Shown here in pieces: positions 1 through 64,000 of a DNA stretch of 64,000 nucleotides. The notes beneath the pieces are model-generated. The model saw nothing but the letters and a program-made list of their open reading frames with translations. It had not been told where the DNA came from and ran no database searches. Origin of the DNA: Blastopirellula marina DSM 3645. Lineage in GTDB: Bacteria > Planctomycetota > Planctomycetia > Pirellulales > Pirellulaceae. A program made the translations under genes and the position numbers. The stretch spans positions 1,272,405 to 1,336,404 of the forward strand of contig NZ_CH672377.1 in assembly GCF_000153105.1 (NCBI RefSeq). The letters run 5' to 3'. Position 1 is the first letter of the stretch; each line of letters opens with the position of its first letter.

Positions 1-767
<767 letters not shown>

Positions 768-770
768 AAA

Positions 771-873
771 CTGTTAGATGACTCAGGAAGACTCACACTT
801 CCTTCTAGCGACGCTTACTTCGGTAAGCGGCGTGGATCGAAAGATCTGCGTCTGTTCAATAGACATCTAACGG
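771..873 (+). other. Folded 16S 3' trailer (closing stem with three or four inner hairpins)
   Basis: CTGTTAGATG at 771-780 pairs with CATCTAACGG at 864-873 (10 bp, one G-U). Inside are AGGAAG/CTTCCT (785-790/798-803), CGCTTAC-TTCG-GTAAGCG (812-829, a UUCG tetraloop), GATC-GAAA-GATC (835-846, a GNRA tetraloop), and a weak TCT/AGA arm around GTTCAAT (851-863). The arrangement resembles a multibranch RNA domain. It lies between the mature 16S end and the terminator, so it is most likely a processing or stability structure in the pre-rRNA. It does not fit a tRNA, because the arms lack tRNA spacing. Confidence 0.55.
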
Positions 874-921
874 TGGGACAGTCTCATACCGCTTAACAAG
901 GTCACAACCATTTTTTATACG

Positions 922-957
922 AAGCTCGCGATAGTTTTTTCTATCGCGAGCTTTTTT
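922..957 (+). terminator. Intrinsic terminator of the 16S transcript
   Basis: A perfect 13-bp stem, AAGCTCGCGATAG (922-934) and CTATCGCGAGCTT (941-953), encloses a TTTTTT loop and is followed by a T run to 957. It ends the single-gene rRNA transcript. The stretch 958-1131 before panB shows no further gene or clear signal. Confidence 0.93.
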
Positions 958-1131
958 CGTGCGCGCATCTCAAATGCTCATCCCTGCGATGGACGCCGTT
1001 GCAGCGAACCTAACGTCAATCACGCGACTCTTGCCGGAGCGGCGGTTGCCTGCGTAGGTCCTCGCCGCGACAATCGAAGTACGTCGCACCCAAGCGTCGG
1101 CAAGCAATCTCTAGGAAAGTTGACCCCGCGA

Positions 1132-1941
1132 ATGTCCTCTCACAAACCTGCATCGGATCGCATCACCGTCCCCAAGTTCGTCGCGATGAAACGGGACGGC
1201 AAAAAAATCTCAATGCTAACCGCTTACGATCACACGATGGCGCAGTTGCTCGACGAAGCAGGCGTCGATTCGATCCTGGTAGGCGATAGTCTTTCGATGG
1301 TCGTCCAAGGACACGATACGACTTTGCCGGTGACGCTCGACGAAATGATTTACCACGCCAAAATGGTGGCTCGCGCAGTCCACCGCGCCTTGGTGATCGT
1401 GGATTTGCCGTTTCCCAGTTTTCATCTCGGCGTTTACAGCGCGATCGAAAGCGCTGGCCGCATTTTAAAAGAGACCGGCGCCCAAGCGGTCAAGCTGGAA
1501 GGGGGAGTCGAACAGGCCGAAGTGATCGCGGGGCTCGTTTCGGCAGGCATTCCCGTCATGGCCCATGTCGGACTTCGTCCGCAATTGGTCATGCAAATGG
1601 GGGGCTACAAAGTGCAGCGTGACGAAGAGCAACTGCTGGCCGACGCCTTGGCGGCGCAAAACGCCGGAGCGTTTGGCATGGTGCTCGAGTGCGTTCCGCG
1701 CAGCGCCGCCGCAAAAATATCGGCCGAGTTAACGATTCCGACCATCGGTATCGGCGCCGGCGCCGGCTGCGACGGTCAGGTTCTCGTCGTCAACGACATG
1801 TTAGGGCTGACCGGCGGGTACGTGCCAAAGTTTGTGAAAGCCTACGCCGACTTGCGCGGGCAAATCACCACCGCCGCCCGGCAGTACTGTGAAGAAGTCC
1901 GCGGCGGAGCATTTCCGGCCGACGAACATAGTTTCAAATAA
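1132..1941 (+). CDS. panB: 3-methyl-2-oxobutanoate hydroxymethyltransferase (PanB)
   Basis: This cytoplasmic enzyme transfers a hydroxymethyl group from methylene-tetrahydrofolate to 2-oxoisovalerate to give ketopantoate, the first committed step of pantothenate (CoA) synthesis. The 269-aa product has family length and motifs: MLTAYD near residue 28, the metal-binding [10 protein letters not shown] near 51, KLEGG near 121, and [14 protein letters not shown] near 206. An in-frame TTG lies at 1120, but AGGAAAG at 1113-1119 directly abuts it and is better placed (12 nt) for the ATG at 1132, so I chose that start. The next gene starts about 55 bases downstream on the same strand, so co-transcription is possible. 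There is no functional link to it, and no other pan gene is nearby. Confidence 0.95.
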
Positions 1942-1997
1942 TTTCAGCAGTCGCGGGCAGCGTTTCCTTGTCGTCACCTGCTCCGTCGGAGATCAAA

Positions 1998-4064
1998 ATG
2001 GCGAATCGCCTGACTCACGAATCGAGTCCCTATTTACTGCAACATGCCGCCAACCCGGTTGATTGGCGACCTTGGGACCAAGCGGCGATCGCCGAGGCGG
2101 TCGAAGCGGATAAGCCCATTTTTCTCTCTATCGGCTACTCCGCTTGTCACTGGTGTCATGTGATGGAGCACGAGAGTTTTGAAAATCAGGAAATCGCCGA
2201 TTATCTAAACGAGCATTTTGTCTCGATCAAGGTCGACCGCGAAGAGCGTCCTGACCTGGATCAGATATATATGAACGCGGTGCAGATGCTGACCGGTCGC
2301 GGCGGATGGCCGATGTCGGTCTTTTTGACGCCGCAGCTCAAACCGTTCTTCGGCGGCACCTACTGGCCGCCGACGCCGCGCGGCGGGATGCCCGGCTTTG
2401 ACCAGGTGCTGAAAGCCGTCATGGATGCTTGGGAAAATCGTCGCGCGATCGCCCTGGAACAGTCTGAGAAATTCGCAGAGCGTTTGCAAGAGATCGGCCA
2501 GGCCGAAGACTCTGGCGAACAGATCGACCTGCATTTGCTGGACGACGCGTACAAGTATCTCGAATCGATCTACGATTTTCGACACGGCGGTTTCGGCGGT
2601 GCGCCGAAATTCCCCCACACCATGGATATCGAAGTTTGCCTCCGCTACAGTCGCCGCCAACCAAGTAGTCGCGCCCTGGAAATGGCGATCCACAATTTGG
2701 ATCAAATGGCCCGCGGCGGAATTTACGACCATCTGGGCGGCGGGTTTGCTCGCTACTCGGTCGATGCGCGTTGGCTCGTTCCCCATTTTGAAAAAATGCT
2801 GTACGACAATGCGCTCCTCGCCGGAGTTTACATTGATGGCTATCGCGCCACCGGCCGCGAAGACTTCGCGCGCGTCGCGCGAGAGACTTGCGACTACGTC
2901 CTCCACTATCTGACCGATGAAGCAGGCGGCTTCCAAAGTACCGAAGACGCCGACAGTGAAGGGGAGGAAGGGAAGTTCTACGTCTGGACTCCACAAGAAA
3001 TTGTAGACATTCTCGGAGAAGGGGAGGGGCGTCGCTTTTGTGAGATTTTCGACGTCAGCGAGTCTGGCAACTTCGAAGGCAAAAATATTCTGAACCTGCC
3101 CCAGTCGATCGAAGATTGGGGCGCCGCATCCAATCTCGACGTTGTCGAACTTCGCCGCGAGCTTGATGTCGCTCGCCAACAACTTTTGCAGGTTCGCGAC
3201 AAGCGTATCCGGCCCGCCAAGGATGACAAAGTCCTTGTCAGCTGGAATGGCCTGATGATCGACAGCTTGGCCAGAGCGGCAGGCGCTTTGAGTGAACCCA
3301 AGTATCTAATCGCGGCCGAGCGAGCCGCCGATTTTGTGTTCGACAAGATGATCGATGACTCGGGGCGGCTGTTGCATTCGTATCGCCACGGCGTCGCCAA
3401 GCTGGCGGCCTATCTCGACGACTACGCGAATCTCGCCAACGCTTGCATTTCGCTGTACGAAGCAAGTTTCGCCGAGCGGTGGCTGAAGCGCGCGATCGAG
3501 CTGACAAATCTAATGATGCGTCACTTTGGCGATCCCGTGGGCGGCGGCTACTACTTTACGGCTGACGACCACGAAAAGCTGATCGCGCGCAACAAAGACT
3601 TGTATGACAATAGCGTGCCGAGCGGCAATTCGATGGCGGCGGTCGTTCTGCTGCGGCTGAGCGCCTTGTTGGGAAATACCGAACTGCTGGACGAAGCCGT
3701 GACCACGATCCGCGTCGCCGCGCCGCTGATGAAAAAACATCCGACGGCGACTGGCCAGATGTTAGCGGCGGTCGATCGTTATTTGGGACCGGCTCGAGAA
3801 GTCGTGATTTTTGGAAATGCCGATTCTGGCGCAACCCACGAGTTTTTAGCGGAACTACGTCGCAGCTATACCCCCAATAGCGCTATCGCCTGCGTTTCAT
3901 CCGAGAAGGCATTGCCTAGTGGCTCGCCGCTGGCTCCGATCTTTGCGGGGAAGGGCCCGTTGCCCGAGGCCGACGGAACTGTCTATGTCTGCGAGAATTT
4001 CGCCTGCCAACGACCGGTTACGGCCGCCGAAGCGATCGCCGATCTGCGGCAATCGCCTGCATGA
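1998..4064 (+). CDS. YyaL/DUF255-family thioredoxin-domain protein
   Basis: This 688-aa protein matches the YyaL (spermatogenesis-associated protein 20-like) family. An N-terminal thioredoxin-like DUF255 domain carries a CHWC motif at residues 50-53 in the signature [15 protein letters not shown]. It is followed by a long alpha/alpha-barrel region like that of N-acylglucosamine 2-epimerases (for example [10 protein letters not shown]). The in-vivo role of the family is not settled; a redox or sugar-related role is inferred. There is no signal peptide, so it should be cytoplasmic. The start is the ATG at 1998, six bases after GGAG at 1988-1991. An upstream in-frame TTG at 1968 would add ten residues but has no ribosome site. 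Confidence 0.9.
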
Positions 4065-4165
4065 ACCGCAAGCGAAGGGGCGTGTCCCGATCGAGGATCA
4101 GAATCTAAAATAAGCGATTCGATCCGCAATAATTCCTTTCTTCGACGCCCATAGGTAGACCAGCT

Positions 4166-5437
4166 ATGCCGACCGTGCCGCAATTTAAGACGTTTCGCAC
4201 CGAAATCGCCGGAGTCCCGGTTCTCGATTTGGCGGCGAAATACGGCACTCCCACCTTCGTCTACGACGCCGCGAAGATTGTGGAACGAATCGAGGATTTG
4301 CGGGCGTTCGACGTGATTCGCTACGCTCAAAAGGCTTGTTCCAATTTGGCGATTCTCGATCTGATGCGCAAGAACGGCGTGATGGTCGATGCGGTCAGCG
4401 CCTGGGAAATCCGTCGCGCCTTGGCGGCCGGTTACGGCGCCAAGGGAGAACCGGCGCCGCTTGTCTACACCGCCGATATCTTTGATCACGAAGCGCTGGC
4501 CCTTTGCGTTGAACATGGACTGCACGTCAATTGCGGCTCGCCTGACATGATCGCCCAGTTGGGCGAAGCGGCGCCGGGAAGCGAGATCACGTTGCGGATC
4601 AATCCTGGTTTTGGTCATGGTCATAGCCAAAAGACCAACACCGGCGGCCAACAATCGAAGCACGGCATCTGGCACGAGCAACTCCACGAGTGTTTGCTGA
4701 TCGCCGATCAGCACGGCGTCCGCGTGACCGGACTGCACATGCATATCGGATCGGGCACCGACCTGGAGCATTTGGCCCAAGTTTGCGGTTCGATGGAGAA
4801 AGCGGCGCTCGAAGTAGGACGGACGATCACCACGATCAGCGCCGGTGGCGGCTTGCCGATTCCGTACAACGCTTCCCAAACCTATGTCGATCTTGATCAG
4901 TACTTCGAGCTGTGGAACGGCGTCCGCAAACGACTGCAAGACTCGTTCGGACACACGGTCTCGCTAGAAATCGAACCAGGCCGCTATCTATCAGCGGAGT
5001 CCGGATTCTTACTGGCCGAAATTCGCGCCATCAAAACGATGGGCGAGAACAAGTTTTACGTGGTCGACGCAGGCTTCAACAACTTGGCGCGGCCAATTCT
5101 ATACGGCTCTTATCATCCCATGTCGATCGCGCTGGCCAGCGGCGAAACGGATGAACGGCCGCATTTGGACGTGGTTGTCGGCGGGCCGCTCTGCGAGTCA
5201 GGCGACATCTTTACGCAGGAAGAGGGCGGTTTTGTCGGAACGCGCAGCTTGCCTGCCGCATCGATCGGCGATTTTCTCGTGATCGAATGCGCAGGAGCAT
5301 ACGGCTTTGTCATGGGATCGAATTACAACTCGAAACCCTTGGCCGCCGAAGTTTTGATTCGAGACGGCCAGACCCATTTAATCCGCGAGCGTCAGACTTT
5401 CGAGAATCTAATCGCAGGCGAGCATATCCCTGGCTAG
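4166..5437 (+). CDS. lysA: Diaminopimelate decarboxylase (LysA)
   Basis: This PLP enzyme of fold type III decarboxylates meso-diaminopimelate to L-lysine, the last step of lysine synthesis. The 423-aa product shows the PLP-binding lysine K56 in RYAQKACSN, HMHIGSG near 191, a glycine-rich GGGLP phosphate loop, EPGRY near 270, the GPLCESGD block with the catalytic cysteine, and a C-terminal GAYGFVMGSNYN. Carboxynorspermidine decarboxylase is a close relative, but the GPLCESGD and EPGRY context favours LysA. A weak AGGTAG lies about ten bases before the ATG. It stands between a YyaL gene and a convergent HAD gene, with no other lysine gene in sight. Confidence 0.9.
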   Translation: MPTVPQFKTFRTEIAGVPVLDLAAKYGTPTFVYDAAKIVERIEDLRAFDVIRYAQKACSNLAILDLMRKNGVMVDAVSAWEIRRALAAGYGAKGEPAPLVYTADIFDHEALALCVEHGLHVNCGSPDMIAQLGEAAPGSEITLRINPGFGHGHSQKTNTGGQQSKHGIWHEQLHECLLIADQHGVRVTGLHMHIGSGTDLEHLAQVCGSMEKAALEVGRTITTISAGGGLPIPYNASQTYVDLDQYFELWNGVRKRLQDSFGHTVSLEIEPGRYLSAESGFLLAEIRAIKTMGENKFYVVDAGFNNLARPILYGSYHPMSIALASGETDERPHLDVVVGGPLCESGDIFTQEEGGFVGTRSLPAASIGDFLVIECAGAYGFVMGSNYNSKPLAAEVLIRDGQTHLIRERQTFENLIAGEHIPG

Positions 5438-5456
5438 GTCGCTGAAGACCACCAAG

Positions 5457-5507
5457 CTCGCGTCAGCAAATATCATGGGTACGGCTTGGATCGCCTGCTG
5501 ACGCGAG
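5457..5507. terminator. 12-bp inverted repeat between convergent genes
   Basis: CTCGCGTCAGCA (5457-5468) and TGCTGACGCGAG (5496-5507) are perfect inverted copies with a 27-base centre. They lie between the ends of lysA (+) and the HAD gene (-). Lack of a T run makes this an atypical bidirectional terminator or a small dispersed palindrome; only the symmetry is certain. Confidence 0.45.
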
Positions 5508-5512
5508 TCAAT

Positions 5513-5533
5513 GCGGCGCAAATTATGCGCCGC
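5513..5533 (-). terminator. Hairpin over the stop codon of the HAD gene
   Basis: GCGGCGCA (5513-5520), loop AATTA, and TGCGCCGC (5526-5533) form a perfect GC-rich hairpin. It overlaps the TAA of the minus-strand gene (5523-5525). No T tract follows on either strand. A role in transcript ending or 3' stability is inferred. Confidence 0.35.
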
Positions 5534-6383
5534 GGGCAGCCGCGTACATCGAACGCTCGCTCTCTTCCATCGGATGCGGCGTGATGCCGTGATCCCATGC
5601 CGGAAGCATCGCATCATTTTCGATGTCTTCGATCAAATCGACGACCGAGTTAATCACGCGATCAGGTCGAAATGCATAGGACGGCAAATCTTCGGCGCGC
5701 GAACCGCCGCTAAGCGTCAACGTCGCGTAGTAGCCCATCTGCACAGCGCCCAAGATATCGGTTTCCATCGTGTCGCCTATCATCACGGTTTCCCACGAGC
5801 GAACACCGAGTTCCCATTGCGCCGAACGCATCATCACCGGACTCGGTTTACCGACGCTAAACGCGGTCTTACCTGTCGCTTTCTCGATGAACGAAACGGT
5901 CGCACCACAACCGCTGCGTGTGCCAGACTTGGTTGGGCAGTTCGGGTCAAGATTGGTCGCGATCAATTGCGCGCCATCGAGCACCATCTGCACCGCCGCA
6001 TCCAACATCTCAAGCGTGATCGAACGCGCTTCGCCGACGACCACATAGTCTGGCGCATGATCGACAATTGCGTAGCCATTGCGATGCAGCGCATTGTGCA
6101 GTCCCCCTTCGCCGATCACGAACGCTGTTCCACCAGGCTTTTGCTTGGCCAAAAATCGAGCGGTCGCCATCGCACAGGTGAAGATGCGGTCTTCGTCGAC
6201 ATCAATTCCCATGCGAAACAACTTGGCCGCGACGTCGCGACGCGTGCGCTGGCTGTTGTTGGTTAGGAATAAAAAGGGTATCTGCTTCTTTTTCAGTGTT
6301 GCGATAAAGCGATCAGCGCCGTCAATCAGCTGACTGCCGCGATAAATAACGCCATCCATGTCAATCAAAAATCCAAGGCCCAT
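5523..6383 (-). CDS. HAD-superfamily IIA phosphatase (NagD-like)
   Basis: This predicted cytoplasmic phosphatase of 286 aa belongs to the HAD-IIA (NagD / 4-nitrophenylphosphatase) group. Motif I is DMDGV (D8 nucleophile, D10), motif II LTNNS near 40, motif III the lysine in GKPSPVM, and motif IV GDTMETDI. A C2-type cap separates motifs II and III, as in family members that hydrolyse nucleotides or sugar phosphates; the substrate cannot be told. AAGGA lies nine bases before the ATG at 6383, while an upstream ATG at 6392 overlaps that site, so 6383 is preferred. It converges on lysA. Confidence 0.88.
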   Translation of the reverse strand: MGLGFLIDMDGVIYRGSQLIDGADRFIATLKKKQIPFLFLTNNSQRTRRDVAAKLFRMGIDVDEDRIFTCAMATARFLAKQKPGGTAFVIGEGGLHNALHRNGYAIVDHAPDYVVVGEARSITLEMLDAAVQMVLDGAQLIATNLDPNCPTKSGTRSGCGATVSFIEKATGKTAFSVGKPSPVMMRSAQWELGVRSWETVMIGDTMETDILGAVQMGYYATLTLSGGSRAEDLPSYAFRPDRVINSVVDLIEDIENDAMLPAWDHGITPHPMEESERSMYAAARGA

Positions 6384-6809
6384 CGTTCTCATTCCTTGTT
6401 AAGTCGAACCGGTAAGCAAAAGGTCGGACCAGACTACGTTAGGCAATTGACATGCCAAACCGACAAGGCGACCGCTCTCCACCTAATTACCATCTAACGG
6501 ATTGGTTTAGGTGAAGATGTCGGGCACTGCTTAATTCATGCGCAGTGATGACGGCGGCGAGTTTCGCATTATGTGGATGCGAGCTAGCACGGCGTTTCGC
6601 ACGTTATGCGCGGCTATCTTGCGTTTCATTGCGCACGGGTCGCCATCCTGTACCGAGAAAGTCGTTTTGGCCTATGAAAAACTACCGGAACTAACGCAGA
6701 ACTTCGGGCATTGATTTCTGACAGGTTTCGCTGGCCCTACAGCACGTAGTCGCCCAGAGGTATAATTGGCTGTTTCCATCTCTCTTTCGGCAGAAAAGCA
6801 AATAGCGCC
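6384..6809. other. Divergent intergenic region between HAD gene and nadA
   Basis: About 425 bases without a supportable gene separate two divergently transcribed genes. The only signals I noted are a TATAAT before nadA and a weak hairpin CACTGC/GCAGTG (6525-6530/6542-6547). No riboswitch, tRNA or repeat was recognised. Confidence 0.6.
6761..6766 (+). promoter_or_regulatory. Candidate -10 element for nadA
   Basis: A perfect TATAAT lies 43 bases before the nadA ATG. The region 16-18 bases upstream (around 6737-6743, CTACAGC) is a poor -35, so this is a -10 match only. Confidence 0.3.
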
Positions 6810-7946
6810 ATGACGACGACGCTTGAGACTCCGGCATTCGACTTTGCTCCTTATCGCTCGCTCAGCAATGAAGAGCTGACGGATCGCATCAACGCGGTCC
6901 GCCGCAAGCAGGGAAGTCGCCTGATGATCTTGGGGCATCACTATCAACAGGATGAAGTGATTGCGCAGTCCGACTTGCGCGGCGACAGTTATCAATTAAG
7001 CAAGATGGCGGCCGACAGCGGCGATTGTCGCCACATCGTCTTCTGCGGCGTTCACTTTATGGCCGAGACCGCCGACATCTTGGCGAATCGTCCCGAGAAG
7101 ATCGCGGCGCGCGACGGACATCGCGTCGATGTGATTTTGCCCGACATGGCGGCCGGTTGTTCGATGGCCGACATGGCGGCGATCGATCAGGTCGAAAATG
7201 CGTGGGAAGATCTGGGCGAATTGATCGACACCAATGACATCACGCCGGTCACTTACATCAATTCGGCCGCCAGCTTAAAGTCGTTTGTCGGTCGACATGG
7301 GGGCATCGTCTGCACGTCCAGCAACGCTGCGTCGGTTCTGAAATGGGCGTTCGCACGCACTAGTCGCGTGCTCTTCTTCCCCGATCAACATCTCGGCCGC
7401 AATACGGCGCAGACCATGGGGATCCCCAACGATCAGATGCCGGTCTGGAATCCGTACGACTTGGAGTTTGGCGGCAATACCGCCGAGGCGATTCGAAACT
7501 CGAAAGTGATCCTATGGAAAGGACACTGCAGCGTTCATCAGATGTTCAAGAAGGAGCATGTCGCGGCGTTTCGGCGCGATTACCCCGGGATTCAGATTTT
7601 GGTCCATCCCGAATGCATGCAGGAAGTCAACGAAATCGCCGACGTGTCCGGTTCGACCGGAAAAATTATCGAGACCGTTCGCAATGCGCCCGCCGGAACC
7701 AAATGGGCGATCGGCACCGAACTCCATCTAGTGAATCGTCTAAAGCAAGAGCACCCGGAACAAGAGATTCACTTTCTTTCGCCGGTCGTCTGCATGTGCG
7801 CCACGATGTATCGGATCGACCTGGCGCATCTTTGCTGGAGCCTGGAAAATCTGGATGCAGGAACTCCGGTAAACGTCGTGCGGGTAGATGACGAAACGTC
7901 GCAGTGGTCGCGCACGGCGCTCGAAAGAATGCTGAGCGTCACGTAG
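6810..7946 (+). CDS. nadA: Quinolinate synthase A (NadA)
   Basis: This [4Fe-4S] enzyme condenses iminoaspartate with dihydroxyacetone phosphate to quinolinate, the second step of de novo NAD synthesis. The 378-aa product carries GHHYQ at 42-46, CGVHFMAETADI near 79-90, CTSSNA at 168-173, GHCSVH at 238-243, HPECM near 266 and VVCMCATM near 326. Likely cluster ligands by family position are C117 (AAGCSMAD), C240 (GHC) and C328 or C330. nadB and nadC are not in the window. No strong Shine-Dalgarno precedes the ATG. The 206 bases that follow, before the HlyD gene, show nothing recognisable. Confidence 0.96.
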   Translation: MTTTLETPAFDFAPYRSLSNEELTDRINAVRRKQGSRLMILGHHYQQDEVIAQSDLRGDSYQLSKMAADSGDCRHIVFCGVHFMAETADILANRPEKIAARDGHRVDVILPDMAAGCSMADMAAIDQVENAWEDLGELIDTNDITPVTYINSAASLKSFVGRHGGIVCTSSNAASVLKWAFARTSRVLFFPDQHLGRNTAQTMGIPNDQMPVWNPYDLEFGGNTAEAIRNSKVILWKGHCSVHQMFKKEHVAAFRRDYPGIQILVHPECMQEVNEIADVSGSTGKIIETVRNAPAGTKWAIGTELHLVNRLKQEHPEQEIHFLSPVVCMCATMYRIDLAHLCWSLENLDAGTPVNVVRVDDETSQWSRTALERMLSVT

Positions 7947-8152
7947 TTCTCGCGCTGGCGCAGCAGCGCCGGGACGCATAGAATTCGTACAATCGGCACG
8001 ACCTGCCCAACGGCTCGTAAACATTCGCCGCTAGAAATCCCCGGCGACATTGCGCGTGTGATGGTTCCTCGTCGAGTGTTAGAGTTGCCGACGCTTCAAC
8101 GTATCGGCCGCTGGGCCGAACGGCAACTTTCACATCGTCAGCGAATGCCGCC

Positions 8153-9277
8153 ATGTCGTCCCGTATCGCGATCATCGCCGTTCTGGTTCTGGTTTTCGGA
8201 TCGCTCTTGGCCTACAGCCAGTTGCGGCACGAGCCGCTAAAGGTCTCTGGATATATCGAAGCGGAGGATATCCGACTCGGTTCGCGGGTCGGCGGACGCA
8301 TTGCAGAAGTCTTGGCCGACGAAGGAGACCGCGTCGAAAAAGGCCAGATCCTCGTTCGCTTGGAACCGTTCGATCTCAACGAGCAGTTGGCCGCCGCCAA
8401 GGCCGAGCAAGACGACAAGCAGGCGATTCTCGACAAGCTGAAGTTCGGGTACCGAGTAGAAGAAGTCGCCCAGGCGAAAGCCAAAACCGATCAGTTGACG
8501 GCGCGACTGAAGAAATTAGTCGACGGCCCGCGTAAACAAGAGATCGACGCGGCGCGAGCAGAGCTAAAAATGGCCTCTTCCCAACTAGAGTTAGCCCAAG
8601 CCAACTTCAAGCGTGAAAAAGAGGTCTTCGAGAAAGGCGCCGGCACGCAGGAGAGTTTTGATCGCGTCGCCGATCTCCTACGTGAGGCCGAAAGCTCCTC
8701 GGTCGTGAGAGAGAACAACCTTTCGCTGTTGGTCGAAGGAACGCGCCAAGAAGAAATTGACGAAGCTCGCGCAGCGCTCGACGAGGCGACGCAGCAGTAC
8801 GAGTTGATGAAATCCGGCTTTCGCACCGAAGATATCGCCCAAGCCGCAGCCGCCGTCGCCGCGGCCACCGCGAATGTAGCCGCGATTCAAAAGCGAATCG
8901 AAGAGTTGGATATCGTCGCCCCCAGCGACGCAATCGTCGAAGCGCTGGAGTTAGAGCCCGGCGATTTGATGGCGCCCAATGCGCCGATGCTAACGTTGAT
9001 CGACCCGAACAAATTGTGGGTGCGCGCTTACGTTCCAGAAAACCATCTGAATATCGAACTTGGTCAGATGTTGCCGATCACCGTCGATAGCTTTGACGGC
9101 GAGTTTCAGGGGGAGATTACTTTCATCGCGCGGAACGCCGAGTTTACGCCTAACAATGTGCAAACGCCGGAAGAACGCTCGAAGCAGGTTTTTCGTATCA
9201 AAGTGACGTTGCTCGATGGGCGCGACAAACTGCGATCGGGTATGGCCGCCGACGTTTGGCTCGAGCCGAGAAAGTAA
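8153..9277 (+). CDS. HlyD/YbhG-type periplasmic adaptor of an ABC exporter
   Basis: This 374-aa membrane-fusion protein should link an inner-membrane ABC exporter to the periplasm. One N-terminal membrane anchor (about residues 5-20) is followed by a biotinyl-lipoyl half (VSGYIEAEDIRLGSRVGGRI), a long alpha-helical hairpin of heptad-rich, Ala/Glu/Lys-rich sequence (about 80-255), the second lipoyl half (VAPSDAIVEALELEPGDLM) and a beta-barrel end (LRSGMAADVWLEP). The helical part contains a repeated phrase, GPRKQEIDAARAEL and GTRQEEIDEARAAL. The ABC gene begins four bases after the stop, so the two form one transcript. The substrate is unknown; YbhG relatives handle drugs and cations. Confidence 0.9.
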   Translation: MSSRIAIIAVLVLVFGSLLAYSQLRHEPLKVSGYIEAEDIRLGSRVGGRIAEVLADEGDRVEKGQILVRLEPFDLNEQLAAAKAEQDDKQAILDKLKFGYRVEEVAQAKAKTDQLTARLKKLVDGPRKQEIDAARAELKMASSQLELAQANFKREKEVFEKGAGTQESFDRVADLLREAESSSVVRENNLSLLVEGTRQEEIDEARAALDEATQQYELMKSGFRTEDIAQAAAAVAAATANVAAIQKRIEELDIVAPSDAIVEALELEPGDLMAPNAPMLTLIDPNKLWVRAYVPENHLNIELGQMLPITVDSFDGEFQGEITFIARNAEFTPNNVQTPEERSKQVFRIKVTLLDGRDKLRSGMAADVWLEPRK

Positions 9278-9281
9278 TCTC

Positions 9282-11501
9282 ATGAGCGAGCCAGTCATCC
9301 GAGTCGAAGGACTCTCCCGTTCGTTCGGCGATCTTGTCGCGGTGGACGATGTCAGCTTCGAGGTCCGCCGCGGCGCCATCTTCGGCCTGCTCGGCCCCAA
9401 TGGTAGCGGCAAGTCGACCATTATCCGCATGCTCTGCGGCGTGCTGGAGCCATCCTCCGGCGACGCATCGGTGCTGGGCTATGATGTGCACAAAGATCCC
9501 GAAGAGATCAAACGCCGCATCGGCTACATGTCGCAGAAGTTCAGTCTGTATAGCGACCTGTCGGTTCGCGAGAATCTCGACTTCTACGGGCGGATCTATG
9601 GTCTGACCGACGAACGTTTGGCCGAGCGTCGCCAAGCGGTGCTCGAACTGACCAACATGAATGATCGAATCGATCAGCTGGGCGGCAATCTCTCGGGAGG
9701 TTGGAAGCAGCGGCTGGCGCTTGCCTGTGCGCTCATTCATGAGCCGGACGTCCTCTTTTTGGATGAACCGACGGCCGGTATCGATCCGGTAGCGCGTCGT
9801 CAGCTCTGGGATCTGTTGTTTGAGTTGGCGGCTCAGGGGGTGACTCTGTTCGTGACCACTCACTATATGGACGAAGCCGAACGTTGCACCGATGTCGGCT
9901 ATATCTTCATGTCGAAACTGCTGGTGCTCGGTCGCGGCGAAGAACTGAAGCAATTACCCGACGTCACGCCGGAGGGGACCAAGCGGATCGAGATTGATGC
10001 ACACAATCCATCGACCGGACTCACGAAACTGATCCACGTCAGACAGGTCCGTGATGCGACGCTGTTTGGCGAGATGATCCATGCGTTGGTCGACGACTCG
10101 TACACGCACGAGCAACTGGCCGCCGATCTGGGGACGACGGCCGATAAACTACCGATTCGCGAAATCGCACCGACCCTGGAAGATGTCTTCGTTACGCTCA
10201 CCAAAAATGCGGAAGAGCGGCACAACAGCGGCGAACCAGCGAAGACCGTTCGGCTGGAATCGGCGATCGACAATTCTGAGGAAAATGTCGAAGAAGCTTC
10301 GGCGCCCTCCCCTGCTCTGCGCCAGAAACATGAGTCGACGCTGACCGGACGTTCGACCGATGGTCTGCTCGCCGTCTTTGTCAAAGAGATGTCGCACATA
10401 CGCCGTCAGCCCAGCACGCTCTTCTTCATGTTTGTCGTGCCGGTCATGCAGGTGCTGATTTTCGGCTACGCGATCGACATTCAGATCGAAAACATTCCGA
10501 TGGTCGTCTACGACCTCGATGGTCGGCAAGATAGCCAACGACTGATTGATTCGCTGGTCAATACGCGCAAGCTGAAATTGATCGGCAAAGTCTATGACGA
10601 GGAGAGCTTTCAACGCTCGCTCACCTCGGGCCGGGCAAAAGTCGGCGTGCTGATACCGCCCAATTACAGCGATAGTCTGGCGCAAGGTCGTCAGGCGCAG
10701 GTGCAAGTCTTGATCGACGGCAGTGATTCGCAGGTCGCGACGACGGCGCAGAACGCCGTTGCGCTGTTAGGCTTAAATCTTTCGATTGGTCGGGCCAAAT
10801 CGGCGGCGACAGATGCGCAGCGAGCTCCCGCTCGCGATCAGTGGGGCGAACTCGCCCTGCCGATCGATGTTCGTCCCCGCTTGCTTTATAACCCGGATCT
10901 GGAAAGCGCCCGGTTCTTTGTTCCCGGTCTAGTCGGCATCATTTTGCAGTTGGTCACGCTCTTCCTGACGGCGTTCGCGATCGTACGCGAACGGGAGCTG
11001 GGAACGCTCGAACAACTGTTTGTGACGCCGGTCGGCCGCGCTGGCCTGGTGCTGGGAAAACTGGTCCCCTACTCGATCATCGGCATGGTCGAGATGTTGT
11101 TGGTGCTGACCGTGATGGTCTACGTCTTTGGCGTGCCGATCCGCGGCAATCTGATGTTGCTGATCGTGTTGTCGGCCCTGTTTATCGTCTGTTCACTTGG
11201 CCTGGGCTTGTTGGTTTCGACCTTGGCCAAGACGCAAGTCGCGGCGCTGCAATTCGCCTTTTTAATCATGCTGCCGTCGGTGTTGCTCTCAGGATTCATG
11301 TTCCCCCGTAGTGAAATGCCGCTACCGATCTATCTGGTCACGTTCGCAATCCCGGTGACCTACTTCATCGAGATCCTTCGCGGCATCGTCTTGCGCGACG
11401 CCGACTTCATCGACCTGGTCCCATCGATCGTGGGTCTGTCGATCTGCTGCCTGGTGATTTTAACGGCCAGCATCGCGCGGTTTAGAAAGCAGCTGGACTA
11501 A
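9282..11501 (+). CDS. ABC exporter, ATPase fused to ABC-2 permease (YbhF-YbhS/R-like)
   Basis: A single 739-aa polypeptide combines an ABC ATPase and an ABC-2 membrane domain. The ATPase has Walker A GPNGSGKST (38-46), signature LSGGWKQR (from 137), Walker B VLFLDEP (157-163) and H-loop THYMDEAE (near 187). A hydrophilic linker (about 290-360) leads to the permease, which opens with KEMSHIRRQPSTLFFMF and ends in five or six membrane helices with an ERELGTLEQLFVTP coupling segment. In E. coli ybhF, ybhS and ybhR are separate; fusion fixes a 1:1 ratio. The ATG at 9282 is chosen because the family N-terminus starts there; longer in-frame starts overlap the HlyD gene. Its stop overlaps the convergent gene's stop in CTAA. 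Confidence 0.92.
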   Translation: MSEPVIRVEGLSRSFGDLVAVDDVSFEVRRGAIFGLLGPNGSGKSTIIRMLCGVLEPSSGDASVLGYDVHKDPEEIKRRIGYMSQKFSLYSDLSVRENLDFYGRIYGLTDERLAERRQAVLELTNMNDRIDQLGGNLSGGWKQRLALACALIHEPDVLFLDEPTAGIDPVARRQLWDLLFELAAQGVTLFVTTHYMDEAERCTDVGYIFMSKLLVLGRGEELKQLPDVTPEGTKRIEIDAHNPSTGLTKLIHVRQVRDATLFGEMIHALVDDSYTHEQLAADLGTTADKLPIREIAPTLEDVFVTLTKNAEERHNSGEPAKTVRLESAIDNSEENVEEASAPSPALRQKHESTLTGRSTDGLLAVFVKEMSHIRRQPSTLFFMFVVPVMQVLIFGYAIDIQIENIPMVVYDLDGRQDSQRLIDSLVNTRKLKLIGKVYDEESFQRSLTSGRAKVGVLIPPNYSDSLAQGRQAQVQVLIDGSDSQVATTAQNAVALLGLNLSIGRAKSAATDAQRAPARDQWGELALPIDVRPRLLYNPDLESARFFVPGLVGIILQLVTLFLTAFAIVRERELGTLEQLFVTPVGRAGLVLGKLVPYSIIGMVEMLLVLTVMVYVFGVPIRGNLMLLIVLSALFIVCSLGLGLLVSTLAKTQVAALQFAFLIMLPSVLLSGFMFPRSEMPLPIYLVTFAIPVTYFIEILRGIVLRDADFIDLVPSIVGLSICCLVILTASIARFRKQLD

Positions 11502-12184
11502 CCTGTTTTGCGACGGCGAGTTTTCGTTTTCGCCGGAGCCGGGTCGACCAGTTCCATCTTGGGGCGCGGGATCTTGATTCCGTAGACGCGGCCGAACTGT
11601 TGATGCAGTTGGGCGAAATTGAGTTCGAGAAACTGGTACAGAGAACGCAGCGGCGCCGTCATCAGGTATTTGTTGGCCAAGATCCCCATCTGTTCGTCGT
11701 ACTCTTTTTGCGAGTGCGAATGGGCGTAGCAGCGCCCCGGGAGTCGGCGGATATCGCCGTCAAACTTCGGACTAACGTGCCAGAGTTCATGGAAGATGGT
11801 GATCAGCTTCTCTTGGAAGCTCATATCCATGAATCGCGGCAGATAGAAGGTGAGGATATAGAGCATCTCGCGTCCTCGTTCGTCAGCGAGCCGTTGAACG
11901 CGATAGGAACGTCCGCGACGTTTGGTGACCGCTGAGCCTCCTTCAAATCGCAGCGGCGTCAGTGACGCAAATACGCCGTAAGGAACGTCTTTGCGGGCCT
12001 GAGCGACGGCGACGGCGATCCGGCTGAGATCGATATGCTTCAACTCGGGTGAGCGAGCGATCATATCGGCGACCAACTGCCGCATGCTCCAAGAGAAGTC
12101 AAAGCCAGGTTGCGAGTTGCGCTTTACCAACGAAATTGTCCGTCGCCCTGTCGTCGCCAATGGTCGCATGCGCCGATCGTCCAT
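11498..12184 (-). CDS. Putative zinc metallopeptidase (HExxH, phage-metallopeptidase/SprT-like)
   Basis: This 228-aa protein has a zincin motif HELWH in ITIFHELWHVSP, followed about 20 residues later by a GRCYAHSHSQKEYDEQ segment that could supply further ligands. The fold is probably that of small SprT-like or phage-metallopeptidase proteins; no substrate can be named. The C-terminus is basic (KTKTRRRK), which might bind nucleic acid. There is no signal peptide. The start is uncertain: the ATG at 12184 has no clear Shine-Dalgarno and sits a few bases after the terminator of the ribosomal operon, and 12169 is a possible later start. A promoter, or read-through from rplQ, must drive it. Confidence 0.7.
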   Translation of the reverse strand: MDDRRMRPLATTGRRTISLVKRNSQPGFDFSWSMRQLVADMIARSPELKHIDLSRIAVAVAQARKDVPYGVFASLTPLRFEGGSAVTKRRGRSYRVQRLADERGREMLYILTFYLPRFMDMSFQEKLITIFHELWHVSPKFDGDIRRLPGRCYAHSHSQKEYDEQMGILANKYLMTAPLRSLYQFLELNFAQLHQQFGRVYGIKIPRPKMELVDPAPAKTKTRRRKTG

Positions 12185-12189
12185 CCATG

Positions 12190-12230
12190 AAAAAAGCCGT
12201 TATGCTCCGTGCGGGGAGTATAACGGCTTT
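12190..12230 (-). terminator. Terminator of the alpha ribosomal operon
   Basis: AAAGCCGTTATGCTCC (12193-12208) pairs with GGAGTATAACGGCTTT (12215-12230), a 16-bp stem with one G-T pair and a six-base loop. On the minus strand a T run (12195-12190) follows. It ends the rplQ transcript and directly abuts the metallopeptidase start. Confidence 0.9.
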
Positions 12231-12264
12231 CGTTTGTTTTAAGCAAAGCGAATTAGAGCGTAAA

Positions 12265-12921
12265 TTACGCCTCTTCGCCGGCGGCGGCAGTTTCACCTTC
12301 AAAGGCGGGACGCTCGGCGGCTTCGTGCTTACGATCGCGATCATTCCCGACAAATTCGATAATCGCACGCGTTCCGGCGTCACCCAAGCGGGGCGTCGCC
12401 AAACGCAAAATCCGGGTGTAACCCCCTTCGCGATCTTCAAACTTCGGAGCAAGTTGGTCGAACAGCAGATCAACTGCTTGATGATTGCACAGCATCGCGA
12501 CAGCGCGACGACGCAGCGCCAAAGCAGGCGCCTGAGCGTTGTTCCAAGCGACGTATTCGTCACTCTTGCGCCACTCACGATAGGCTTCGTTCGGCTTGCC
12601 GTTGGAGTCATACTTGGCGTGCTTCGTCGCCAATTTCTCAGCGGCGCGAAGGTGCGGCAGAGCTTTGCGGGCGAGGGTGATCACCTTTTCGATGTACGGG
12701 CGAATTTCTTTCGCCTTCGAGATCGTCGTGATGATCCGGCCTTTGACCTTCGGCACGTTCCGCCCCGCATCGGGCGTATCGGTCGAGAGGTACTCATAGC
12801 CCGACTCATTCACATCGTCGCTACGTAGCGACAGGATTAGACTGCTCGCCATGTTCCGCATCATCGCTTTGCGATGGGGAGACGAACGCCCAAGAACCCG
12901 GCCTTTTTTTCGATGTCGCAT
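12265..12921 (-). CDS. rplQ: 50S ribosomal protein L17, enlarged
   Basis: L17 lines the outer side of the 50S subunit near the tunnel exit. The N-terminus [20 protein letters not shown] and the later [21 protein letters not shown] block are typical. The protein is 218 aa against about 120-130 in most bacteria. Extra sequence lies at about residues 36-62 (after LILS..., including [21 protein letters not shown]) and 85-130, plus an acidic Ala/Glu tail. Part of the insert replaces the usual short loop before the RIITT strand. It is the last gene of the operon after rpoA, with the terminator 35 bases beyond its stop. Confidence 0.93.
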
Positions 12922-12986
12922 GCTACTGAAGTCTTAAAAAAACTATAAGCGTGTGAATTGCAAATGACGGCTGTTGACGCTGTTCG

Positions 12987-13973
12987 TTAGCGAGGCGCCG
13001 ATTGAACACGCATTCCCAAGTGCAGGCCAAGCTCTTTCAGCTTTTCGCGCACTTCGGTCAGCGTGGTTTCGCCAAAGTTCCGAACTTCCATCAACTGATC
13101 TTCGGTACGACGAACCAGGTCGCGGACCGTATTGATGTTTTCTGATTCTAAGCAGTTGCTGGCTCGCACCGACAGGTGCATCTCGGCCAGACTCATGTTC
13201 AGCTTTGATTCCAGCACGGGATCCAATCCGCTCGACTGCGTGCGGCTGGGAATGCTGATCTTCGAGCCGAGTTCGTTGTATTGAACGAACGGGTTCAGGT
13301 GCTTGCGAAGGATCTTCGCCGCTTCAACAAGCGAGTATTCGGGATGAATCGAACCATCGGTCCAAATCTCCAGAGTCAGCTTGTCGTAGTTGGTCTTTTG
13401 ACCGACGCGGGTTTCTTCGACTTCGTAACGAACGCGAGTCACCGGGCTGTAAACGGCGTCAACCGGGATAATGCCGATTTCGTGTTCAGCGGTGCTATGT
13501 TCGGTAGCCGGAATGTATCCGCGGCCCGATTCGACGACCATTTCCATCATGAATGGAATGTCGCCGGTGATCGTGCAAATGTGAATGTCTTTGTTGATGA
13601 TGTCGACTTCCGGATCGCACTGAATGTCGGCGCCGGTAATCGTGCAGGGCCCCTGCTTTTCAATCGTGACGACTTTCGTCATCTCGGAATGCTTTTTGAC
13701 GACGATCGCCTTGGTGTTCAGGACGATCTCGGTCATGTCTTCGACAACGCCGGGGATCGAGGTGAACTCGTGCTGAGCTCCGCGGACCTTAATCTGCGTA
13801 ACCGCGGCGCCTTCCAGGCTCGACAGCAAAATGCGTCGCAAGCTATTGCCGATCGTGACGCCAAAACCGCGTTCAAACGGCTCAGCGATAAACTTGCCAT
13901 AATTCGGCGAGAGTGATTCGGCTTCGCAATTAACGACGCTCGGCAGCTCCAAACCGCGCCAGCGAATATGCAT
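12987..13973 (-). CDS. rpoA: RNA polymerase alpha subunit
   Basis: The 328-aa alpha subunit dimerises to scaffold RNA polymerase assembly; its C-terminal domain contacts UP elements and activators. The N-terminal domain shows [22 protein letters not shown] and the alpha-CTD shows [21 protein letters not shown] with a helix-hairpin-helix. I chose the ATG at 13973 because GGAGA lies seven bases upstream and homologues begin near [11 protein letters not shown]; a longer frame to 14036 has no ribosome site. The usual neighbour rpsD is missing between rpsK and this gene. Confidence 0.97.
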
Positions 13974-14048
13974 TGATTCTCTCCGTTCGACGAACTTCGA
14001 AACAGCTGTGGGGGGAAATAGAAACGCGATGCCCAAAAGCGTGAAGCT

Positions 14049-14429
14049 TTAGACGCGGCGTTTCTTCGGCGGACGGCAACCATTGTGCGGGATCGGAGTG
14101 CAATCTTCGATCGACCGAACGTTCAAGCCGGCGGCGGCCAAAGCGGTGATCGCACTTTCACGGCCCGAACCCGGACCTTTCACGCGAACTTCCACTTCTT
14201 TCACACCGAACTTCAATGCCTTTTCGGCAGCCTGTTGGGCGGCGCACTGGCCGGCGAACGGGGTGCTTTTGCGACTACCCTTGAAACCGCAGGTGCCGGC
14301 GCTTGCCCAGCAAAGCGAGTCTCCCTTGGCGTCGGTAATCGTCACTTGCGTGTTGTTGAAGGTCGCTTTGATATGCACGACCGCCTGCAATACGTTGCGA
14401 CGAATTTTCTTCTTTGCTGCCTTGGCCAC
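14049..14429 (-). CDS. rpsK: 30S ribosomal protein S11
   Basis: S11 sits on the 30S platform next to the E-site and the Shine-Dalgarno helix. The 126-aa product has the usual basic N-terminus, [18 protein letters not shown], the [13 protein letters not shown] block, [12 protein letters not shown], and the terminal [16 protein letters not shown]. Length and motifs are normal. It lies between rpsM and rpoA on the same strand and is co-transcribed with them. Confidence 0.98.
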
Positions 14430-14504
14430 TGCGCCAATACTCCTGAAAGGTGAATGTTCGCTCGTCTCTCATTGCTCTCAAAAGGGAGCAACAAGCCTGC
14501 AAAA

Positions 14505-14888
14505 TTATCGCAGGTCCTTCACGCCCTTCTTGCCGGCGACCGTCTTTTTCGGTCCCTTGCGAGTTCGGGCGTTCGTGCGAGTTCGCTGACCGCGAACCGG
14601 CAGACCGCGACGATGACGCATGCCGCGATAGCAAACGATGCGATTCAAACGCTGAATGTTTTGAGCGATTTGTCGGCGGAGGGGACCTTCAACGGTGTAT
14701 TCCGTTTCCAGCAGCCCGGCGATGCGGCTTAGCTCATCTTCGTGCAGCTCGCCCGCTTTGCGTTCCTGCGAGATACCAACTTTCACGCACAGCTCTCGAG
14801 CGGTGCGCGGTCCGACTCCGTACAAGTACGTAAGCGAAATCCAGGTTGGTTTGTCGTTCGGAATGTCGACACCCATCAAACGGGGCAT
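14505..14888 (-). CDS. rpsM: 30S ribosomal protein S13
   Basis: S13 is in the 30S head and contacts the 50S subunit and P-site tRNA through its basic tail. The 127-aa product shows the helix-hairpin-helix LTYLYGVGPRTARELC near 19-34, YRGMRHRRGLPVRGQRT near 90, and a Lys/Arg-rich end. Length is normal. rpmJ lies 154 bases upstream on the same strand, as in the standard alpha operon. Confidence 0.98.
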   Translation of the reverse strand: MPRLMGVDIPNDKPTWISLTYLYGVGPRTARELCVKVGISQERKAGELHEDELSRIAGLLETEYTVEGPLRRQIAQNIQRLNRIVCYRGMRHRRGLPVRGQRTRTNARTRKGPKKTVAGKKGVKDLR

Positions 14889-15027
14889 AACTCTACTCCT
14901 GCCAAGACGCGGTAGCGTCGAAATTACTCTATGTGCTTAAAATTGAACGGGTTGCGTGCGGTGGTAAAGTTGCGTTTTGGCCCCCAAGGGGAACGATCGC
15001 AGCAACCAAACCGAGTCGCCGTCAAAC

Positions 15028-15046
15028 CTAGATCTTCGAGATCTAG
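15028..15046 (-). repeat. Palindrome over the rpmJ stop codon
   Basis: CTAGATCT (15028-15035), TCG, AGATCTAG (15039-15046) is a perfect inverted repeat containing the rpmJ TAG. It could fold in the mRNA between rpmJ and rpsM as a processing or attenuation hairpin; there is no T run. Confidence 0.5.
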
Positions 15047-15156
15047 CCCTGACGTTGCTTATGGCGGGGATTCTCGCAGATCACGAAAATCCGGCCGCGG
15101 CGGCGGACCACTTTGCACTTATCGCAGATGCGTTTTACGCTTGCTCGAACTTTCAT
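15043..15156 (-). CDS. rpmJ: 50S ribosomal protein L36
   Basis: This 37-codon gene is read on the minus strand from ATG (15156-15154) to TAG (15045-15043). The protein begins [20 protein letters not shown] and ends with [12 protein letters not shown]. It has the four zinc ligands of the C+ form: C11, C14, C27 and H32. A GGAAG Shine-Dalgarno is placed just upstream. It heads the operon rpmJ-rpsM-rpsK-rpoA-rplQ; infA, often next to it, is not here. The length equals the family norm. Confidence 0.97.
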
Positions 15157-15197
15157 CGCCTACAGCTTCCAATCAATGCTTATGGTGGAAGCGAGCC

Positions 15198-15227
15198 AGT
15201 ATAACGCTCCTCGCGACTGGCTTGCAA
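15198..15227 (-). promoter_or_regulatory. Candidate sigma-70 promoter of the rpmJ-rplQ operon
   Basis: On the minus strand TTGCAA (15227-15222) is followed 18 bases later by TATACT (15203-15198), about 42 bases before the rpmJ start. This is a good -10 and a fair -35, and it lies in the only gap before the operon. Confidence 0.5.
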
Positions 15228-15355
15228 GGCCTCCACGCAGGAAAACTGACCACGAAGTCTACCCCATTTTCGAGCCGCTCGGCATATGGCAATTTAGACA
15301 AGATTACGCGACGATCTGGTCGGTTTCTCGAGGTTTTTGCGTATTCCGCGACGAT

Positions 15356-16774
15356 CTACAGCCAATCCGCATAGGCTTTTTTCAGATCTAATTCGTCCCC
15401 GACCTCCGTTTGCAGCTTCAACAAGCGATTCAATAATTGTTCAATTCGCGTGCGTTGATCCGGATTCCCCGCCAAATCTGCGCGCTCCTGCGGGTCCGAC
15501 GTCAGATCAAACAGCTTTAGCTTGGCGATGGTCGGATACAGAATCAGCTTGTACCCATCGACCGTGATCATTCGCTGGCGATCGAGATAGGCGCCATAAA
15601 TGGCGTCGTACTGCACGTCGCGCTCGCCGCGAATCACCGGCAATAGGCTCCGAAATTCGACGTGATCCGGCTTTTCCACACCGGCCAACTCCAAAGTTGT
15701 CGCCATCACATCCTGCAGATAGACCGGCGTTTCGCACACTTTCCCTTGCGGCAAACCGGGCCCAGCGACCAACAGCGGCACACGAACACTGTGGTCATAC
15801 ATATTTTGCTTCCCTAGCAGCCCATGATGACCAACCGCCAAACCATGATCGGCGGTGAAAAAGATGTAGGTATTGTCAGCTTTACCGGTTTTCTGCAACG
15901 CATCCAGGATGCGGCCGATTTGCGCATCCATATGCTCGATAATCGCGTAATACTCGCTACGGTGGACCTGAATCGCATGGGGAGTGCGGGGAAATGGGGC
16001 CAGTTTCTCATCGCGGAGCGATTTCCCGGCGCCCATCGCCTCTCTTTCCGGATACAAAGGCTGAAAATCGGCAGGCACATCGGTCTTTTCGGCGGGATAG
16101 TGATCGACGTAATCCTGCGGCGACTGTCGCGGATCATGCACCGCATTGAACGCTAGGTACATGAAAAACGGCTTATCACGCTTGGCCGCCGTATCGAGAA
16201 AGTCGACCGCATCGTCCGCGACGACTTCGCTCCAATGTTTGCCTCCGGCCCAGAACCCGCCAAACTGCGGATCGGACGGGGACCAAGGATCTTCGCCCCC
16301 CGCTGGCGGGCGATTGTAACCATGGTTCGTATCTTTCGGCATTCCTCCCCGAATATGGGCGCTCGTCTCAAACGCTTTGGCGGCGTTGGCCGGAACGTGC
16401 CATTTACCAGTCATATAGGTGTCGTAACCAGCCTGCTTCATGTACTCCGACCAAAAACGGCCCGCGACACGCTCTTTCTCGGCGGATTTGTAGACCTTCT
16501 CGGCATGCCAGACAAAGCGCCCCGTGTTGAGCATCGTGCGGCTGGCGACACAGACGGCGCCGCTCCACGATCCCATGTTGTAGGCATGCGTAAAGCGGGT
16601 GCTTTGCTTTGCCAATTGGTCTAAGTGGGGCGTCTGTACCATCGAATGACCATAGGCTCCGACACATTCGTAGCTATAGTCGTCGGCGAAGAGGAAAATG
16701 ATGTTCGGCTTATCGGCGGCTTGAGTGAATGAAGCGGCCAGCAAAACGAGAAATAGCGAGGCGAATCTAGGCAT
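15356..16774 (-). CDS. Secreted type I sulfatase
   Basis: This 472-aa arylsulfatase-family enzyme should hydrolyse sulfate esters, probably of marine polysaccharides, after export. A signal peptide (about residues 1-19, ending TQA-A) precedes the alkaline-phosphatase-like fold. DD at 31-32 binds calcium, and C75 in CVASRTMLNTGR is the formylglycine site, fitting C-x-(P/A)-x-R with alanine in place of the common proline. TGKWH near 120 and FFTADHGLAVGHHG near 300 supply further active-site residues. Planctomycetes encode many such sulfatases. A formylglycine-generating partner is not in the window. The substrate cannot be read from the sequence; some relatives are iduronate sulfatase-like. Confidence 0.93.
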   Translation of the reverse strand: MPRFASLFLVLLAASFTQAADKPNIIFLFADDYSYECVGAYGHSMVQTPHLDQLAKQSTRFTHAYNMGSWSGAVCVASRTMLNTGRFVWHAEKVYKSAEKERVAGRFWSEYMKQAGYDTYMTGKWHVPANAAKAFETSAHIRGGMPKDTNHGYNRPPAGGEDPWSPSDPQFGGFWAGGKHWSEVVADDAVDFLDTAAKRDKPFFMYLAFNAVHDPRQSPQDYVDHYPAEKTDVPADFQPLYPEREAMGAGKSLRDEKLAPFPRTPHAIQVHRSEYYAIIEHMDAQIGRILDALQKTGKADNTYIFFTADHGLAVGHHGLLGKQNMYDHSVRVPLLVAGPGLPQGKVCETPVYLQDVMATTLELAGVEKPDHVEFRSLLPVIRGERDVQYDAIYGAYLDRQRMITVDGYKLILYPTIAKLKLFDLTSDPQERADLAGNPDQRTRIEQLLNRLLKLQTEVGDELDLKKAYADWL

Positions 16775-16864
16775 GACAAGAACTTCTGGCGGGAGTATTG
16801 CATTCGGGGGGGATTGGAGCCAAGACTCCCTTTATAACCCCCCAAAAGCTTGTTTGCCAAATAG

Positions 16865-16893
16865 AAAACGCCGGCAGTAGAGGCCGGCGTTTT
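16865..16893 (-). terminator. Terminator after the cyclophilin gene
   Basis: AAAACGCCGGC (16865-16875) and GCCGGCGTTTT (16883-16893) form a perfect 11-bp stem with a seven-base loop. On the minus strand TTTTCTATTT follows. It separates the cyclophilin gene from the sulfatase gene downstream. Confidence 0.85.
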
Positions 16894-16926
16894 CGAGTTC
16901 GTTGGTAATTTCTAGGGGCGCATCGA

Positions 16927-17526
16927 CTATTTATCCCAGACGCCGCAGTTGGCGATCGTCACCGTCGCACGAGGTTTGCCGCTCTGCGAACCGAGGGATT
17001 CAAGCCTTTTGACGACCTCCATTCCTTCGACCACACGACCAAAGACGACATGCTTGCCGTCAAGCCAACTGGTCTTCACGGTGGTGATAAAGAACTGGGA
17101 GCCATTGGTCCCCGGTCCCGAGTTCGCCATGCTCAACACGCCGGGCCCATCGTGCGTCAAATCAAAGTTCTCGTCGGCGAACTTGGCGCCATAGATGCTT
17201 TCGCCGCCGGTGCCGTTGCCGTTTGTGAAATCGCCCCCCTGCAGCATGAACTGCGGGATAATGCGGTGGAACGAGCTTCCCTTGTAGGTCAGCATCTTGC
17301 CAGAGCGGCCTTTTCCCTTTTCACCGGTGCAAAGAGCACGGAAGTTTGCGGCCGTCTTTGGCGTCGTATCGCCAAACAAACCGATCACAATCCGGCCGGC
17401 GGGCTTGCCGTTGACATCCACTTCGAGAAAGACCTTGTCGGTCACTTTGCCCTGCGAAGCAGGAGCCGCTAACAACGAAGAAGCGGAAATAACCGAAATC
17501 GCAACAAACATCGCCAAACGCAACAT
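16927..17526 (-). CDS. Exported cyclophilin-type peptidyl-prolyl isomerase
   Basis: This 199-aa enzyme catalyses cis-trans isomerisation of X-Pro bonds and probably helps fold exported proteins. A signal peptide (about 1-20, [20 protein letters not shown]) precedes a complete cyclophilin domain: [15 protein letters not shown] with the catalytic Arg, [13 protein letters not shown], and [15 protein letters not shown]. The CTGEKGKG insert matches eukaryote-type cyclophilins. The ATG at 17526 is preferred because GGAG lies nine bases upstream and the signal peptide starts there; the frame is open further upstream without a ribosome site. It has its own terminator, so it is probably monocistronic. 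Confidence 0.93.
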
Positions 17527-17799
17527 GAACAGCTCCGGGGAGAAATGGTGGTGAATTCTGTCAGGCAGACCTCCATTTTGCAACTTTCCTCGCAATCCCG
17601 CCAGATGAACCTGACTTCTCCCCTTCAACCGCGTGCTTGACGCCGTATCTCCGATGGCAACTCCCCCAATTTAAACCATCGACGCCGATAGATGAGGAAA
17701 CGGTAAAGATCGCAAGAATTTCCGTTGACTTAGGTCAGCGAAGCGGAAGTGATCGCCTAGAATCGGCCTCTTATACCGCGATTTCGAAGGTGACCGATC

Positions 17800-19848
17800 T
17801 TGAACATGAATTCCATCTCTCCGCGACCCTACTTTATTTTGCTGTTGCTCTGCGCGCTGCTGCACGGGGGCTGCAGTTGCAGTTCGGAGGCCGAAAACCG
17901 CATGAACGCCGTGTCGTTTAGTCGTTCATCGGATGAAGAGGAGGACGAGACGCCCCCGCCCGCCGCACCGGCGCCGAAGAAAAAAGCTCCGGCCAAAGCT
18001 CCGGTCAAACCAGAGGTCGCGAAAGCCGCCGATACAAAAACCGCGGCGCCAGCAGCCGAAGAAATGCCGGAGGCCGCGGCTCCGCCAGTCAACTCAAAAT
18101 ACGCCGAGCGCCGAGAACGCATCGAGCGATTGGCGAAAAACCCGCCAGCCGACAAAGGCTCAGAGGCCCAAACCAAGCTGGAAATTATCGGCGAAGCCTT
18201 GGCCGACATGATTACCGAAAAGGGAGAGATTCCCTCAGCGGTCCGTAAAGACTCGCGGGGCAATACGCTGCTGGGATGGCGAATCGATCTCTTGCCGTAT
18301 CTTGGCTACCAAGACCTGTACGATCAATTTGCGGTCGACAAGCCCTGGAATGACAAGCAAAATCTGGCGCTCGCGGGCAAGATTCCGCCGGTATATCAGT
18401 CGCCCGAGCGAAAAGATGAAGCGACCAATTTTCTGATGGCGTTTGGTCCGACCTGCGCCGCGCGGGCTTCTTCGCCCACGAGTCTCGACACAGTCGGACG
18501 TCGTTCGCTAAGCACCATTCCACTGATCGTGGAAGCGGACGACGCGATGTCGGTTAGCTGGGTCAAGCCGTTCGATCTCGAGTTCAATCCCGCCGCTCCG
18601 CGGGAAGGAATGGGACAGCTTCGCGGCGGCTCTATCTTTGTGGTGACCGCCGACGGCAAAACGCACAAAGTTCCGCCGGCGATCACGGCGACCGAAATGA
18701 CCGATTTTTTCGTGCTGGGTAACGGTCTGGATGTTCGAAAGTTCGGAGACGCTTCCAACCCCGATCCAGCCAAAGTTGCGAGCGGCGCTGCGTCCGGCAA
18801 TCAAGTTGCGTCGAATATGACCACCGCCAATAGGCCGCGATCGGATGCCGCCTTGGGCCCTGCGTTGGGCGAAACTCCCGCTGCGGGATCACGACCAGGA
18901 CTCGCGAAGCTGCCGATTCCAGACCCCAAACTGTCCGATGATGCGGAAGCGCGAATTCGCGAAATTTTCGCCGACGAGTTTCGTGCCGCTGATTCGGAAA
19001 ACCGGCGCTCGATGCTGGCCTCGATGTTTGTTTCAAACGCCGAGAAGCTGGGAGATGATCCTATCCAGCAGTTTGCCATGCTATCGCTCGCTTATCAGTT
19101 GGCCATCAAAGGCAAGTCCCCAGCGATCGCCAAAGATGCGTTTGAGCGTCTCAATCGTCAGTATGAATTTGACACGATCAATCAACAGTTGCAGTTGCTG
19201 AGATTTGCGACCGAAAATGTCGCCCGCATTCCCCATGCACGCAAAGACGAATTTAAGCAACTCGCCATTCAACTCTGGCAAATTTCGTATGACCGGAACA
19301 ACTTCAAAGCGGTCGACGAATTGTTTGCGATCATCGAGACCTTCGCTCGTTCGCAAAATGACACGCAGATGTTGAACCGGATCGCTGCGTTACGTGACCA
19401 AACAGCGGAAGCACGCAAGGTCTATGTCGAGATTGAATCGCAGTTTCTTTCGCTCGAACGCCCCTCTTTTAATCCAGAGGGTAACTTATTGGTCGGCCGC
19501 TACCTTTGTCTCCATCGTAATCAATGGCAGCAAGGTCTCCCCTTCCTCGCCAAATGCAGCAATCCAAAGATCAAAGACGCCGCGCTGCTAGAGTTGGAAT
19601 CTCCAACCGCTCCGGCAATTCAGGCCGAAATCGGCGATATGTGGTGGGACGCGGTCGCCGGCTTCAACCCGGTCGAAAAGAAGCGAATCCAAAGCCGCGC
19701 CGCTCAGTGGTACCAGGCCGCCGTCAACGGATTGCCCAACAACATCGAGCGCATCAAAGTGCAGCGGAATCTGGAGGAGTACAAGAAGCTGTATCCGGAT
19801 GACAAGATCGCACCGCTGTCACCGGGGATTGATACGGCGAGCCGATAG
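17800..19848 (+). CDS. Lipoprotein with a DUF1559-like domain (planctomycete type)
   Basis: This 682-aa protein starts with a lipoprotein signal (hydrophobic stretch, then LLHGGC with C25 as the lipidation site). A low-complexity Pro/Ala/Lys spacer (about 45-95) follows, then a domain reading LLGWRIDLLPYLGYQDLYDQF...PWNDKQNLALAGKIPPVYQSP, which resembles the C-terminal part of DUF1559 proteins abundant in planctomycetes. The second half (about 380-670) is alpha-helical, possibly repeat-like. Function unknown; it should sit in the cell envelope. AAGGTG is seven bases before a TTG at 17800 and 13 before the ATG at 17806, so the start may be either. It diverges from the cyclophilin gene. Confidence 0.8.
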   Translation: MNMNSISPRPYFILLLLCALLHGGCSCSSEAENRMNAVSFSRSSDEEEDETPPPAAPAPKKKAPAKAPVKPEVAKAADTKTAAPAAEEMPEAAAPPVNSKYAERRERIERLAKNPPADKGSEAQTKLEIIGEALADMITEKGEIPSAVRKDSRGNTLLGWRIDLLPYLGYQDLYDQFAVDKPWNDKQNLALAGKIPPVYQSPERKDEATNFLMAFGPTCAARASSPTSLDTVGRRSLSTIPLIVEADDAMSVSWVKPFDLEFNPAAPREGMGQLRGGSIFVVTADGKTHKVPPAITATEMTDFFVLGNGLDVRKFGDASNPDPAKVASGAASGNQVASNMTTANRPRSDAALGPALGETPAAGSRPGLAKLPIPDPKLSDDAEARIREIFADEFRAADSENRRSMLASMFVSNAEKLGDDPIQQFAMLSLAYQLAIKGKSPAIAKDAFERLNRQYEFDTINQQLQLLRFATENVARIPHARKDEFKQLAIQLWQISYDRNNFKAVDELFAIIETFARSQNDTQMLNRIAALRDQTAEARKVYVEIESQFLSLERPSFNPEGNLLVGRYLCLHRNQWQQGLPFLAKCSNPKIKDAALLELESPTAPAIQAEIGDMWWDAVAGFNPVEKKRIQSRAAQWYQAAVNGLPNNIERIKVQRNLEEYKKLYPDDKIAPLSPGIDTASR

Positions 19849-19981
19849 AACAAATGAGTTCCGCACTTCTCTCGCTGGCGAGTTTTGAAATAGCGTCCCT
19901 TTTTGCCAAACCGCGTTTGGTTAGATCCACTATCTGGGCTGACGAAGAAAGGTACGTCGTGACGCACTTTTCCTCTCTTCC

Positions 19982-21121
19982 TCACGATCGCATCGACTCT
20001 GACATATACGTCGCGAACGGAACAAACAGCATCAGCGGAAACCAGGCCGCAAAGGCGGGGCTGACCATGTAGTTGGCCCCAAGTCCGCGGCTGGCCATCG
20101 TGACGCCGAAGAACAAAACGACCACCGCACCGCACAGGCCCACTGCCACAAAGACGTTCCGATTGTCGTTTTTCAGCACCAGCGGCAACCCCAACAGCAG
20201 CAGCGTCATGTCGAGAAACGGCTGCGTTAGTCGGCTATGAATTTCGACACGAACATCCGCGCCGAAGTCCAGCGAGCGGTTCCGCAGTGCGGAGATCAGC
20301 GCCCAAGTCGAGGCGCTGCTCCGCCACTCGCGACTGGCCGTTAGTTGCTCGAACGTCAGCTCGCTGACCACAAAGCATTGATTGGGCGCGAGCCAGGCAT
20401 TGTCTTGCGGCATTAACACAAAGACGCTTCCGTCGCGATCGGTGAGCGAAGGAATCTCGGCCAGGTTTTCCGGCTCGGTCACCTCATCCAGCAAATAGCC
20501 GCTGGGGCGATCGGCTTCGGCCGGTTTGAAAAAGGCGTTTACGGCGTTGATTTTTGTCCCGACCCCCGGCTGAGATCGCGGCAGGCGGAACTTTGGAGCT
20601 TCGATCCGCAACTCGTTGGCGAACGTATGATTTCCGCTGATTAGCACGTCGGTCAGATTGTCATACTTCGGTTGCAACTGCTTCGCCGATTCGCCGAGCC
20701 AATCTTGGGCGTTGCGGCTGAGTGCGTCGGAATATTCCGGCACGACAAACTCGCGATTCAGGGCCCCCAGGATCGCAATCAAGCCGACCGCGATGATCAC
20801 CGGACGGACGATCCGTTCCTTCGTGATGCCGGCCGCCATGAGTGCGGTCATTTCGTTGTGTCGCTGCAGCCAGGTGACGGTAAACATCGCCGCGATCAGC
20901 GTCAAAATGCCGCCGGTCATGTTGAAGAAGGTAAAAATCCGCGGCGTGTAGTAATCAAACAGAATGGGAAACGCGCCGCGACCCGTTTGCTCTCCATAAC
21001 GGAGAAATTCGTCCAGGTTATTGAACGAATCGATCACGACATACAGCCCCGTAAAGCTGATGAAGAAGATCAGAAACGACTTGATAAACTGCGTCAGTAG
21101 ATAGCGGTCGATGATGTACAC
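19982..21121 (-). CDS. LptF/LptG (YjgP/YjgQ)-family permease
   Basis: This 379-aa protein is a membrane component of the lipopolysaccharide transport ABC system or a relative. The N-terminus IIDRYLLTQFIKSFLIFF and the first helices match the YjgP/YjgQ family. A periplasmic domain of about 200 residues follows, then three C-terminal helices (LTLLLLGLPLVLKNDNRNVFVAVGLC...). LptF and LptG normally act as a pair with LptB; only one gene is here. The start is probably the GTG at 21121 by homology. No clear Shine-Dalgarno is visible and the frame stays open to 21367, overlapping the divergent comF-like gene. Calling it F or G is not possible. Confidence 0.85.
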   Translation of the reverse strand: MYIIDRYLLTQFIKSFLIFFISFTGLYVVIDSFNNLDEFLRYGEQTGRGAFPILFDYYTPRIFTFFNMTGGILTLIAAMFTVTWLQRHNEMTALMAAGITKERIVRPVIIAVGLIAILGALNREFVVPEYSDALSRNAQDWLGESAKQLQPKYDNLTDVLISGNHTFANELRIEAPKFRLPRSQPGVGTKINAVNAFFKPAEADRPSGYLLDEVTEPENLAEIPSLTDRDGSVFVLMPQDNAWLAPNQCFVVSELTFEQLTASREWRSSASTWALISALRNRSLDFGADVRVEIHSRLTQPFLDMTLLLLGLPLVLKNDNRNVFVAVGLCGAVVVLFFGVTMASRGLGANYMVSPAFAAWFPLMLFVPFATYMSESMRS

Positions 21122-21239
21122 GGCCGGAGCAATCTCGACGTTAATGGCGGAACAGTTGGGGAAATCGCCTGGAGTTATACCCGCACAGAGATTTTTCCCA
21201 AAGGTGAATCGGCGGCCGAGTTCCCCTATACTGGGCCAA

Positions 21240-22025
21240 ATGTCGACTCCCCCTGCTAAAATCAATTGGGGCAAATTCACAAGCTGGGCAACTTGGCCTT
21301 GGCGGAGCCTGCTATTGCCGGCCCACTGTCCGCTTTGCCTGGACTCACTCACCGACAGGTTGGACAACTCGCCCGAGTATTGCGTCGCATGCCGAGAACA
21401 ATTTGTCTGCGCCGAGCCTCGCTGTCGAAGGTGCGGAAATCGGCTGCCTCCTGGTCATGGGCCGGGTCGAGATGCCTGCGACGTCTGTCGCGACCTTCGT
21501 CTGAAATGGGACGGGGTGATCACATTGGGCGATCATTCTGGTCTACTGCAACAAGCGGTAATTGCGGCGAAACAAGCCAGCGGAGCGCCGGTCGCCGCCG
21601 CGATGGCCGAGTTATTGGCGACAACGGCGGCCCAAACCGATTGGCTAGGAAAGGTTGATCTGGTTATTCCGACGCCGATTTATTGGTTGCGACGAATTCG
21701 TCGCGGCGTAAATCCCGCCGAACGGCTAGGCGCGGCGATTGCCAAACGGCTGAATGTGAAATTTTGCCCCCGGTTGTTAAAAGTCGCGCGAATCATGCGC
21801 AAGCAATCGGAGCTTCGGATTGCCGCACGGCGGGCCAACGTACGGGACGGCTTTCGAGTGAGAACTCCGCATCTATTGACCAATGCAACGGTTCTGTTGG
21901 TCGATGACGTGATGACCAGCGGCGCGACGGCGAACGAGATAACCGGTAAAATGCGCAGATGCGGCGCCTCTCGCGTAATCGTGGCCGTCGCCGCACGTGC
22001 GCCACGCGGCGAAACAGGAAACTAG
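21240..22025 (+). CDS. ComF-family phosphoribosyltransferase-like protein
   Basis: This 261-aa protein has the ComF layout. An N-terminal zinc-finger region contains four CxxC pairs (CPLC, CVAC, CRRC, CDVC, about residues 30-85), followed by a type I phosphoribosyltransferase fold with the PRPP loop VLLVDDVMTSGATANE near 222. ComF is needed for DNA uptake in competent bacteria, but many bacteria carry it without known competence, so the role here is open. The ATG at 21240 is the first start after the divergent LptF/G-type gene. The DUF502 gene follows on the same strand after an 85-base gap. Confidence 0.88.
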   Translation: MSTPPAKINWGKFTSWATWPWRSLLLPAHCPLCLDSLTDRLDNSPEYCVACREQFVCAEPRCRRCGNRLPPGHGPGRDACDVCRDLRLKWDGVITLGDHSGLLQQAVIAAKQASGAPVAAAMAELLATTAAQTDWLGKVDLVIPTPIYWLRRIRRGVNPAERLGAAIAKRLNVKFCPRLLKVARIMRKQSELRIAARRANVRDGFRVRTPHLLTNATVLLVDDVMTSGATANEITGKMRRCGASRVIVAVAARAPRGETGN

Positions 22026-22110
22026 CGTTTCCAGATCACTCAATGGCCTTTCAAAGGTCGAAGAAGTTCGTGCAGTACCGCGCACTGCTAGCAAACCCCT
22101 TCAGCATGAT

Positions 22111-23079
22111 ATGAATTCGGAAGAGCAACCCCAAAAACCGAGCGGAATCCAGTCCTTTCGCCGTGCGCTATTGCGCGGGCTCGGCTTGGTATTGCCGCCG
22201 CTGCTGACGGTATTGATCCTGATCTGGGTCCTCACCACGGTGCAGAACTACGTTCTGATGCCGGTCGAATCGACGGCTCGCTACGTCGTTTCGATGGCGA
22301 TCCGCGATGTCCGCAAGACGATGCCAGATGCGAAGCCGGGGGACGAGACGGCGCTGCTCGACAACCAGGTTTATCATCGGACGGCGAACGGTAACTGGAT
22401 TCCGGAATACGTTTACACGACGGTCCGAGACAATCTGCACGATCAGCCGATCCCTTACTCCGGCGTCGCGATCTATCAGGAATATGTCCAAATTCGCTTT
22501 CTGCAGCGACGTTATACGATTCCGTCGCTCCTCTGCATTTTTGTGCTCATCCTGTATTTCACCGGCAAATTTGTCGCGATTGGGGTCGGGCGCATCTTGT
22601 GGACGGCTTCAGAACGCCAGATCCTGCACCGCTTGCCGGTCGTGCGAAACGTCTACTCGTCGGTCAAGCAAGTCACCGACTTCCTGCTCAATGACCGCGA
22701 ATTGGAGTTCACGCGAGTCGTCGCCGTCGAATATCCCCGCAAAGGTATCTGGTCGCTCGGCTTCGTGACCAGCGAAAGCCTGCTGGATATCCGCAGCGTC
22801 GCCAACGAACCGGTCATGACCGTACTCATCCCGACATCGCCGATGCCGGCGACCGGTTTTACGGTCAACGTCAAGAAAAGCGAGACCGTCGACCTGAATA
22901 TCTCATTAGATCAGGCTCTGCAATTTATTGTGAGCTGCGGCGTCGTCGTACCGGATCACCAGATGACGCGCGAAGTCGCCAATCGAATTTCGACGCAAAT
23001 CGCCGAGGCCCAGCAGAACGGCATGCATGAGGACGACGCAGAGCCGGTCGAACAATCACCCCCCTTTGTGCAGAAATAG
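22111..23079 (+). CDS. DUF502 membrane protein
   Basis: This 322-aa protein belongs to DUF502, a family of conserved integral membrane proteins of unknown function. Two membrane segments lie at about residues 25-45 (LGLVLPPLLTVLILIWVLTTV) and 150-170 (IPSLLCIFVLILYFTGKFVA), followed by the conserved ILHRLPVVRNVYSSVKQVTDFL block. The C-terminal soluble domain holds GIWSLGFVTSE and VLIPTSPMPATGF, the family signature. An acidic tail follows. I chose the ATG at 22111, because the frame upstream overlaps comF and shows no homology-like sequence. The 150-base gap to hemC has no clear signal. Confidence 0.88.
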   Translation: MNSEEQPQKPSGIQSFRRALLRGLGLVLPPLLTVLILIWVLTTVQNYVLMPVESTARYVVSMAIRDVRKTMPDAKPGDETALLDNQVYHRTANGNWIPEYVYTTVRDNLHDQPIPYSGVAIYQEYVQIRFLQRRYTIPSLLCIFVLILYFTGKFVAIGVGRILWTASERQILHRLPVVRNVYSSVKQVTDFLLNDRELEFTRVVAVEYPRKGIWSLGFVTSESLLDIRSVANEPVMTVLIPTSPMPATGFTVNVKKSETVDLNISLDQALQFIVSCGVVVPDHQMTREVANRISTQIAEAQQNGMHEDDAEPVEQSPPFVQK

Positions 23080-23233
23080 CCCCCTCCTTTTGCTGCCAAG
23101 TCTCGCTAATTCCCGCCGCTTGCGGTATTCTGTCGGGGGATATGCAAATCACGATATCAAGGGCGTCTCTCGCTTGGGCAAGTTTGGGCGGCGTCTCGCT
23201 AATACATTGGCTTCCCTTATCGTATAGAGAATC

Positions 23234-24160
23234 ATGCCAGCAATACGGATTGGAACGCGGGGCAGCCAGCTCGCACAGTGGCAAGCTAATTGGGTCGCCG
23301 ATCAGCTTCGCGCTGTTGGAACCGATGTGGAGATCATTCACATCGCCACCCAAGGTGACGTAACGCAGGGACCGCTCGACTTGATCGGCGGTCGCGGCGT
23401 TTTTACAACCGAGATCCAAGCTGCGCTATTGGACAATCGGATCGATGTCGCCGTCCATAGCTTGAAAGATCTGCCGACCGAGGCGGTCGTCGGACTCCGA
23501 CTGGCCGCGGTTCCCGCGCGAGGAGCCGACGGAGACGTGTTAATTACGTCCAAAGCGAGCGACGTTTTGGGCCTTCCGCAGGAATCGATCATCGGCACCG
23601 GCAGCATGCGCCGCAAAGCGCAGTTGCTCCATTTGCGACGCGACTTCCAGATTCGCGACATTCGGGGCAATCTCGATACTCGCCTGCGGAAACTGGACGA
23701 TGGTCTGTACGACGCGATCATTTTGGCAGAAGCGGGATTGCGCCGACTCGAATTGATCGAACGGATTCGCCATGTCATTCCCAAGGCCCAGATGTTGCCT
23801 GCCGTCGGGCAAGGGGCGCTGGGCCTAGAGATCCGTGAACGAGATTCCGCTACCGCCGCGATGCTGGCGCCGCTCAATCACGAAGATTCGCACTACTCGG
23901 TGCTCGCCGAACGTTCAATGCTGCGGAATCTCCGCGGCGGCTGCTTGGCGCCTGTCGGAGCCTGGGGACGAATCGATCCAATCAAGCAGTTGCTTTTTCT
24001 CGATGGAGTCGTCGTCAGCGGCGATGGTCATCACAAGGTCACCGCTTCCGCCTGCGGACCGCCCAATCGGGCCGAAGACATCGGCCGTCAAGTCGCCGAC
24101 CAATTGGCGATCCAAGGCGCCGAACGCCTGATCGCTTTCGCCCGAGCGACCGGCAGCTAA
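23234..24160 (+). CDS. hemC: Porphobilinogen deaminase (hydroxymethylbilane synthase)
   Basis: This enzyme polymerises four porphobilinogens to hydroxymethylbilane in haem synthesis. The 308-aa product shows IRIGTRGSQLAQWQA at the N-terminus, HSLKDLPTE (catalytic Asp region) near 76, GTGSMRRKAQL near 117, RGNLDTRLRKLDDG near 138, LPAVGQGALGLEIR near 185, and the dipyrromethane cofactor cysteine in LRGGCLAPVG near 230. No other hem gene is close. It is followed by the flagellar block, which has its own promoter. Confidence 0.97.
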   Translation: MPAIRIGTRGSQLAQWQANWVADQLRAVGTDVEIIHIATQGDVTQGPLDLIGGRGVFTTEIQAALLDNRIDVAVHSLKDLPTEAVVGLRLAAVPARGADGDVLITSKASDVLGLPQESIIGTGSMRRKAQLLHLRRDFQIRDIRGNLDTRLRKLDDGLYDAIILAEAGLRRLELIERIRHVIPKAQMLPAVGQGALGLEIRERDSATAAMLAPLNHEDSHYSVLAERSMLRNLRGGCLAPVGAWGRIDPIKQLLFLDGVVVSGDGHHKVTASACGPPNRAEDIGRQVADQLAIQGAERLIAFARATGS

Positions 24161-24355
24161 TCCGGCCGGCAAATCGCGACGCTTGCGGCAACTCTTTCCG
24201 CTAGCGTCAAGCAATCCCTGCGTCTTCGGCAACTTCTGCGGTATCGCAGCATCTCTACTTCACGGACGGCTGCGAATAATTCCCACGCCGTATCTCTCGG
24301 AAATTACGGCACTTGCGAAGTTCTTTGGTTCGCCGTGATGCGGCTGCGTCTGTTT

Positions 24356-24371
24356 CGGCACATCCCTTGCA
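24356..24371 (+). promoter_or_regulatory. Sigma-54 promoter before the flagellar operon
   Basis: CGGCAC-ATCCC-TTGCA matches the consensus TGGCAC-N5-TTGC, with the invariant GG (24357-24358) and GC (24369-24370) exactly ten bases apart. It lies 48 bases before flgF in the only gap upstream of flgF-flgL. Sigma-54 control of middle flagellar genes is common in other bacteria; an activator-binding site was not identified. Confidence 0.72.
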
Positions 24372-24418
24372 TTAGATGAGCGACGCCTGGGGGGGCGAAT
24401 CATGGACGAAACGCAACA

Positions 24419-25186
24419 ATGCCATACGGCCTATACATCGCCGCGGAAGGCGCCCAAGCCCAAGCCCAACGGGTCGAAGTTCTCGCGAACAATATCGCGA
24501 ACGTCGACACGACCGGCTTCAAGCGCGATTTGGCCGTTCTGCAGGCTCGTTATTCCCAGGCCATTGAAGACGGCAAAGACTATCCCAACTCCGGCTCGAT
24601 CAACGATGTCGGCGGCGGCGTCTACGTCAGTGAAAAAGTAACGGATTACTCACGCGGCGTTCTGAAAGGAACCAATGTTCCGACCGACCTGGCGATCGCC
24701 GGCGATGGCTTCTTCCAGGTTGAGATCGATGGCGAAACCTATCTAACGCGAGCCGGCAATTTTACCTTCACCGCCGATGGCGCCCTGGTCACTCCGGCCG
24801 GCAACGCCGTCCTGGATGCGGAAGGAGAGCCGGTTCAAGTTGATCCGGAAGCGTTGGCCAACCACGTCGGCAACTACTTTGACGAAAACGGCTTTTGCAC
24901 CGTCGGCGGCGACGTCGTGCCGCTGGCTATGGTCAAACCCAAATCGGTCAGCGATCTGGCCAAGTATGGCGACAACGCCTTTTTCCCGTTGGCTCCGGTC
25001 GAACCGCTAGCCCTGGAAGAACGACAGACCCGCGCCGGTTACCTGGAAGGATCCGGCGTCAACTCGATCACCGAAATGATGACGATGATCGAAGCCCAAC
25101 GCGCCTACGAAGCGAATGTAAACCTGATCAAGAATCACGATGAGATGCTCGGCAACCTAATCAGCCGCGTCCTCCGCCAAGGCTAA
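24419..25186 (+). CDS. flgF: Flagellar basal-body rod protein FlgF
   Basis: This 255-aa proximal rod or hook-basal-body family protein is exported through the flagellar type III apparatus. It has the N-terminal rod motif ANNIANVDTTGFKRD near residues 23-37, the internal GDGFFQVEIDGETYLTRAGNFTFTADGALV type block near 95-120, and the C-terminal coiled segment EAQRAYEANVNLIKNHDEMLG. The length fits FlgF, and the neighbour flgG supports the assignment over FlgG. It is the first gene of the operon, 36 bases before flgG. No strong ribosome site is seen. Confidence 0.9.
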   Translation: MPYGLYIAAEGAQAQAQRVEVLANNIANVDTTGFKRDLAVLQARYSQAIEDGKDYPNSGSINDVGGGVYVSEKVTDYSRGVLKGTNVPTDLAIAGDGFFQVEIDGETYLTRAGNFTFTADGALVTPAGNAVLDAEGEPVQVDPEALANHVGNYFDENGFCTVGGDVVPLAMVKPKSVSDLAKYGDNAFFPLAPVEPLALEERQTRAGYLEGSGVNSITEMMTMIEAQRAYEANVNLIKNHDEMLGNLISRVLRQG

Positions 25187-25222
25187 TCGCCGGCGTCTTT
25201 CCCCCTTGGATAAGTAGCGATC

Positions 25223-26023
25223 ATGAGCGTTCAAACCCTATATACCGCCGCGACTGGGATGCAGACTCTGCAGACCAAGCTTGACGTGATCTCCAATAAT
25301 CTGGCGAACGTGAATACGACCGCCTTCAAAAAGGATCGCATCAATTTCGAGGATCTGTTTTACGATAATCGCGTCTTGCCAGGCAAGCTGGACGGCAGCT
25401 CGAACCCGACGCCGACCGGCACGCACATCGGCATGGGCGTTCGCGTTCAGAGTACGCAAACCGACTATCAACAGGGCGCGTTTCGCGAAACCGATCGCTC
25501 GCTCGATTGGACCATCCGCGGCAAAGGCTTCTTTCAAGTCCTCGACCCGACCGGACAGACCTACTACACGCGAGCCGGCAACTTCTCGATCAACGCCAAC
25601 GGCGAAATCGTCACCGGTTCGGCCGGCGTCGGTCGTCCGCTCGAACCCTCGATCACGATTCCGCAAGACACGACCGGCATCGAAGTCTCGTCGGACGGCA
25701 TCGTCTCGGTGCAACGTCCTGGTCAGCAAACGCTGGAAGAAGTGGGACAGATTCAACTGGCCAACTTCATCAATCCAGAAGGTCTGCTGAAACTGGGCGA
25801 TAACTTGTACTCCGAAACGAACGCCTCCAGCGCGGCGATCGTGGGCAATCCGAACATCGACGGTTTCGGCAGCGTTGAAAAAGGCTTTCTAGAAGCGTCC
25901 AACGTCGAACCGGTGCAAGAGCTAGTCGACCTGATCACCACGCAGCGGGCCTTTGAGTTGAACTCGCAAACCGTGCAAGCCGGCGATCAAATCCTGCAGC
26001 TTGTCTCGAACCTGCGTCGTTAA
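25223..26023 (+). CDS. flgG: Flagellar distal rod protein FlgG
   Basis: FlgG forms the distal rod that passes through the L and P rings. The 266-aa product begins MSVQTLYTAATGMQTLQTKL, includes the SNNLANVNTTAFKKD motif, the GKGFFQVLDPTGQTYYTRAGNF type block, and ends EPVQELVDLITTQRAFELNSQTVQAGDQILQ-like, which is strongly FlgG. The length matches the family. It sits between flgF and the ring genes flgA, flgH and flgI, in the order seen in many bacteria. Confidence 0.96.
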   Translation: MSVQTLYTAATGMQTLQTKLDVISNNLANVNTTAFKKDRINFEDLFYDNRVLPGKLDGSSNPTPTGTHIGMGVRVQSTQTDYQQGAFRETDRSLDWTIRGKGFFQVLDPTGQTYYTRAGNFSINANGEIVTGSAGVGRPLEPSITIPQDTTGIEVSSDGIVSVQRPGQQTLEEVGQIQLANFINPEGLLKLGDNLYSETNASSAAIVGNPNIDGFGSVEKGFLEASNVEPVQELVDLITTQRAFELNSQTVQAGDQILQLVSNLRR

Positions 26024-26053
26024 TCGCCTAAACGCCTAGAAAGACTCATTCGT

Positions 26054-26917
26054 ATGCTTCGTCACTTCACCACCTTCGCTCTGCTCTTGACCGGCCTGAC
26101 CAGCGCCGCTCAGGGCTACGATGTCGTCCTGCGTCGCGAAGCGGTCGTGGTCGAATCGATCGTTCGGCTCGGCGATCTGGCCGAGATCGGCGGGCCTTCG
26201 CAACGTTTCGTGCAAGAGTTGGAGCAGTTGGAACTGTTTCCGGCGCCTAGCCTGAATCGCTCTCGCTTTGTCACCATCAATGATATTCGAGCGCAACTGA
26301 CGGCTCGCGGCTTTCAAGACGCCGACCTTTACTTTACCGGGGCCAGCCGCACGCGAGTCGCTCGCACCGATGTCGCAGCGCCGCTCAGCGAATTGACTCG
26401 CAACGCTTCTCCATCAGGCGTGCAACAAACCAGTTGGAGCGGCGGTCCTTTGGCCGAAGGCGAAACCCTGGTCGTCCATACGGTTCGTCCAATTCGTCGC
26501 GGCGAAGTGATCCAAGCCGAAGACTTGACCGTGCAACCGCTCAACACCGTTCGAACTGACGGTGATTTTGAAACGCGGATCGAATCGCTCGTCGGCAAAG
26601 AGGCGATTCGCTCGCTGCCGGCCCAACGTCCAATCGAGTCGGGTTCGATTCGCGAACCGGTAGTTATCCAACAAAACGACGTCGTTACTGTCATTGCCCA
26701 AATCGGCGGGCTCGTCATCCGCCGCGACGCGATCGCCGCGAGCGACGCCAGCGTCGGCGATCTGCTGATGGTGCAAGCGATCTCTCCTGACTCGAAGCGG
26801 GGTCAGCAGCGGGGAGAAATGTTTCAGGTTCGCGCCTATGGCCCGGGACAAGCGATGACCATCAATAGCGATCAACGCCGAGCCGCGACCGTCACCGCAC
26901 AAATGGGAGCCCGCTAA
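26054..26917 (+). CDS. flgA: Flagellar P-ring chaperone FlgA
   Basis: FlgA is a periplasmic chaperone that assists P-ring (FlgI) assembly. The 287-aa protein has an N-terminal signal peptide (about 1-18, ending AAQG) and the C-terminal SAF domain, with VVHTVRPIRRGEVIQAEDL near 142, GKEAIRSLPAQRPI near 192, and ending in the MFQVRAYGPGQAMTI region. The middle (about 20-130) is less conserved. Its TAA overlaps the flgH ATG by one base (TAATG), so the two are translationally coupled. Confidence 0.88.
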   Translation: MLRHFTTFALLLTGLTSAAQGYDVVLRREAVVVESIVRLGDLAEIGGPSQRFVQELEQLELFPAPSLNRSRFVTINDIRAQLTARGFQDADLYFTGASRTRVARTDVAAPLSELTRNASPSGVQQTSWSGGPLAEGETLVVHTVRPIRRGEVIQAEDLTVQPLNTVRTDGDFETRIESLVGKEAIRSLPAQRPIESGSIREPVVIQQNDVVTVIAQIGGLVIRRDAIAASDASVGDLLMVQAISPDSKRGQQRGEMFQVRAYGPGQAMTINSDQRRAATVTAQMGAR

Positions 26918-27612
26918 TGAACCGAATCACGATCTTGACTTCCCTGGTGCTGACCATCGCAGCGACTTCGCTGGCGGCGGCGCAAGGCCCGACTTCGAGC
27001 CTGGCTCAGCGCAGCTTGCCGGGCAACCCGTCCGTTCCCGGCGAACAAGTCGACGGTGCGATCCGCGATCTCAGCTGGTATTACCGCGAACTGCCGCCGC
27101 CGCGCAAGATTCAAATCAAAGACATCATCCATATTCGCGTCGATGAAGCGGCCGAAATGGAATCCGAAGGCAATCTGAACCGTCGTAAGCAAGCCAACTT
27201 CAACGCGTTGCTGGCGAACTGGGTTCATCTCGAAAATCTAAAAGCGATCGTGCCCGATCAACAGGAAGATGGCTCGCCGCAGATCACCGGCCAGTTGACC
27301 AGCCGCTACCGGACGCAAGGAACACTGGAAACGTTGGAAGAAGTTCGCTTCCGCGTCGCCGCAACGGTCTCAGAAATCATGCCGAACGGCACCCTGAAGA
27401 TCGAAGCTCAAAAAGAGATCCAGGTAAACAACGAAACTTGGACCTACTATCTTCGCGGCGTTTGCCGCGTCGAGGACATTGACCCAAACAATGTTGTCTT
27501 GAGCGAACGCCTGGCGAATCTCAGCATCACCAAGCAAGAAACCGGTCATATCCGCGACTCCTACAAACGGGGCTGGTTATTGAAGATCTGGGACGGTTGG
27601 AAGTGGTTCTAA
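26917..27612 (+). CDS. flgH: Flagellar L-ring protein FlgH, without lipobox
   Basis: FlgH forms the outer-membrane L ring of the flagellar bushing. The 231-aa product has KDIIHIRVDE, the GTLKIEAQKEIQVNNE block, the RGVCRVEDIDPNN block, and a C-terminal GWLLKIWD ending. The N-terminus is a signal peptide of the ordinary cleavage type (ATSLAAAQG). There is no LxxC lipobox, and the only cysteine is in GVCRV far downstream, whereas enterobacterial FlgH is a lipoprotein. It overlaps flgA by one base and is followed two bases later by flgI. Confidence 0.9.
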   Translation: MNRITILTSLVLTIAATSLAAAQGPTSSLAQRSLPGNPSVPGEQVDGAIRDLSWYYRELPPPRKIQIKDIIHIRVDEAAEMESEGNLNRRKQANFNALLANWVHLENLKAIVPDQQEDGSPQITGQLTSRYRTQGTLETLEEVRFRVAATVSEIMPNGTLKIEAQKEIQVNNETWTYYLRGVCRVEDIDPNNVVLSERLANLSITKQETGHIRDSYKRGWLLKIWDGWKWF

Positions 27613-27614
27613 GC

Positions 27615-28766
27615 ATGAAAACGAAACCGATCAAAACCGCCATGAAAACGACTGCCTTGCTGATATTCGTTGGGATCGCCGGCTACTCCACCGTGGCTCA
27701 AGCTCAACCGCAATCGCAATCGCCGCCGCAACCGTTGGTCGCCGAGCGATTTCAGATCACGCAGCCGTTATCGACGTTCGTCCGCGTCAAAGGGCAGGAA
27801 GAAAACTACCTGCAAGGGATCGGCCTGGTGGTCGGCCTGAAGGGAACCGGCGACAAAAATCTGACTCCGACGCACAAAGCGTTGTCGTTGGTGATGAAAC
27901 ATCTCGGCAGCAACTCCGGCGCCGGCCCAGATGGAGAATATCTGCCCGAAGCGTTGAAGACCGTCACCAACACCGCCCTGGTGATTGTGCGAGCTCGCGT
28001 GCCTGCCGAAGGCGCCGAAGAAGGGGACATGATCGATTGCGAAGTGAGCTCGCTAGGCGCCAAAAGTCTCGAAGGGGGATCGCTGGCGATCAGCACGCTG
28101 CAAGGCCCGAACCCGCACGATAAGACGGTCTGGGCGATGGCGACCGGCAATCTGGAGACGTTCAGCAAAGCCGTGCCGACCAACGCTCGCATCAAGTCAG
28201 GCTGCCGCATCGAACGGACGATTCGTAACTCGTTTGTGACGCCGGACAAAAAAGTTTATCTGGTGCTGAACGACGGCTACAAAGATTGGCAGATGGCCCA
28301 AGAGATCGTCTTTAGCGTCGGCAATCTTTTGCAGGTTGGCCAGGGATCTTCCAGCAACGTGCAAATCGCACGGGCGCTGGATCAAAAGACGATCGAAGTT
28401 CAAATTCCGCCGCAGTATCAATCCGATCCGGTCTTTTTCGTCTCGATCCTGATGGATACGCCGATCGTTGACAAACAGCTCAACAACAAAGTGGTCATCA
28501 ACAAGGCCCGCGGCGTGATCGTCGTCGGCTCGGACGTCGAGATTGGTCCTGACGTCGTCACGCATAACGGAATCAAGATCGAAACGATCGATCCCGAGTC
28601 TTCCAAGTTTGTCGAACTCAACACGCAACCGGCGTATGCGACTCGCTTGAAAGATTTGGTCGACGCTTTAAACACGCTCAAAGTCCCTGCCGAAGACGTG
28701 ATCGACATCATCGTGGCGATCCATCACCAGGGCAAACTGTACGGCGAACTGATCTTTGTGAACTAG
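27615..28766 (+). CDS. flgI: Flagellar P-ring protein FlgI
   Basis: FlgI forms the periplasmic P ring around the rod. The 383-aa product has a signal peptide (ending AQAQ near 27), then NYLQGIGLVVGLKGTGDKN, the SLGAKSLEGGSLAISTLQGPN block, RIKSGCRIER, and a C-terminal LKDLVDALNTLKVPAEDVIDII. The length and motifs are normal. The ATG at 27615 starts at the signal peptide, two bases after the flgH stop; a longer frame overlaps flgH. Products of flgA and flgH act with it. Confidence 0.95.
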   Translation: MKTKPIKTAMKTTALLIFVGIAGYSTVAQAQPQSQSPPQPLVAERFQITQPLSTFVRVKGQEENYLQGIGLVVGLKGTGDKNLTPTHKALSLVMKHLGSNSGAGPDGEYLPEALKTVTNTALVIVRARVPAEGAEEGDMIDCEVSSLGAKSLEGGSLAISTLQGPNPHDKTVWAMATGNLETFSKAVPTNARIKSGCRIERTIRNSFVTPDKKVYLVLNDGYKDWQMAQEIVFSVGNLLQVGQGSSSNVQIARALDQKTIEVQIPPQYQSDPVFFVSILMDTPIVDKQLNNKVVINKARGVIVVGSDVEIGPDVVTHNGIKIETIDPESSKFVELNTQPAYATRLKDLVDALNTLKVPAEDVIDIIVAIHHQGKLYGELIFVN

Positions 28767-28786
28767 CGAACGCCGAGAAACAAACC

Positions 28787-29206
28787 ATGGTAACCAGCGC
28801 ACCCGCCAATTTGACTTCCGCCGCTCCCGCTGCTCAGCAGTCGGAATTGCGTGAAAAATTCGACCAGTTCGTCGGGGAATCGCTGTTCGGCCAAATGCTC
28901 AAGTCGATGCGGAAGTCGGTCGGCAAGCCCGCCTATTTTCATGGCGGTCGCGGCGAAGAGGTCTTCCAATCGCAACTCGATCAATTGCTTGTAGAAAAAC
29001 TATCCGAAGCCAGCGCTCAGGAGCTGTCAGGCCCCATGTTTGAACAATTTATGACTCAGTCGAATCTCAGTCCCGAATCGAATGCGAGTTCGACTTCTAA
29101 TGAAACGTCGCAGCGATCGCCTCATTGGAAGCAGGTCAGTCTGATTCAGGCCGTGCAGACGTTGAACGATCAACCGAGCGCTCCACTGTTGGACGCTTTG
29201 GCGTAA
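28787..29206 (+). CDS. flgJ: Rod-binding protein, FlgJ N-domain only
   Basis: This 139-aa protein matches the rod-binding domain at the N-terminus of FlgJ: KFDQFVGESLFGQMLKSMRKSVGKPAYFHGGRGEEVFQ-like, then a helical segment. It should act as the rod cap or scaffold during rod assembly. The peptidoglycan-hydrolase domain of E. coli FlgJ is absent. Single-domain versions are found in many non-enteric bacteria, which then use a separate muramidase. The last 40 residues are polar and variable. It lies 20 bases after flgI and 41 before flgN. Confidence 0.85.
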   Translation: MVTSAPANLTSAAPAAQQSELREKFDQFVGESLFGQMLKSMRKSVGKPAYFHGGRGEEVFQSQLDQLLVEKLSEASAQELSGPMFEQFMTQSNLSPESNASSTSNETSQRSPHWKQVSLIQAVQTLNDQPSAPLLDALA

Positions 29207-29247
29207 ACACCGCTTTCATCGCAAGCCGCTAGAGTAAGGTTTTCGTT

Positions 29248-29769
29248 ATGCCCTTTACGCCCGTAGACGATGCGTCGGAAGCTTCGACCATCGACTGGGA
29301 AGCGTCCACCGCCGAAGTTCTGCAAGAACTGACCAGCGTCCAGGACGAACTCATTGAAGTGCTGGGGACCAAACGCAGCCAGATGGTCGCACGCGACATC
29401 CCCGGGATGGAAGCGACGCAACTGCGTGAGCTCGATCTGATCCAGCGACTCGAGCAACTGCGCGATACGCGCCATGACTTGCTGCTATCGGCGCAACAGC
29501 AGGGATTGCCCGGCGATAGCATCGAATCGCTAGCCGTACTTGCTGATGGCGCCGAAGGTGAGAAGCTGCGCGAGATAGCAAGCACAGCGAAGCGCCGAAT
29601 GCGCACAATCCAGAACGAGACGCTAGTAAACTTCGTGCTAGCCCAACGCAGCGTCCTACATTTGTCGCAGATTTTGCAGATCATCGCGACCGGCGGCAAA
29701 CTTCAGCCGACTTATGAACAGGAGAACTCCGCACATCAAGGAGGGACTCTTGTGGACCATGAAGCCTAA
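29248..29769 (+). CDS. flgN: FlgN-type chaperone for FlgK and FlgL
   Basis: This 173-aa, mostly helical, acidic protein is in the usual place just before flgK. Family FlgN proteins are cytoplasmic chaperones that hold hook-associated proteins FlgK and FlgL unfolded for export. Sequence support is modest: an N-terminal helix EVLQELTSVQDELIEVLGTKRSQM and a later LVNFVLAQRSVLHLSQILQII segment fit FlgN, but there are no invariant residues. The call depends partly on context. The last 20 residues are variable. Confidence 0.7.
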   Translation: MPFTPVDDASEASTIDWEASTAEVLQELTSVQDELIEVLGTKRSQMVARDIPGMEATQLRELDLIQRLEQLRDTRHDLLLSAQQQGLPGDSIESLAVLADGAEGEKLREIASTAKRRMRTIQNETLVNFVLAQRSVLHLSQILQIIATGGKLQPTYEQENSAHQGGTLVDHEA

Positions 29770-29806
29770 TACTGACCAGGCAAAGGTCCATGGAGGATAG
29801 TCAAGG

Positions 29807-31510
29807 ATGACTCTTTTTACATCGCTTCAGCAATCGAAGAACGCGCTGGTCGCCGCTCAAATCGGGATCCAAGTGACGGGCAATAATATTGCCAACGTCA
29901 ATACGCCCGATTATCTGCGCGAACGAGTCATCTATACTCCTGCGCCGACCCAATCGTACGGCAACCTGCGGCTCGGAATGGGCGTGCAGGTCGAAGCGGT
30001 CGTTCAACAGGTCGATCAATTTCTCGAAGAACGCCTGCGAAATTCGATCAGCGATCTCGCCAACGGAGAAACCCAAGAGAGCGCCTATCTTCAGCTTGAG
30101 GCGCTAGTCGGCGAACTAAGCGATACCGACATCAGCACTTCGCTGAATGACTTTTTAGGGAGCATCAATGACATCCTCAATCAGCCCGAGGATGTCAGCG
30201 TTCGCAATTTGTCGGTCCTCCGCGGGCAGACGCTAGCAAGAGACATCAGCCGTTTGTACGGTCGGGCCAAAGAAGTCCATACGGACCTTAACAAACAGAT
30301 CAAGCAGGCGGCCACCGATATCAATTCGCTGTTGAATGATATCGCCGATTTGAACGTCAAGATCACGACGCTGGAAGCTGGGCCGATCACCAAAAGCGAT
30401 GCGATCGGCCTGCGCGATCAACGCCAGCGCAAGCTGACCCAATTGGCCGGCATCATCGACATTAAGGGAGTCGAGCAAGAGAATGGCTCGACCTCGGTGT
30501 TTCTCGGCGGCGAATACCTGGTCATCGACGGCATCGCACGGCAAGTCGAAACGAAATCGGTCGCAGAAAATGGTTTCAATAATGTAAAGCTCACGCTGGC
30601 CGGCACCGACTCGCCGATTTTGGCGAGCTCTGGCAAATTGGCGGGCATGATCACCTCGCGCGACGCGATCGTCGGCGAGTTCATGAACAACCTGGATGAC
30701 TTCGCTCAGACATTGACGTTTGAGTTCAATCGCGTCTTTTCAAGCGGGCAAGGACAAACTGGTTATCAGACGATGACCAGCGAGTTCTTCATCGACGACG
30801 CGTTGTCCGATCAGCCTTTGGATCAGGCAGGGCTTACCTATACGCCGACGAACGGCTCTTTCAAGATTTTCACCCAAAACTTGCAGACCGGTCTTAAAAA
30901 CACCGTCGACATCTCAGTCAAACTAAACGGCTTGCCAGACGATACGTCGCTGCAAGGCCTTGCCGATGCGATCAGCGAAGTAGATGGCCTGACTGCGTCG
31001 ATCTCGCTAGATGGTCACCTGCAAATTGACAGTGACTCGCAGAACGTTGAGTTCGCCTTTGGCAGCGATACGAGCGGCGTTCTGGCGGCATTGGGACTCG
31101 GCACCTTCTTTACCGGAACGTCGGCCAGCACCATCGACATCCAGCAAGTCCTCAAAGAGGATCCTTCCAAGTTCGCGGCGAGCAAGAACGGCATCGGCGT
31201 CGATACCGACAATGCCGTTGAAATGGCGGGTTTCCTGGATCGTCCGTTGGACAGTCGCAATGGACAAACGCTCGACAATGTCTACGCACAATTGGTTGGC
31301 GAGGTGACGCAATCGGCTTCGGTCGCCAAATCGGTCGCCGAAGGTTACCGCGTTTTCAAAGAAACGCTGGATGGGCAAAAGCAGGGCCTTAGCGGCGTCA
31401 GCCTCGACGAAGAAGCGGTCAACTTGATTACCTTTCAGCGTCAATTTCAAGCAGCGTCACGGTTGATTTCTGTCATCGATGAACTGCTCGAAGTATTGGT
31501 CAACATTTAG
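29807..31510 (+). CDS. flgK: Flagellar hook-associated protein 1 FlgK
   Basis: FlgK is the first junction protein between hook and filament. The 567-aa product has the N-terminal rod-like motif VTGNNIANVNTPDYLRERV and the C-terminal SLDEEAVNLITFQRQFQAASRLISVIDELLEVLV, both typical. The middle includes an added domain of about 100-150 residues (near 330-440) with the phrase VDISVKLNGLPDDTSLQGLADAI, which recalls the flagellin IN pattern. The length is normal (about 550). GGAGGA is placed shortly before the ATG. Confidence 0.95.
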   Translation: MTLFTSLQQSKNALVAAQIGIQVTGNNIANVNTPDYLRERVIYTPAPTQSYGNLRLGMGVQVEAVVQQVDQFLEERLRNSISDLANGETQESAYLQLEALVGELSDTDISTSLNDFLGSINDILNQPEDVSVRNLSVLRGQTLARDISRLYGRAKEVHTDLNKQIKQAATDINSLLNDIADLNVKITTLEAGPITKSDAIGLRDQRQRKLTQLAGIIDIKGVEQENGSTSVFLGGEYLVIDGIARQVETKSVAENGFNNVKLTLAGTDSPILASSGKLAGMITSRDAIVGEFMNNLDDFAQTLTFEFNRVFSSGQGQTGYQTMTSEFFIDDALSDQPLDQAGLTYTPTNGSFKIFTQNLQTGLKNTVDISVKLNGLPDDTSLQGLADAISEVDGLTASISLDGHLQIDSDSQNVEFAFGSDTSGVLAALGLGTFFTGTSASTIDIQQVLKEDPSKFAASKNGIGVDTDNAVEMAGFLDRPLDSRNGQTLDNVYAQLVGEVTQSASVAKSVAEGYRVFKETLDGQKQGLSGVSLDEEAVNLITFQRQFQAASRLISVIDELLEVLVNI

Positions 31511-31632
31511 CAAACAATTTAGAAGTCGCGGTAATTATTGATTCGGGCGGCGCCACCCAATGATCGTCGGCCCCGTTCGCGTTTTCGTAAATTCCCAACT
31601 TCAACATCGCGTTCCCAGCAGCGCTTACCGCC

Positions 31633-34600
31633 ATGACTCGAATCGTACCAGTTCCGACTACCCGCGTAAGCGACGGCAACTTGCACTCTCGTTTGCTATC
31701 GCAATTGGCGGCGAGTCAGGCCAATCTGTTCAGCCTGCAAAACCAGCTCAGCACCGGCCGTCGTCTACTGGCGCCCAGCGATGATGCGCCGGCCGCCATT
31801 CGCGGCATCACGTTGCAATCATTGATCGAACGGAAGACGCAGATCAGCGTCAATTTGTCGACTAGCCAGTCATACTTAGCTGCTACCGATACGGCGATGG
31901 CGGGCGCCGCGGATTTGTTAGCCGAAATGCGAGGCTTGGCCGTCACGATGGTCGATTCGACAGCGACCGATACCGAAGTCGCGGCGGCGAGTCAAACGTT
32001 GCAAAACGCTTTGCAGCAATTCGTTGATATTGGAAATCGACAATTCCGCGGTCGCTTTCTGTTCGGCGGCTCCAACACCACGACGACTCCGTTTACCATC
32101 AAAGACGGCCTGGTCCAATACAACGGCAATACGAATAGCCTGAACAGCTTCTCCGATATCGATTTGCTGTTTGATACGACTGTCAACGGTAATGAAGCCT
32201 TCGGCGCGATCTCGCCGGAAGTCAAAAGTCAGATCGACCTGAATCCCGTTCTTACCGAAAATACAAAGCTCTCCAATCTGCGCGGCGGCGCAGGAATCGC
32301 ATCCGGCAGCTTTGTAATTTCCGATGGCGTGAATCCGGTCACGATTGACATTCGCTCCGCCGAAACGATCGGCGACGTCATCAACTTGATTGAGAAAAAT
32401 CCGCCGCCGGGAAGAACCATCACGGCGCGTATCGACAACAACAGTCTGATCGTTGATATTGACGATGCTGGCGGCGGCAACCTGACGATCCGTGAAACCG
32501 GCGGAAGTCGCGTCGCCGCCCAACTAGGGATCTTGAAAACCGACGGCAACGGCGTCCAGCCAATTGAAGGCGCCGACCTGAATCCGATCATTACGGCGAC
32601 AACCAAACTTTCAGACATTTTGGGGACCAAGTCTCAAGCTGTCGTTTCTTACGCCGGCGCCAACAACGACATCGTTCTGAACGCCAAAGATAATGGCGCC
32701 GACGCAAACGGCGTGACGCTGCAATTGGTCAATGATGATCTGCTGCAAGCCAAACCGGGTCTGACCAAAGGGAACGAAGTCGTCACTCTGGCCGAAGACT
32801 TGCAACGTGCGCAGACCACTCTCGACCTGGATGGAGCCGGCAACAGTCTGTTGCTCACCGCTAACTCGACCGACGGCAGTCTCGACGGCGCACGGATTGT
32901 GTTTGATTCGACCGGCGATATCGGCGACACCGCCGTGATCGGTCCGACGACCGTCGTCAACGGCGTAAAGACGATCACCGTCCAAATCGACGATACCGAC
33001 GAAACGTCACTGCAATCGCTGTCGGACGCATTTATCGCCGATGGACGATTCTCGGTCGGATTTGATACGTCGACCGGCGAATCCTTCAACGCGGCGAGCC
33101 CGGTGCTCGCCACCAATAGCGGCAACGCTTATACGACCTACATTCAACAAGAGGGGGTAAAAGCCCGCGCCGCGGTCCCGCTCTCCGGCGGTAACAACGA
33201 CTTGATCTTGACCGCCAACCAAGCGGGCTTTGATTTTAACAACGTCAACATCGTGATCGACGCGTCGGGAGATATCGGCGACACGGCGACGGCGACCTAT
33301 GTAGACGACGGCACGACGCGCACGTTGACGCTCGCCGTCGACGATAGCGATGAGACTTCGCTGCAAACCTTGATGAACGCGATCATCGCGGAAGGCTCTT
33401 TCTCGGTTCGACCTGACAGCTCCAACGGCAATACGTTCAACCCTAACTCGTTCGTTTCGGCGACCGACGATGGTCCGATCGGCGACACCGGTAATAGCGG
33501 CGGCGACTCGAAGACGATTTTCGCCCGCGTCGACGCCGATCGCACCAACGCCAACCAGCTTGTTTCGGCGCTCAATAACAACGCCAAATTTAGCGAACTG
33601 TATACCGCCGAGATTGACGAACACGATACCGTTTCAGATTTTCAACGTGGATCGGGGATTGTCGATCTCTCGGTCATCGCCGAGTTCCAAGGAGGCAGCG
33701 GCGCAAATTTTGACGCGTCGTCTGGGCTGCAGATCATCAACGGCGGCGATATGCAGGTTTTAAAGTTTGACGACGCGAAGACGGTCGAGGATCTGCTGAA
33801 CGTATTCAACGGCGCCGGTTTGGGCGTGCTGGCCGAAATCAACACCGCCGGCAACGGAATCAACGTTCGTTCGGTCGTGAGCGGCGGTGATTTCACCATC
33901 GGTGAGAACGGCGGCACGACGGCGTCCCAGTTGGGATTGCGTACGTTCAATGAATCCACTCCGCTTACATCGCTCAACTACGGCCTGGGCGTTCAGACGA
34001 CCGAAGGGACCGATTTCACGATCACTCGCAATGACGGGAAACAGTTGGAGATTGATTTATCGAGCGCAAAAACTGTGGGCGACGTACTCAATCTGATCAA
34101 TAACCATCCCGAGAACCAGGATGGCAGTCCAGTCGTCGCGCGACTCTCCGACTTTGGCAATGGAATCGAATTGGTCGACGACAACCCGGCCGGCGTTGGC
34201 CGTTTGACGCTGGAGCGAGACATTCTGAGTTCGGCGATCATCGATCTGGGATTGATGCCGGCAGGACAAACCGTCGCGACCGTTTCCGATTCGCCGACTG
34301 CGACAGCGGCGACCGCGACGGTCGAATTTTCTCCGCCCACGAACGAAAACAACGCGATTCAGATCAGCGCCAACTTGCCCGGCACGACGTTCAACAACGT
34401 CCAGATCGAATTCGTTAACTCGGCCGCGGCCGGCGATCAGGCGATCGTGAACTATGACCCGAATACGAAAAAGTTAACGATCGACGTTGATCCGGCGGCG
34501 ACCACCGCGAATACGGTCATCGCGGCGATCAATGCCGAAGGGACTTTCTCGGCAGATACAGCGATGGAGAGCGATCCAACCAACAACGGCGAAGGCTTGA

Positions 34601-35364
34601 TCGTTCAAACCGGCGTGATCGCTTCGACCAACGGCGGAACCCCAATCGCTGACGCCGAACCGGCCGCGGCCTCGGTCAGCTTTGCGATGCCGGAAGATTT
34701 GAACACCGCGTTCACGCTGGAGTCGCTCTATCCGGGCACCGCTCATAATGACGTCCGGATCGTCTTTAACGATACGCTGGCTTCAGGCTCACCGACCGCT
34801 GTTTACAACTCGGGGTCAAAAACGCTGACCCTGTCGATCGACGCCGGCGTCACAACGACGGAGGAAATCATCAATGCGATCAATCTCGAAGGGACATTCC
34901 ACTCGCAACTTGATCGCAGCGTCGATATCACGAACGACGGCACAGGCGTCGTTTCGGCGACAGGGACGGTCGGTACGACATCGGGCGGCACGGCCGAAGT
35001 CATGACCGGCAAGGACGCCAACCCGCGGGAGACCAAGAGCGTTTTCAATACGCTGATCAAATTGAACGAAGCGATCGTTACCCGCGACTACGTGCAGATC
35101 AGTCGTCTGGTTGATTCCCTGGACACCGATCTCTCGAGACTTAGTTTTTCGCGGGGCGAGCTTGGCGCTCGCTCGCAGAACGTCGATCTGATGAAAACTC
35201 GGCTCGAAGACGACATGGTCGAGTTGAACGCCAACTTATCGACCGAGATCGAGGTCGACTTCGTCAAAGCGGCCTCTGATTTCGCCGCACAACAAGCTTC
35301 GTACCAGGCGTCGTTGCAAACGATCGGGCAGATTTACCAATTGTCGCTGCTCGACTATATCTAA
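31633..35364 (+). CDS. flgL: Giant flagellar hook-associated protein 3 (FlgL)
   Basis: FlgL joins FlgK to the filament. Residues 1-150 carry the flagellin-like D0/D1 half (NLFSLQNQLSTGRRLLAPSDDAP) and about 1130-1243 the matching C-terminal half (LSFSRGELGARSQNVDLMK). The protein is 1243 aa, about four times the usual 300. The interior holds a flagellin-IN segment near 214-255 (LRGGAGIASGSFVISDG) and another near 785-825, plus at least four copies of a module also seen in the flagellin and FliD genes: about 400-495, 511-612, 894-1002 and 1012-1119. A diverged partial copy is near 336-372. The ends could equally suggest flagellin, but the neighbour flgK and the N-terminal motif favour FlgL. 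Confidence 0.87.
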   Translation: MTRIVPVPTTRVSDGNLHSRLLSQLAASQANLFSLQNQLSTGRRLLAPSDDAPAAIRGITLQSLIERKTQISVNLSTSQSYLAATDTAMAGAADLLAEMRGLAVTMVDSTATDTEVAAASQTLQNALQQFVDIGNRQFRGRFLFGGSNTTTTPFTIKDGLVQYNGNTNSLNSFSDIDLLFDTTVNGNEAFGAISPEVKSQIDLNPVLTENTKLSNLRGGAGIASGSFVISDGVNPVTIDIRSAETIGDVINLIEKNPPPGRTITARIDNNSLIVDIDDAGGGNLTIRETGGSRVAAQLGILKTDGNGVQPIEGADLNPIITATTKLSDILGTKSQAVVSYAGANNDIVLNAKDNGADANGVTLQLVNDDLLQAKPGLTKGNEVVTLAEDLQRAQTTLDLDGAGNSLLLTANSTDGSLDGARIVFDSTGDIGDTAVIGPTTVVNGVKTITVQIDDTDETSLQSLSDAFIADGRFSVGFDTSTGESFNAASPVLATNSGNAYTTYIQQEGVKARAAVPLSGGNNDLILTANQAGFDFNNVNIVIDASGDIGDTATATYVDDGTTRTLTLAVDDSDETSLQTLMNAIIAEGSFSVRPDSSNGNTFNPNSFVSATDDGPIGDTGNSGGDSKTIFARVDADRTNANQLVSALNNNAKFSELYTAEIDEHDTVSDFQRGSGIVDLSVIAEFQGGSGANFDASSGLQIINGGDMQVLKFDDAKTVEDLLNVFNGAGLGVLAEINTAGNGINVRSVVSGGDFTIGENGGTTASQLGLRTFNESTPLTSLNYGLGVQTTEGTDFTITRNDGKQLEIDLSSAKTVGDVLNLINNHPENQDGSPVVARLSDFGNGIELVDDNPAGVGRLTLERDILSSAIIDLGLMPAGQTVATVSDSPTATAATATVEFSPPTNENNAIQISANLPGTTFNNVQIEFVNSAAAGDQAIVNYDPNTKKLTIDVDPAATTANTVIAAINAEGTFSADTAMESDPTNNGEGLIVQTGVIASTNGGTPIADAEPAAASVSFAMPEDLNTAFTLESLYPGTAHNDVRIVFNDTLASGSPTAVYNSGSKTLTLSIDAGVTTTEEIINAINLEGTFHSQLDRSVDITNDGTGVVSATGTVGTTSGGTAEVMTGKDANPRETKSVFNTLIKLNEAIVTRDYVQISRLVDSLDTDLSRLSFSRGELGARSQNVDLMKTRLEDDMVELNANLSTEIEVDFVKAASDFAAQQASYQASLQTIGQIYQLSLLDYI
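32830..33468 (+). repeat. FlgL modules 1 and 2 (tandem)
   Basis: Two copies of the shared module at residues about 400-495 and 511-612. Both contain LTAN followed by GDIGDTA, a strand such as KTITVQI or RTLTLAV, then D-(T/S)-DETSLQ and a (G/S)-(R/S)-FSV end. They are closer to each other than to other copies, suggesting a local duplication. Confidence 0.7.
34312..34989 (+). repeat. FlgL modules 3 and 4 (tandem)
   Basis: Residues about 894-1002 and 1012-1119. The pattern is F(T)NNVQIEFVN or HNDVRIVFND, then YDPNTKKLTIDV or YNSGSKTLTLSI, then TT-x-x-x-(V/I)IAAIN or IINAIN-like, then EGTF, and a closing GG. Confidence 0.7.
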
Positions 35365-35443
35365 TCTGAAATGCGTAAGAAGTCATCGCGCCGAACGTTC
35401 TGAGACGGATGTTCGGATTTTATGGATTCGTCCTGGCTCGCTC

Positions 35444-35451
35444 GCCGATAA
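35444..35451 (+). promoter_or_regulatory. Sigma-28-like -10 motif before fliW
   Basis: GCCGATAA is an exact match to the FliA (sigma-28) -10 consensus and lies 76 bases before the fliW start. No convincing TAAA -35 is found at 15-16 bases upstream, so this is a partial match only. Confidence 0.3.
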
Positions 35452-35526
35452 ACCAGAATGTCAGTAATTAGATCGCTACTAGGGCGATCATGCCAGCACA
35501 GCATCACTGTTCGAGATGTTTCGACC

Positions 35527-35967
35527 ATGGATATCTATACGGCTCGCTTCGGAAAGCTCGAAATCGTGGATGAAGACGTCATCCTGTTCGCAGACGGTTT
35601 GATCGGCTTCGAGAGCCTGGTTAACTGGATCCTGCTTTCCGATGAGCAATCGGAAGACCTTGGTTGGTTGCAATCACTGGAGCAGCCCGAAGTGGCGCTG
35701 GCCGTCGTCAGTCCGCGACGATATGCCCCCGACTATCGAGTTCGTCTCGAGAAAGAAGAAGTCTCGCCGATTCGGTTGACGGCCGACGACGAGGTGTTCG
35801 TGCTTACGATCGTCAGCAAGCATGAAGATTCGCTGACCGTCAATCTTCGCGCACCGGTCGTGATCAATCTGACCAAGCAACTTGGCCGACAAATTGTGAC
35901 GTCTGACGACCAGCCGCTGCAGTTCGAAATCCAAGGCGGCGCTTCTTATTACCGCAAAAGCGCCTAG
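35527..35967 (+). CDS. fliW: Flagellar assembly factor FliW
   Basis: FliW binds flagellin and also binds CsrA, relieving its repression, so that flagellin synthesis follows export. The 146-aa product begins MDIYTARFGKLEIVDEDVILF and contains GLIGFESL, the LGWLQSLEQPEVALAVVSP block and NLRAPVVIN, all typical. The ATG at 35527 is chosen by homology; the frame is open upstream to 35458 but matches nothing. It precedes csrA by 249 bases in the usual fliW-csrA order. Confidence 0.92.
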   Translation: MDIYTARFGKLEIVDEDVILFADGLIGFESLVNWILLSDEQSEDLGWLQSLEQPEVALAVVSPRRYAPDYRVRLEKEEVSPIRLTADDEVFVLTIVSKHEDSLTVNLRAPVVINLTKQLGRQIVTSDDQPLQFEIQGGASYYRKSA

Positions 35968-36216
35968 TTCGGTCGAATCTGCAGGCGATAGTTGGTCGGT
36001 ACATTCGATTCCGCCGACAGAAGTCGACCATTGCGGCGGATATTGATTGGGCGTCAGTCAAAGTCCGATAGATGCTACTGCGGCCGGCGCCGCGACAGCG
36101 ATGCTATCCCACGCTTGGGCCGCTAGCTGACTACCGCTTAAAAACAAATACGCCCTACCGTTCTCCGGCGTCGCCGTTAAACGGATTAGAACAGCGCACC
36201 GAGGAAGGAGCCTGAT

Positions 36217-36438
36217 ATGCTCGTCTTGTCGAGGCATCGTGACGAAAGCATCATGATCGGCGATAACATCGTCATCACAATCGTCGATATTCGCGGCGAC
36301 AAAGTCCGTCTTGGCATCGCCGCCCCCCAGGATATTCCCGTACATCGCCAAGAGGTGTACGAAGCGATTCAACGCGAAAACCAACAAGCGTCTCGTTTAC
36401 AGCCGAACGAAGCCGCCGCACTCCGTAAGACGAAGTAG
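36217..36438 (+). CDS. csrA: Carbon storage regulator CsrA
   Basis: CsrA is a small RNA-binding dimer that blocks translation at GGA motifs. The 73-aa product, [20 protein letters not shown], has the conserved N-terminus and [22 protein letters not shown] with the RNA-binding arginine in VHR. A GGAAGGAG Shine-Dalgarno lies close to the ATG. It sits between fliW and flagellin, so the flagellin mRNA is the likely main target. The C-terminal tail (about 55-73) is longer and polar. Confidence 0.95.
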
Positions 36439-36504
36439 TTTGGCGCGGTTACTGCGCGTCCAACCATTCCTCACTTTCGTCCTACCCGTCGTAATCCGCT
36501 CAAT

Positions 36505-36529
36505 GGCGCCAGGCCCGGCGCCTTTCTTT
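36505..36529 (+). terminator. Terminator after csrA
   Basis: GGCGCC (36505-36510), loop AGGCCC, GGCGCC (36517-36522), then TTTCTTT. Short but GC-rich, followed by a T-rich tract. Confidence 0.55.
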
Positions 36530-36790
36530 GTCGCTGCTGCGACGTCGGATTTATTCTCCAAGCTTCCCAAAACGCGCTGCGGAAACGCGCAACGAAACCG
36601 GGAAAAACGCCCGATTTTGATGCTTTGTAACGATCGTAACGCGAAGGCCTATTAGGTTCACTAAACCCGCAGGGAAAACTTCGCCAATCACCTAAAGCAT
36701 GCAACTAATCATATCCGATAGTCCTCGATAGATGATCGTGCATAGGATCGGTCGAGCGCTGGAGAGTTACACTTTCACCAGAGCGAAATA

Positions 36791-36804
36791 GCAGGTTAAC
36801 CTGC
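36791..36804. promoter_or_regulatory. 14-bp perfect palindrome (operator-like)
   Basis: GCAGGTTAACCTGC is perfectly symmetrical, with no spacer, and lies about 140 bases before the flagellin start. Zero-spacer palindromes suit dimeric repressors better than RNA hairpins, but no regulator is known here. Confidence 0.4.
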
Positions 36805-36928
36805 AGGGGCAGGAAGCCTCCTCAAATGACAAGCAGATAGGTTTGAATAGGGCTGCGTTTGCAGCCGACCGTTCCGATTCGATTGACTCCCCAGGCATCG
36901 GACGGGCTTCAAAGTAGTCCCTGGATTT

Positions 36929-36944
36929 AGGAGGGGTGACTCCC
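36929..36944 (+). promoter_or_regulatory. Flagellin ribosome site in a hairpin with GGA motifs (possible CsrA target)
   Basis: AGGAGG (36929-36934) is an ideal Shine-Dalgarno, 11 bases before the ATG. GGAG (36930-36933) can pair with CTCC (36940-36943) around a six-base loop, or GGG with CCC around TGACT. GGA motifs occur at 36923-36925 and 36930-36932. Overlap of GGA with the ribosome site is how CsrA represses flagellin translation in Bacillus. Confidence 0.5.
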
Positions 36945-36945
36945 A

Positions 36946-39900
36946 ATGACCCGCATCAACACAAACGTTAGTTCTCTTGTCGCTCAGAAGAATTTGGGCC
37001 GCTCGAACGCGGACCTGAACACGACCCTGACGCGTCTCAGCACCGGTCTCCGCATCAACAGCGGTAAAGACGATCCGGCCGGTTTGATCGCCAGCGAAGC
37101 GCTTCGCAGCGATATCACGAGTGTCGAAAAAGCGATCACCAATAGCGAACGCGCCAATCAGTTGATCGCGACGGCCGACAGCGCCCTTGGCCAGGTCAGC
37201 TCGTTGTTGAACGACATTCGCGGATTGATCTCGGAAGCCGCGAATACCGGCGCCCTCAGCGACGAGCAGATCGCGGCGAATCAGCTGCAAATCGACTCGT
37301 CGCTCGAAGCGATCGACCGTATCGCTCAAGTGACCTCGTTCCAGGGCAAACGTCTGCTCGACGGAAACTTGGACTTCATCACGCAAAACGTCAACAGCTC
37401 GGCGATCGAAGGTCTGCGTATCGATCAGGCCAACTTCGGCACGCAAAGCTCGATCGGCGTTAAAGTCAACGTCGTTCAGCAAGCGACCCGTGGTACGCTG
37501 AACTACGGTTTCGGCGCGGTCGCCGACGACTTGGTGCTGGAAATCGGCGGCGCCAACGGTACCGAAGCGTTCAACTTCGCCAAGGGTTCGACGATCGAAG
37601 AAATCGCTTCGGCCGTTAATCTAGTCTCGGACGCTACCGGCGTCGAAGCGCTTCTGGAAACGGCCGCCACCAAGGGCGAACTGACCGTCAGCAGCTTTGG
37701 CACGGACAATGACATCTTGCTGACTGCCAACGAAGCCGGATTCGATCCAGGCGACGTCCGCATCAAGTACAGCAAGGGAACTAGCAGCACGACCACCGCA
37801 AGCTACACCGCTCCGGTTGGCGCCGATCCCGGCAAGCTGGAAGTGACGCTCGGCGTTTCGGACTATGAAGCGGCCTCGTTGGTGGTTGACACCGCCGGCG
37901 AAAACAACGCCTTCACGCTTACCGCCAACGAAGCGGGCGCCGACTACAACGGCACCCAAGTCGTTTTCGCCGACGGCGCCGAACTGGGCGACGAATCGGC
38001 CTCGTACGATGCGTCGACCAAGACGTTGACGATCACCAAGAACGCCGCATCGAACGCCGATGCGATCGTCGCCGCGATCAACAACGCCACGGAACGGACC
38101 GCTGCGTCGTTCACCACCTCCGGCGCCGCGAACGCTTCGCTCACCGTGACGTCGAAGATCTTGGGTGACGAAACGAACAGCGTCGGCATCGAGTATGTCG
38201 ACAACGCCTCACTCACGGGAGGCGCGCTCGTCTCGTTTGACGAAGCCAACAACAAGCTGGTGGTCCAGATCGACACTGGCGTTTCGACCGGTACCGAAGT
38301 TCGCGACGCGATCAACGCTCAAGTCGGCGACCTGTTCTCAGCCGCTTATGCGACGGGTAACGATGGTTCCGGCGCTGCGGCAGTTGGTGATATCGCGGGT
38401 AGTTCAACTTTCGCCGGCGGCACGACGACAGCTCGTTCGCAAGCCTCGGTGTTAGTCGAAGCAGGTAATGCTGACGCTTCGATCCATGTTCGCGCTCTGA
38501 CCGGCGGCACCGAAATCGACGGCGTTCAGCTGATCTATTCGACCTCTGGCGCCGTGGCCAAAGGCGCTGAAACGGCCGCTTATGACGCCGACGCCAATAC
38601 CTTGACGGTTCAGATCAACGTCGCGTCGACCGGCGCCGAAGTCGTCACGGCTATCGACGCTCTGACCGGCCTGTTCGACGCCCGAAACGCTCTCGGAAGC
38701 GATGGTTCTGGCGTTGTTCAAGTGGGCGACACGACCGGCACGACGCTGTTTATCGGCGGCGACCGCCAGAAGACCACCGATCTGTTCACCGCCGCAGTGG
38801 TGGAAACTACGGGTTATGGCGCCGGAGCTGGCATTGTCGCAGCGACCGGATCCTACGGATCGACTGCAACGGGCGGCATTACGGGTGGTGACATTGTCGC
38901 GACGGCGAATGACGTCATCGAGGCGATCAACGCCGCCACCGGCAACAACAAGGTTACCGCTTCGCTGGCCGCCGGTAACGACGGACACGACACGGTCACC
39001 GAGTTCACGAACTACGCCTATAGCGGTGTCGCTGAGCAGAACACCAGTCTGCAGTTCCTGTCGCCGGAAGATTCGCCGAACGTTCGCTTTGTCTCAAACG
39101 TCGGCACCGGCCTGGGCATTGACACGACGACCGATCCGCGCGTCGAAGGCTTGTCACAAGCGATCATTCAAAACGCTGACGCCAACGGCACCTTCTCCAT
39201 CACCGCTAAGCTGAAGGGAACTGACTACGACGGTTATACGATCAGCTTCGTTGACAACAACGATCTGGCCGGCGGCGGTGATGAGTACGCCGTGCTCGAC
39301 AAAAAAGCCAAGACGCTCACCTTGAACATCCAAGACGGCGTTTCGACGGCTGAAGACGCGATCAACGCGATCAACAACGACGCCTACGTCAGCCAGTTCT
39401 TCGAGGCCGAGAACTTCGGTTCCAGCGACGGGACGGACGCGCTCGACATCAGCGAACTAACCATTCCGTCCGGCACGGACGGCGGCCTAGTTAGCGAAGG
39501 CACGCTGATCGTCAACCTCGAAACCGACGCGGACGGAAACGTCAAGACGACGGCGGACGACTTGATCGCCTTCTTCGATGATCCCAGCGCGTTCATTTCG
39601 GATCCCACTGAAGCCGCCAACACGTTGGCGTACCTGCAGGATCGCGGCATCAGCGTCACCAATGTCAGCGGCAGCGACGGCAGCGGCGTCCTGTCTGCCA
39701 CGACCGAGGACATCACCTTCGCGACCAGCGGAACCGAACTGGAAGACGCCCAGGCGTCAGGTACGACCTATTCGGTGAACGGCGTCAATGCTCAGCTGAG
39801 CTTCACGGCGATCAACTCTGGCGCCGACTACGACAACGTCAAGGTCCAGTTCGTGAACGACGCTACGGTCACCGCAGGTACGGATGAACGCGGCGAATAC

Positions 39901-40839
39901 GATGCGGCCAACAAGACGCTGACCTTCTACATCGAGGAAGGCGTTACGACCGCAGCCGATATCGCGGACATCTTCGATAGTGCGGACGGCAACTATGACG
40001 AAAGCCTATCGTTGCTATTCAGCGCAACCGCCAGCGGCGGCGCCGCCGTCACCACCGACGACACGGCGACGCTGACCGGCGGCGTGATCGACACTGGTTC
40101 GACCGACGGAGCCGCGTTGCTTGGCAACTCGGACCTGGAAAACACCGGTCTGTCATTCCAAGCGACCAGCTTTGGCGCCGAATCGTTCGTCAGCGTGAAA
40201 GCCCTCACCGGCACCTTCAATCTGACCGATCAAAGCGGCAACACCAATGTGGATCGTTCGACGGGTACGGACGTCGATGTTCGCATCAATGGTATCCAAG
40301 CGATCGGCGACGGTTTGAAAGCCTCGATCAATACTTCTTCGCTCGACCTAAGCTTCTCGCTTGGCGAAAACGTCGAAGATGATTCGAGCTTTGAATTTGA
40401 AATCGTTGGCGGCGGCGCCTTGTTCCAACTCGGTCCGGACGTGGTCAGCAACCAGCAAGCTCGACTTGGTATCCAAAGCGTCAGCACCGCCACCCTGGGC
40501 GGCGTCAGCGGGCGTTTGTTCGAGCTTCGCTCGGGCGGTAGCAAGAGCTTGTCCGAGGATGTCGGCGGAGCCGCCAAGGTGGTGGACGAAGTCATCTCGG
40601 TGGTGACCTCGCTTCGCGGTCGATTGGGCGCCTTCCAGAAGACGACCTTGGACTCGAATATCTACTCGTTGAACGATACCTTGGCCAACCTGACCGAAGC
40701 CGAAAGCTCGATCCGCGACGCCGACTTCGCTGCGGAATCGGCCAAACTGACGCGAGCTCAGATTCTCGTTCAGGCCGGCACCAACACGTTGGGTATCGCC
40801 AACCAGAACCCGCAAAACGTGCTCAGCCTGCTCCGATAA
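36946..40839 (+). CDS. fliC: Giant flagellin
   Basis: This is the filament subunit. Residues 1-150 (MTRINTNVSSLVAQKNLGRS, LSTGLRINSGKDDPAGLIAS) and about 1195-1297 (AAESAKLTRAQILVQAGTNT, ending NVLSLLR) are the conserved D0/D1 domains. The interior of about 1000 residues replaces the usual variable D2/D3 part, giving 1297 aa against about 300-500. It contains five clear copies of the shared module (residues about 310-392, 396-493, 509-605, 744-847, 948-1047), a diverged one near 246-306, and a low-complexity Gly/Thr part (about 620-650). There is no signal peptide; export is through the flagellar system. Ser/Thr-rich surfaces could be glycosylated (inference). A strong terminator follows. Confidence 0.95.
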   Translation: MTRINTNVSSLVAQKNLGRSNADLNTTLTRLSTGLRINSGKDDPAGLIASEALRSDITSVEKAITNSERANQLIATADSALGQVSSLLNDIRGLISEAANTGALSDEQIAANQLQIDSSLEAIDRIAQVTSFQGKRLLDGNLDFITQNVNSSAIEGLRIDQANFGTQSSIGVKVNVVQQATRGTLNYGFGAVADDLVLEIGGANGTEAFNFAKGSTIEEIASAVNLVSDATGVEALLETAATKGELTVSSFGTDNDILLTANEAGFDPGDVRIKYSKGTSSTTTASYTAPVGADPGKLEVTLGVSDYEAASLVVDTAGENNAFTLTANEAGADYNGTQVVFADGAELGDESASYDASTKTLTITKNAASNADAIVAAINNATERTAASFTTSGAANASLTVTSKILGDETNSVGIEYVDNASLTGGALVSFDEANNKLVVQIDTGVSTGTEVRDAINAQVGDLFSAAYATGNDGSGAAAVGDIAGSSTFAGGTTTARSQASVLVEAGNADASIHVRALTGGTEIDGVQLIYSTSGAVAKGAETAAYDADANTLTVQINVASTGAEVVTAIDALTGLFDARNALGSDGSGVVQVGDTTGTTLFIGGDRQKTTDLFTAAVVETTGYGAGAGIVAATGSYGSTATGGITGGDIVATANDVIEAINAATGNNKVTASLAAGNDGHDTVTEFTNYAYSGVAEQNTSLQFLSPEDSPNVRFVSNVGTGLGIDTTTDPRVEGLSQAIIQNADANGTFSITAKLKGTDYDGYTISFVDNNDLAGGGDEYAVLDKKAKTLTLNIQDGVSTAEDAINAINNDAYVSQFFEAENFGSSDGTDALDISELTIPSGTDGGLVSEGTLIVNLETDADGNVKTTADDLIAFFDDPSAFISDPTEAANTLAYLQDRGISVTNVSGSDGSGVLSATTEDITFATSGTELEDAQASGTTYSVNGVNAQLSFTAINSGADYDNVKVQFVNDATVTAGTDERGEYDAANKTLTFYIEEGVTTAADIADIFDSADGNYDESLSLLFSATASGGAAVTTDDTATLTGGVIDTGSTDGAALLGNSDLENTGLSFQATSFGAESFVSVKALTGTFNLTDQSGNTNVDRSTGTDVDVRINGIQAIGDGLKASINTSSLDLSFSLGENVEDDSSFEFEIVGGGALFQLGPDVVSNQQARLGIQSVSTATLGGVSGRLFELRSGGSKSLSEDVGGAAKVVDEVISVVTSLRGRLGAFQKTTLDSNIYSLNDTLANLTEAESSIRDADFAAESAKLTRAQILVQAGTNTLGIANQNPQNVLSLLR
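37873..38760 (+). repeat. Flagellin modules 1-3 (tandem)
   Basis: Three consecutive copies of the shared module of about 85-100 residues at 310-392, 396-493 and 509-605. Recurring elements are a strand ending in FTLTAN or SLTVTS, YNGTQVVF or VGIEYVDN, Y-D or FDEANNKL-type strand turns, a T-rich bend, (V/A)-x-x-AI(N/D), and a GSDGSG or GNDGSG turn then closing GG. Confidence 0.7.
39175..39486 (+). repeat. Flagellin module 4
   Basis: Residues about 744-847: TFSITAKLKGTDYDGYTISF, then VDNNDLAGGG, KKAKTLTLNIQDGVSTAEDA, INAINNDAYVSQFFEAE and closing GG. This copy has the clearest consensus in the protein. Confidence 0.75.
39787..40086 (+). repeat. Flagellin module 5
   Basis: Residues about 948-1047: LSFTAINSGADYDNVKVQFV, then YDAANKTLTFYIEEGVTTAA, a diverged D-x-F-D helix, LLFSATASGG and the terminal TGG. 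Confidence 0.72.
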
Positions 40840-40866
40840 CGTTCGGGCTGATTACGCCAAGCTACG

Positions 40867-40900
40867 AAAGCCTCCGCCAACTTTGGCGGAGGCTTTTTTT
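40867..40900 (+). terminator. Terminator after flagellin
   Basis: AAAGCCTCCGCCAA (40867-40880) and TTGGCGGAGGCTTT (40883-40896) form a perfect GC-rich stem, followed by Ts to 40900. It makes the flagellin gene a monocistronic unit. Confidence 0.92.
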
Positions 40901-40958
40901 GTGGCTTGTCGACTCCAACTACCTAATCGGAATAAGCTGGAGATTTTACCGCCGCTTG

Positions 40959-40966
40959 GTCGATAA
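40959..40966 (+). promoter_or_regulatory. Sigma-28-like -10 motif before fliD
   Basis: GTCGATAA, one base from the FliA -10 consensus, lies 76 bases before the fliD ATG and after the flagellin terminator. No good -35 is visible at the usual distance. Confidence 0.25.
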
Positions 40967-41041
40967 AGGATGATGACGCTATCTATACATTGATGTTAAT
41001 GCAGGTCGCGCGGGCCGCCTGAGAAAGCGACGATTCGCCCT

Positions 41042-44000
41042 ATGGCTGGGATTAGCAGCAGCACCGGCTTAATATCCGGCATCAACATTACCGACACGGT
41101 AAAGCAACTGCTTTCTATCGAAGCACGTCCCCGCGACTTGCTGATTTCGCGCACGGCCGTCGTCTCGGACGAGCAAGGGGCGCTCAGCAAGGTCACGGCG
41201 GCGATTCTGAGCCTGCAGTTTTCCGCCAAAGCGCTGGCGAAACCATCGATCTTCAATGCCCGAACCGCGGTAACTAGCAATGCTGCGGCGTTGACGGCGA
41301 CGGTGACCGGGACGCCGCGTATCGGCGTCACGCAATTGACGCCTGTGCGGACAGCGCAATCTCAGCAGTACCTCAGTTCCGGCGTCGCTTCCCTTACCGA
41401 ACCGCTTTCAGCCGGCTCCATCTCCATTAGCTCGAGTCCACGCTTAGACCAGGGAATCGATCTCAATCGATTGAACGGCGGCGAAGGGGTCGCCCCCGGC
41501 AAGATTAAAATCACCGACCGAGCAGGGGACAGCGGTACGATCGATCTGCGTTATGCGACCACGATCGACGATGTGCTAGCTGCGATCAACGCCAATGACG
41601 ACATTGACGTGACGGCGACGATTGAGGGAGACCGGATCAAACTGACCGATAATACGGGTCAAACGACCAGCAACTTGGTCGTCAAAGAGCTGTCAGGCGG
41701 CTCCACCGCCGCCGACCTGGGGCTGCGCGATGTCAACGTCGCCGCCAGCAGCCATCTCGGCAATGACATCGTCTCGCTCCATAGCGAAACGCGGCTAAGT
41801 TCGCTTCGAGATGGCGCCGGGATCCGCTTGAGCAGCGACCTGGACGATTTGACGATCGCTTTTCGAGACGGCACGACAAAAAATATCGGCTTGCGTCAGG
41901 GCGCCAAGCCCGAGGATTTCGCCGCCGCTTCTACGGCGACGTTCGACTCCAAGTTCAGCATTACGGCCAACAACGCCGGCGCTGAATACGAAGGGGTCGC
42001 CGTCATCTTTGAGAACAACGGTTCGGTCACCCAGGGCAACGAATCGGTCGTCTATGACGATCTCGCCAAGACCGTCACCGTGCAGATCGCTGAAGGCAGC
42101 ACGACCGCAGCGGATGTGATCAGCGCGATCAACAACGACGCCAACGCGGGTCTCTACTTCACCGCGGCGACAGTCGACGGCGGATCCGGCAGCGGCTTGA
42201 TTGACACCATCGACACCGCGATCACGTCAGGCGGCGCCGCCTTATCGACGGCCGTAACGACGGCGGCGAACGCCAACGCCAGCATCGAGATCAGCGCCAT
42301 CAACGCCGGTAGCGACTACGACGATGTTCAAATTTTGTTTGTCGACGATCCAGGCGTCACCCAAGGGAGCGAACTCGTCGAATATGACGACAGCGATCCC
42401 TTCAACAAGACCCTGACGGTCCGCATCAAAGCCGGCGAGACCACCGCCGCGGACGTTATCACTGCGATCGAAAACGATCCGCTCGTCAGTCCGCTGTTTT
42501 CGGCCGCCAACGCGTCGGGAAGCGACGGCGCCGGGTTGATTGACGTCACCGACACGGGAACGACCGCCGGGGGCGAACAAAACGCGGTCGGCATTTCGAC
42601 TGCACAAGCGGTTGATGGAGTCGTCAAACTTACAGCCAAGCAATTGGGGGGAGACTACGATAATGTCACCCTCCGTTATGTCAACGATCCTGCCGTGACC
42701 GCCGGAAACGAAGTCATCCAATACGATGATAGCGATCCCGAAAACATCACGCTCACCGTGCGGATTCAGGCTGGCGGAACGACGGCCGATAATGTCATTG
42801 ATGCGATCAACAACAATGCGACAACCTCCGCGCGTTTTACCGCGGCCACCGCAACCGGTGGAAACGGCGATCGAATCGTCGACACCAACAGCACGGCGCT
42901 GACTACGGGCGGCGCATCGCGTGAAGAGCGTTCGCCGCAAACCTTGGGCGACCTGCTCACCATCTTCAATGAAATCGATCCGACGCGGCTGCAAGCCCAG
43001 ATTTCATCTGATGGCGACCGCATTGAGTTGATCGACCTCTCCACCGACAACGGCGGATCCTTTTCGGTCAGCAGTTTCGGCGACGGACACGCGGCTGAAG
43101 ATCTGGGAATCGCCCTCTCCACCACCAGCGACACCATCTCCAGCGGGCGCTATATCGGCGGACTCAATTCCAAATTGATCAGTTCGCTTAACGGCGGCCA
43201 AGGTTTGGACCTGGGAGAGGTCAAAGTGACCGACCGCAGCGGGGCCTCGGCGACGATCGACCTTTCTAGCGCCGAAACAGTCCAAGATATCTTGACGGCT
43301 TTGAACGATTCAGGTCTGGGCATCGAAGCGGAGTACAACTCTTCCGGCAACGGCATCACCATCCGCGACACGACGGGGCAGTTTTTCAGCAACTTCAAAA
43401 TTGAGAATACCGGCGCGACTAATTCGGCGGACCTGCTGAACATCGCCCAATCTTCCGCACAAACCAAGGTCGAGTCAGGTTCGTTGCACTTCCAATACGT
43501 CAGCGAACAGACCGAACTCAGTTCGTTAAACGGCGGCAGCGGCATCCCCAAAGGCAAATTCCTCGTCCGCGACAGCGCTGGCGGCGCTCGTGTTTTTGAC
43601 CTGTCGGATGAAAGCATCCAGACGCTGGGAGATCTCATTGATACGATCAATGGTCAAACCGGCGTCAAAGTGAAAGCGCAGATTAACGACACCGGCGACG
43701 GAATAAAAATCGTCGACCAGGCAGGCGGATCGGGTGAACTCCGCATTCAGGACTCAGGCACGTCGCAAACCGGGACCGCTTTGGGAATCGTTGGAACCGG
43801 GGCCATCGCCGAAGGGGAATCAAAACAGAGCCTGTCAGGCTCGTTCAACAAGGTCGTTCAAATCGAGGCCGGCGATACGATCACCGACGTGATCACAAAA
43901 ATCAACGACCTGGACGCCGGGTTCTCGGCCAACGTGTTCGACTATGGCGCCGGCTCCGAACGTTATCGGATCTCGCTAGTTTCCGACAAAACGGGAAGCG

Positions 44001-44824
44001 GCGGAACTTTTCAAATTGACTCGTTGAATTCAAATTTTGAATTTGACGAAACGGTGCGAGGTCAAGATGCGCTGCTGTTATTCGGATCCAACACCAACGG
44101 ATCGGCTGGAATTCTGACCACTTCTTCGACGAACACGTTTACAGGGGTCGTCGAAGGGGTAAGCGTCACCATCAAAGAGGCGACGAACACGCCGATCAAT
44201 ATTACGATTTCGGACTCGGACAGTTCGCTCGTCACCGCCGCGAATGCGTTCGTCACGCAGTACAACGCTCTGGTGGATCTGATGGACGAATACACGGCCT
44301 TTAACGAAGCGGACAATTCGACCGGCGTTCTGTTCGGCTCGAACGCCGCGAATCGTATCGACTCGGAATTGAACGAGATTCTTACGCGACGCTACCCAGG
44401 TCTCGGCAGTATTCAATCGCTCGAACAACTCGGCTTCGGTTTTAACGGCGAAACCGGCAAAATGGCGCTCGACGAAGTAAAACTCAAAGCGAAGTACGCC
44501 GAGGATCCCGACGCAGTCGAAGATTTCTTCATCAAAGAGCAGACGATCGGCGGAGAGACGAAACAACTCGGTTTCGCGCAGAAGTTTGACGATCTCATGG
44601 AATCGTTTGCAGGCGCCGGCAGCTCGTTGTTGATTAGCCGGATCGAAGCGCTCCAATCCAAAATCGATCTCAATCAGTCTCGGATCGACACCTGGAATGA
44701 GAAGCTGGAAAAACGACAGGAAGTTTTGCTGAACAAGTTCTATGATTTGGAGACGACTCTGGCCGGCATCCAATCGAACCTGTCTTACCTGGATGCGATT
44801 CAGCCGGTTACGTTTCCCGATTAG
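41042..44824 (+). CDS. fliD: Giant flagellar filament cap FliD (HAP2)
   Basis: FliD caps the growing filament and helps flagellin fold. The N-terminus SSSTGLISGINITDTVKQLL and C-terminus (coiled, ELNEILTRRYPGLGSIQSLE, then LDLNQSR-type helix and ETTLAGIQSNLSYLD) are typical. The protein is 1260 aa, against about 450-700. Flagellin-IN motifs lie near 144-185, 716-758 and 829-874. Three tandem copies of the shared module occupy about 297-398, 407-511 and 519-624. Copies 2 and 3 share the phrases YDDSDP and LTVRI, suggesting recent duplication. Its position between flagellin and fliS is the usual one. No strong Shine-Dalgarno is seen. Confidence 0.93.
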   Translation: MAGISSSTGLISGINITDTVKQLLSIEARPRDLLISRTAVVSDEQGALSKVTAAILSLQFSAKALAKPSIFNARTAVTSNAAALTATVTGTPRIGVTQLTPVRTAQSQQYLSSGVASLTEPLSAGSISISSSPRLDQGIDLNRLNGGEGVAPGKIKITDRAGDSGTIDLRYATTIDDVLAAINANDDIDVTATIEGDRIKLTDNTGQTTSNLVVKELSGGSTAADLGLRDVNVAASSHLGNDIVSLHSETRLSSLRDGAGIRLSSDLDDLTIAFRDGTTKNIGLRQGAKPEDFAAASTATFDSKFSITANNAGAEYEGVAVIFENNGSVTQGNESVVYDDLAKTVTVQIAEGSTTAADVISAINNDANAGLYFTAATVDGGSGSGLIDTIDTAITSGGAALSTAVTTAANANASIEISAINAGSDYDDVQILFVDDPGVTQGSELVEYDDSDPFNKTLTVRIKAGETTAADVITAIENDPLVSPLFSAANASGSDGAGLIDVTDTGTTAGGEQNAVGISTAQAVDGVVKLTAKQLGGDYDNVTLRYVNDPAVTAGNEVIQYDDSDPENITLTVRIQAGGTTADNVIDAINNNATTSARFTAATATGGNGDRIVDTNSTALTTGGASREERSPQTLGDLLTIFNEIDPTRLQAQISSDGDRIELIDLSTDNGGSFSVSSFGDGHAAEDLGIALSTTSDTISSGRYIGGLNSKLISSLNGGQGLDLGEVKVTDRSGASATIDLSSAETVQDILTALNDSGLGIEAEYNSSGNGITIRDTTGQFFSNFKIENTGATNSADLLNIAQSSAQTKVESGSLHFQYVSEQTELSSLNGGSGIPKGKFLVRDSAGGARVFDLSDESIQTLGDLIDTINGQTGVKVKAQINDTGDGIKIVDQAGGSGELRIQDSGTSQTGTALGIVGTGAIAEGESKQSLSGSFNKVVQIEAGDTITDVITKINDLDAGFSANVFDYGAGSERYRISLVSDKTGSGGTFQIDSLNSNFEFDETVRGQDALLLFGSNTNGSAGILTTSSTNTFTGVVEGVSVTIKEATNTPINITISDSDSSLVTAANAFVTQYNALVDLMDEYTAFNEADNSTGVLFGSNAANRIDSELNEILTRRYPGLGSIQSLEQLGFGFNGETGKMALDEVKLKAKYAEDPDAVEDFFIKEQTIGGETKQLGFAQKFDDLMESFAGAGSSLLISRIEALQSKIDLNQSRIDTWNEKLEKRQEVLLNKFYDLETTLAGIQSNLSYLDAIQPVTFPD
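41930..42913 (+). repeat. FliD modules 1-3 (tandem)
   Basis: Three tandem copies with a period of about 108-112 residues. Each has a strand FSITAN, IEISAI or VKLTAK, an NAG or LGG turn before a Y-(D/E)-x-V segment, a G(S/N)ESV or GNEVI strand, Y-D-D, (K/N)-x-(V/L)TVQI or LTVRI, TTAADVI-x-AI(N/E), a (F/Y)(T/S)AA end and closing GG. Confidence 0.8.
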
Positions 44825-44928
44825 CGGTCGCGGAAATTCGCACAAAGCTTCAACCGCCAGCAACCGATAGATAAAGCAAGGCCCCAAGCCTGGCAGATAG
44901 TTTCTTGATACCTAACCCGGCAGTGACC

Positions 44929-45486
44929 ATGTTCGAATACGGCGCGACAAATTCCTATCTCGAAACGGAAGTTCTGACCGCGACGCCGCAAAAGCTGCAA
45001 ATGCTGCTAATCGGCGGCGCCATCCGTTTTGGACAGCAAGCGCTGCATTTGAAGAACGACGGTCAGGACGAAGCCGCGTGGGAAGCTCTGCTGCGTTGCC
45101 GCGGCGTGATCACCGAGATCCTCATCAACCTGAAACCCAACGTGGCGCCCGTCGCGAGTCAGGTCGCCGGCATCTATCTGTTTTTGTTTCGCGAACTGTC
45201 TGACATCCAGATCTCGAATCAGTACGACAAGATCAATGCGCTCTTGCCGGTCTTGGAAGAAGAACGCGAAACTTGGCGCCAAGTTTGCGAAGTGATGCCG
45301 GAAGCGCCGGAAGGTCCTCGCGAAGAGGTGAAAGAAATTACCGCCGCGAACTCGCAGCACCTGACTGGCGGCCTCGACATCAGCGATGCAGCGCCGAGCG
45401 GCGCCCACTGGGGATCAAGCGCGGCCACCCATTCGGCTGGCCAATATCAATCGGAACACGGTTCCGGATTCTCGCTCGACGCCTAG
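44929..45486 (+). CDS. fliS: Flagellin export chaperone FliS, long tail
   Basis: FliS binds the C-terminus of flagellin in the cytoplasm and keeps it export-ready. The 185-aa protein starts MFEYGATNSYLETEVLTATP with the family helix pattern (PQKLQMLLIGGAIRFGQQAL), and the four-helix body runs to about residue 125. The following 60 residues are low-complexity Ser/Ala/Gly/His-rich and unusual; FliS is normally about 120-140 aa. The start chosen is the ATG at 44929; a TTG at 44905 in frame has no ribosome site. Confidence 0.88.
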   Translation: MFEYGATNSYLETEVLTATPQKLQMLLIGGAIRFGQQALHLKNDGQDEAAWEALLRCRGVITEILINLKPNVAPVASQVAGIYLFLFRELSDIQISNQYDKINALLPVLEEERETWRQVCEVMPEAPEGPREEVKEITAANSQHLTGGLDISDAAPSGAHWGSSAATHSAGQYQSEHGSGFSLDA

Positions 45487-45694
45487 TCGAGAAAACGCAG
45501 GTATGGGCGCGTCGCGAAATGGTTCCTCGCGCCGCGCAGTTTCGGCAAAATCTGTTGCGCGCGCCGCAAACGTGCGGTTCTCTCGATAAGGTCGCCTATC
45601 TTCCCCCTGCAACCCCGGTTGCGTGCCACGGGAAGATCGGCGACGATTGTCAGATTAGCCTGCATTTTGCGATTTTGTTCCGGAGATCTAACCC

Positions 45695-46555
45695 TTGTCC
45701 ACTTCGACTCAACTGATTCGCGTCGGCCATAGTCCCGATCCCGACGACGCTTTCATGTTTTATGCGCTCGCCGCCGACAAAATCGAAACCGGCGAATATC
45801 GCTTTGAGCATGAATTGGTCGACATCGAGACCCTTAATCGCCGCGCCTTCCAGGGAGAGTTGGAGCTGACCGCGATCAGCATTCACGCTTACGCGCACCT
45901 GGCCGACAAATATGCGATCTGCTCGTGCGGAGCCAGCATGGGGGACAACTATGGCCCCATGGTCGTCGCCAAACAGGCCTGCTCGCTCGAAGATTTGAAG
46001 TCCAAAACGATCGCCGTTCCCGGCACGCTGACCTCGGCTTTCCTCGGCTTGCGACTCTGCCTGGGCGCCGATTTCAAGCATGTCGTCGTGCCGTTCGATC
46101 AAATCATCGAAACCGTCGCCGCCGGCGAATTTGAAGGACAGCAGATCGACGCCGGGCTGATCATTCACGAAGGACAACTGACCTTCGGTCGTGAGAAGCT
46201 CGAATTGATCGTCGATCTCGGCGTCTGGTGGCACGATCTGACCGGCGGTTTGCCGCTGCCGTTGGGCGCCAACGGAATTCGCAAGGACATGGGCGAAGAG
46301 AACATCCGCGAAGTCACGCGACTGCTGAAAGAAAGCATCGTCTTTGGTCTCGACCATCGCCAAGAGGCGCTCGACTACGCGCTGCAATTTGGCCGCGGAC
46401 TCGACAACGCGCTCGCCGACAAGTTTGTCGGGATGTACGTCAACGACTGGACAGTTGACTTTGGCGAGAAAGGTCGCGAAGCGGTTCGTCTGTTTCTGAA
46501 GATGGGATACGAAGCCGGAGTTATTCCGACATTGATTGAACCAGAGTTCGTTTAG
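45695..46555 (+). CDS. mqnD: 1,4-dihydroxy-6-naphthoate synthase (MqnD)
   Basis: MqnD converts cyclic de-hypoxanthine futalosine to 1,4-dihydroxy-6-naphthoate in the futalosine route to menaquinone. The 286-aa product has the periplasmic-binding-protein-like fold and family blocks: GHSPDPDDAFMFYAL near 11-25, VDIETLNRRAFQGELELTAIS near 42-62, DAGLIIHEGQLTF, and LVDLGVWWHDLTGGLPLPLG. MqnA is the closest relative, but the last two blocks match MqnD. Start: TTG at 45695, nine bases after GGAG (45682-45685); no later ATG fits as well. Other mqn genes are not here. Menaquinone would serve the Complex I encoded downstream. Confidence 0.88.
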   Translation: MSTSTQLIRVGHSPDPDDAFMFYALAADKIETGEYRFEHELVDIETLNRRAFQGELELTAISIHAYAHLADKYAICSCGASMGDNYGPMVVAKQACSLEDLKSKTIAVPGTLTSAFLGLRLCLGADFKHVVVPFDQIIETVAAGEFEGQQIDAGLIIHEGQLTFGREKLELIVDLGVWWHDLTGGLPLPLGANGIRKDMGEENIREVTRLLKESIVFGLDHRQEALDYALQFGRGLDNALADKFVGMYVNDWTVDFGEKGREAVRLFLKMGYEAGVIPTLIEPEFV

Positions 46556-46600
46556 TTCAGATCCGAAAATCGACGATCTGTCTAAACTGCCTCATTTGTA

Positions 46601-46626
46601 AAAGACTCCCGTGGGAGTCTTTTTTT
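46601..46626 (+). terminator. Terminator after mqnD
   Basis: AAAGACTCC (46601-46609), loop CGTG, GGAGTCTTT (46614-46622), then Ts to 46626. Confidence 0.88.
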
Positions 46627-46728
46627 ATGCGCCTTTTGCAGCGATTGTAGCGGCCAGACGAACCTCCCAAATGCTACATTAAACGAGGAAACATTCACTA
46701 TTGCCTGACTACCGCGTACTCTTTAGAC

Positions 46729-47961
46729 ATGATCGAACGAGCCTGGCAATCCGAACTCGCCGCGATGATCACCGCCCAAGAAGCGAAGTGGATCAACTTT
46801 CGGCGACGATTGCATCAAAATCCAGAGCCCTCTGGGCATGAGTACCAAACGAGTCTAGCCATCTATCAAGAGCTAAGCTCGCTTGGCGTCGATCTGCGCA
46901 TGGGCCCCGAAGGACGGGGAGTTTTGTCGGATTGGCGAACGCCGCACGCCGAAGGTTTGGAAGCGGCCATTGCGATTCGAGGTGATATCGACGCATTGCG
47001 AATTCATGATCAAAAAGAAGTCCCTTACCACAGCCTATGTCCGGGGTTGATGCATGCCTGTGGTCATGACGCTCATGCGACCATGGCGCTGTGGGCGACG
47101 ACGCTGATTGTCGAGCTCGATCGCGCCGGCGCCCTGCCCTGGCCTTTGCGACTGCGGTCGATCTTTCAACCGGCGGAAGAGACCTGCACCGGCGCGCTGG
47201 AGATGATCTCGGTCGGCGCGTTGAAAGACGTACGCGAGATCTATGCGACGCATGTTGATCCCACTTTGCCGACCGGTCGAATCGGCTTGCGCGTCGGTGC
47301 GCTGACCGCCAGCTGCGATGCGGTGCGCATTCTGATTCACGGCCAAGGAGGCCATGGCGCTCGACCGCATGAATCACGCGATCCCATCGCGGCGTCCGCC
47401 CAACTGATCAGCGCTCTCTATCTGTCGATCCCACGCGTAACCGACAGCCAAGACGCAGTCGTGTTAACGTTTGGCCGAATCCACGGGGGCGAGAACCTCA
47501 ACGTCATCCCCGAACAAGTCGAATTACTTGGCACCTTGCGTACGCTCGACACAGACGTCCGCCAGAGAACGATCGACCATATTCATCGCATCGCCTCCGG
47601 CGTTCAACGAGCGACCGATACGACGATCGAGGTCTGCTTTGATGTCGGAACCAGCGCCGTCATCAATCAGGCCAAACCGATTTCTCATTTGAAAAGCGCC
47701 ATCGTCGAGTCATTCGGTCATGAAGCGATTTACGAAATTCCGCGAGCGAGCATGGGAGGCGAAGATTTCGCCTTCTACCTCGATCATGTTCCCGGCGCAA
47801 TGGCGCGGCTAGGGTGCCGACCTCCGGCGGTTGAGCACGCGCCGTTGTTACACAGTCCCATGTTTGATATTGACGAAGCCGTGTTAGCGATCGGCGCACG
47901 CATGTTAGCAAGCGCCGCGATTCACGCATTTGAACCGAAACCGGCGCACGAGCAGTTGTAG
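46729..47961 (+). CDS. M20D-family amidohydrolase
   Basis: This 410-aa dizinc hydrolase belongs to the M20D group (hippurate hydrolase, IAA-amino-acid hydrolase, N-acyl-amino-acid amidohydrolase). Metal-binding motifs: HACGHDAHATM near 107, QPAEE near 145, H in YATHVDP near 170, and MGGEDFAFYL near 343. The start, MIERAWQSELAAM, is preceded by no strong Shine-Dalgarno. It is cytoplasmic and has no signal peptide. The substrate is unknown; cleavage of N-acyl amino acids is the safe call. The YbdK gene follows 45 bases later on the same strand. Confidence 0.9.
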   Translation: MIERAWQSELAAMITAQEAKWINFRRRLHQNPEPSGHEYQTSLAIYQELSSLGVDLRMGPEGRGVLSDWRTPHAEGLEAAIAIRGDIDALRIHDQKEVPYHSLCPGLMHACGHDAHATMALWATTLIVELDRAGALPWPLRLRSIFQPAEETCTGALEMISVGALKDVREIYATHVDPTLPTGRIGLRVGALTASCDAVRILIHGQGGHGARPHESRDPIAASAQLISALYLSIPRVTDSQDAVVLTFGRIHGGENLNVIPEQVELLGTLRTLDTDVRQRTIDHIHRIASGVQRATDTTIEVCFDVGTSAVINQAKPISHLKSAIVESFGHEAIYEIPRASMGGEDFAFYLDHVPGAMARLGCRPPAVEHAPLLHSPMFDIDEAVLAIGARMLASAAIHAFEPKPAHEQL

Positions 47962-48006
47962 CTCACTTGTCGCACCTTGGAACCTGCTTGAGGGATACGC
48001 TCCACT

Positions 48007-49143
48007 ATGAGCAAGTTAGTTTTCACGTCCAACGACGCGTTTACCGTCGGTATCGAACTGGAGCTGGGACTCGTTGACTCCCAAACGATGGCGCTATCCA
48101 GTTCGGTGCAGCGACTGCTCGATGCTGCGCCCGCCGAACTTGCGTCGCGGATCAAGCCCGAGTTGATGCAATGCTGCCTGGAAATTAATACCGAGATCTG
48201 CACGACCATTGAGGAGGCTGAAAGCGACCTGCGCCGCAAACTGCTCGCCGTGCAAGGATTGACTGACGACCTGGGCCTGCGACTCTGGTGGGGATCGACC
48301 CATCCCTTCTCGCATTGGTGCGATCAAAAAGTGACGCAGAACGAGCGATATCTCAATCTTGTCGATCTGCTGCAAGAGATGGCGCGACGCCTGGTGACTA
48401 ATGGACTGCATGTGCATGTCGGCGTCGAATCAGGCGACAAAGCGGTGATGATTTGCGACCGCATCATGCAATACCTGCCGCTGCTCTTGGCCCTTTCGAC
48501 CAGCAGCCCCTACTGGGAAGGGCGCGACACCGGACTCGCTTCGCACCGCAGCAAGATTATGGAAGGCCTGCCGACCGCCGGCTTGCCGCCGTTGATGCGC
48601 AACTGGAGCGAATACGTCTGGCTGGTCAATCACATGGTCGACACCGGCTTTATCAACACGATTCGCGAAATCTGGTGGGATGTTCGCCCGCATCACAACT
48701 TTGGCACGGTCGAAGTCCGCGTTTGCGACATGCCGGGCAATCTAGAAGATGCGATGACCATTTCGGCGATGATCCAGTGCCTGGTCAAGCAATTGTCGGA
48801 CGAAATCGACCACGGCGCTTATCAGCATGATTGCCATCCGATGATGGTGCGGCAAAACAAATGGCGCGCCTGCCGCTTTGGCTCTGACGCCAAACTGGTC
48901 AATTCGTACACCTACCAGGTCGAATCGGTCAGCACGGTCGTCGCCCGCTTGGTCGAACGCCTGATGGCGCCGGCGATCGAACTGGGGTGCGAGCGATACT
49001 TGTTGCGAGCGCAAGACATTGCCGATCGTCCCACTTGGTCCGATCGGCAACGATTGATTCTTCAAGAGACCGGCGATCCGACCGAGATCGTTCGACGTAT
49101 GAGCGAACAATCTCGGATCGAAACTTCAGCCGCCGCCGAATAG
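48007..49143 (+). CDS. ybdK: YbdK-type carboxylate-amine ligase (GCS2 family)
   Basis: This 378-aa ATP-dependent ligase is of the glutamate-cysteine ligase type 2 family (YbdK). Motifs include the N-terminal VGIELELGLVD near 14, CLEINTEICTTIEEAE near 59, GLHVHVGVESGD near 132, EYVWLVNHM and HHNFGTVEVRVCDMPGN near 231. YbdK has weak glutamate-cysteine ligase activity in E. coli; the true role here may differ (inference). It probably shares a transcript with the upstream amidohydrolase gene. Confidence 0.9.
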   Translation: MSKLVFTSNDAFTVGIELELGLVDSQTMALSSSVQRLLDAAPAELASRIKPELMQCCLEINTEICTTIEEAESDLRRKLLAVQGLTDDLGLRLWWGSTHPFSHWCDQKVTQNERYLNLVDLLQEMARRLVTNGLHVHVGVESGDKAVMICDRIMQYLPLLLALSTSSPYWEGRDTGLASHRSKIMEGLPTAGLPPLMRNWSEYVWLVNHMVDTGFINTIREIWWDVRPHHNFGTVEVRVCDMPGNLEDAMTISAMIQCLVKQLSDEIDHGAYQHDCHPMMVRQNKWRACRFGSDAKLVNSYTYQVESVSTVVARLVERLMAPAIELGCERYLLRAQDIADRPTWSDRQRLILQETGDPTEIVRRMSEQSRIETSAAAE

Positions 49144-49164
49144 CGGCCGCCAGGTCGCAATCCC

Positions 49165-49746
49165 CTACGACTTGAAGTAGTCAGGCTCGGCGCCGGGGAT
49201 CCACTTGATATTGCAGCCGATGCTGGGAGACTGATCTTCGCTCGGCTGCTCGCCGCGCAAGATCGTATCCACCGCCGTGCGGAGATCTTCCCCGGTCACC
49301 GGAATCTCGTTGCCAGGTCGGCTGGCGTCAAACTGTCCGCGATAGGCGAGCTTCTGATCTTTGTCAAAAACAAAAAAGTCCGGCGTGCACGCCGCTTTGT
49401 ACGCTTTGGCGACGTCTTGCGATTCGTCGTAGAGATAGGGGAACGTGTAGCCTCGCTCCTGGGCTTCGGTGACCATTTGCTCCGGCGAATCCGCCGGATA
49501 GTTGCTCGCGTCATTCGGACTGATGCCGACCACCGCGGCGCCCTTCGCTTGGTACTCTCTGGCGAAGCTCGCCAAATCGTCGGCTAGGTGTTTGACAAAC
49601 GGGCAGTGATTGCACATGAACATCACCACCAGCGCCGGCGCTCCGGCGAAATCGGCAAGCGAGACGGACGAACCGTCAACATTGATCAGCGAAAAATCGG
49701 GCGCTGGCGTGCCCAGCGGCAACATGGTGCTGGCGGTTTTGACCAT
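49165..49746 (-). CDS. Thioredoxin-like (AhpC/TSA) protein
   Basis: This 193-aa protein has a peroxiredoxin/thioredoxin fold: GTPAPDFSLINVDGSSVSL near 12, then VMFMCNHCPFVKH near 41 with a CxxC pair (C45, C48), and a FFVFDKDQKLAYRGQFD strand near 125. It resembles the family of thioredoxin proteins with the sequence CNHCPFVK, often annotated as alkyl hydroperoxide reductase-like. No signal peptide is visible. A role in thiol redox is inferred. The gene converges with ybdK, 21 bases apart. Confidence 0.85.
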   Translation of the reverse strand: MVKTASTMLPLGTPAPDFSLINVDGSSVSLADFAGAPALVVMFMCNHCPFVKHLADDLASFAREYQAKGAAVVGISPNDASNYPADSPEQMVTEAQERGYTFPYLYDESQDVAKAYKAACTPDFFVFDKDQKLAYRGQFDASRPGNEIPVTGEDLRTAVDTILRGEQPSEDQSPSIGCNIKWIPGAEPDYFKS

Positions 49747-49849
49747 GAGTCAGACTCCTCTACTGTTTCTTGAAAATGGCGATGCAAGGTCGAGCCCCAT
49801 TGTAGCGCAATCGTATCAGGTGGGAAACCAACCGCGCCCGGCGCTTCAC

Positions 49850-50635
49850 TCAAACTTCGCTGACGCGGCGGAACAAGCGCCGCGCGTTGGCGGTCGTGAG
49901 TTGAGCGAACGCTTCGAGCGATTCGCCGCGTGCAGCGGCGACGCAGGAAGCCGTATGCGCCACATAGCCTGGCTCATTCGGCCGTTTTCCGCGAACCGGT
50001 TCGGGACTCAGATAGGGGGAGTCGGTTTCAATCAAGATTCGATCCGCAGGAACCATTTTCGCCACACCGCGCAAATCGCCGCTCTTTTTGAACGTCACCA
50101 TGCCAGCGAAGCTGATGTACATATCGAGATCCAAGCATTGCTGCAGCAGCGCCGCATCGCCGGTAAACGAGTGCATCACGCCGCGTAGCGGACCACGCGC
50201 GGCCGCCGCCTGCAGAATCGTGACAATATCATCGCCGCAGTCCCGCATGTGGACGATGAACGGAAAGTCGCGATCTTGCGATAGTCGCAGATGTCGATCG
50301 AAATAATCTTGCTGCAATTCAAACGGCGCGTAGTCCCAATAGCGATCGAGTCCCGTCTCGCCTAATGCAACCACCTTGGGATGATCGAGCAGTTCGACAA
50401 TGCGATCCCAATCGCCGGGTTGAGCTTCGGCGCAGTTGTTAGGCTGAATGCCGACCGCCGCGTGGATCTCGCCGAAACGCTCGGCCAATTCAATCGCTTT
50501 CATGCTGTCTTCGGCGGTGGTCCCGACAGCCAACATTTGCGAAACGCCCGCAGCTTTAGCTCGAGCAACGACATCATCGATCTGAGAAATCAGCGTTTCA
50601 TCAAATAGATGAGCATGGGTATCAAACAGCATCAT
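49850..50635 (-). CDS. tatD: TatD-family metal-dependent DNase
   Basis: TatD enzymes are TIM-barrel metal hydrolases with 3'-5' exonuclease activity. The 261-aa protein has FDTHAHLFD near 4-12, ALGETGLDRYWD near 87, IVHMRDC near 123, GVMHSFTGD near 148, and ILIETDSPYLSPEP near 197. The start is one of two adjacent ATGs at 50635 or 50632; both fit the family N-terminus. It lies 17 bases after the small helical gene on the same strand, so the two are probably co-transcribed. A paralogue such as YcfH is possible. Confidence 0.92.
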   Translation of the reverse strand: MMLFDTHAHLFDETLISQIDDVVARAKAAGVSQMLAVGTTAEDSMKAIELAERFGEIHAAVGIQPNNCAEAQPGDWDRIVELLDHPKVVALGETGLDRYWDYAPFELQQDYFDRHLRLSQDRDFPFIVHMRDCGDDIVTILQAAAARGPLRGVMHSFTGDAALLQQCLDLDMYISFAGMVTFKKSGDLRGVAKMVPADRILIETDSPYLSPEPVRGKRPNEPGYVAHTASCVAAARGESLEAFAQLTTANARRLFRRVSEV

Positions 50636-50652
50636 GACCGGAAGACTCTTGA

Positions 50653-51087
50653 TTAGGACGCGGCGAGATCGGCGGCGGCGTCTTGCAAATTTTTCAGATG
50701 GCCTTTGGCCAGGCCCCAAGCTTCTTCGGCAATTTCGCGCGGGACGGCTTCATCCGGTAATGCGTCGATCAGATTTTCGAGCCGCACAATGAAGCCCTCT
50801 TGGTACTGCATGGTTCGCTGCACCAGATATTCAATCGACAAATCATGCAGACTGGTGTACTCCATGGGGAAGTTCCCCAGATGCGACTCCAGGCCGTCCG
50901 CTTCCAAAAGGGTCATCACCTTGTCGACGACGTACGCATGATCCACGGCGATCTGTCGCAGCATCTCGACCGCATCGTCGTCTCCCTCAGCCGCCCACGG
51001 ACGCGTGTAGCTGAGATAGGAAGGAAGCGACGTACGATGAAGCGCCGCAAGTTGATTCAACAGCAGAGCGGCAGGCGATGAAGTCAT
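50653..51087 (-). CDS. Small all-helical protein of unknown function
   Basis: This 144-aa protein is predicted to be almost all alpha-helix, with segments LLLNQLAALHRTSLPSYLSY, DAVEMLRQIAVDHAYVVDKV, and SIEYLVQRTMQYQEGFIVRL separated by short turns. The pattern suits a four-helix bundle and may be ferritin- or DinB-like, but I see no clear paired E/H metal motif, so no function is claimed. It lies between nuoN (42 bases upstream) and tatD (17 bases downstream) on the minus strand, and may be read from the nuo transcript. Confidence 0.6.
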   Translation of the reverse strand: MTSSPAALLLNQLAALHRTSLPSYLSYTRPWAAEGDDDAVEMLRQIAVDHAYVVDKVMTLLEADGLESHLGNFPMEYTSLHDLSIEYLVQRTMQYQEGFIVRLENLIDALPDEAVPREIAEEAWGLAKGHLKNLQDAAADLAAS

Positions 51088-51129
51088 GCGACAGAGACTT
51101 AACTTGTAAGGACTTAACTTGAAACGCGA

Positions 51130-52842
51130 TTAAGTGATGATGTGCGAAACAGCTTCCAGCAGCCAGGCGTTGAGAAAATCCCAATTGAACAACAACAGCA
51201 CCAGCGGCGCCGTAACCAGCACCAGATAGCCGTTTTGAATGATCCCGATCGGCCTTTGCATCGGCGCCGTGTCGTCCGATTCGCTATCGATCGTCATCAC
51301 TTTCGCGATTCGCAGATAGTAAAATAGGCTGATCGCCGTGTTCAAACCACCGGCGATGAGAAGGAACATCAAAAAGGGAGACGACGTTAAATTCCAGGCC
51401 TGGGCGATCGCGGCGAAGATGGCGAACTTGCCGATAAAACCCGCCAACGGCGGCAACCCAATCAAGCTAACCAGGATCAACGTCAAACAGATCGCCAACG
51501 TTGGTCCTCGCTTTAACATGCCTGCGTAGTCCTTGATCTCTTCGCTGCCGACCGCTTCGCGGACAAAGGCGATCGCCGCAAACGCGCCCAAGTTCATGAA
51601 GAGATAGATCACCGCGTATAACGCCAAATAGGCGATCGCCTGACGAGCCGAATTCTTGTCGACTTCGGCCACCGCGATCGCCGCCGGAACCGCCATCATC
51701 ATGTAGCCAGCGTGAGCGATCGTGGAATAAGCGAGCAGACGTTTGACGTTCGTTTGGGCGTAAGCGGCCAGATTGCCGAACGTGCAAGTCACCACCGCAA
51801 CGACGCCGATCAGCAAGACGACAAACTTGCGAGCTGGCGCTAGCGGATCTGAGCTCTGGAGCGCTTTCTCCGGCGCCGCTTCGGCATCGACAAAGGCCAC
51901 TTGCTCAATCGTCGGCGGCGTCGCTCGGGCGACTTGAGCGGGCTCGGCAGGGAGTGTCGTAAAGCCGACGGCGACTCGCACCAACAGGGCCAATGCGGCT
52001 GTCTTGGACGCGATCGAGAGAAAAGCGTCGACTTCGGCCGAAGCCCCTTCAAACACGTCAGGGCACCAAAAGTGAAACGGGAACGCCGAGAGCTTGAACG
52101 AGAGTCCCACGCCCAACATCAATCCGCCGAGCGCCAATACCAGCACCTCGGATCCGCTGGGCTCGGAGGCGAATAACTCGCTCAGCCGGGTCGCCATTGT
52201 CGGCAAATGGGCCGAATTCAAGACGCCGCACAAAAGACTAACGCCATACAGCATGACCCCAGCGGCGCCGGCGCCAAAGACGGCGTATTTGAGCGCCCCT
52301 TCCGATCCCTTCTTGTTGCGTCGTTGCAGCGCGACTAACGCGTAAGAGGGAACGCTCGCCATTTCCACGCCCATGAAGATCATGAGCATGTGATTGGCCG
52401 AAGACATGACGAACATGCCCAGAATCGAACCCAGCGCCAGCACGACAAAGTCAGCGCTGTCAAAGCGAGACGAGAGCTTGGTGATCTTCGTTAGCAAAAA
52501 GAAGAGGAGCAAAAAGAAGAGCAAGATCGCTTTGATCGCGATCGCGAAACCGTCATGCGTCAACATGCCGGTGAACGTTTCGGTCGGTTGCAATTGCCCC
52601 ATCGCGATCGCGACCGGCCCATCGGCGCCGATCGACCACGGCTGAAAAGGGCGCAATGCGATCAGTGCGGCGATCACGCCGACGATCCCCAGCCAGACCG
52701 AGTCGACTTTTTCTAATACCGGCAGCATACGACAGAGCAGGATCAGGACGATCGCGACCACCAACGTCAATTCGGCGCCAAACAGAGGCAAGCTCTGCTG
52801 CAGCGTATCGATTCGGAGTTGCTCGATCAGTTGATAAAACAT
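51130..52842 (-). CDS. nuoN: NADH-quinone oxidoreductase subunit N
   Basis: NuoN is one of three antiporter-like membrane subunits of Complex I that pump protons. The 570-aa product has about 14 membrane helices with conserved blocks: MFVMSSANHMLMIFMGVEMASVPSY, FKLSAFPFHFWCPDVFEGA, and LLAYSTIAHAGYMMMAV. A hydrophilic stretch of about 45 residues (near 310-350) between helices is longer than usual. It is the last nuo gene of the cluster, after nuoM by 21 bases. Confidence 0.96.
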   Translation of the reverse strand: MFYQLIEQLRIDTLQQSLPLFGAELTLVVAIVLILLCRMLPVLEKVDSVWLGIVGVIAALIALRPFQPWSIGADGPVAIAMGQLQPTETFTGMLTHDGFAIAIKAILLFFLLLFFLLTKITKLSSRFDSADFVVLALGSILGMFVMSSANHMLMIFMGVEMASVPSYALVALQRRNKKGSEGALKYAVFGAGAAGVMLYGVSLLCGVLNSAHLPTMATRLSELFASEPSGSEVLVLALGGLMLGVGLSFKLSAFPFHFWCPDVFEGASAEVDAFLSIASKTAALALLVRVAVGFTTLPAEPAQVARATPPTIEQVAFVDAEAAPEKALQSSDPLAPARKFVVLLIGVVAVVTCTFGNLAAYAQTNVKRLLAYSTIAHAGYMMMAVPAAIAVAEVDKNSARQAIAYLALYAVIYLFMNLGAFAAIAFVREAVGSEEIKDYAGMLKRGPTLAICLTLILVSLIGLPPLAGFIGKFAIFAAIAQAWNLTSSPFLMFLLIAGGLNTAISLFYYLRIAKVMTIDSESDDTAPMQRPIGIIQNGYLVLVTAPLVLLLFNWDFLNAWLLEAVSHIIT

Positions 52843-52863
52843 CAGCGCTAGGCCTTGAGGTCG

Positions 52864-54714
52864 TTAAATTTCGCCGTCCACAACGGCGACAGCCGGCACA
52901 GCATCCACACGCACTGCCGCAGCTTCCGCCGCTTGCTGCTCCCAACCAGGCGCAACGGCGGCGGTCGCTTCTTTTTCAGTCTGCTCCGCTTGTATCCGCG
53001 GGATCTTCGTTTCTTTGGTCCAGGTCGCCAGATCCTGCACTTGTTGGTCGATCGTCGCGTCCATGTAGCGGAAAACGGTATGCGGCAGCACGCCAAACAA
53101 GATCGCCAGCACGCAAAGCGGCACGGCGATCGCCATCTCGCGAATGTTGATCTCGGTCAGCGCTTCGGCATGCGGGCCCTTGTACTCGGCGCCCAGATAA
53201 ACGCGTTGCACCGCCCATAAGATATAGCCGGCCGTCAAAATCACGACAAAGGCGCCGGCGACAGCGAGTCCTGCACTGAACTTCCAGACCGAGAGCACGA
53301 CAAACGCTTCTCCGATGAACCCGCACAGCCCCGGCAAACCAAGACCGGCGAAAAAGACGATGATCGCCATCGACGTGTAAACCGGCATCTTACCGAACAG
53401 CCCGCCAAATTCGTTCAGATTGCGATGATGGACGCGATCATAAATGACGCCCACCATAAAAAACATGCCGGCCGAGCTGATGCCGTGACCAATCATTTGG
53501 AACATCGCCCCTTTGACGCCCATGTTCCAAGCGACCGGATCGCCGACAACCGTGGCGCTCCATACGCCCAAGCCCAACACCACATAGCCCATATGACTGA
53601 CCGAACTGTAAGCGACCATCCGCTTGAAGTCGGTCTGGGCCAGCGCGGCGAACGCGCCGTAGATCATGCTGATCACGCCGATCGAGCAAACGACCCAGGC
53701 CAAGTCATAGCCGGCGTCAGGACAGATCGGGTAGCAGATCCGAATAATTCCGTAGCCCCCCATCTTCAATAACACGCCGGCCAAAATCATCGAGATCGGC
53801 GTGGGCGCTTCGACGTGCGCATCGGGCAACCAGGTATGGAATGGGACCGAAGGAACTTTGATCGCGAAGCCGATAAAGAGGAGCACAAACGCCCACCACT
53901 GCAGCGATTTGCCGAACAGCAGTTCTTTGTCAAAGACTTCCGAGTGTTGCCCAAGCTGTTGCAAGGCCAGCAGATTGAACGTGTGCACCGGCGTTTCGGC
54001 GGCCGAGATCGTCTCGTGATATTTGGTCGCGGCGGCCAGATGTTCGTCAACCGCGCCCAGATGCTCGACGCCGGCCAGTCGGACGTTACTGTCCACCAAC
54101 TGCTGCGGCGATAGCTGACGCAGATCGCTGTTGAAGTAGATCATCAAGATGGCGACCAACATCAACACGCTGCCGAACAACGTATAGAGGAAAAACTTGA
54201 TCGCCGCGTATTCTTTGCGCGGTCCCCCCCAGACGCCGATCAAAAAGTACATCGGCAGCAACATCACTTCCCAGAAGATGTAGAACAGGAAGAAGTCGAG
54301 TGAGACAAAGACCCCCATCATGCCGGTCAGCAGGATCAGATAGAGGACGCAATAACCTTTGACATGTTTTTCAATCGTCCAACTCGCGCCCATCGCCAAG
54401 GCGCTGATCAGCGCGGTCAACACGACCAGCGGAAAGCTGATGCCGTCAAAGCCCAGGAAGTAGTCGATATTGAACGACGGAATCCAAGGGAGACTAACGA
54501 CATTTTGCATGCCAGCCGTTTCGATGTCGAAACTGATCGTCTCGTTAGTAGGCAGCGCCATACCGAACAACACAACGCCAAACATCACCAACGTCGCCAA
54601 CAACGTGGTGAAGCGGATCACGTTCTTTTGATCCCCGGGGATCAGCGATATCAGCGCAGCGGCGGCCAACGGAAAAAATATCAGCGCCGACATAGAGCAA
54701 GTGACGAGATCCAT
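52864..54714 (-). CDS. nuoM: NADH-quinone oxidoreductase subunit M
   Basis: This is the second antiporter-like subunit. The 616-aa product shows DGISFPLVVLTALISALAM near 90, the conserved helix with LLPMYFLIGVWGG, KVPSVPFHTWLPDAHVEAPT near 275, LLKMGGYGIIRI and MVAYSSVSHMGYVVLGL. A soluble insert near 205-250 (LAGVEHLGAVDEHLAAATKYH) and a C-terminal tail of about 80 residues rich in Lys/Glu/Ala lengthen the protein beyond the usual 500. It lies 54 bases after nuoL. Confidence 0.96.
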   Translation of the reverse strand: MDLVTCSMSALIFFPLAAAALISLIPGDQKNVIRFTTLLATLVMFGVVLFGMALPTNETISFDIETAGMQNVVSLPWIPSFNIDYFLGFDGISFPLVVLTALISALAMGASWTIEKHVKGYCVLYLILLTGMMGVFVSLDFFLFYIFWEVMLLPMYFLIGVWGGPRKEYAAIKFFLYTLFGSVLMLVAILMIYFNSDLRQLSPQQLVDSNVRLAGVEHLGAVDEHLAAATKYHETISAAETPVHTFNLLALQQLGQHSEVFDKELLFGKSLQWWAFVLLFIGFAIKVPSVPFHTWLPDAHVEAPTPISMILAGVLLKMGGYGIIRICYPICPDAGYDLAWVVCSIGVISMIYGAFAALAQTDFKRMVAYSSVSHMGYVVLGLGVWSATVVGDPVAWNMGVKGAMFQMIGHGISSAGMFFMVGVIYDRVHHRNLNEFGGLFGKMPVYTSMAIIVFFAGLGLPGLCGFIGEAFVVLSVWKFSAGLAVAGAFVVILTAGYILWAVQRVYLGAEYKGPHAEALTEINIREMAIAVPLCVLAILFGVLPHTVFRYMDATIDQQVQDLATWTKETKIPRIQAEQTEKEATAAVAPGWEQQAAEAAAVRVDAVPAVAVVDGEI

Positions 54715-54768
54715 ATTTCCAATTCCCGCGGTTAACTAACCTCGGTAAAGGTTGCCTAACGTAAACGA

Positions 54769-57294
54769 CTAGCGAGCAAAACCGTACGACCAAAAACTCA
54801 TCAGCACGAACATCGCCAGCGCACCGACGACGATAAACATCACATACTGCCGCAGACTGCCGGTCTGCATTCCTCGCAGCGCAGCGCCCGTGGAGTAGGT
54901 CTTCGCCGCGAACCAATTGATCGCGCCGTCGATCGCGCCCTGATCGACCCAAGCTTCTCCGCACCGCGCGATTTGTCGCACCGACCAAGCGAGCCCGTGT
55001 AATAAGCGGTCAATACACTGCTTATCAATCCAGACGCAACAAGCGGCGATGACTTTGGCAGGACGAACGAAGAGGACGTCGTACGCTTCGTCGAACCACC
55101 ATTTGTGGACCAAAAATTTGTAGACCGGAGCAAACGTGCGCCGCGCGTCCGTCGGATCAAGCACGCGCCATAGATACATGGCGCTCGCCAAAAAGATCCC
55201 CGTCATCGCGGCGCCAAACGCCATCAACCCGACAGGAGTTCGAATTTCGTCGGCGTGACTCTTCGATTCGTGCAGCCAGACATAGCCGCCGTCGAGACTC
55301 GCCATGTCCGACCAAAGGCCGATCGGGCGCCCTTGTTCGATGACGTTGGTCAGTCCATAGTTCCCAAAAATGGGCCACGCGATTGCGACCGCCATGACCG
55401 CCAACACGACCAGCGGCACGTACATCACGCGCGGCGATTCGTGCGCATGTTTGTAACGATGTTCGTCACGCGGCTCGCCTGCAAAGGTCAGGTACCACAT
55501 GCGGAACATGTAGAACGCAGTAACCGCGGCGCCGCCGGTCGCGGCATAAAAGAAGATCGAGCCCCACAGCGGATTCGCCGAGCGGAACAGATAGGCCTGC
55601 TCCAGCATCAAGTCTTTGGAGTAGTACCCTGAGAAGCCGAACGGAATCCCCAAGGCCGACGGCACGCCGACGCCGGCGATCGCCAGACAGCCGACCAGCA
55701 TCGTGTAGGCGGTGTACGGCATCTTCTTACGCAGGCCGCCCATCTCGGTCATCTCGTTGGTGTGGACCGCGTGGATCACCGAACCAGAACACATAAAGAG
55801 CAAGCTCTTAAAGAACGCGTGCGTCACCAGGTGCATCACGCCAGCGGCCCAACCGCCCACTCCCAGGGCCAACATCATGTAGCCAAGCTGGCTAACCGTC
55901 GAATAGGCGAGAACGCGTTTGATGTCGGTCGCGACAATAGCGATCGAACCGCCGATCAGCAGCGTAATGCAGCCGGCGCAAGCGATGACCAGCAGCACTT
56001 CGGGTGCGAAAACCGGATAGAAGCGTGCGACCAAAAATACGCCGGCCGCGACCATCGTCGCCGAGTGAACCAGCGCTGAAACCGGAGTTGGGCCTTCCAT
56101 CGCGTCCGGCAACCAGACATGCAACGGAAACTGAGCACTTTTACCAACGCAGCCGCAGAAGATGCCGACGCCGGCGATTACGAGCAGCCAGTAACCATAG
56201 TGCGTCGCGTCCCCTTTGGCTTTGCCGTCGCGCCACAGCGACACCTGGGCGAGAATCTGCGACTCCAGATCGGCCGTCGTCGTCCCCGGCTGCGCGGCGA
56301 CGATCATCTCTTCGACTCTCTCTTTCGCTCCTTGCAGCACCATGCCGTCCGGCACGCGCAACTCATGCAGACCATTTTCGCCGGCAGGTCGCAGCAGCGA
56401 GAACAACCCATGTTCGTGCGGATCGAGCTTGCCGTCGCCGTTGCGATCCACATCGCCAAAGTTGAATGTCGCCAGGCTCGCCCAGATCGCCATCAAACCG
56501 ATCAGCATCCCGAAGTCGCCAACGCGATTGACGATGAACGCTTTGTTCGCCGCGGTCGAAGCGCTCTGACGTTCAACGTAAAAGCCGATCAAAAAGTAGC
56601 TGCACGCACCGACCAATTCCCAAAAGACAAAGGTCATCGCGATGTTGCCGGCGATCACCAGCCCCAACATGCTGAAGCAGAACAGGGACAAGTACTGGAA
56701 GAACCGATGATAGCGGCCTGGTCGTTTCAAATGCGTGCCGTCAGCCAACGTCACTTCGTGGTCCGTCACCTCATGCAATTCTTCATGCATGTAACCGCCG
56801 GCGTAAAAGTGAATGCAAGTCGCGATAAAGGTCACGACGCAAAACATCACAATCGTCAGCGCGTCAATGTAATAGTTGATCGCGACTTCGGAGCCGTAGA
56901 AGCGCCCCAGCGAATACCAGTGTCCCGTGTAGACCGGAGGGACAAAGTGCGCATCGTCCGCATGTTCGTCATGCTCGCCATGGACCAAGCCGTCGGCGTG
57001 GTCATGATCATGCTCCCCGTCATGCAGTGCGGTCAGATGAACGCTGGATTGCGAGATGACGGCATGCGACTCTGCGGGATGAGCATGATGCGTCGCCGGC
57101 GGCGCATGCTGCGCCATCCAGATAGCGGCGGCCGTTAGCGAACACATCGCCGCGGCGGCGATCGCTCCGGTGGCGATATGCGCGCCCAGTTGTTCGAGCC
57201 ATTTGCCGAACAAGAAAATCACGAAGAACGAAACCAGCGGAAGTAAAACCGCTAGTCCGAGTAGGAACGGCAGACTGTCTTCGGGAGTCAGCAT
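54769..57294 (-). CDS. nuoL: NADH-quinone oxidoreductase subunit L, with two inserts
   Basis: This is the distal antiporter-like subunit with the long lateral helix. The 841-aa protein has VFWELVGACSYFLIGFY near 224, GKSAQFPLHVWLPDAMEGPT near 384 and VLAYSTVSQLGYMMLALGV. It is longer than the usual 610-660. Between the first two helices lies a segment with 14 His in 54 residues (63-116). Residues 283-294, DRNGDGKLDPHE, form a complete EF-hand loop inside a soluble insert (about 280-365) just before the FPLHVWLPDA block. Its ATG shares one base with the nuoK stop (TGATG). Confidence 0.96.
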   Translation of the reverse strand: MLTPEDSLPFLLGLAVLLPLVSFFVIFLFGKWLEQLGAHIATGAIAAAAMCSLTAAAIWMAQHAPPATHHAHPAESHAVISQSSVHLTALHDGEHDHDHADGLVHGEHDEHADDAHFVPPVYTGHWYSLGRFYGSEVAINYYIDALTIVMFCVVTFIATCIHFYAGGYMHEELHEVTDHEVTLADGTHLKRPGRYHRFFQYLSLFCFSMLGLVIAGNIAMTFVFWELVGACSYFLIGFYVERQSASTAANKAFIVNRVGDFGMLIGLMAIWASLATFNFGDVDRNGDGKLDPHEHGLFSLLRPAGENGLHELRVPDGMVLQGAKERVEEMIVAAQPGTTTADLESQILAQVSLWRDGKAKGDATHYGYWLLVIAGVGIFCGCVGKSAQFPLHVWLPDAMEGPTPVSALVHSATMVAAGVFLVARFYPVFAPEVLLVIACAGCITLLIGGSIAIVATDIKRVLAYSTVSQLGYMMLALGVGGWAAGVMHLVTHAFFKSLLFMCSGSVIHAVHTNEMTEMGGLRKKMPYTAYTMLVGCLAIAGVGVPSALGIPFGFSGYYSKDLMLEQAYLFRSANPLWGSIFFYAATGGAAVTAFYMFRMWYLTFAGEPRDEHRYKHAHESPRVMYVPLVVLAVMAVAIAWPIFGNYGLTNVIEQGRPIGLWSDMASLDGGYVWLHESKSHADEIRTPVGLMAFGAAMTGIFLASAMYLWRVLDPTDARRTFAPVYKFLVHKWWFDEAYDVLFVRPAKVIAACCVWIDKQCIDRLLHGLAWSVRQIARCGEAWVDQGAIDGAINWFAAKTYSTGAALRGMQTGSLRQYVMFIVVGALAMFVLMSFWSYGFAR
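56413..56448 (-). other. EF-hand calcium-binding loop in NuoL
   Basis: The twelve residues DRNGDGKLDPHE satisfy the EF-hand rule: acidic or polar at positions 1, 3, 5 and 9, Gly at 6, a hydrophobic at 8 and Glu at 12. No second EF hand is seen next to it. Confidence 0.75.
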
Positions 57295-57629
57295 CAGCCC
57301 TTCAACTCATTCGCCTTGTCGACGTCAATAGTGGAGTGGTTGTTGTAATAATTGAGCGCGATCGCCAACGCGACGGCCGCTTCCGCCGCCGCCAAGACAA
57401 TGACAAACAGCGCGAGTAAGTTACCTTCGAGCCCCAGATTGTCTTCGCGAAAGTAAGGACTGGCGAACGCAACGAAATTGATATTCGCCCCGTTCAACAC
57501 TAGTTCGACCCCCATCAGGATCCCCAGCGTGTTGCGCTTGGTCGCCATGCATACGACGCCGGTCACAAACAAAAAGGCGCCGACGGCCAGAAAATGGGAG
57601 AGCCCGACCGGCTCGGTCAAAAAGTTCAT
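57294..57629 (-). CDS. nuoK: NADH-quinone oxidoreductase subunit K
   Basis: NuoK is a three-helix subunit of the membrane arm, linked to proton transfer. The 111-aa product has LAVGAFLFVTGVVCMATKRN, MGVELVLNGANINFVAFA with the conserved Glu in the second helix, and VLAAAEAAVALAIAL with the other Glu. Size is normal. It overlaps nuoJ by four bases (ATGA) and nuoL by one base, so translation of the three is coupled. Confidence 0.97.
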   Translation of the reverse strand: MNFLTEPVGLSHFLAVGAFLFVTGVVCMATKRNTLGILMGVELVLNGANINFVAFASPYFREDNLGLEGNLLALFVIVLAAAEAAVALAIALNYYNNHSTIDVDKANELKG

Positions 57630-58363
57630 CGAGCGTCTCCCTCGGGCGTTTGCATAACCGCACTTCGTTTCGAACGCGCTAGATAGGCGGCGCCGACCAG
57701 CACGACCAACAAGTGGACCGAAACAATTTCAAACGGAAGCAAATAGCCTGAATAGCCGAGCGAATCGAGTTCTGGCTTGTCGACGCGAACCCCGACCAAT
57801 CCTAAACCAACTTGCGAGGTCAACTCGGGCTGGCCATATTTCACTTTCGCCAGCAGCGGTCGCAGCTTCGCCGCCTCCGCCGCGGTCAACTCGGTTCGGT
57901 TGTCGGCCGCCATCGCGGCGATGATCTCTTCTTCCGCCGCGGTCACTTCGGCTTGCAGGCGGGCCTGATAATCGCTGGAACGCCAGGCCGGGACGCTAAA
58001 TGCAATCTGCGTCAGCAGGGCCAACAGCGAACCGCCGACAATCAACGCCAAGATCCAATCGCCCGCTTTGGTCTTCATGCTGATAAAAGCTTGTTGCGCC
58101 GTCAGCATCACGCCAAAGATCAGCAGCACCACCGTGCCGCCAACGTAAATCATTAACTGCATCGCGCCGACAAAATGAGCGCCGGTCAAAAAGATCAACC
58201 CGCTGGTCGCCGCTAGGCTGAGAACCAAAAAGAAGGCCATCCGCACAACGTTGCTCGAGACCACCATCGCTAGCGCAAATCCGCAGGCAATGAATGACGT
58301 GAGATAAAAGAAGACGGTGTGCCAATTAATTTCGGCCGCGAGCAATAAGGGGAAGTTGGTCAT
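57626..58363 (-). CDS. nuoJ: NADH-quinone oxidoreductase subunit J
   Basis: NuoJ is a five-helix membrane subunit near the quinone site. The 245-aa protein has a normal N-terminal half (FLTGAHFVGAMQLMIYVGGTVVLLIFGVMLT) and the final helix (FEIVSVHLLVVLVGAAYLARSKR). Between the fourth and fifth helices lies a soluble stretch of about 85 residues (about 125-205) with an Ala/Glu-rich helix, longer than in E. coli (total 184). It overlaps nuoH and nuoK by four bases each. Confidence 0.95.
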   Translation of the reverse strand: MTNFPLLLAAEINWHTVFFYLTSFIACGFALAMVVSSNVVRMAFFLVLSLAATSGLIFLTGAHFVGAMQLMIYVGGTVVLLIFGVMLTAQQAFISMKTKAGDWILALIVGGSLLALLTQIAFSVPAWRSSDYQARLQAEVTAAEEEIIAAMAADNRTELTAAEAAKLRPLLAKVKYGQPELTSQVGLGLVGVRVDKPELDSLGYSGYLLPFEIVSVHLLVVLVGAAYLARSKRSAVMQTPEGDAR

Positions 58364-59664
58364 CGAGCGCCCTCCGGTTGCGGCGTCGGAATCAGGGCGA
58401 CTCGATCGGCGGCGTCTTCCTCAAGCGAAGTTTGCGCCTCTTGCTGAGGGCCCCCTTCGACCGCCGAATTGAGCTCGTAAGCTTCGGTCGCCAATCGTTT
58501 CTCTAACTGCTGCATCTCGTTGTCGATGTCTTGCACCCAGCCTTCGCGAACATCGCCGCGTGCCTGCATCGGCATGACGTCATTCAAAAAGGGAAGATGG
58601 AGCGCCGTCCACAAGACCGAACCGAGAAAGCAAAACGCGGCGATCGGCACGCAATACTTCAAACACATCGAAATCACTTGGTCGATCCGCAAGCGGGGCA
58701 GCGTCCAGCGAACCCACATCATCACCACGACCCCCAGGACCGCCTTCAAGAGAAAGTTGCCCAGTCCGACCAGATTGGCGAGTGTTTCTAGCGTAAAATT
58801 TCCTTCCGGGACCCAGAAGAAAATCGGGATCGGCCCGTTCCAGCCGCCAAAGAACAAAATCGCCGCCAAACCGCTGACCAAAAACATGGAGCCATATTCG
58901 GCCATGAAAAAGAGGCTCCAGCGAATGCCGGAATATTCGGTCAAAAATCCCGAAACCAATTCGCTTTCGGCTTCGGCCAGGTCAAATGGGGCGCGATTCA
59001 CGCTGGCGATTCCGCAGGTGAAATAAACCCAAAACAGCAGCATGCAAAAGGGATCGTGAAAGAAGAGCCAATTACTGAAGAGTCCTGATTGCTGATCGGC
59101 GATCGTCACCAGGTCCATCGTGCCGCTGATCAAGACCGGCACGACCACGCAAATGCCGAGCGGGACTTCGTAGCTGACAACCTGAGCCGCTTGCCGCATG
59201 CCGCCGAACAGCGACCATTTCGAGCCAGATCCATATCCGGCCAAGATCACGCCAAACACTTCTAAACCCAACACGGCGATCACAAAGAACAACGCGATGT
59301 TCAGTCGTACTCCCACCCAGCCGCTGGCGAACGGCAAGGCCAGAAACGCCGTGAAACTAGCGGCCAACGAGATATAGGGAGCCAGCTTGAAGAGCAGGGG
59401 ATCGGCGTCCCTGGGCATCAAGTCTTCTTTGCTTAGCAACTTGATGCCGTCGGCCAGCGTTTGCAGCCAACCAAATTTGCCGCCGGTGCGCGTCGGTCCA
59501 AGCCGGTCTTGGATGCGACCGGCGATCTTGCGCTCCATCCAGATAAAGACGACGGCGCCCACGGCGATCACATGCAGCAACAAAACGGCCTGGATGATCG
59601 CCGCCAACAACCAGCCGAGCCAATCCCAACCTTCTGGAAACCAGGTTGAAAAATAGTCGGCCAT
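58360..59664 (-). CDS. nuoH: NADH-quinone oxidoreductase subunit H
   Basis: NuoH contributes to the quinone-binding site and links the arms of Complex I. The 434-aa product has MERKIAGRIQDRLGPTRTGG near 43, LADGIKLLSKEDLMP near 70, GYGSGSKWSLFGGMRQAAQ near 147, and RAPFDLAEAESELVSGFLTEYSG near 219, all typical. The last 70 residues (after about 365) form a polar Glu/Gln-rich tail not found in E. coli NuoH (325 aa). The gap to nuoD is 137 bases and has no gene, where nuoEFG would lie in the full 14-gene order. Confidence 0.96.
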   Translation of the reverse strand: MADYFSTWFPEGWDWLGWLLAAIIQAVLLLHVIAVGAVVFIWMERKIAGRIQDRLGPTRTGGKFGWLQTLADGIKLLSKEDLMPRDADPLLFKLAPYISLAASFTAFLALPFASGWVGVRLNIALFFVIAVLGLEVFGVILAGYGSGSKWSLFGGMRQAAQVVSYEVPLGICVVVPVLISGTMDLVTIADQQSGLFSNWLFFHDPFCMLLFWVYFTCGIASVNRAPFDLAEAESELVSGFLTEYSGIRWSLFFMAEYGSMFLVSGLAAILFFGGWNGPIPIFFWVPEGNFTLETLANLVGLGNFLLKAVLGVVVMMWVRWTLPRLRIDQVISMCLKYCVPIAAFCFLGSVLWTALHLPFLNDVMPMQARGDVREGWVQDIDNEMQQLEKRLATEAYELNSAVEGGPQQEAQTSLEEDAADRVALIPTPQPEGAR

Positions 59665-59790
59665 TCGTTCGCGATCCTTACGCTATGCCGTGGTGATTGG
59701 AGTAAATCTCGGCGATGTTTGATGCGGATATCATAACGCTCGAGGCCGGTGATCGAAACTACTTAGAGCCTGAAAATAATCATCTATAGG

Positions 59791-59805
59791 CTAGCCAGCG
59801 GCTAG
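59791..59805 (-). repeat. Palindrome over the nuoD stop codon
   Basis: CTAGCC (59791-59796), AGC, GGCTAG (59800-59805) is a perfect inverted repeat covering the nuoD TAG, much like the rpmJ stop palindrome. There is no T run. Confidence 0.4.
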
Positions 59806-61007
59806 CGATCAATCTCTCCCATCACAATATCGAGCGAGCCGATGATCGCCGGAACGTCGGCAATCAAACAATCGCGACAAAGTTCTGGCGCTACCGACAA
59901 ATTGCAGAAGCAGCTGCTGCGTGCTCGCGCTCGCAGCGGAATGGATCCGCTGCCGTCGCTCACGATATAGAAACCCATTTGCCCGCGTGGGCACTCGGTC
60001 TCTAAATAAGCCTCTCCCTTGGGCAACTTGGTCGCCAACTTGATCGGCGTCCCCCAGTCTCCCGTTGCTTGGCTATATTTTTCGATCCCTTGTCGCAGCA
60101 GGTCGATCGCCTGGATCACTTCAAGCATTCGCACATAAAAACGGTGCCAGCAATCGCCCAACACCGCATCCGACGGAACCGGCGGATACTCGTGATCGCG
60201 GGGATAGCTGCCGTTCTTCTCAACGATCACTTCAAACGCATACCCGGCGTACAGCGACGTATATCGCTCTTCACCGTCACGACGCAGATCATAATCGACG
60301 CCCGATCCGCGTAAAACGGGGCCTGAACACCCATAGTCGATCGCCATCTCGGCAGACATCACGCCGATATTCGCGGTTCGCTTGATGAAAATCGCATTGT
60401 TGGTCAGCAGCGCGTGATAGTCCAAAATCACCGGCTCAAACTGATCGAGAAACCCCGTCAGCTTTTGCAGCCAGCCCGGCGGTAAATCGGCGGTCGCACC
60501 TCCCGGCGTGAGATAGCTGTAGGTCAATCGAGCGCCGCACGCATCTTCTAGCAGATCGAGAATGCGCTCTCGCTCGCGAAACGCATACAGAAAAGGACTG
60601 AACGAACCAAGATCGAGACCGTACGTGCCCATCCCGACCAAATGACTCGCGATCCGATTCAGTTCGGCAATGATGACGCGCAGATGCCGCGCCTTCTCTG
60701 GCAGGTCGTAATCGATCAGTTTTTCGACCGCCAAGGCCCAACCGAGATTCATATTCATACCGGCCAGATAGTCCATCCGGTCGGTATACGGAATCCATTG
60801 CCGCGGCGTCAGATTTTCGCCGATTTTTTCGGCGCAGCGATGCAAATAGCCAATATGCGGCGTCGCTTCTGAAACAACTTCGCCATCGGTTCGCAGCACC
60901 AACCGCAGTACGCCGTGCGTGCTGGGATGCTGCGGGCCCATGTTGACCAGCATTTCATCGGTTCGGACGTCGATCTCCACGATGCCGGAAGTAGGCGCCA
61001 TCTCCAT
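59802..61007 (-). CDS. nuoD: NADH-quinone oxidoreductase subunit D
   Basis: NuoD is the 49-kDa subunit, helping to form the quinone-binding cavity in the hydrophilic arm. The 401-aa protein shows NMGPQHPSTHGVLRLVLRTDGE near 23, IGYLHRCAEKIGENLTPRQW, ERERILDLLEDACGARLTY and the end MGEIDR. Start: the ATG at 61007 or the one at 61001 (MAP); a longer frame to 61058 has no homology at its start. nuoC is 65 bases upstream. Confidence 0.97.
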   Translation of the reverse strand: MEMAPTSGIVEIDVRTDEMLVNMGPQHPSTHGVLRLVLRTDGEVVSEATPHIGYLHRCAEKIGENLTPRQWIPYTDRMDYLAGMNMNLGWALAVEKLIDYDLPEKARHLRVIIAELNRIASHLVGMGTYGLDLGSFSPFLYAFRERERILDLLEDACGARLTYSYLTPGGATADLPPGWLQKLTGFLDQFEPVILDYHALLTNNAIFIKRTANIGVMSAEMAIDYGCSGPVLRGSGVDYDLRRDGEERYTSLYAGYAFEVIVEKNGSYPRDHEYPPVPSDAVLGDCWHRFYVRMLEVIQAIDLLRQGIEKYSQATGDWGTPIKLATKLPKGEAYLETECPRGQMGFYIVSDGSGSIPLRARARSSCFCNLSVAPELCRDCLIADVPAIIGSLDIVMGEIDR

Positions 61008-61072
61008 AACCGCTTCGTTTCGCTGATGCCAACAAGGGTGTTTAAAACTGACCGTCAAACTCTTCGCCGCGA

Positions 61073-61603
61073 CTAACGTCCGCGAATGCCGTGATATTCC
61101 AACGGCATTTCATAATCTTTCCGCAAGGGATAGCCGACCCAATCCTCGGGACACAAGATCCGCTGCAGATTGGGATGCCCGGTGAACCAGACGCCTGACA
61201 GGTCGTACGCTTCTCGTTCGTGCCAGTCGGCGGTGCTCCAGATGCCGGAGACACTGGGAACTTCGGGCAATTGCCCCGGTACGCCGTCCTTCCAACGAGG
61301 CAGCATCACCTTGACGACCAACGTCGTTTTGTACTGAATGCTGGAAAGGTGATAGACCACTTCCAGATGCGGGCTCCAAGCAGTCTTGGCCGCTTTCTTT
61401 GCGTCGGGTTCAAAATAGTCGACGACGCAAATCGAATTGCAGTAGTTGAACCGCAAGTCTTCGGCGTCGCGCAGATAGCGGCACAACTCGACCACTCCGC
61501 CGGGCTCGACTTCGATCCAAGGATCGATCGCTTCCAGCTCGACGCGCGCCACCAAATCGCCGAATCGCTTTTCGAGTCGCTCGATGAATTGCTTTCCGCT
61601 CAT
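61073..61603 (-). CDS. nuoC: NADH-quinone oxidoreductase subunit C
   Basis: NuoC is the 30-kDa subunit of the hydrophilic arm. The 176-aa product ends in the signature [40 protein letters not shown]. The N-terminal part is more variable but of normal length. It is a separate gene, not fused to nuoD. It lies 45 bases after nuoA, where nuoB is usually found; nuoB is missing from the window. Confidence 0.95.
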
Positions 61604-61648
61604 GTCGTTCGCCGCTCGCGTTGTGGTCTCAAAGTTGAATCAATCCGT

Positions 61649-62278
61649 CTAGCGCGTCTCGGCCATCTGCTGGGGTCGAGCAGGCGTCGTATGCACCGAC
61701 ATGCTGGGTCCAGCCCGCGCTTCGCGTGTGATCGCGCGCACCCAATCCAGATCGCCGCGTTTCCAAACATAAGCGAAGCCGACAAGCAGCACCGCAAAGA
61801 AAACGCCGATGTCGGCAATGCAAGTCCAAAGCAGCGAACCTGCGCCGCTACGAACTTGATCGGGAGTCACCGCGCCTGACAGGATCTCTTCGTTTAACGT
61901 TTCCGGCAAACCGAATTCGCGATGCAGTCCCGCGACCGCCGGCGACAGCGTGACGGTTCCTTCGACGCTCTCATAAACGACCGGCGCCCCCGGGTCGGAC
62001 AATTGCGCCGACTTGCCAAACACGACCGCCCACGGAAAGAAGAACGCAACTTCGACGTCAAAGATGATAAACAGCAGCGCGACGACGTAAAAGCGAAGAT
62101 CGAACTGCACAAAGCTAGAGCCGATCGTTGGTTCGCCGCATTCGTAGATCTCCAGCTTTTCTTCGCTGGGATTGTTCGGCCGCAGGAACATGCCCAACAA
62201 AATATTGAAGAACACGAACGCCATACCGACTCCGCCGAACAGCAATAGATAGCCGACGATCGTCGTAGAAAGTGTCAT
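61649..62278 (-). CDS. nuoA: NADH-quinone oxidoreductase subunit A, with large insert
   Basis: NuoA is a three-helix membrane subunit near the junction of the arms. The 209-aa protein has EIYECGEPTIGSSFVQFDLRF and VVALLFIIFDVEVAFFFPWA, both highly conserved. Between helices 2 and 3 it has a soluble insert of about 60 residues (about 90-150), absent from the usual 120-147-aa NuoA. The third helix and a long C-terminal tail follow. It is preceded on the same strand by a DUF2203 gene. Confidence 0.95.
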   Translation of the reverse strand: MTLSTTIVGYLLLFGGVGMAFVFFNILLGMFLRPNNPSEEKLEIYECGEPTIGSSFVQFDLRFYVVALLFIIFDVEVAFFFPWAVVFGKSAQLSDPGAPVVYESVEGTVTLSPAVAGLHREFGLPETLNEEILSGAVTPDQVRSGAGSLLWTCIADIGVFFAVLLVGFAYVWKRGDLDWVRAITREARAGPSMSVHTTPARPQQMAETR

Positions 62279-62455
62279 AGCGATCCCTGCGATGGCGATG
62301 GGAAAACCTTGCCTTGCCCGCGGATCGATCGCTGATAAAAATCACCGACTAGATCCTTGGAGCGATAGAAGCAATTAACCCCGGATTGTAGAACTACGGG
62401 GAATCAATGCAACTAGCTGCCGGTCAAGGAGAAGAAATTTCCCGCAACTGTTGAA

Positions 62456-62899
62456 TTAATTCTGAAAGATGGTGTCCGACGTGATCGGCTGACGACCGGC
62501 GAAACCGGCGTCCATTTCATGCCAATGCGTCACGACCGGCTCTCCCAATTTCCAACAGAGATAGACCGTCTTGCCGTTGATGATGGCCGGAAAATCAACC
62601 AGCCCTTCGGGACCGCTTTTCGGCTCGACGCCCAGTTCACGCAGTTCTTCGACATAGTTTTGCAGACGCTGCGAATCGTTCTGCAATTCATCTTTCACCA
62701 ATCGCAGTTCTTCAGCATAGACGCGCGGCGCGCTGTCGTAGTTGGCGCGGCGTTCGAGATCGACAAGACGTTCGCGGCGAGAAATCACATCACGCGAAAG
62801 CTCCACGATGTCAGCCACGATTGCCGAGACGAGCGGCAACATCGCGTTGGCTTGGGCGACCGTAAATATGCGAACCGACTGTGCGGAAGATGAAGTCAT
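62456..62899 (-). CDS. DUF2203 protein
   Basis: This 147-aa protein matches DUF2203: FTVAQANAMLPLVSAIVADI near the start, a central coiled-coil-like helix, and the strong C-terminal block GLVDFPAIINGKTVYLCWKL followed by GEPVVTHWHEMDAGFAGRQP. The family is widespread and uncharacterised. It lies between nuoI and nuoA on the same strand, with gaps of 117 and 177 bases, so co-transcription with nuo genes is plausible but a Complex I role is unproven. Confidence 0.88.
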   Translation of the reverse strand: MTSSSAQSVRIFTVAQANAMLPLVSAIVADIVELSRDVISRRERLVDLERRANYDSAPRVYAEELRLVKDELQNDSQRLQNYVEELRELGVEPKSGPEGLVDFPAIINGKTVYLCWKLGEPVVTHWHEMDAGFAGRQPITSDTIFQN

Positions 62900-63016
62900 C
62901 GATTAACCTGCATCGCTTTTCAAGACAAGACTTACTCAATCAAGTCTAAGCCTGACTAACCTAATTGAAAAGCGACCCGCCGCGGTTTCTTGCGATGAGA
63001 GCCCAACCTGGCGGTT

Positions 63017-63544
63017 TTACTGATTGGGGCCGCCGTGAACCGGCTCGGCAATCACCTTCGATTCGGCGACGGCAGTTGGATTCAGCGAGCTCCGCCCCCA
63101 CGCGATATCGACCGGCAAGCGAGAGAAGTCGACAATCGCTCCATCGCGACTATAGCTGCTCAGATCGAGCGTCCCCCCCATGAAAATACAGTCGACCGGG
63201 CACGGCTCGACACAGAGCGCACAGAACATGCACTTCGTGTAATCGATGGTGAATCCGGTGACGGCGAAACCTTTCGCCCCTTCGACCCGCTCTTTGCCGA
63301 TATAGATGCAATCCACGGGGCACGCTTTAGCGCACTGATCACATGCAATGCAGGTAGTCAGATCGTAGCGATGAAATCCACGATAGCGCGGCGAGACCTG
63401 CACCGGCAGCTCGGGGTACTCGTAGTGCTCGGCAAAAGCCTTACGATCTTTATCGTAAGTGCTGAACCAGTAACGAATTGTGATCGAGAGCCCTTCGGCT
63501 ACCGTTACAACCGCCGAGTAGACGTTTCGTATCCAAGTCAACAT
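63017..63544 (-). CDS. nuoI: NADH-quinone oxidoreductase subunit I
   Basis: NuoI carries two [4Fe-4S] clusters (N6a and N6b) that pass electrons to NuoB. The 175-aa product has two ferredoxin motifs: CIACDQCAKACPVDC (from residue 65) and CMFCALCVEPCPVDC (from 105), each with CxxCxxCxxxCP. GGAAGGTG lies just before the ATG. It is upstream of DUF2203 and nuoA, not between nuoH and nuoJ, where it stands in E. coli. Confidence 0.95.
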   Translation of the reverse strand: MLTWIRNVYSAVVTVAEGLSITIRYWFSTYDKDRKAFAEHYEYPELPVQVSPRYRGFHRYDLTTCIACDQCAKACPVDCIYIGKERVEGAKGFAVTGFTIDYTKCMFCALCVEPCPVDCIFMGGTLDLSSYSRDGAIVDFSRLPVDIAWGRSSLNPTAVAESKVIAEPVHGGPNQ

Positions 63545-64000
63545 TGCGGATGCACCTTCCTTCCCTAACTGGCTGCGTGCGTGCGCCCAAGATATCCCGA
63601 TTTTGGCCGACTGTCACGCGTGGAACGGAGAAAAGCAGCAGAATAACCAAGCTCCACTTATTCGCATGCAAATTGCATTTGAATACGGCGAATCGATTCG
63701 CAAGGTCGTTTACAGCAATGACTTAGTACTTTGCGGCCTAGGAAAACCCGAGAGGCTAGCGAAACACGGCAACTTGTGCCAAATGTGCTTTTTCCCTGAA
63801 AAAGAATCCAGGTTTTCCTCAAGTTGGGTGAGAGTCGTCGCTTGACGACGCACTTTTAGCACGTAGAGTGAAGGGGAAGCGTGTATGCGCACAGGCCGTG
63901 CGACGCCTGAGATGATCCGCTAGGGCCCTTTGAATTTGCTGCTCGCCTGAGCGAATTCCTCAAAGGGACTCAGAACGATCCAGGTAATTTAACGCAGTTG
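63545..64000. other. Terminal stretch without a supportable gene
   Basis: About 456 bases to the window end. Short open frames exist but have no motif, ribosome site or codon pattern I would trust. A promoter for nuoI should lie here on the minus strand; I could not pin it down. A stem-loop at 63926-63967 is the clearest structure. Confidence 0.5.
63926..63967. repeat. Stem-loop near the window end
   Basis: CCCTTTGA (63926-63933) pairs with TCAAAGGG (63960-63967), and GCTC-GCCT-GAGC (63941-63952) forms an inner stem. It might be part of a small RNA or a terminator of a gene beyond the window; neither can be told here. Confidence 0.4.

Follow-up and report, generated by a model that had tools for sequence, protein, structure and literature searches.

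Giant flagellins are already known, and Blastopirellula marina is named as a giant-flagellin species in a figure legend of Thomson et al. (2018, PMC6248924). In the parts of that paper considered here, stepwise duplication is proposed, thick filaments are shown in two gamma-proteobacteria, and two questions are raised, namely whether other components of the flagellum are similarly enlarged and in what way outer domains in tandem fold. The giant flagellins described there likewise exceed 1000 aa and carry repeats in the outer region, but the repeat (the DE region) is that of gamma-proteobacterial flagellins, and in the same parts of the paper FlgL is merely filtered out and FliD is absent. A second related system is the likeness between the D2 beta-sandwiches of FlgL and FlgK, from which a quasi-homotypic junction model was put forward in the sections of PMC6155364 considered here, with like outer domains of neighbouring axial proteins touching like-to-like; however, that pair comprises FlgL and FlgK with one domain each, whereas here many copies are spread across FlgL, flagellin and FliD. 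In Campylobacter, the D4 domain of FliD and the bulky D2 domain of FlgL bring extra outer domains of cap and junction protein close together at the tip, but the relevant sections of PMC12221982 do not claim that the extra domains of different proteins are homologous. We found no report of a module common to FlgL, flagellin and FliD in the open-licence PubMed Central literature.

Results

We analysed a window of 64,000 nt from Blastopirellula marina DSM 3645; all coordinates are positions in this whole window, and all features lie on the plus strand. It encodes the hook-filament junction protein FlgL (31633-35364, 1243 aa), a giant flagellin (36946-40839, 1297 aa, hence beyond the 1000 aa of giant flagellins) and the cap protein FliD (41042-44824, 1260 aa). 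FlgL scores 194.8 bits with TIGR02550 (cut-off 127.2) and 49.1 bits with PF00669, while its PF00700 score of 22.9 bits is marginally short of the cut-off of 23.0. The flagellin has both the N- and C-terminal domains of bacterial flagellins (PF00669, 102.7 bits; PF00700, 70.5 bits), and FliD has FliD_N (PF02465, 44.5 bits) and FliD_C (PF07195, 128.5 bits). A second flagellin of the same genome (1190 aa) is located at G000:C2.

The window holds 11 full copies of the module, one truncated copy and four half-copies. An earlier note on this DNA had listed four copies in FlgL, five in flagellin and three in FliD, and these were recovered at essentially the same coordinates; of the half-copies, two lie in FlgL and two in flagellin. 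In FlgL, two inserted copies (32833-33120, residues ~401-497, 56.6 bits; 33187-33468, ~519-613) are followed further downstream by two more (34342-34638, ~904-1002, 99.6 bits; 34696-34989, ~1022-1119, 90.4 bits), and Flagellin_IN-type repeats were placed by our own IN-type alignment at 32284-32532 (residues 218-300), 33718-33939 and 33991-34254. The flagellin has a truncated copy (37903-38118, residues 320-391, model positions 2-75 of 98, 51.9 bits) and full copies at 38128-38421 (~395-492, 65.9 bits), 38467-38760 (~508-605, 62.2 bits), 39178-39477 (~745-846, 92.4 bits) and 39781-40083 (~946-1046, 75.9 bits), together with an N half-copy (37705-37848, residues 254-301, model 2-46, 11.3 bits), seen again at ~254-311 in many relatives, and a C half-copy (38896-39006, residues 651-687, model 53-90, 11.4 bits). 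The three FliD modules lie at 41939-42235 (~300-398, 96.7 bits), 42269-42574 (~410-511, 103.0 bits) and 42608-42913 (~523-624, 89.0 bits). The fold is alpha/beta, beta-rich with one helix. A two-module tandem model was of poor quality, its alignment being out of register in several rows, and no packing could be read from it.

The proposal that the three proteins share a module was borne out by hidden Markov models built from the copies of FlgL, FliC or FliD alone, which matched across genes with up to 89.8 bits; the best scores of 400 shuffled sequences per model were 7.6, 9.8 and 7.2 bits for the three models. The FliC-only model gave 63.7-89.8 bits on the three FliD copies and 6.6-43.2 bits on the FlgL places, the FliD-only model gave 8.2-61.7 bits on six FliC places and 9.6-32.8 bits on the FlgL places, and the FlgL-only model gave 25.0-33.2 bits on FliD and 12.0-37.7 bits on FliC. 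The weakest places (FlgL 343-388 and 521-601, FliC 253-323) fall within the shuffle range in some one-gene models; FlgL 521-613 reached 76.6 bits once scored with the 133-copy model. In a first round, the three-copy FliD model, whose E-values were computed for a database of one, found flagellin copies with a best i-E of 8.8e-22 and FlgL copies with 2.2e-13. Within the organism's own genome, all module matches at E<=0.01 were confined to FlgL, FliD and the two flagellins, and a search of FlgK found none. At the level of sequence, FlgL, flagellin and FliD almost certainly carry one homologous module of ~100 residues.

Comparison with relatives indicates how the modules are placed. In FliD, they split the second IN-type repeat, which is unbroken in the relative G019: the N-side flank (41732-41887, residues 231-282) has 20 of 52 positions identical with G019 FliD residues 230-281, and the C-side (42932-43111, residues 631-690) has 27 of 60 identical with residues 290-348, so that this domain appears, very probably, to be interrupted by modules. 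In FlgL, the interrupted domain would itself be a module of the same kind, which is whole in other genera; aligned to the intact G678 FlgL module, its N part lies at 32638-32814 (residues 336-394, of which 343-371 are recognised by the module model with 14.3 bits) and its C part at 33469-33702 (residues 613-690, of which 625-688 are recognised; 22.2 bits, model 41-98). N parts of this base module were present in 15 of the 19 FlgL proteins examined, and an interruption of the FlgL domain is highly likely from these alignments. For flagellin, the same arrangement is somewhat favoured. Between genera the number of inserts is zero, one, two or three, giving a graded series, and the direction was in all likelihood gain and not loss.

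The profile search of other planctomycetes suggested earlier succeeded. In the search of 149 genomes, a hit means any module match and not specifically a flagellar one. Within the presumed order Pirellulales, strong matches (E<1e-12) were obtained in 48 of the 60 genomes that have a flagellin N-domain and in none of the 22 that lack it. The loci were fetched by module match, and copy counts by gene are therefore not a random sample. In four genomes (G006, G068, G097 and G101), the modules are clear in FlgL and FliD but weak (~25-27 bits) or not recognised in flagellin; in G019, flagellin and FlgL carry modules and the FliD examined shows none. Spearman correlations between the lengths of the three proteins were 0.57 (n=16), 0.43 (n=11) and 0.53 (n=16), falling to 0.45 (13), 0.21 (8) and 0.37 (13) after thinning of near relatives, at which point none was significant, and equal growth of the three proteins was rejected on this ground. 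The module-poor flagellins, the module-free G019 FliD and the length correlation that is not significant after thinning count against a strict continuous layer; the continuous outer sheath or adhesive surface raised in the earlier note would be a possibility at most.

Discussion

The best explanation of the whole, to which we assign a probability of about 0.6, is that the three proteins share a module of a wider family, which grew in place and functions as an outer domain. The wider family includes the modules of giant planctomycete ORFs (open frames of ~4,000-18,800 residues), which the flagellar module matches end to end in profile comparison (P 1.2e-15), and this kinship appears very nearly certain. 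It also opens another reading, namely that the module serves mainly for adhesion or ligand binding, having been borrowed from giant surface proteins, and makes the filament sticky along its full length. The giant ORFs also bear GEVED, Calx-beta, FG-GAP, PPC, matrixin-like or laminin-G-like domains, one giant-ORF copy (G701) shares 54% identity with a FlgL copy, and the module copies are acidic (13.9% D+E against 3.2% K+R); however, no ligand-binding family was matched, the family is seemingly structural in phage sheaths, and use as a spacer in giant proteins is equally likely, so that we consider an adhesive role unlikely.

The module was without a Pfam family above its curated cut-off, and the same was true of NCBIfam and PHROG. 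A distant relative is probably the contractile-tail sheath domain of phages (Phage_sheath_domII, PF17481), a beta-sandwich whose strands and helix seem alike in position and order by profile and structure comparison, although the module scores below every curated cut-off, PF17481 (cut-off 31.4 bits) is listed for one of 22 copies (E 0.059) and for none of 11 giant-ORF copies, and the subtilisin-like and C-terminal domains of sheath proteins are absent from the flagellar proteins. Searches of solved structures by sequence gave best E-values no lower than 0.026 (A1), 0.07 (A5) and 0.061 (A6), with the phage sheath chain 8kee at E 0.23 amid unrelated matches, and Foldseek against the PDB gave nothing below E 1.2. 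Close homologues that would point to a phage origin were sought with negative outcome: by tblastn the FliD modules matched neither phages (E<=10) nor plasmids (E<=1), and no relative was confirmed among viral contigs; whole FliD matches five phage records through its ordinary C-terminal half at <=28.0% identity.

It is very improbable that the repeats are nothing more than ordinary Flagellin_IN motifs (PF07196), known in flagellin and FliD. IN-type repeats do adjoin the modules, PF07196 does match FliC and FliD regions other than the modules as well as two of 11 giant-ORF copies (E 0.038), and a strand-plus-helix core, about 26 columns long, can be aligned to the module (hhalign P 1.3e-4, probability 54), for which a shared origin limited to the 26-column core is possible. 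However, at E<=10 PF07196 is not listed for any of the 22 copies of the module, and the remainder of the module is absent from it: the part N-terminal to the core still joins FliC with FliD at 33.7-41.0 bits and FlgL with FliC at up to 28.6 bits, against shuffles of <=8.1. As a full explanation, Flagellin_IN is refuted for most of the module, and the copies are related beyond this core and beyond composition.

Still less credible is that ongoing recombination keeps the flgL, fliC and fliD copies alike by concerted evolution. In the 133-copy tree, copies from different genera cluster according to gene and position, with 8 label changes against 60.1 in shuffles, although this tree has few columns and many forks without resolution; such sorting indicates that the copies are old and disfavours recent exchange. 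Mean identity between copies of different genes is 23-38% for amino acids and 43-52% for nucleotides. Three flagellin copies from two genomes fall inside the FlgL group (SH-aLRT 99), but FlgL as one clade survives the AU test (p 0.0885). Of the copy exchange suggested by the earlier note, the recent form is thus not supported, and an old exchange between genes is possible. That independent Thr/Asp/Gly-rich low-complexity outer domains are alike in composition alone (N, T, S and G together account for 39.7% of residues in the 11 copies) is refuted by shuffles of these proteins, both whole and local, which stay below the observed scores, and by the confident AlphaFold2 model of FliD module 2 (pLDDT 87.0).

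Under the preferred reading of a shared module that grew in place, comparison between genera suggests an old arrival of the module in the surface-exposed central part of FlgL, flagellin and FliD. Further copies would have arisen there by duplication in tandem and by insertion into loops of domains already present: into an IN-type repeat in FliD, into another such module in FlgL and probably in a similar way in flagellin. Because the C-terminal half re-closes the base domain beyond the insert, the out-and-back topology of the axial protein would be kept as the outer layer grows. Solvent-exposed outer modules would thicken the filament, and a role as thickening outer domain is reasonably likely. 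Junction, shaft and cap would gain a like outer surface, packing quasi-homotypically at the FlgL-flagellin and flagellin-FliD interfaces; we hold this like-to-like packing only tentatively. More doubtful is the broader idea of a phage-type sheath domain domesticated as the common outer layer of the whole filament. Like modules would then pack against each other all the way from base to tip, the layer would have thickened by Russian-doll insertion of module in module that keeps the out-and-back topology, and giant axial proteins could in general arise by this route.

Since FlgL and FliD are here enlarged with the same module as the flagellin, this locus bears on both of the questions asked in the cited parts of PMC6248924. 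The uninterrupted site in FliD and the intact base modules of FlgL allow the nested insertion of domains into axial proteins to be tested directly, and the kinship with giant surface-type ORFs, together with the probable one with phage sheaths, points to a widely shared, unnamed module.

Results

The flagellar locus in the window comprises genes for a rod-binding protein, FlgN, FlgK, FlgL, FliW, flagellin, FliD and FliS, as well as an ORF that we take to be FlgI-like and another that is presumably CsrA-like, both named from their translated sequences. FliW (35458-35967) and the adjoining CsrA-like ORF (73 residues, 36217-36438) lie between flgL and fliC. FlgL (31633-35364), flagellin (36946-40839) and FliD (41042-44824) have 1243, 1297 and 1260 residues, and the closest named relative is the MAG Blastopirellula sp. 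NORP48, with 52% FliD identity in the best segment.

The earlier note had proposed that one module is common to these three proteins, in at least a dozen copies plus diverged partial ones, and both points were borne out. An HMM built on the three FliD copies retrieved the flagellin and FlgL copies in the first round, and one-gene HMMs matched most copies of the other genes far above shuffles, the weakest places scoring no higher than shuffles in some of these models. In the final map of the window, 11 copies are full, one is truncated and four more are halves. The relatedness goes beyond Flagellin_IN, as the links among all three genes persisted in models retaining just the region N-terminal of the Flagellin_IN-like core (shuffles at most 8.1 bits): the FliC model matched FliD at 33.7-41.0 bits, the FliD model matched FliC at up to 40.2 bits, and the FlgL model reached 28.6 bits against FliC and 16.7 against FliD. 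The C-terminal third linked FliC and FliD at 20.2 bits and gave no link to FlgL (2.1 bits; shuffles 6.3). The shared module is real and previously unnamed. The window FlgL and FliD also have a series of Flagellin_IN-type repeats in common; in relatives, a model of three such repeats from each matched 43 ORFs at 151 places.

When the window's own genome was searched in six frames with three profiles (E<=0.01), the 19, 12 and 18 matches were all confined to the reading frames of FlgL, FliD and two flagellins, one in the window and one on contig 2, and FlgK (567 aa) had no module match in this search. The second giant flagellin (1190 aa, four to five copies; G000:C2:3041726-3044530, locus L095) lies outside the flagellar locus, and a flagellin-like ORF of 290 residues occurs at G000:C2:88421-88816.

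Among relatives, the 11-copy profile (E<=0.001) matched 98 of 149 genomes of the family, presumably Pirellulaceae, and at least 13 of 392 phylum genomes, and the 64-copy profile at least 84 of 297 class genomes. Within the presumed order Pirellulales (82 of the 297, assigned by hand), at least 64 genomes matched the 64-copy profile and 60 have Flagellin_N, with G746 and G748 negative for it in a further search; among the module matches listed, 59 genomes have both, 17 have neither, and only G728 has Flagellin_N alone. Five have the module alone (G031, G038, G042, G126, G712; best E 1.2e-10), and the strong matches (best E <1e-12), in at least 48 order genomes, always accompany flagellin. A genome-level match is not necessarily flagellar, as all listed matches of G036, G040 and G111 are in frames above 5,000 residues. 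Beyond the order, at least 20 of 215 class genomes had matches, which were weak (best E 4.1e-9) and fell either in giant frames or, at about 19-22 bits, in flagellins.

Several planctomycetes also have the module in long open frames, which span about 2,000 to 18,800 residues. In genome G701, a 6,861-residue frame (L224 12241-18000 and L225 1-14754) contains a copy scoring 89 bits with the 133-copy model, beside GEVED, Calx-beta, SdrD_B, S8 peptidase, FG-GAP and nidogen-like domains; its closest flagellar counterparts are FlgL copies (identity up to 54%). Matrixin, PPC or laminin-G-like domains accompany the module in further giant ORFs; for one stretch of 1,040 residues, Pfam gave no match. 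The 64-copy flagellar profile could be aligned along 96 columns with a profile built from 11 giant-ORF copies (P 1.2e-15), which confirms the extent of the module more than it constitutes independent discovery, since the giant-ORF copies had been picked by similarity. Frames of 8,800-18,780 residues in G068:C78, G068:C183, G101:C481 and G534:C65 gave weak to moderate matches of about 28-41 bits. A Mu-type tail sheath protein is encoded in the planctomycete genome G297 (L115 1207-2682), and its middle domain is weakly like the module (5.6 and 9.7 bits).

FliD carries several IN-type repeats in series, and in 18 of 19 aligned genes modules split the second repeat into an N part and a helix-bearing C part, with one insert in 11 genes, two in four and three in three. 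G019 FliD has this repeat uninterrupted: its residues 230-281 and 290-348 align with window FliD 231-282 (20/52 identical) and 631-690 (27/60). Four more FliD genes, cut at locus ends (L111, L112, L239, L241), showed no module over residue 1 to 562-653. The FliD of G061 (L092 7669-10831) consists of two overlapping frames, the first containing the module; the break just after it is real or an assembly error. For FlgL, we built a model from 10 genes, drawn from across genera, whose first module is intact. Among 19 further genes, three were intact, one was cut at a contig end, and 15 had full modules (one in 11 genes, two in four) between the N and C parts; the window FlgL aligns with the intact FlgL of G678 on either side of its insert. 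In flagellin, N and C halves flank full modules at similar model positions, and nesting is only tentatively proposed there because each half scores just 6-17 bits.

Discussion

For the inserts, gain is the simpler direction, as the frame that they interrupt exists elsewhere as an intact domain; loss in G019 is possible. The earlier note had also raised copy exchange between genes by recombination, which mostly did not hold up. A tree of 133 copies needed eight gene-label changes versus 60.1 in shuffles, and same-position copies clustered across genera, with many forks unresolved. In a second tree of 117 of 154 rows (four sources dropped as near-duplicates and two rows for being long, giant-ORF labels included), there were 10 changes versus 55.3, and a single FlgL clade was not rejected (AU p 0.0885). 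Judging from these sequence comparisons, the few label changes and same-position clustering indicate an old origin of the copies, most of which have been passed down at their positions. There are hints, short of proof, of a few old transfers from gene to gene or between a giant ORF and FlgL.

The middle of the FlgL, flagellin and FliD chains points outward, after which the chain comes back to the core. A loop insertion in an outer domain would leave the second half able to close that domain, so that inserted modules would form new domains placed further out, and the filaments would be thicker as a result. Junction, shaft and cap would thereby be given a like outer surface. By analogy, modules may pack like-to-like between these parts; a strict need for such packing is disfavoured because some flagellins have weak or no recognised modules, though the FlgL and FliD alongside carry them. 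Thick filaments have been observed for other giant flagellins (PMC6248924), and like-to-like packing of outer domains has been put forward in earlier proposals (PMC6155364, PMC12221982). The module-bearing proteins are a variant of known giant repeat-bearing filament proteins, and the module is of interest for occurring in three axial proteins, for its series of insertions and for its relatives outside the flagellum.
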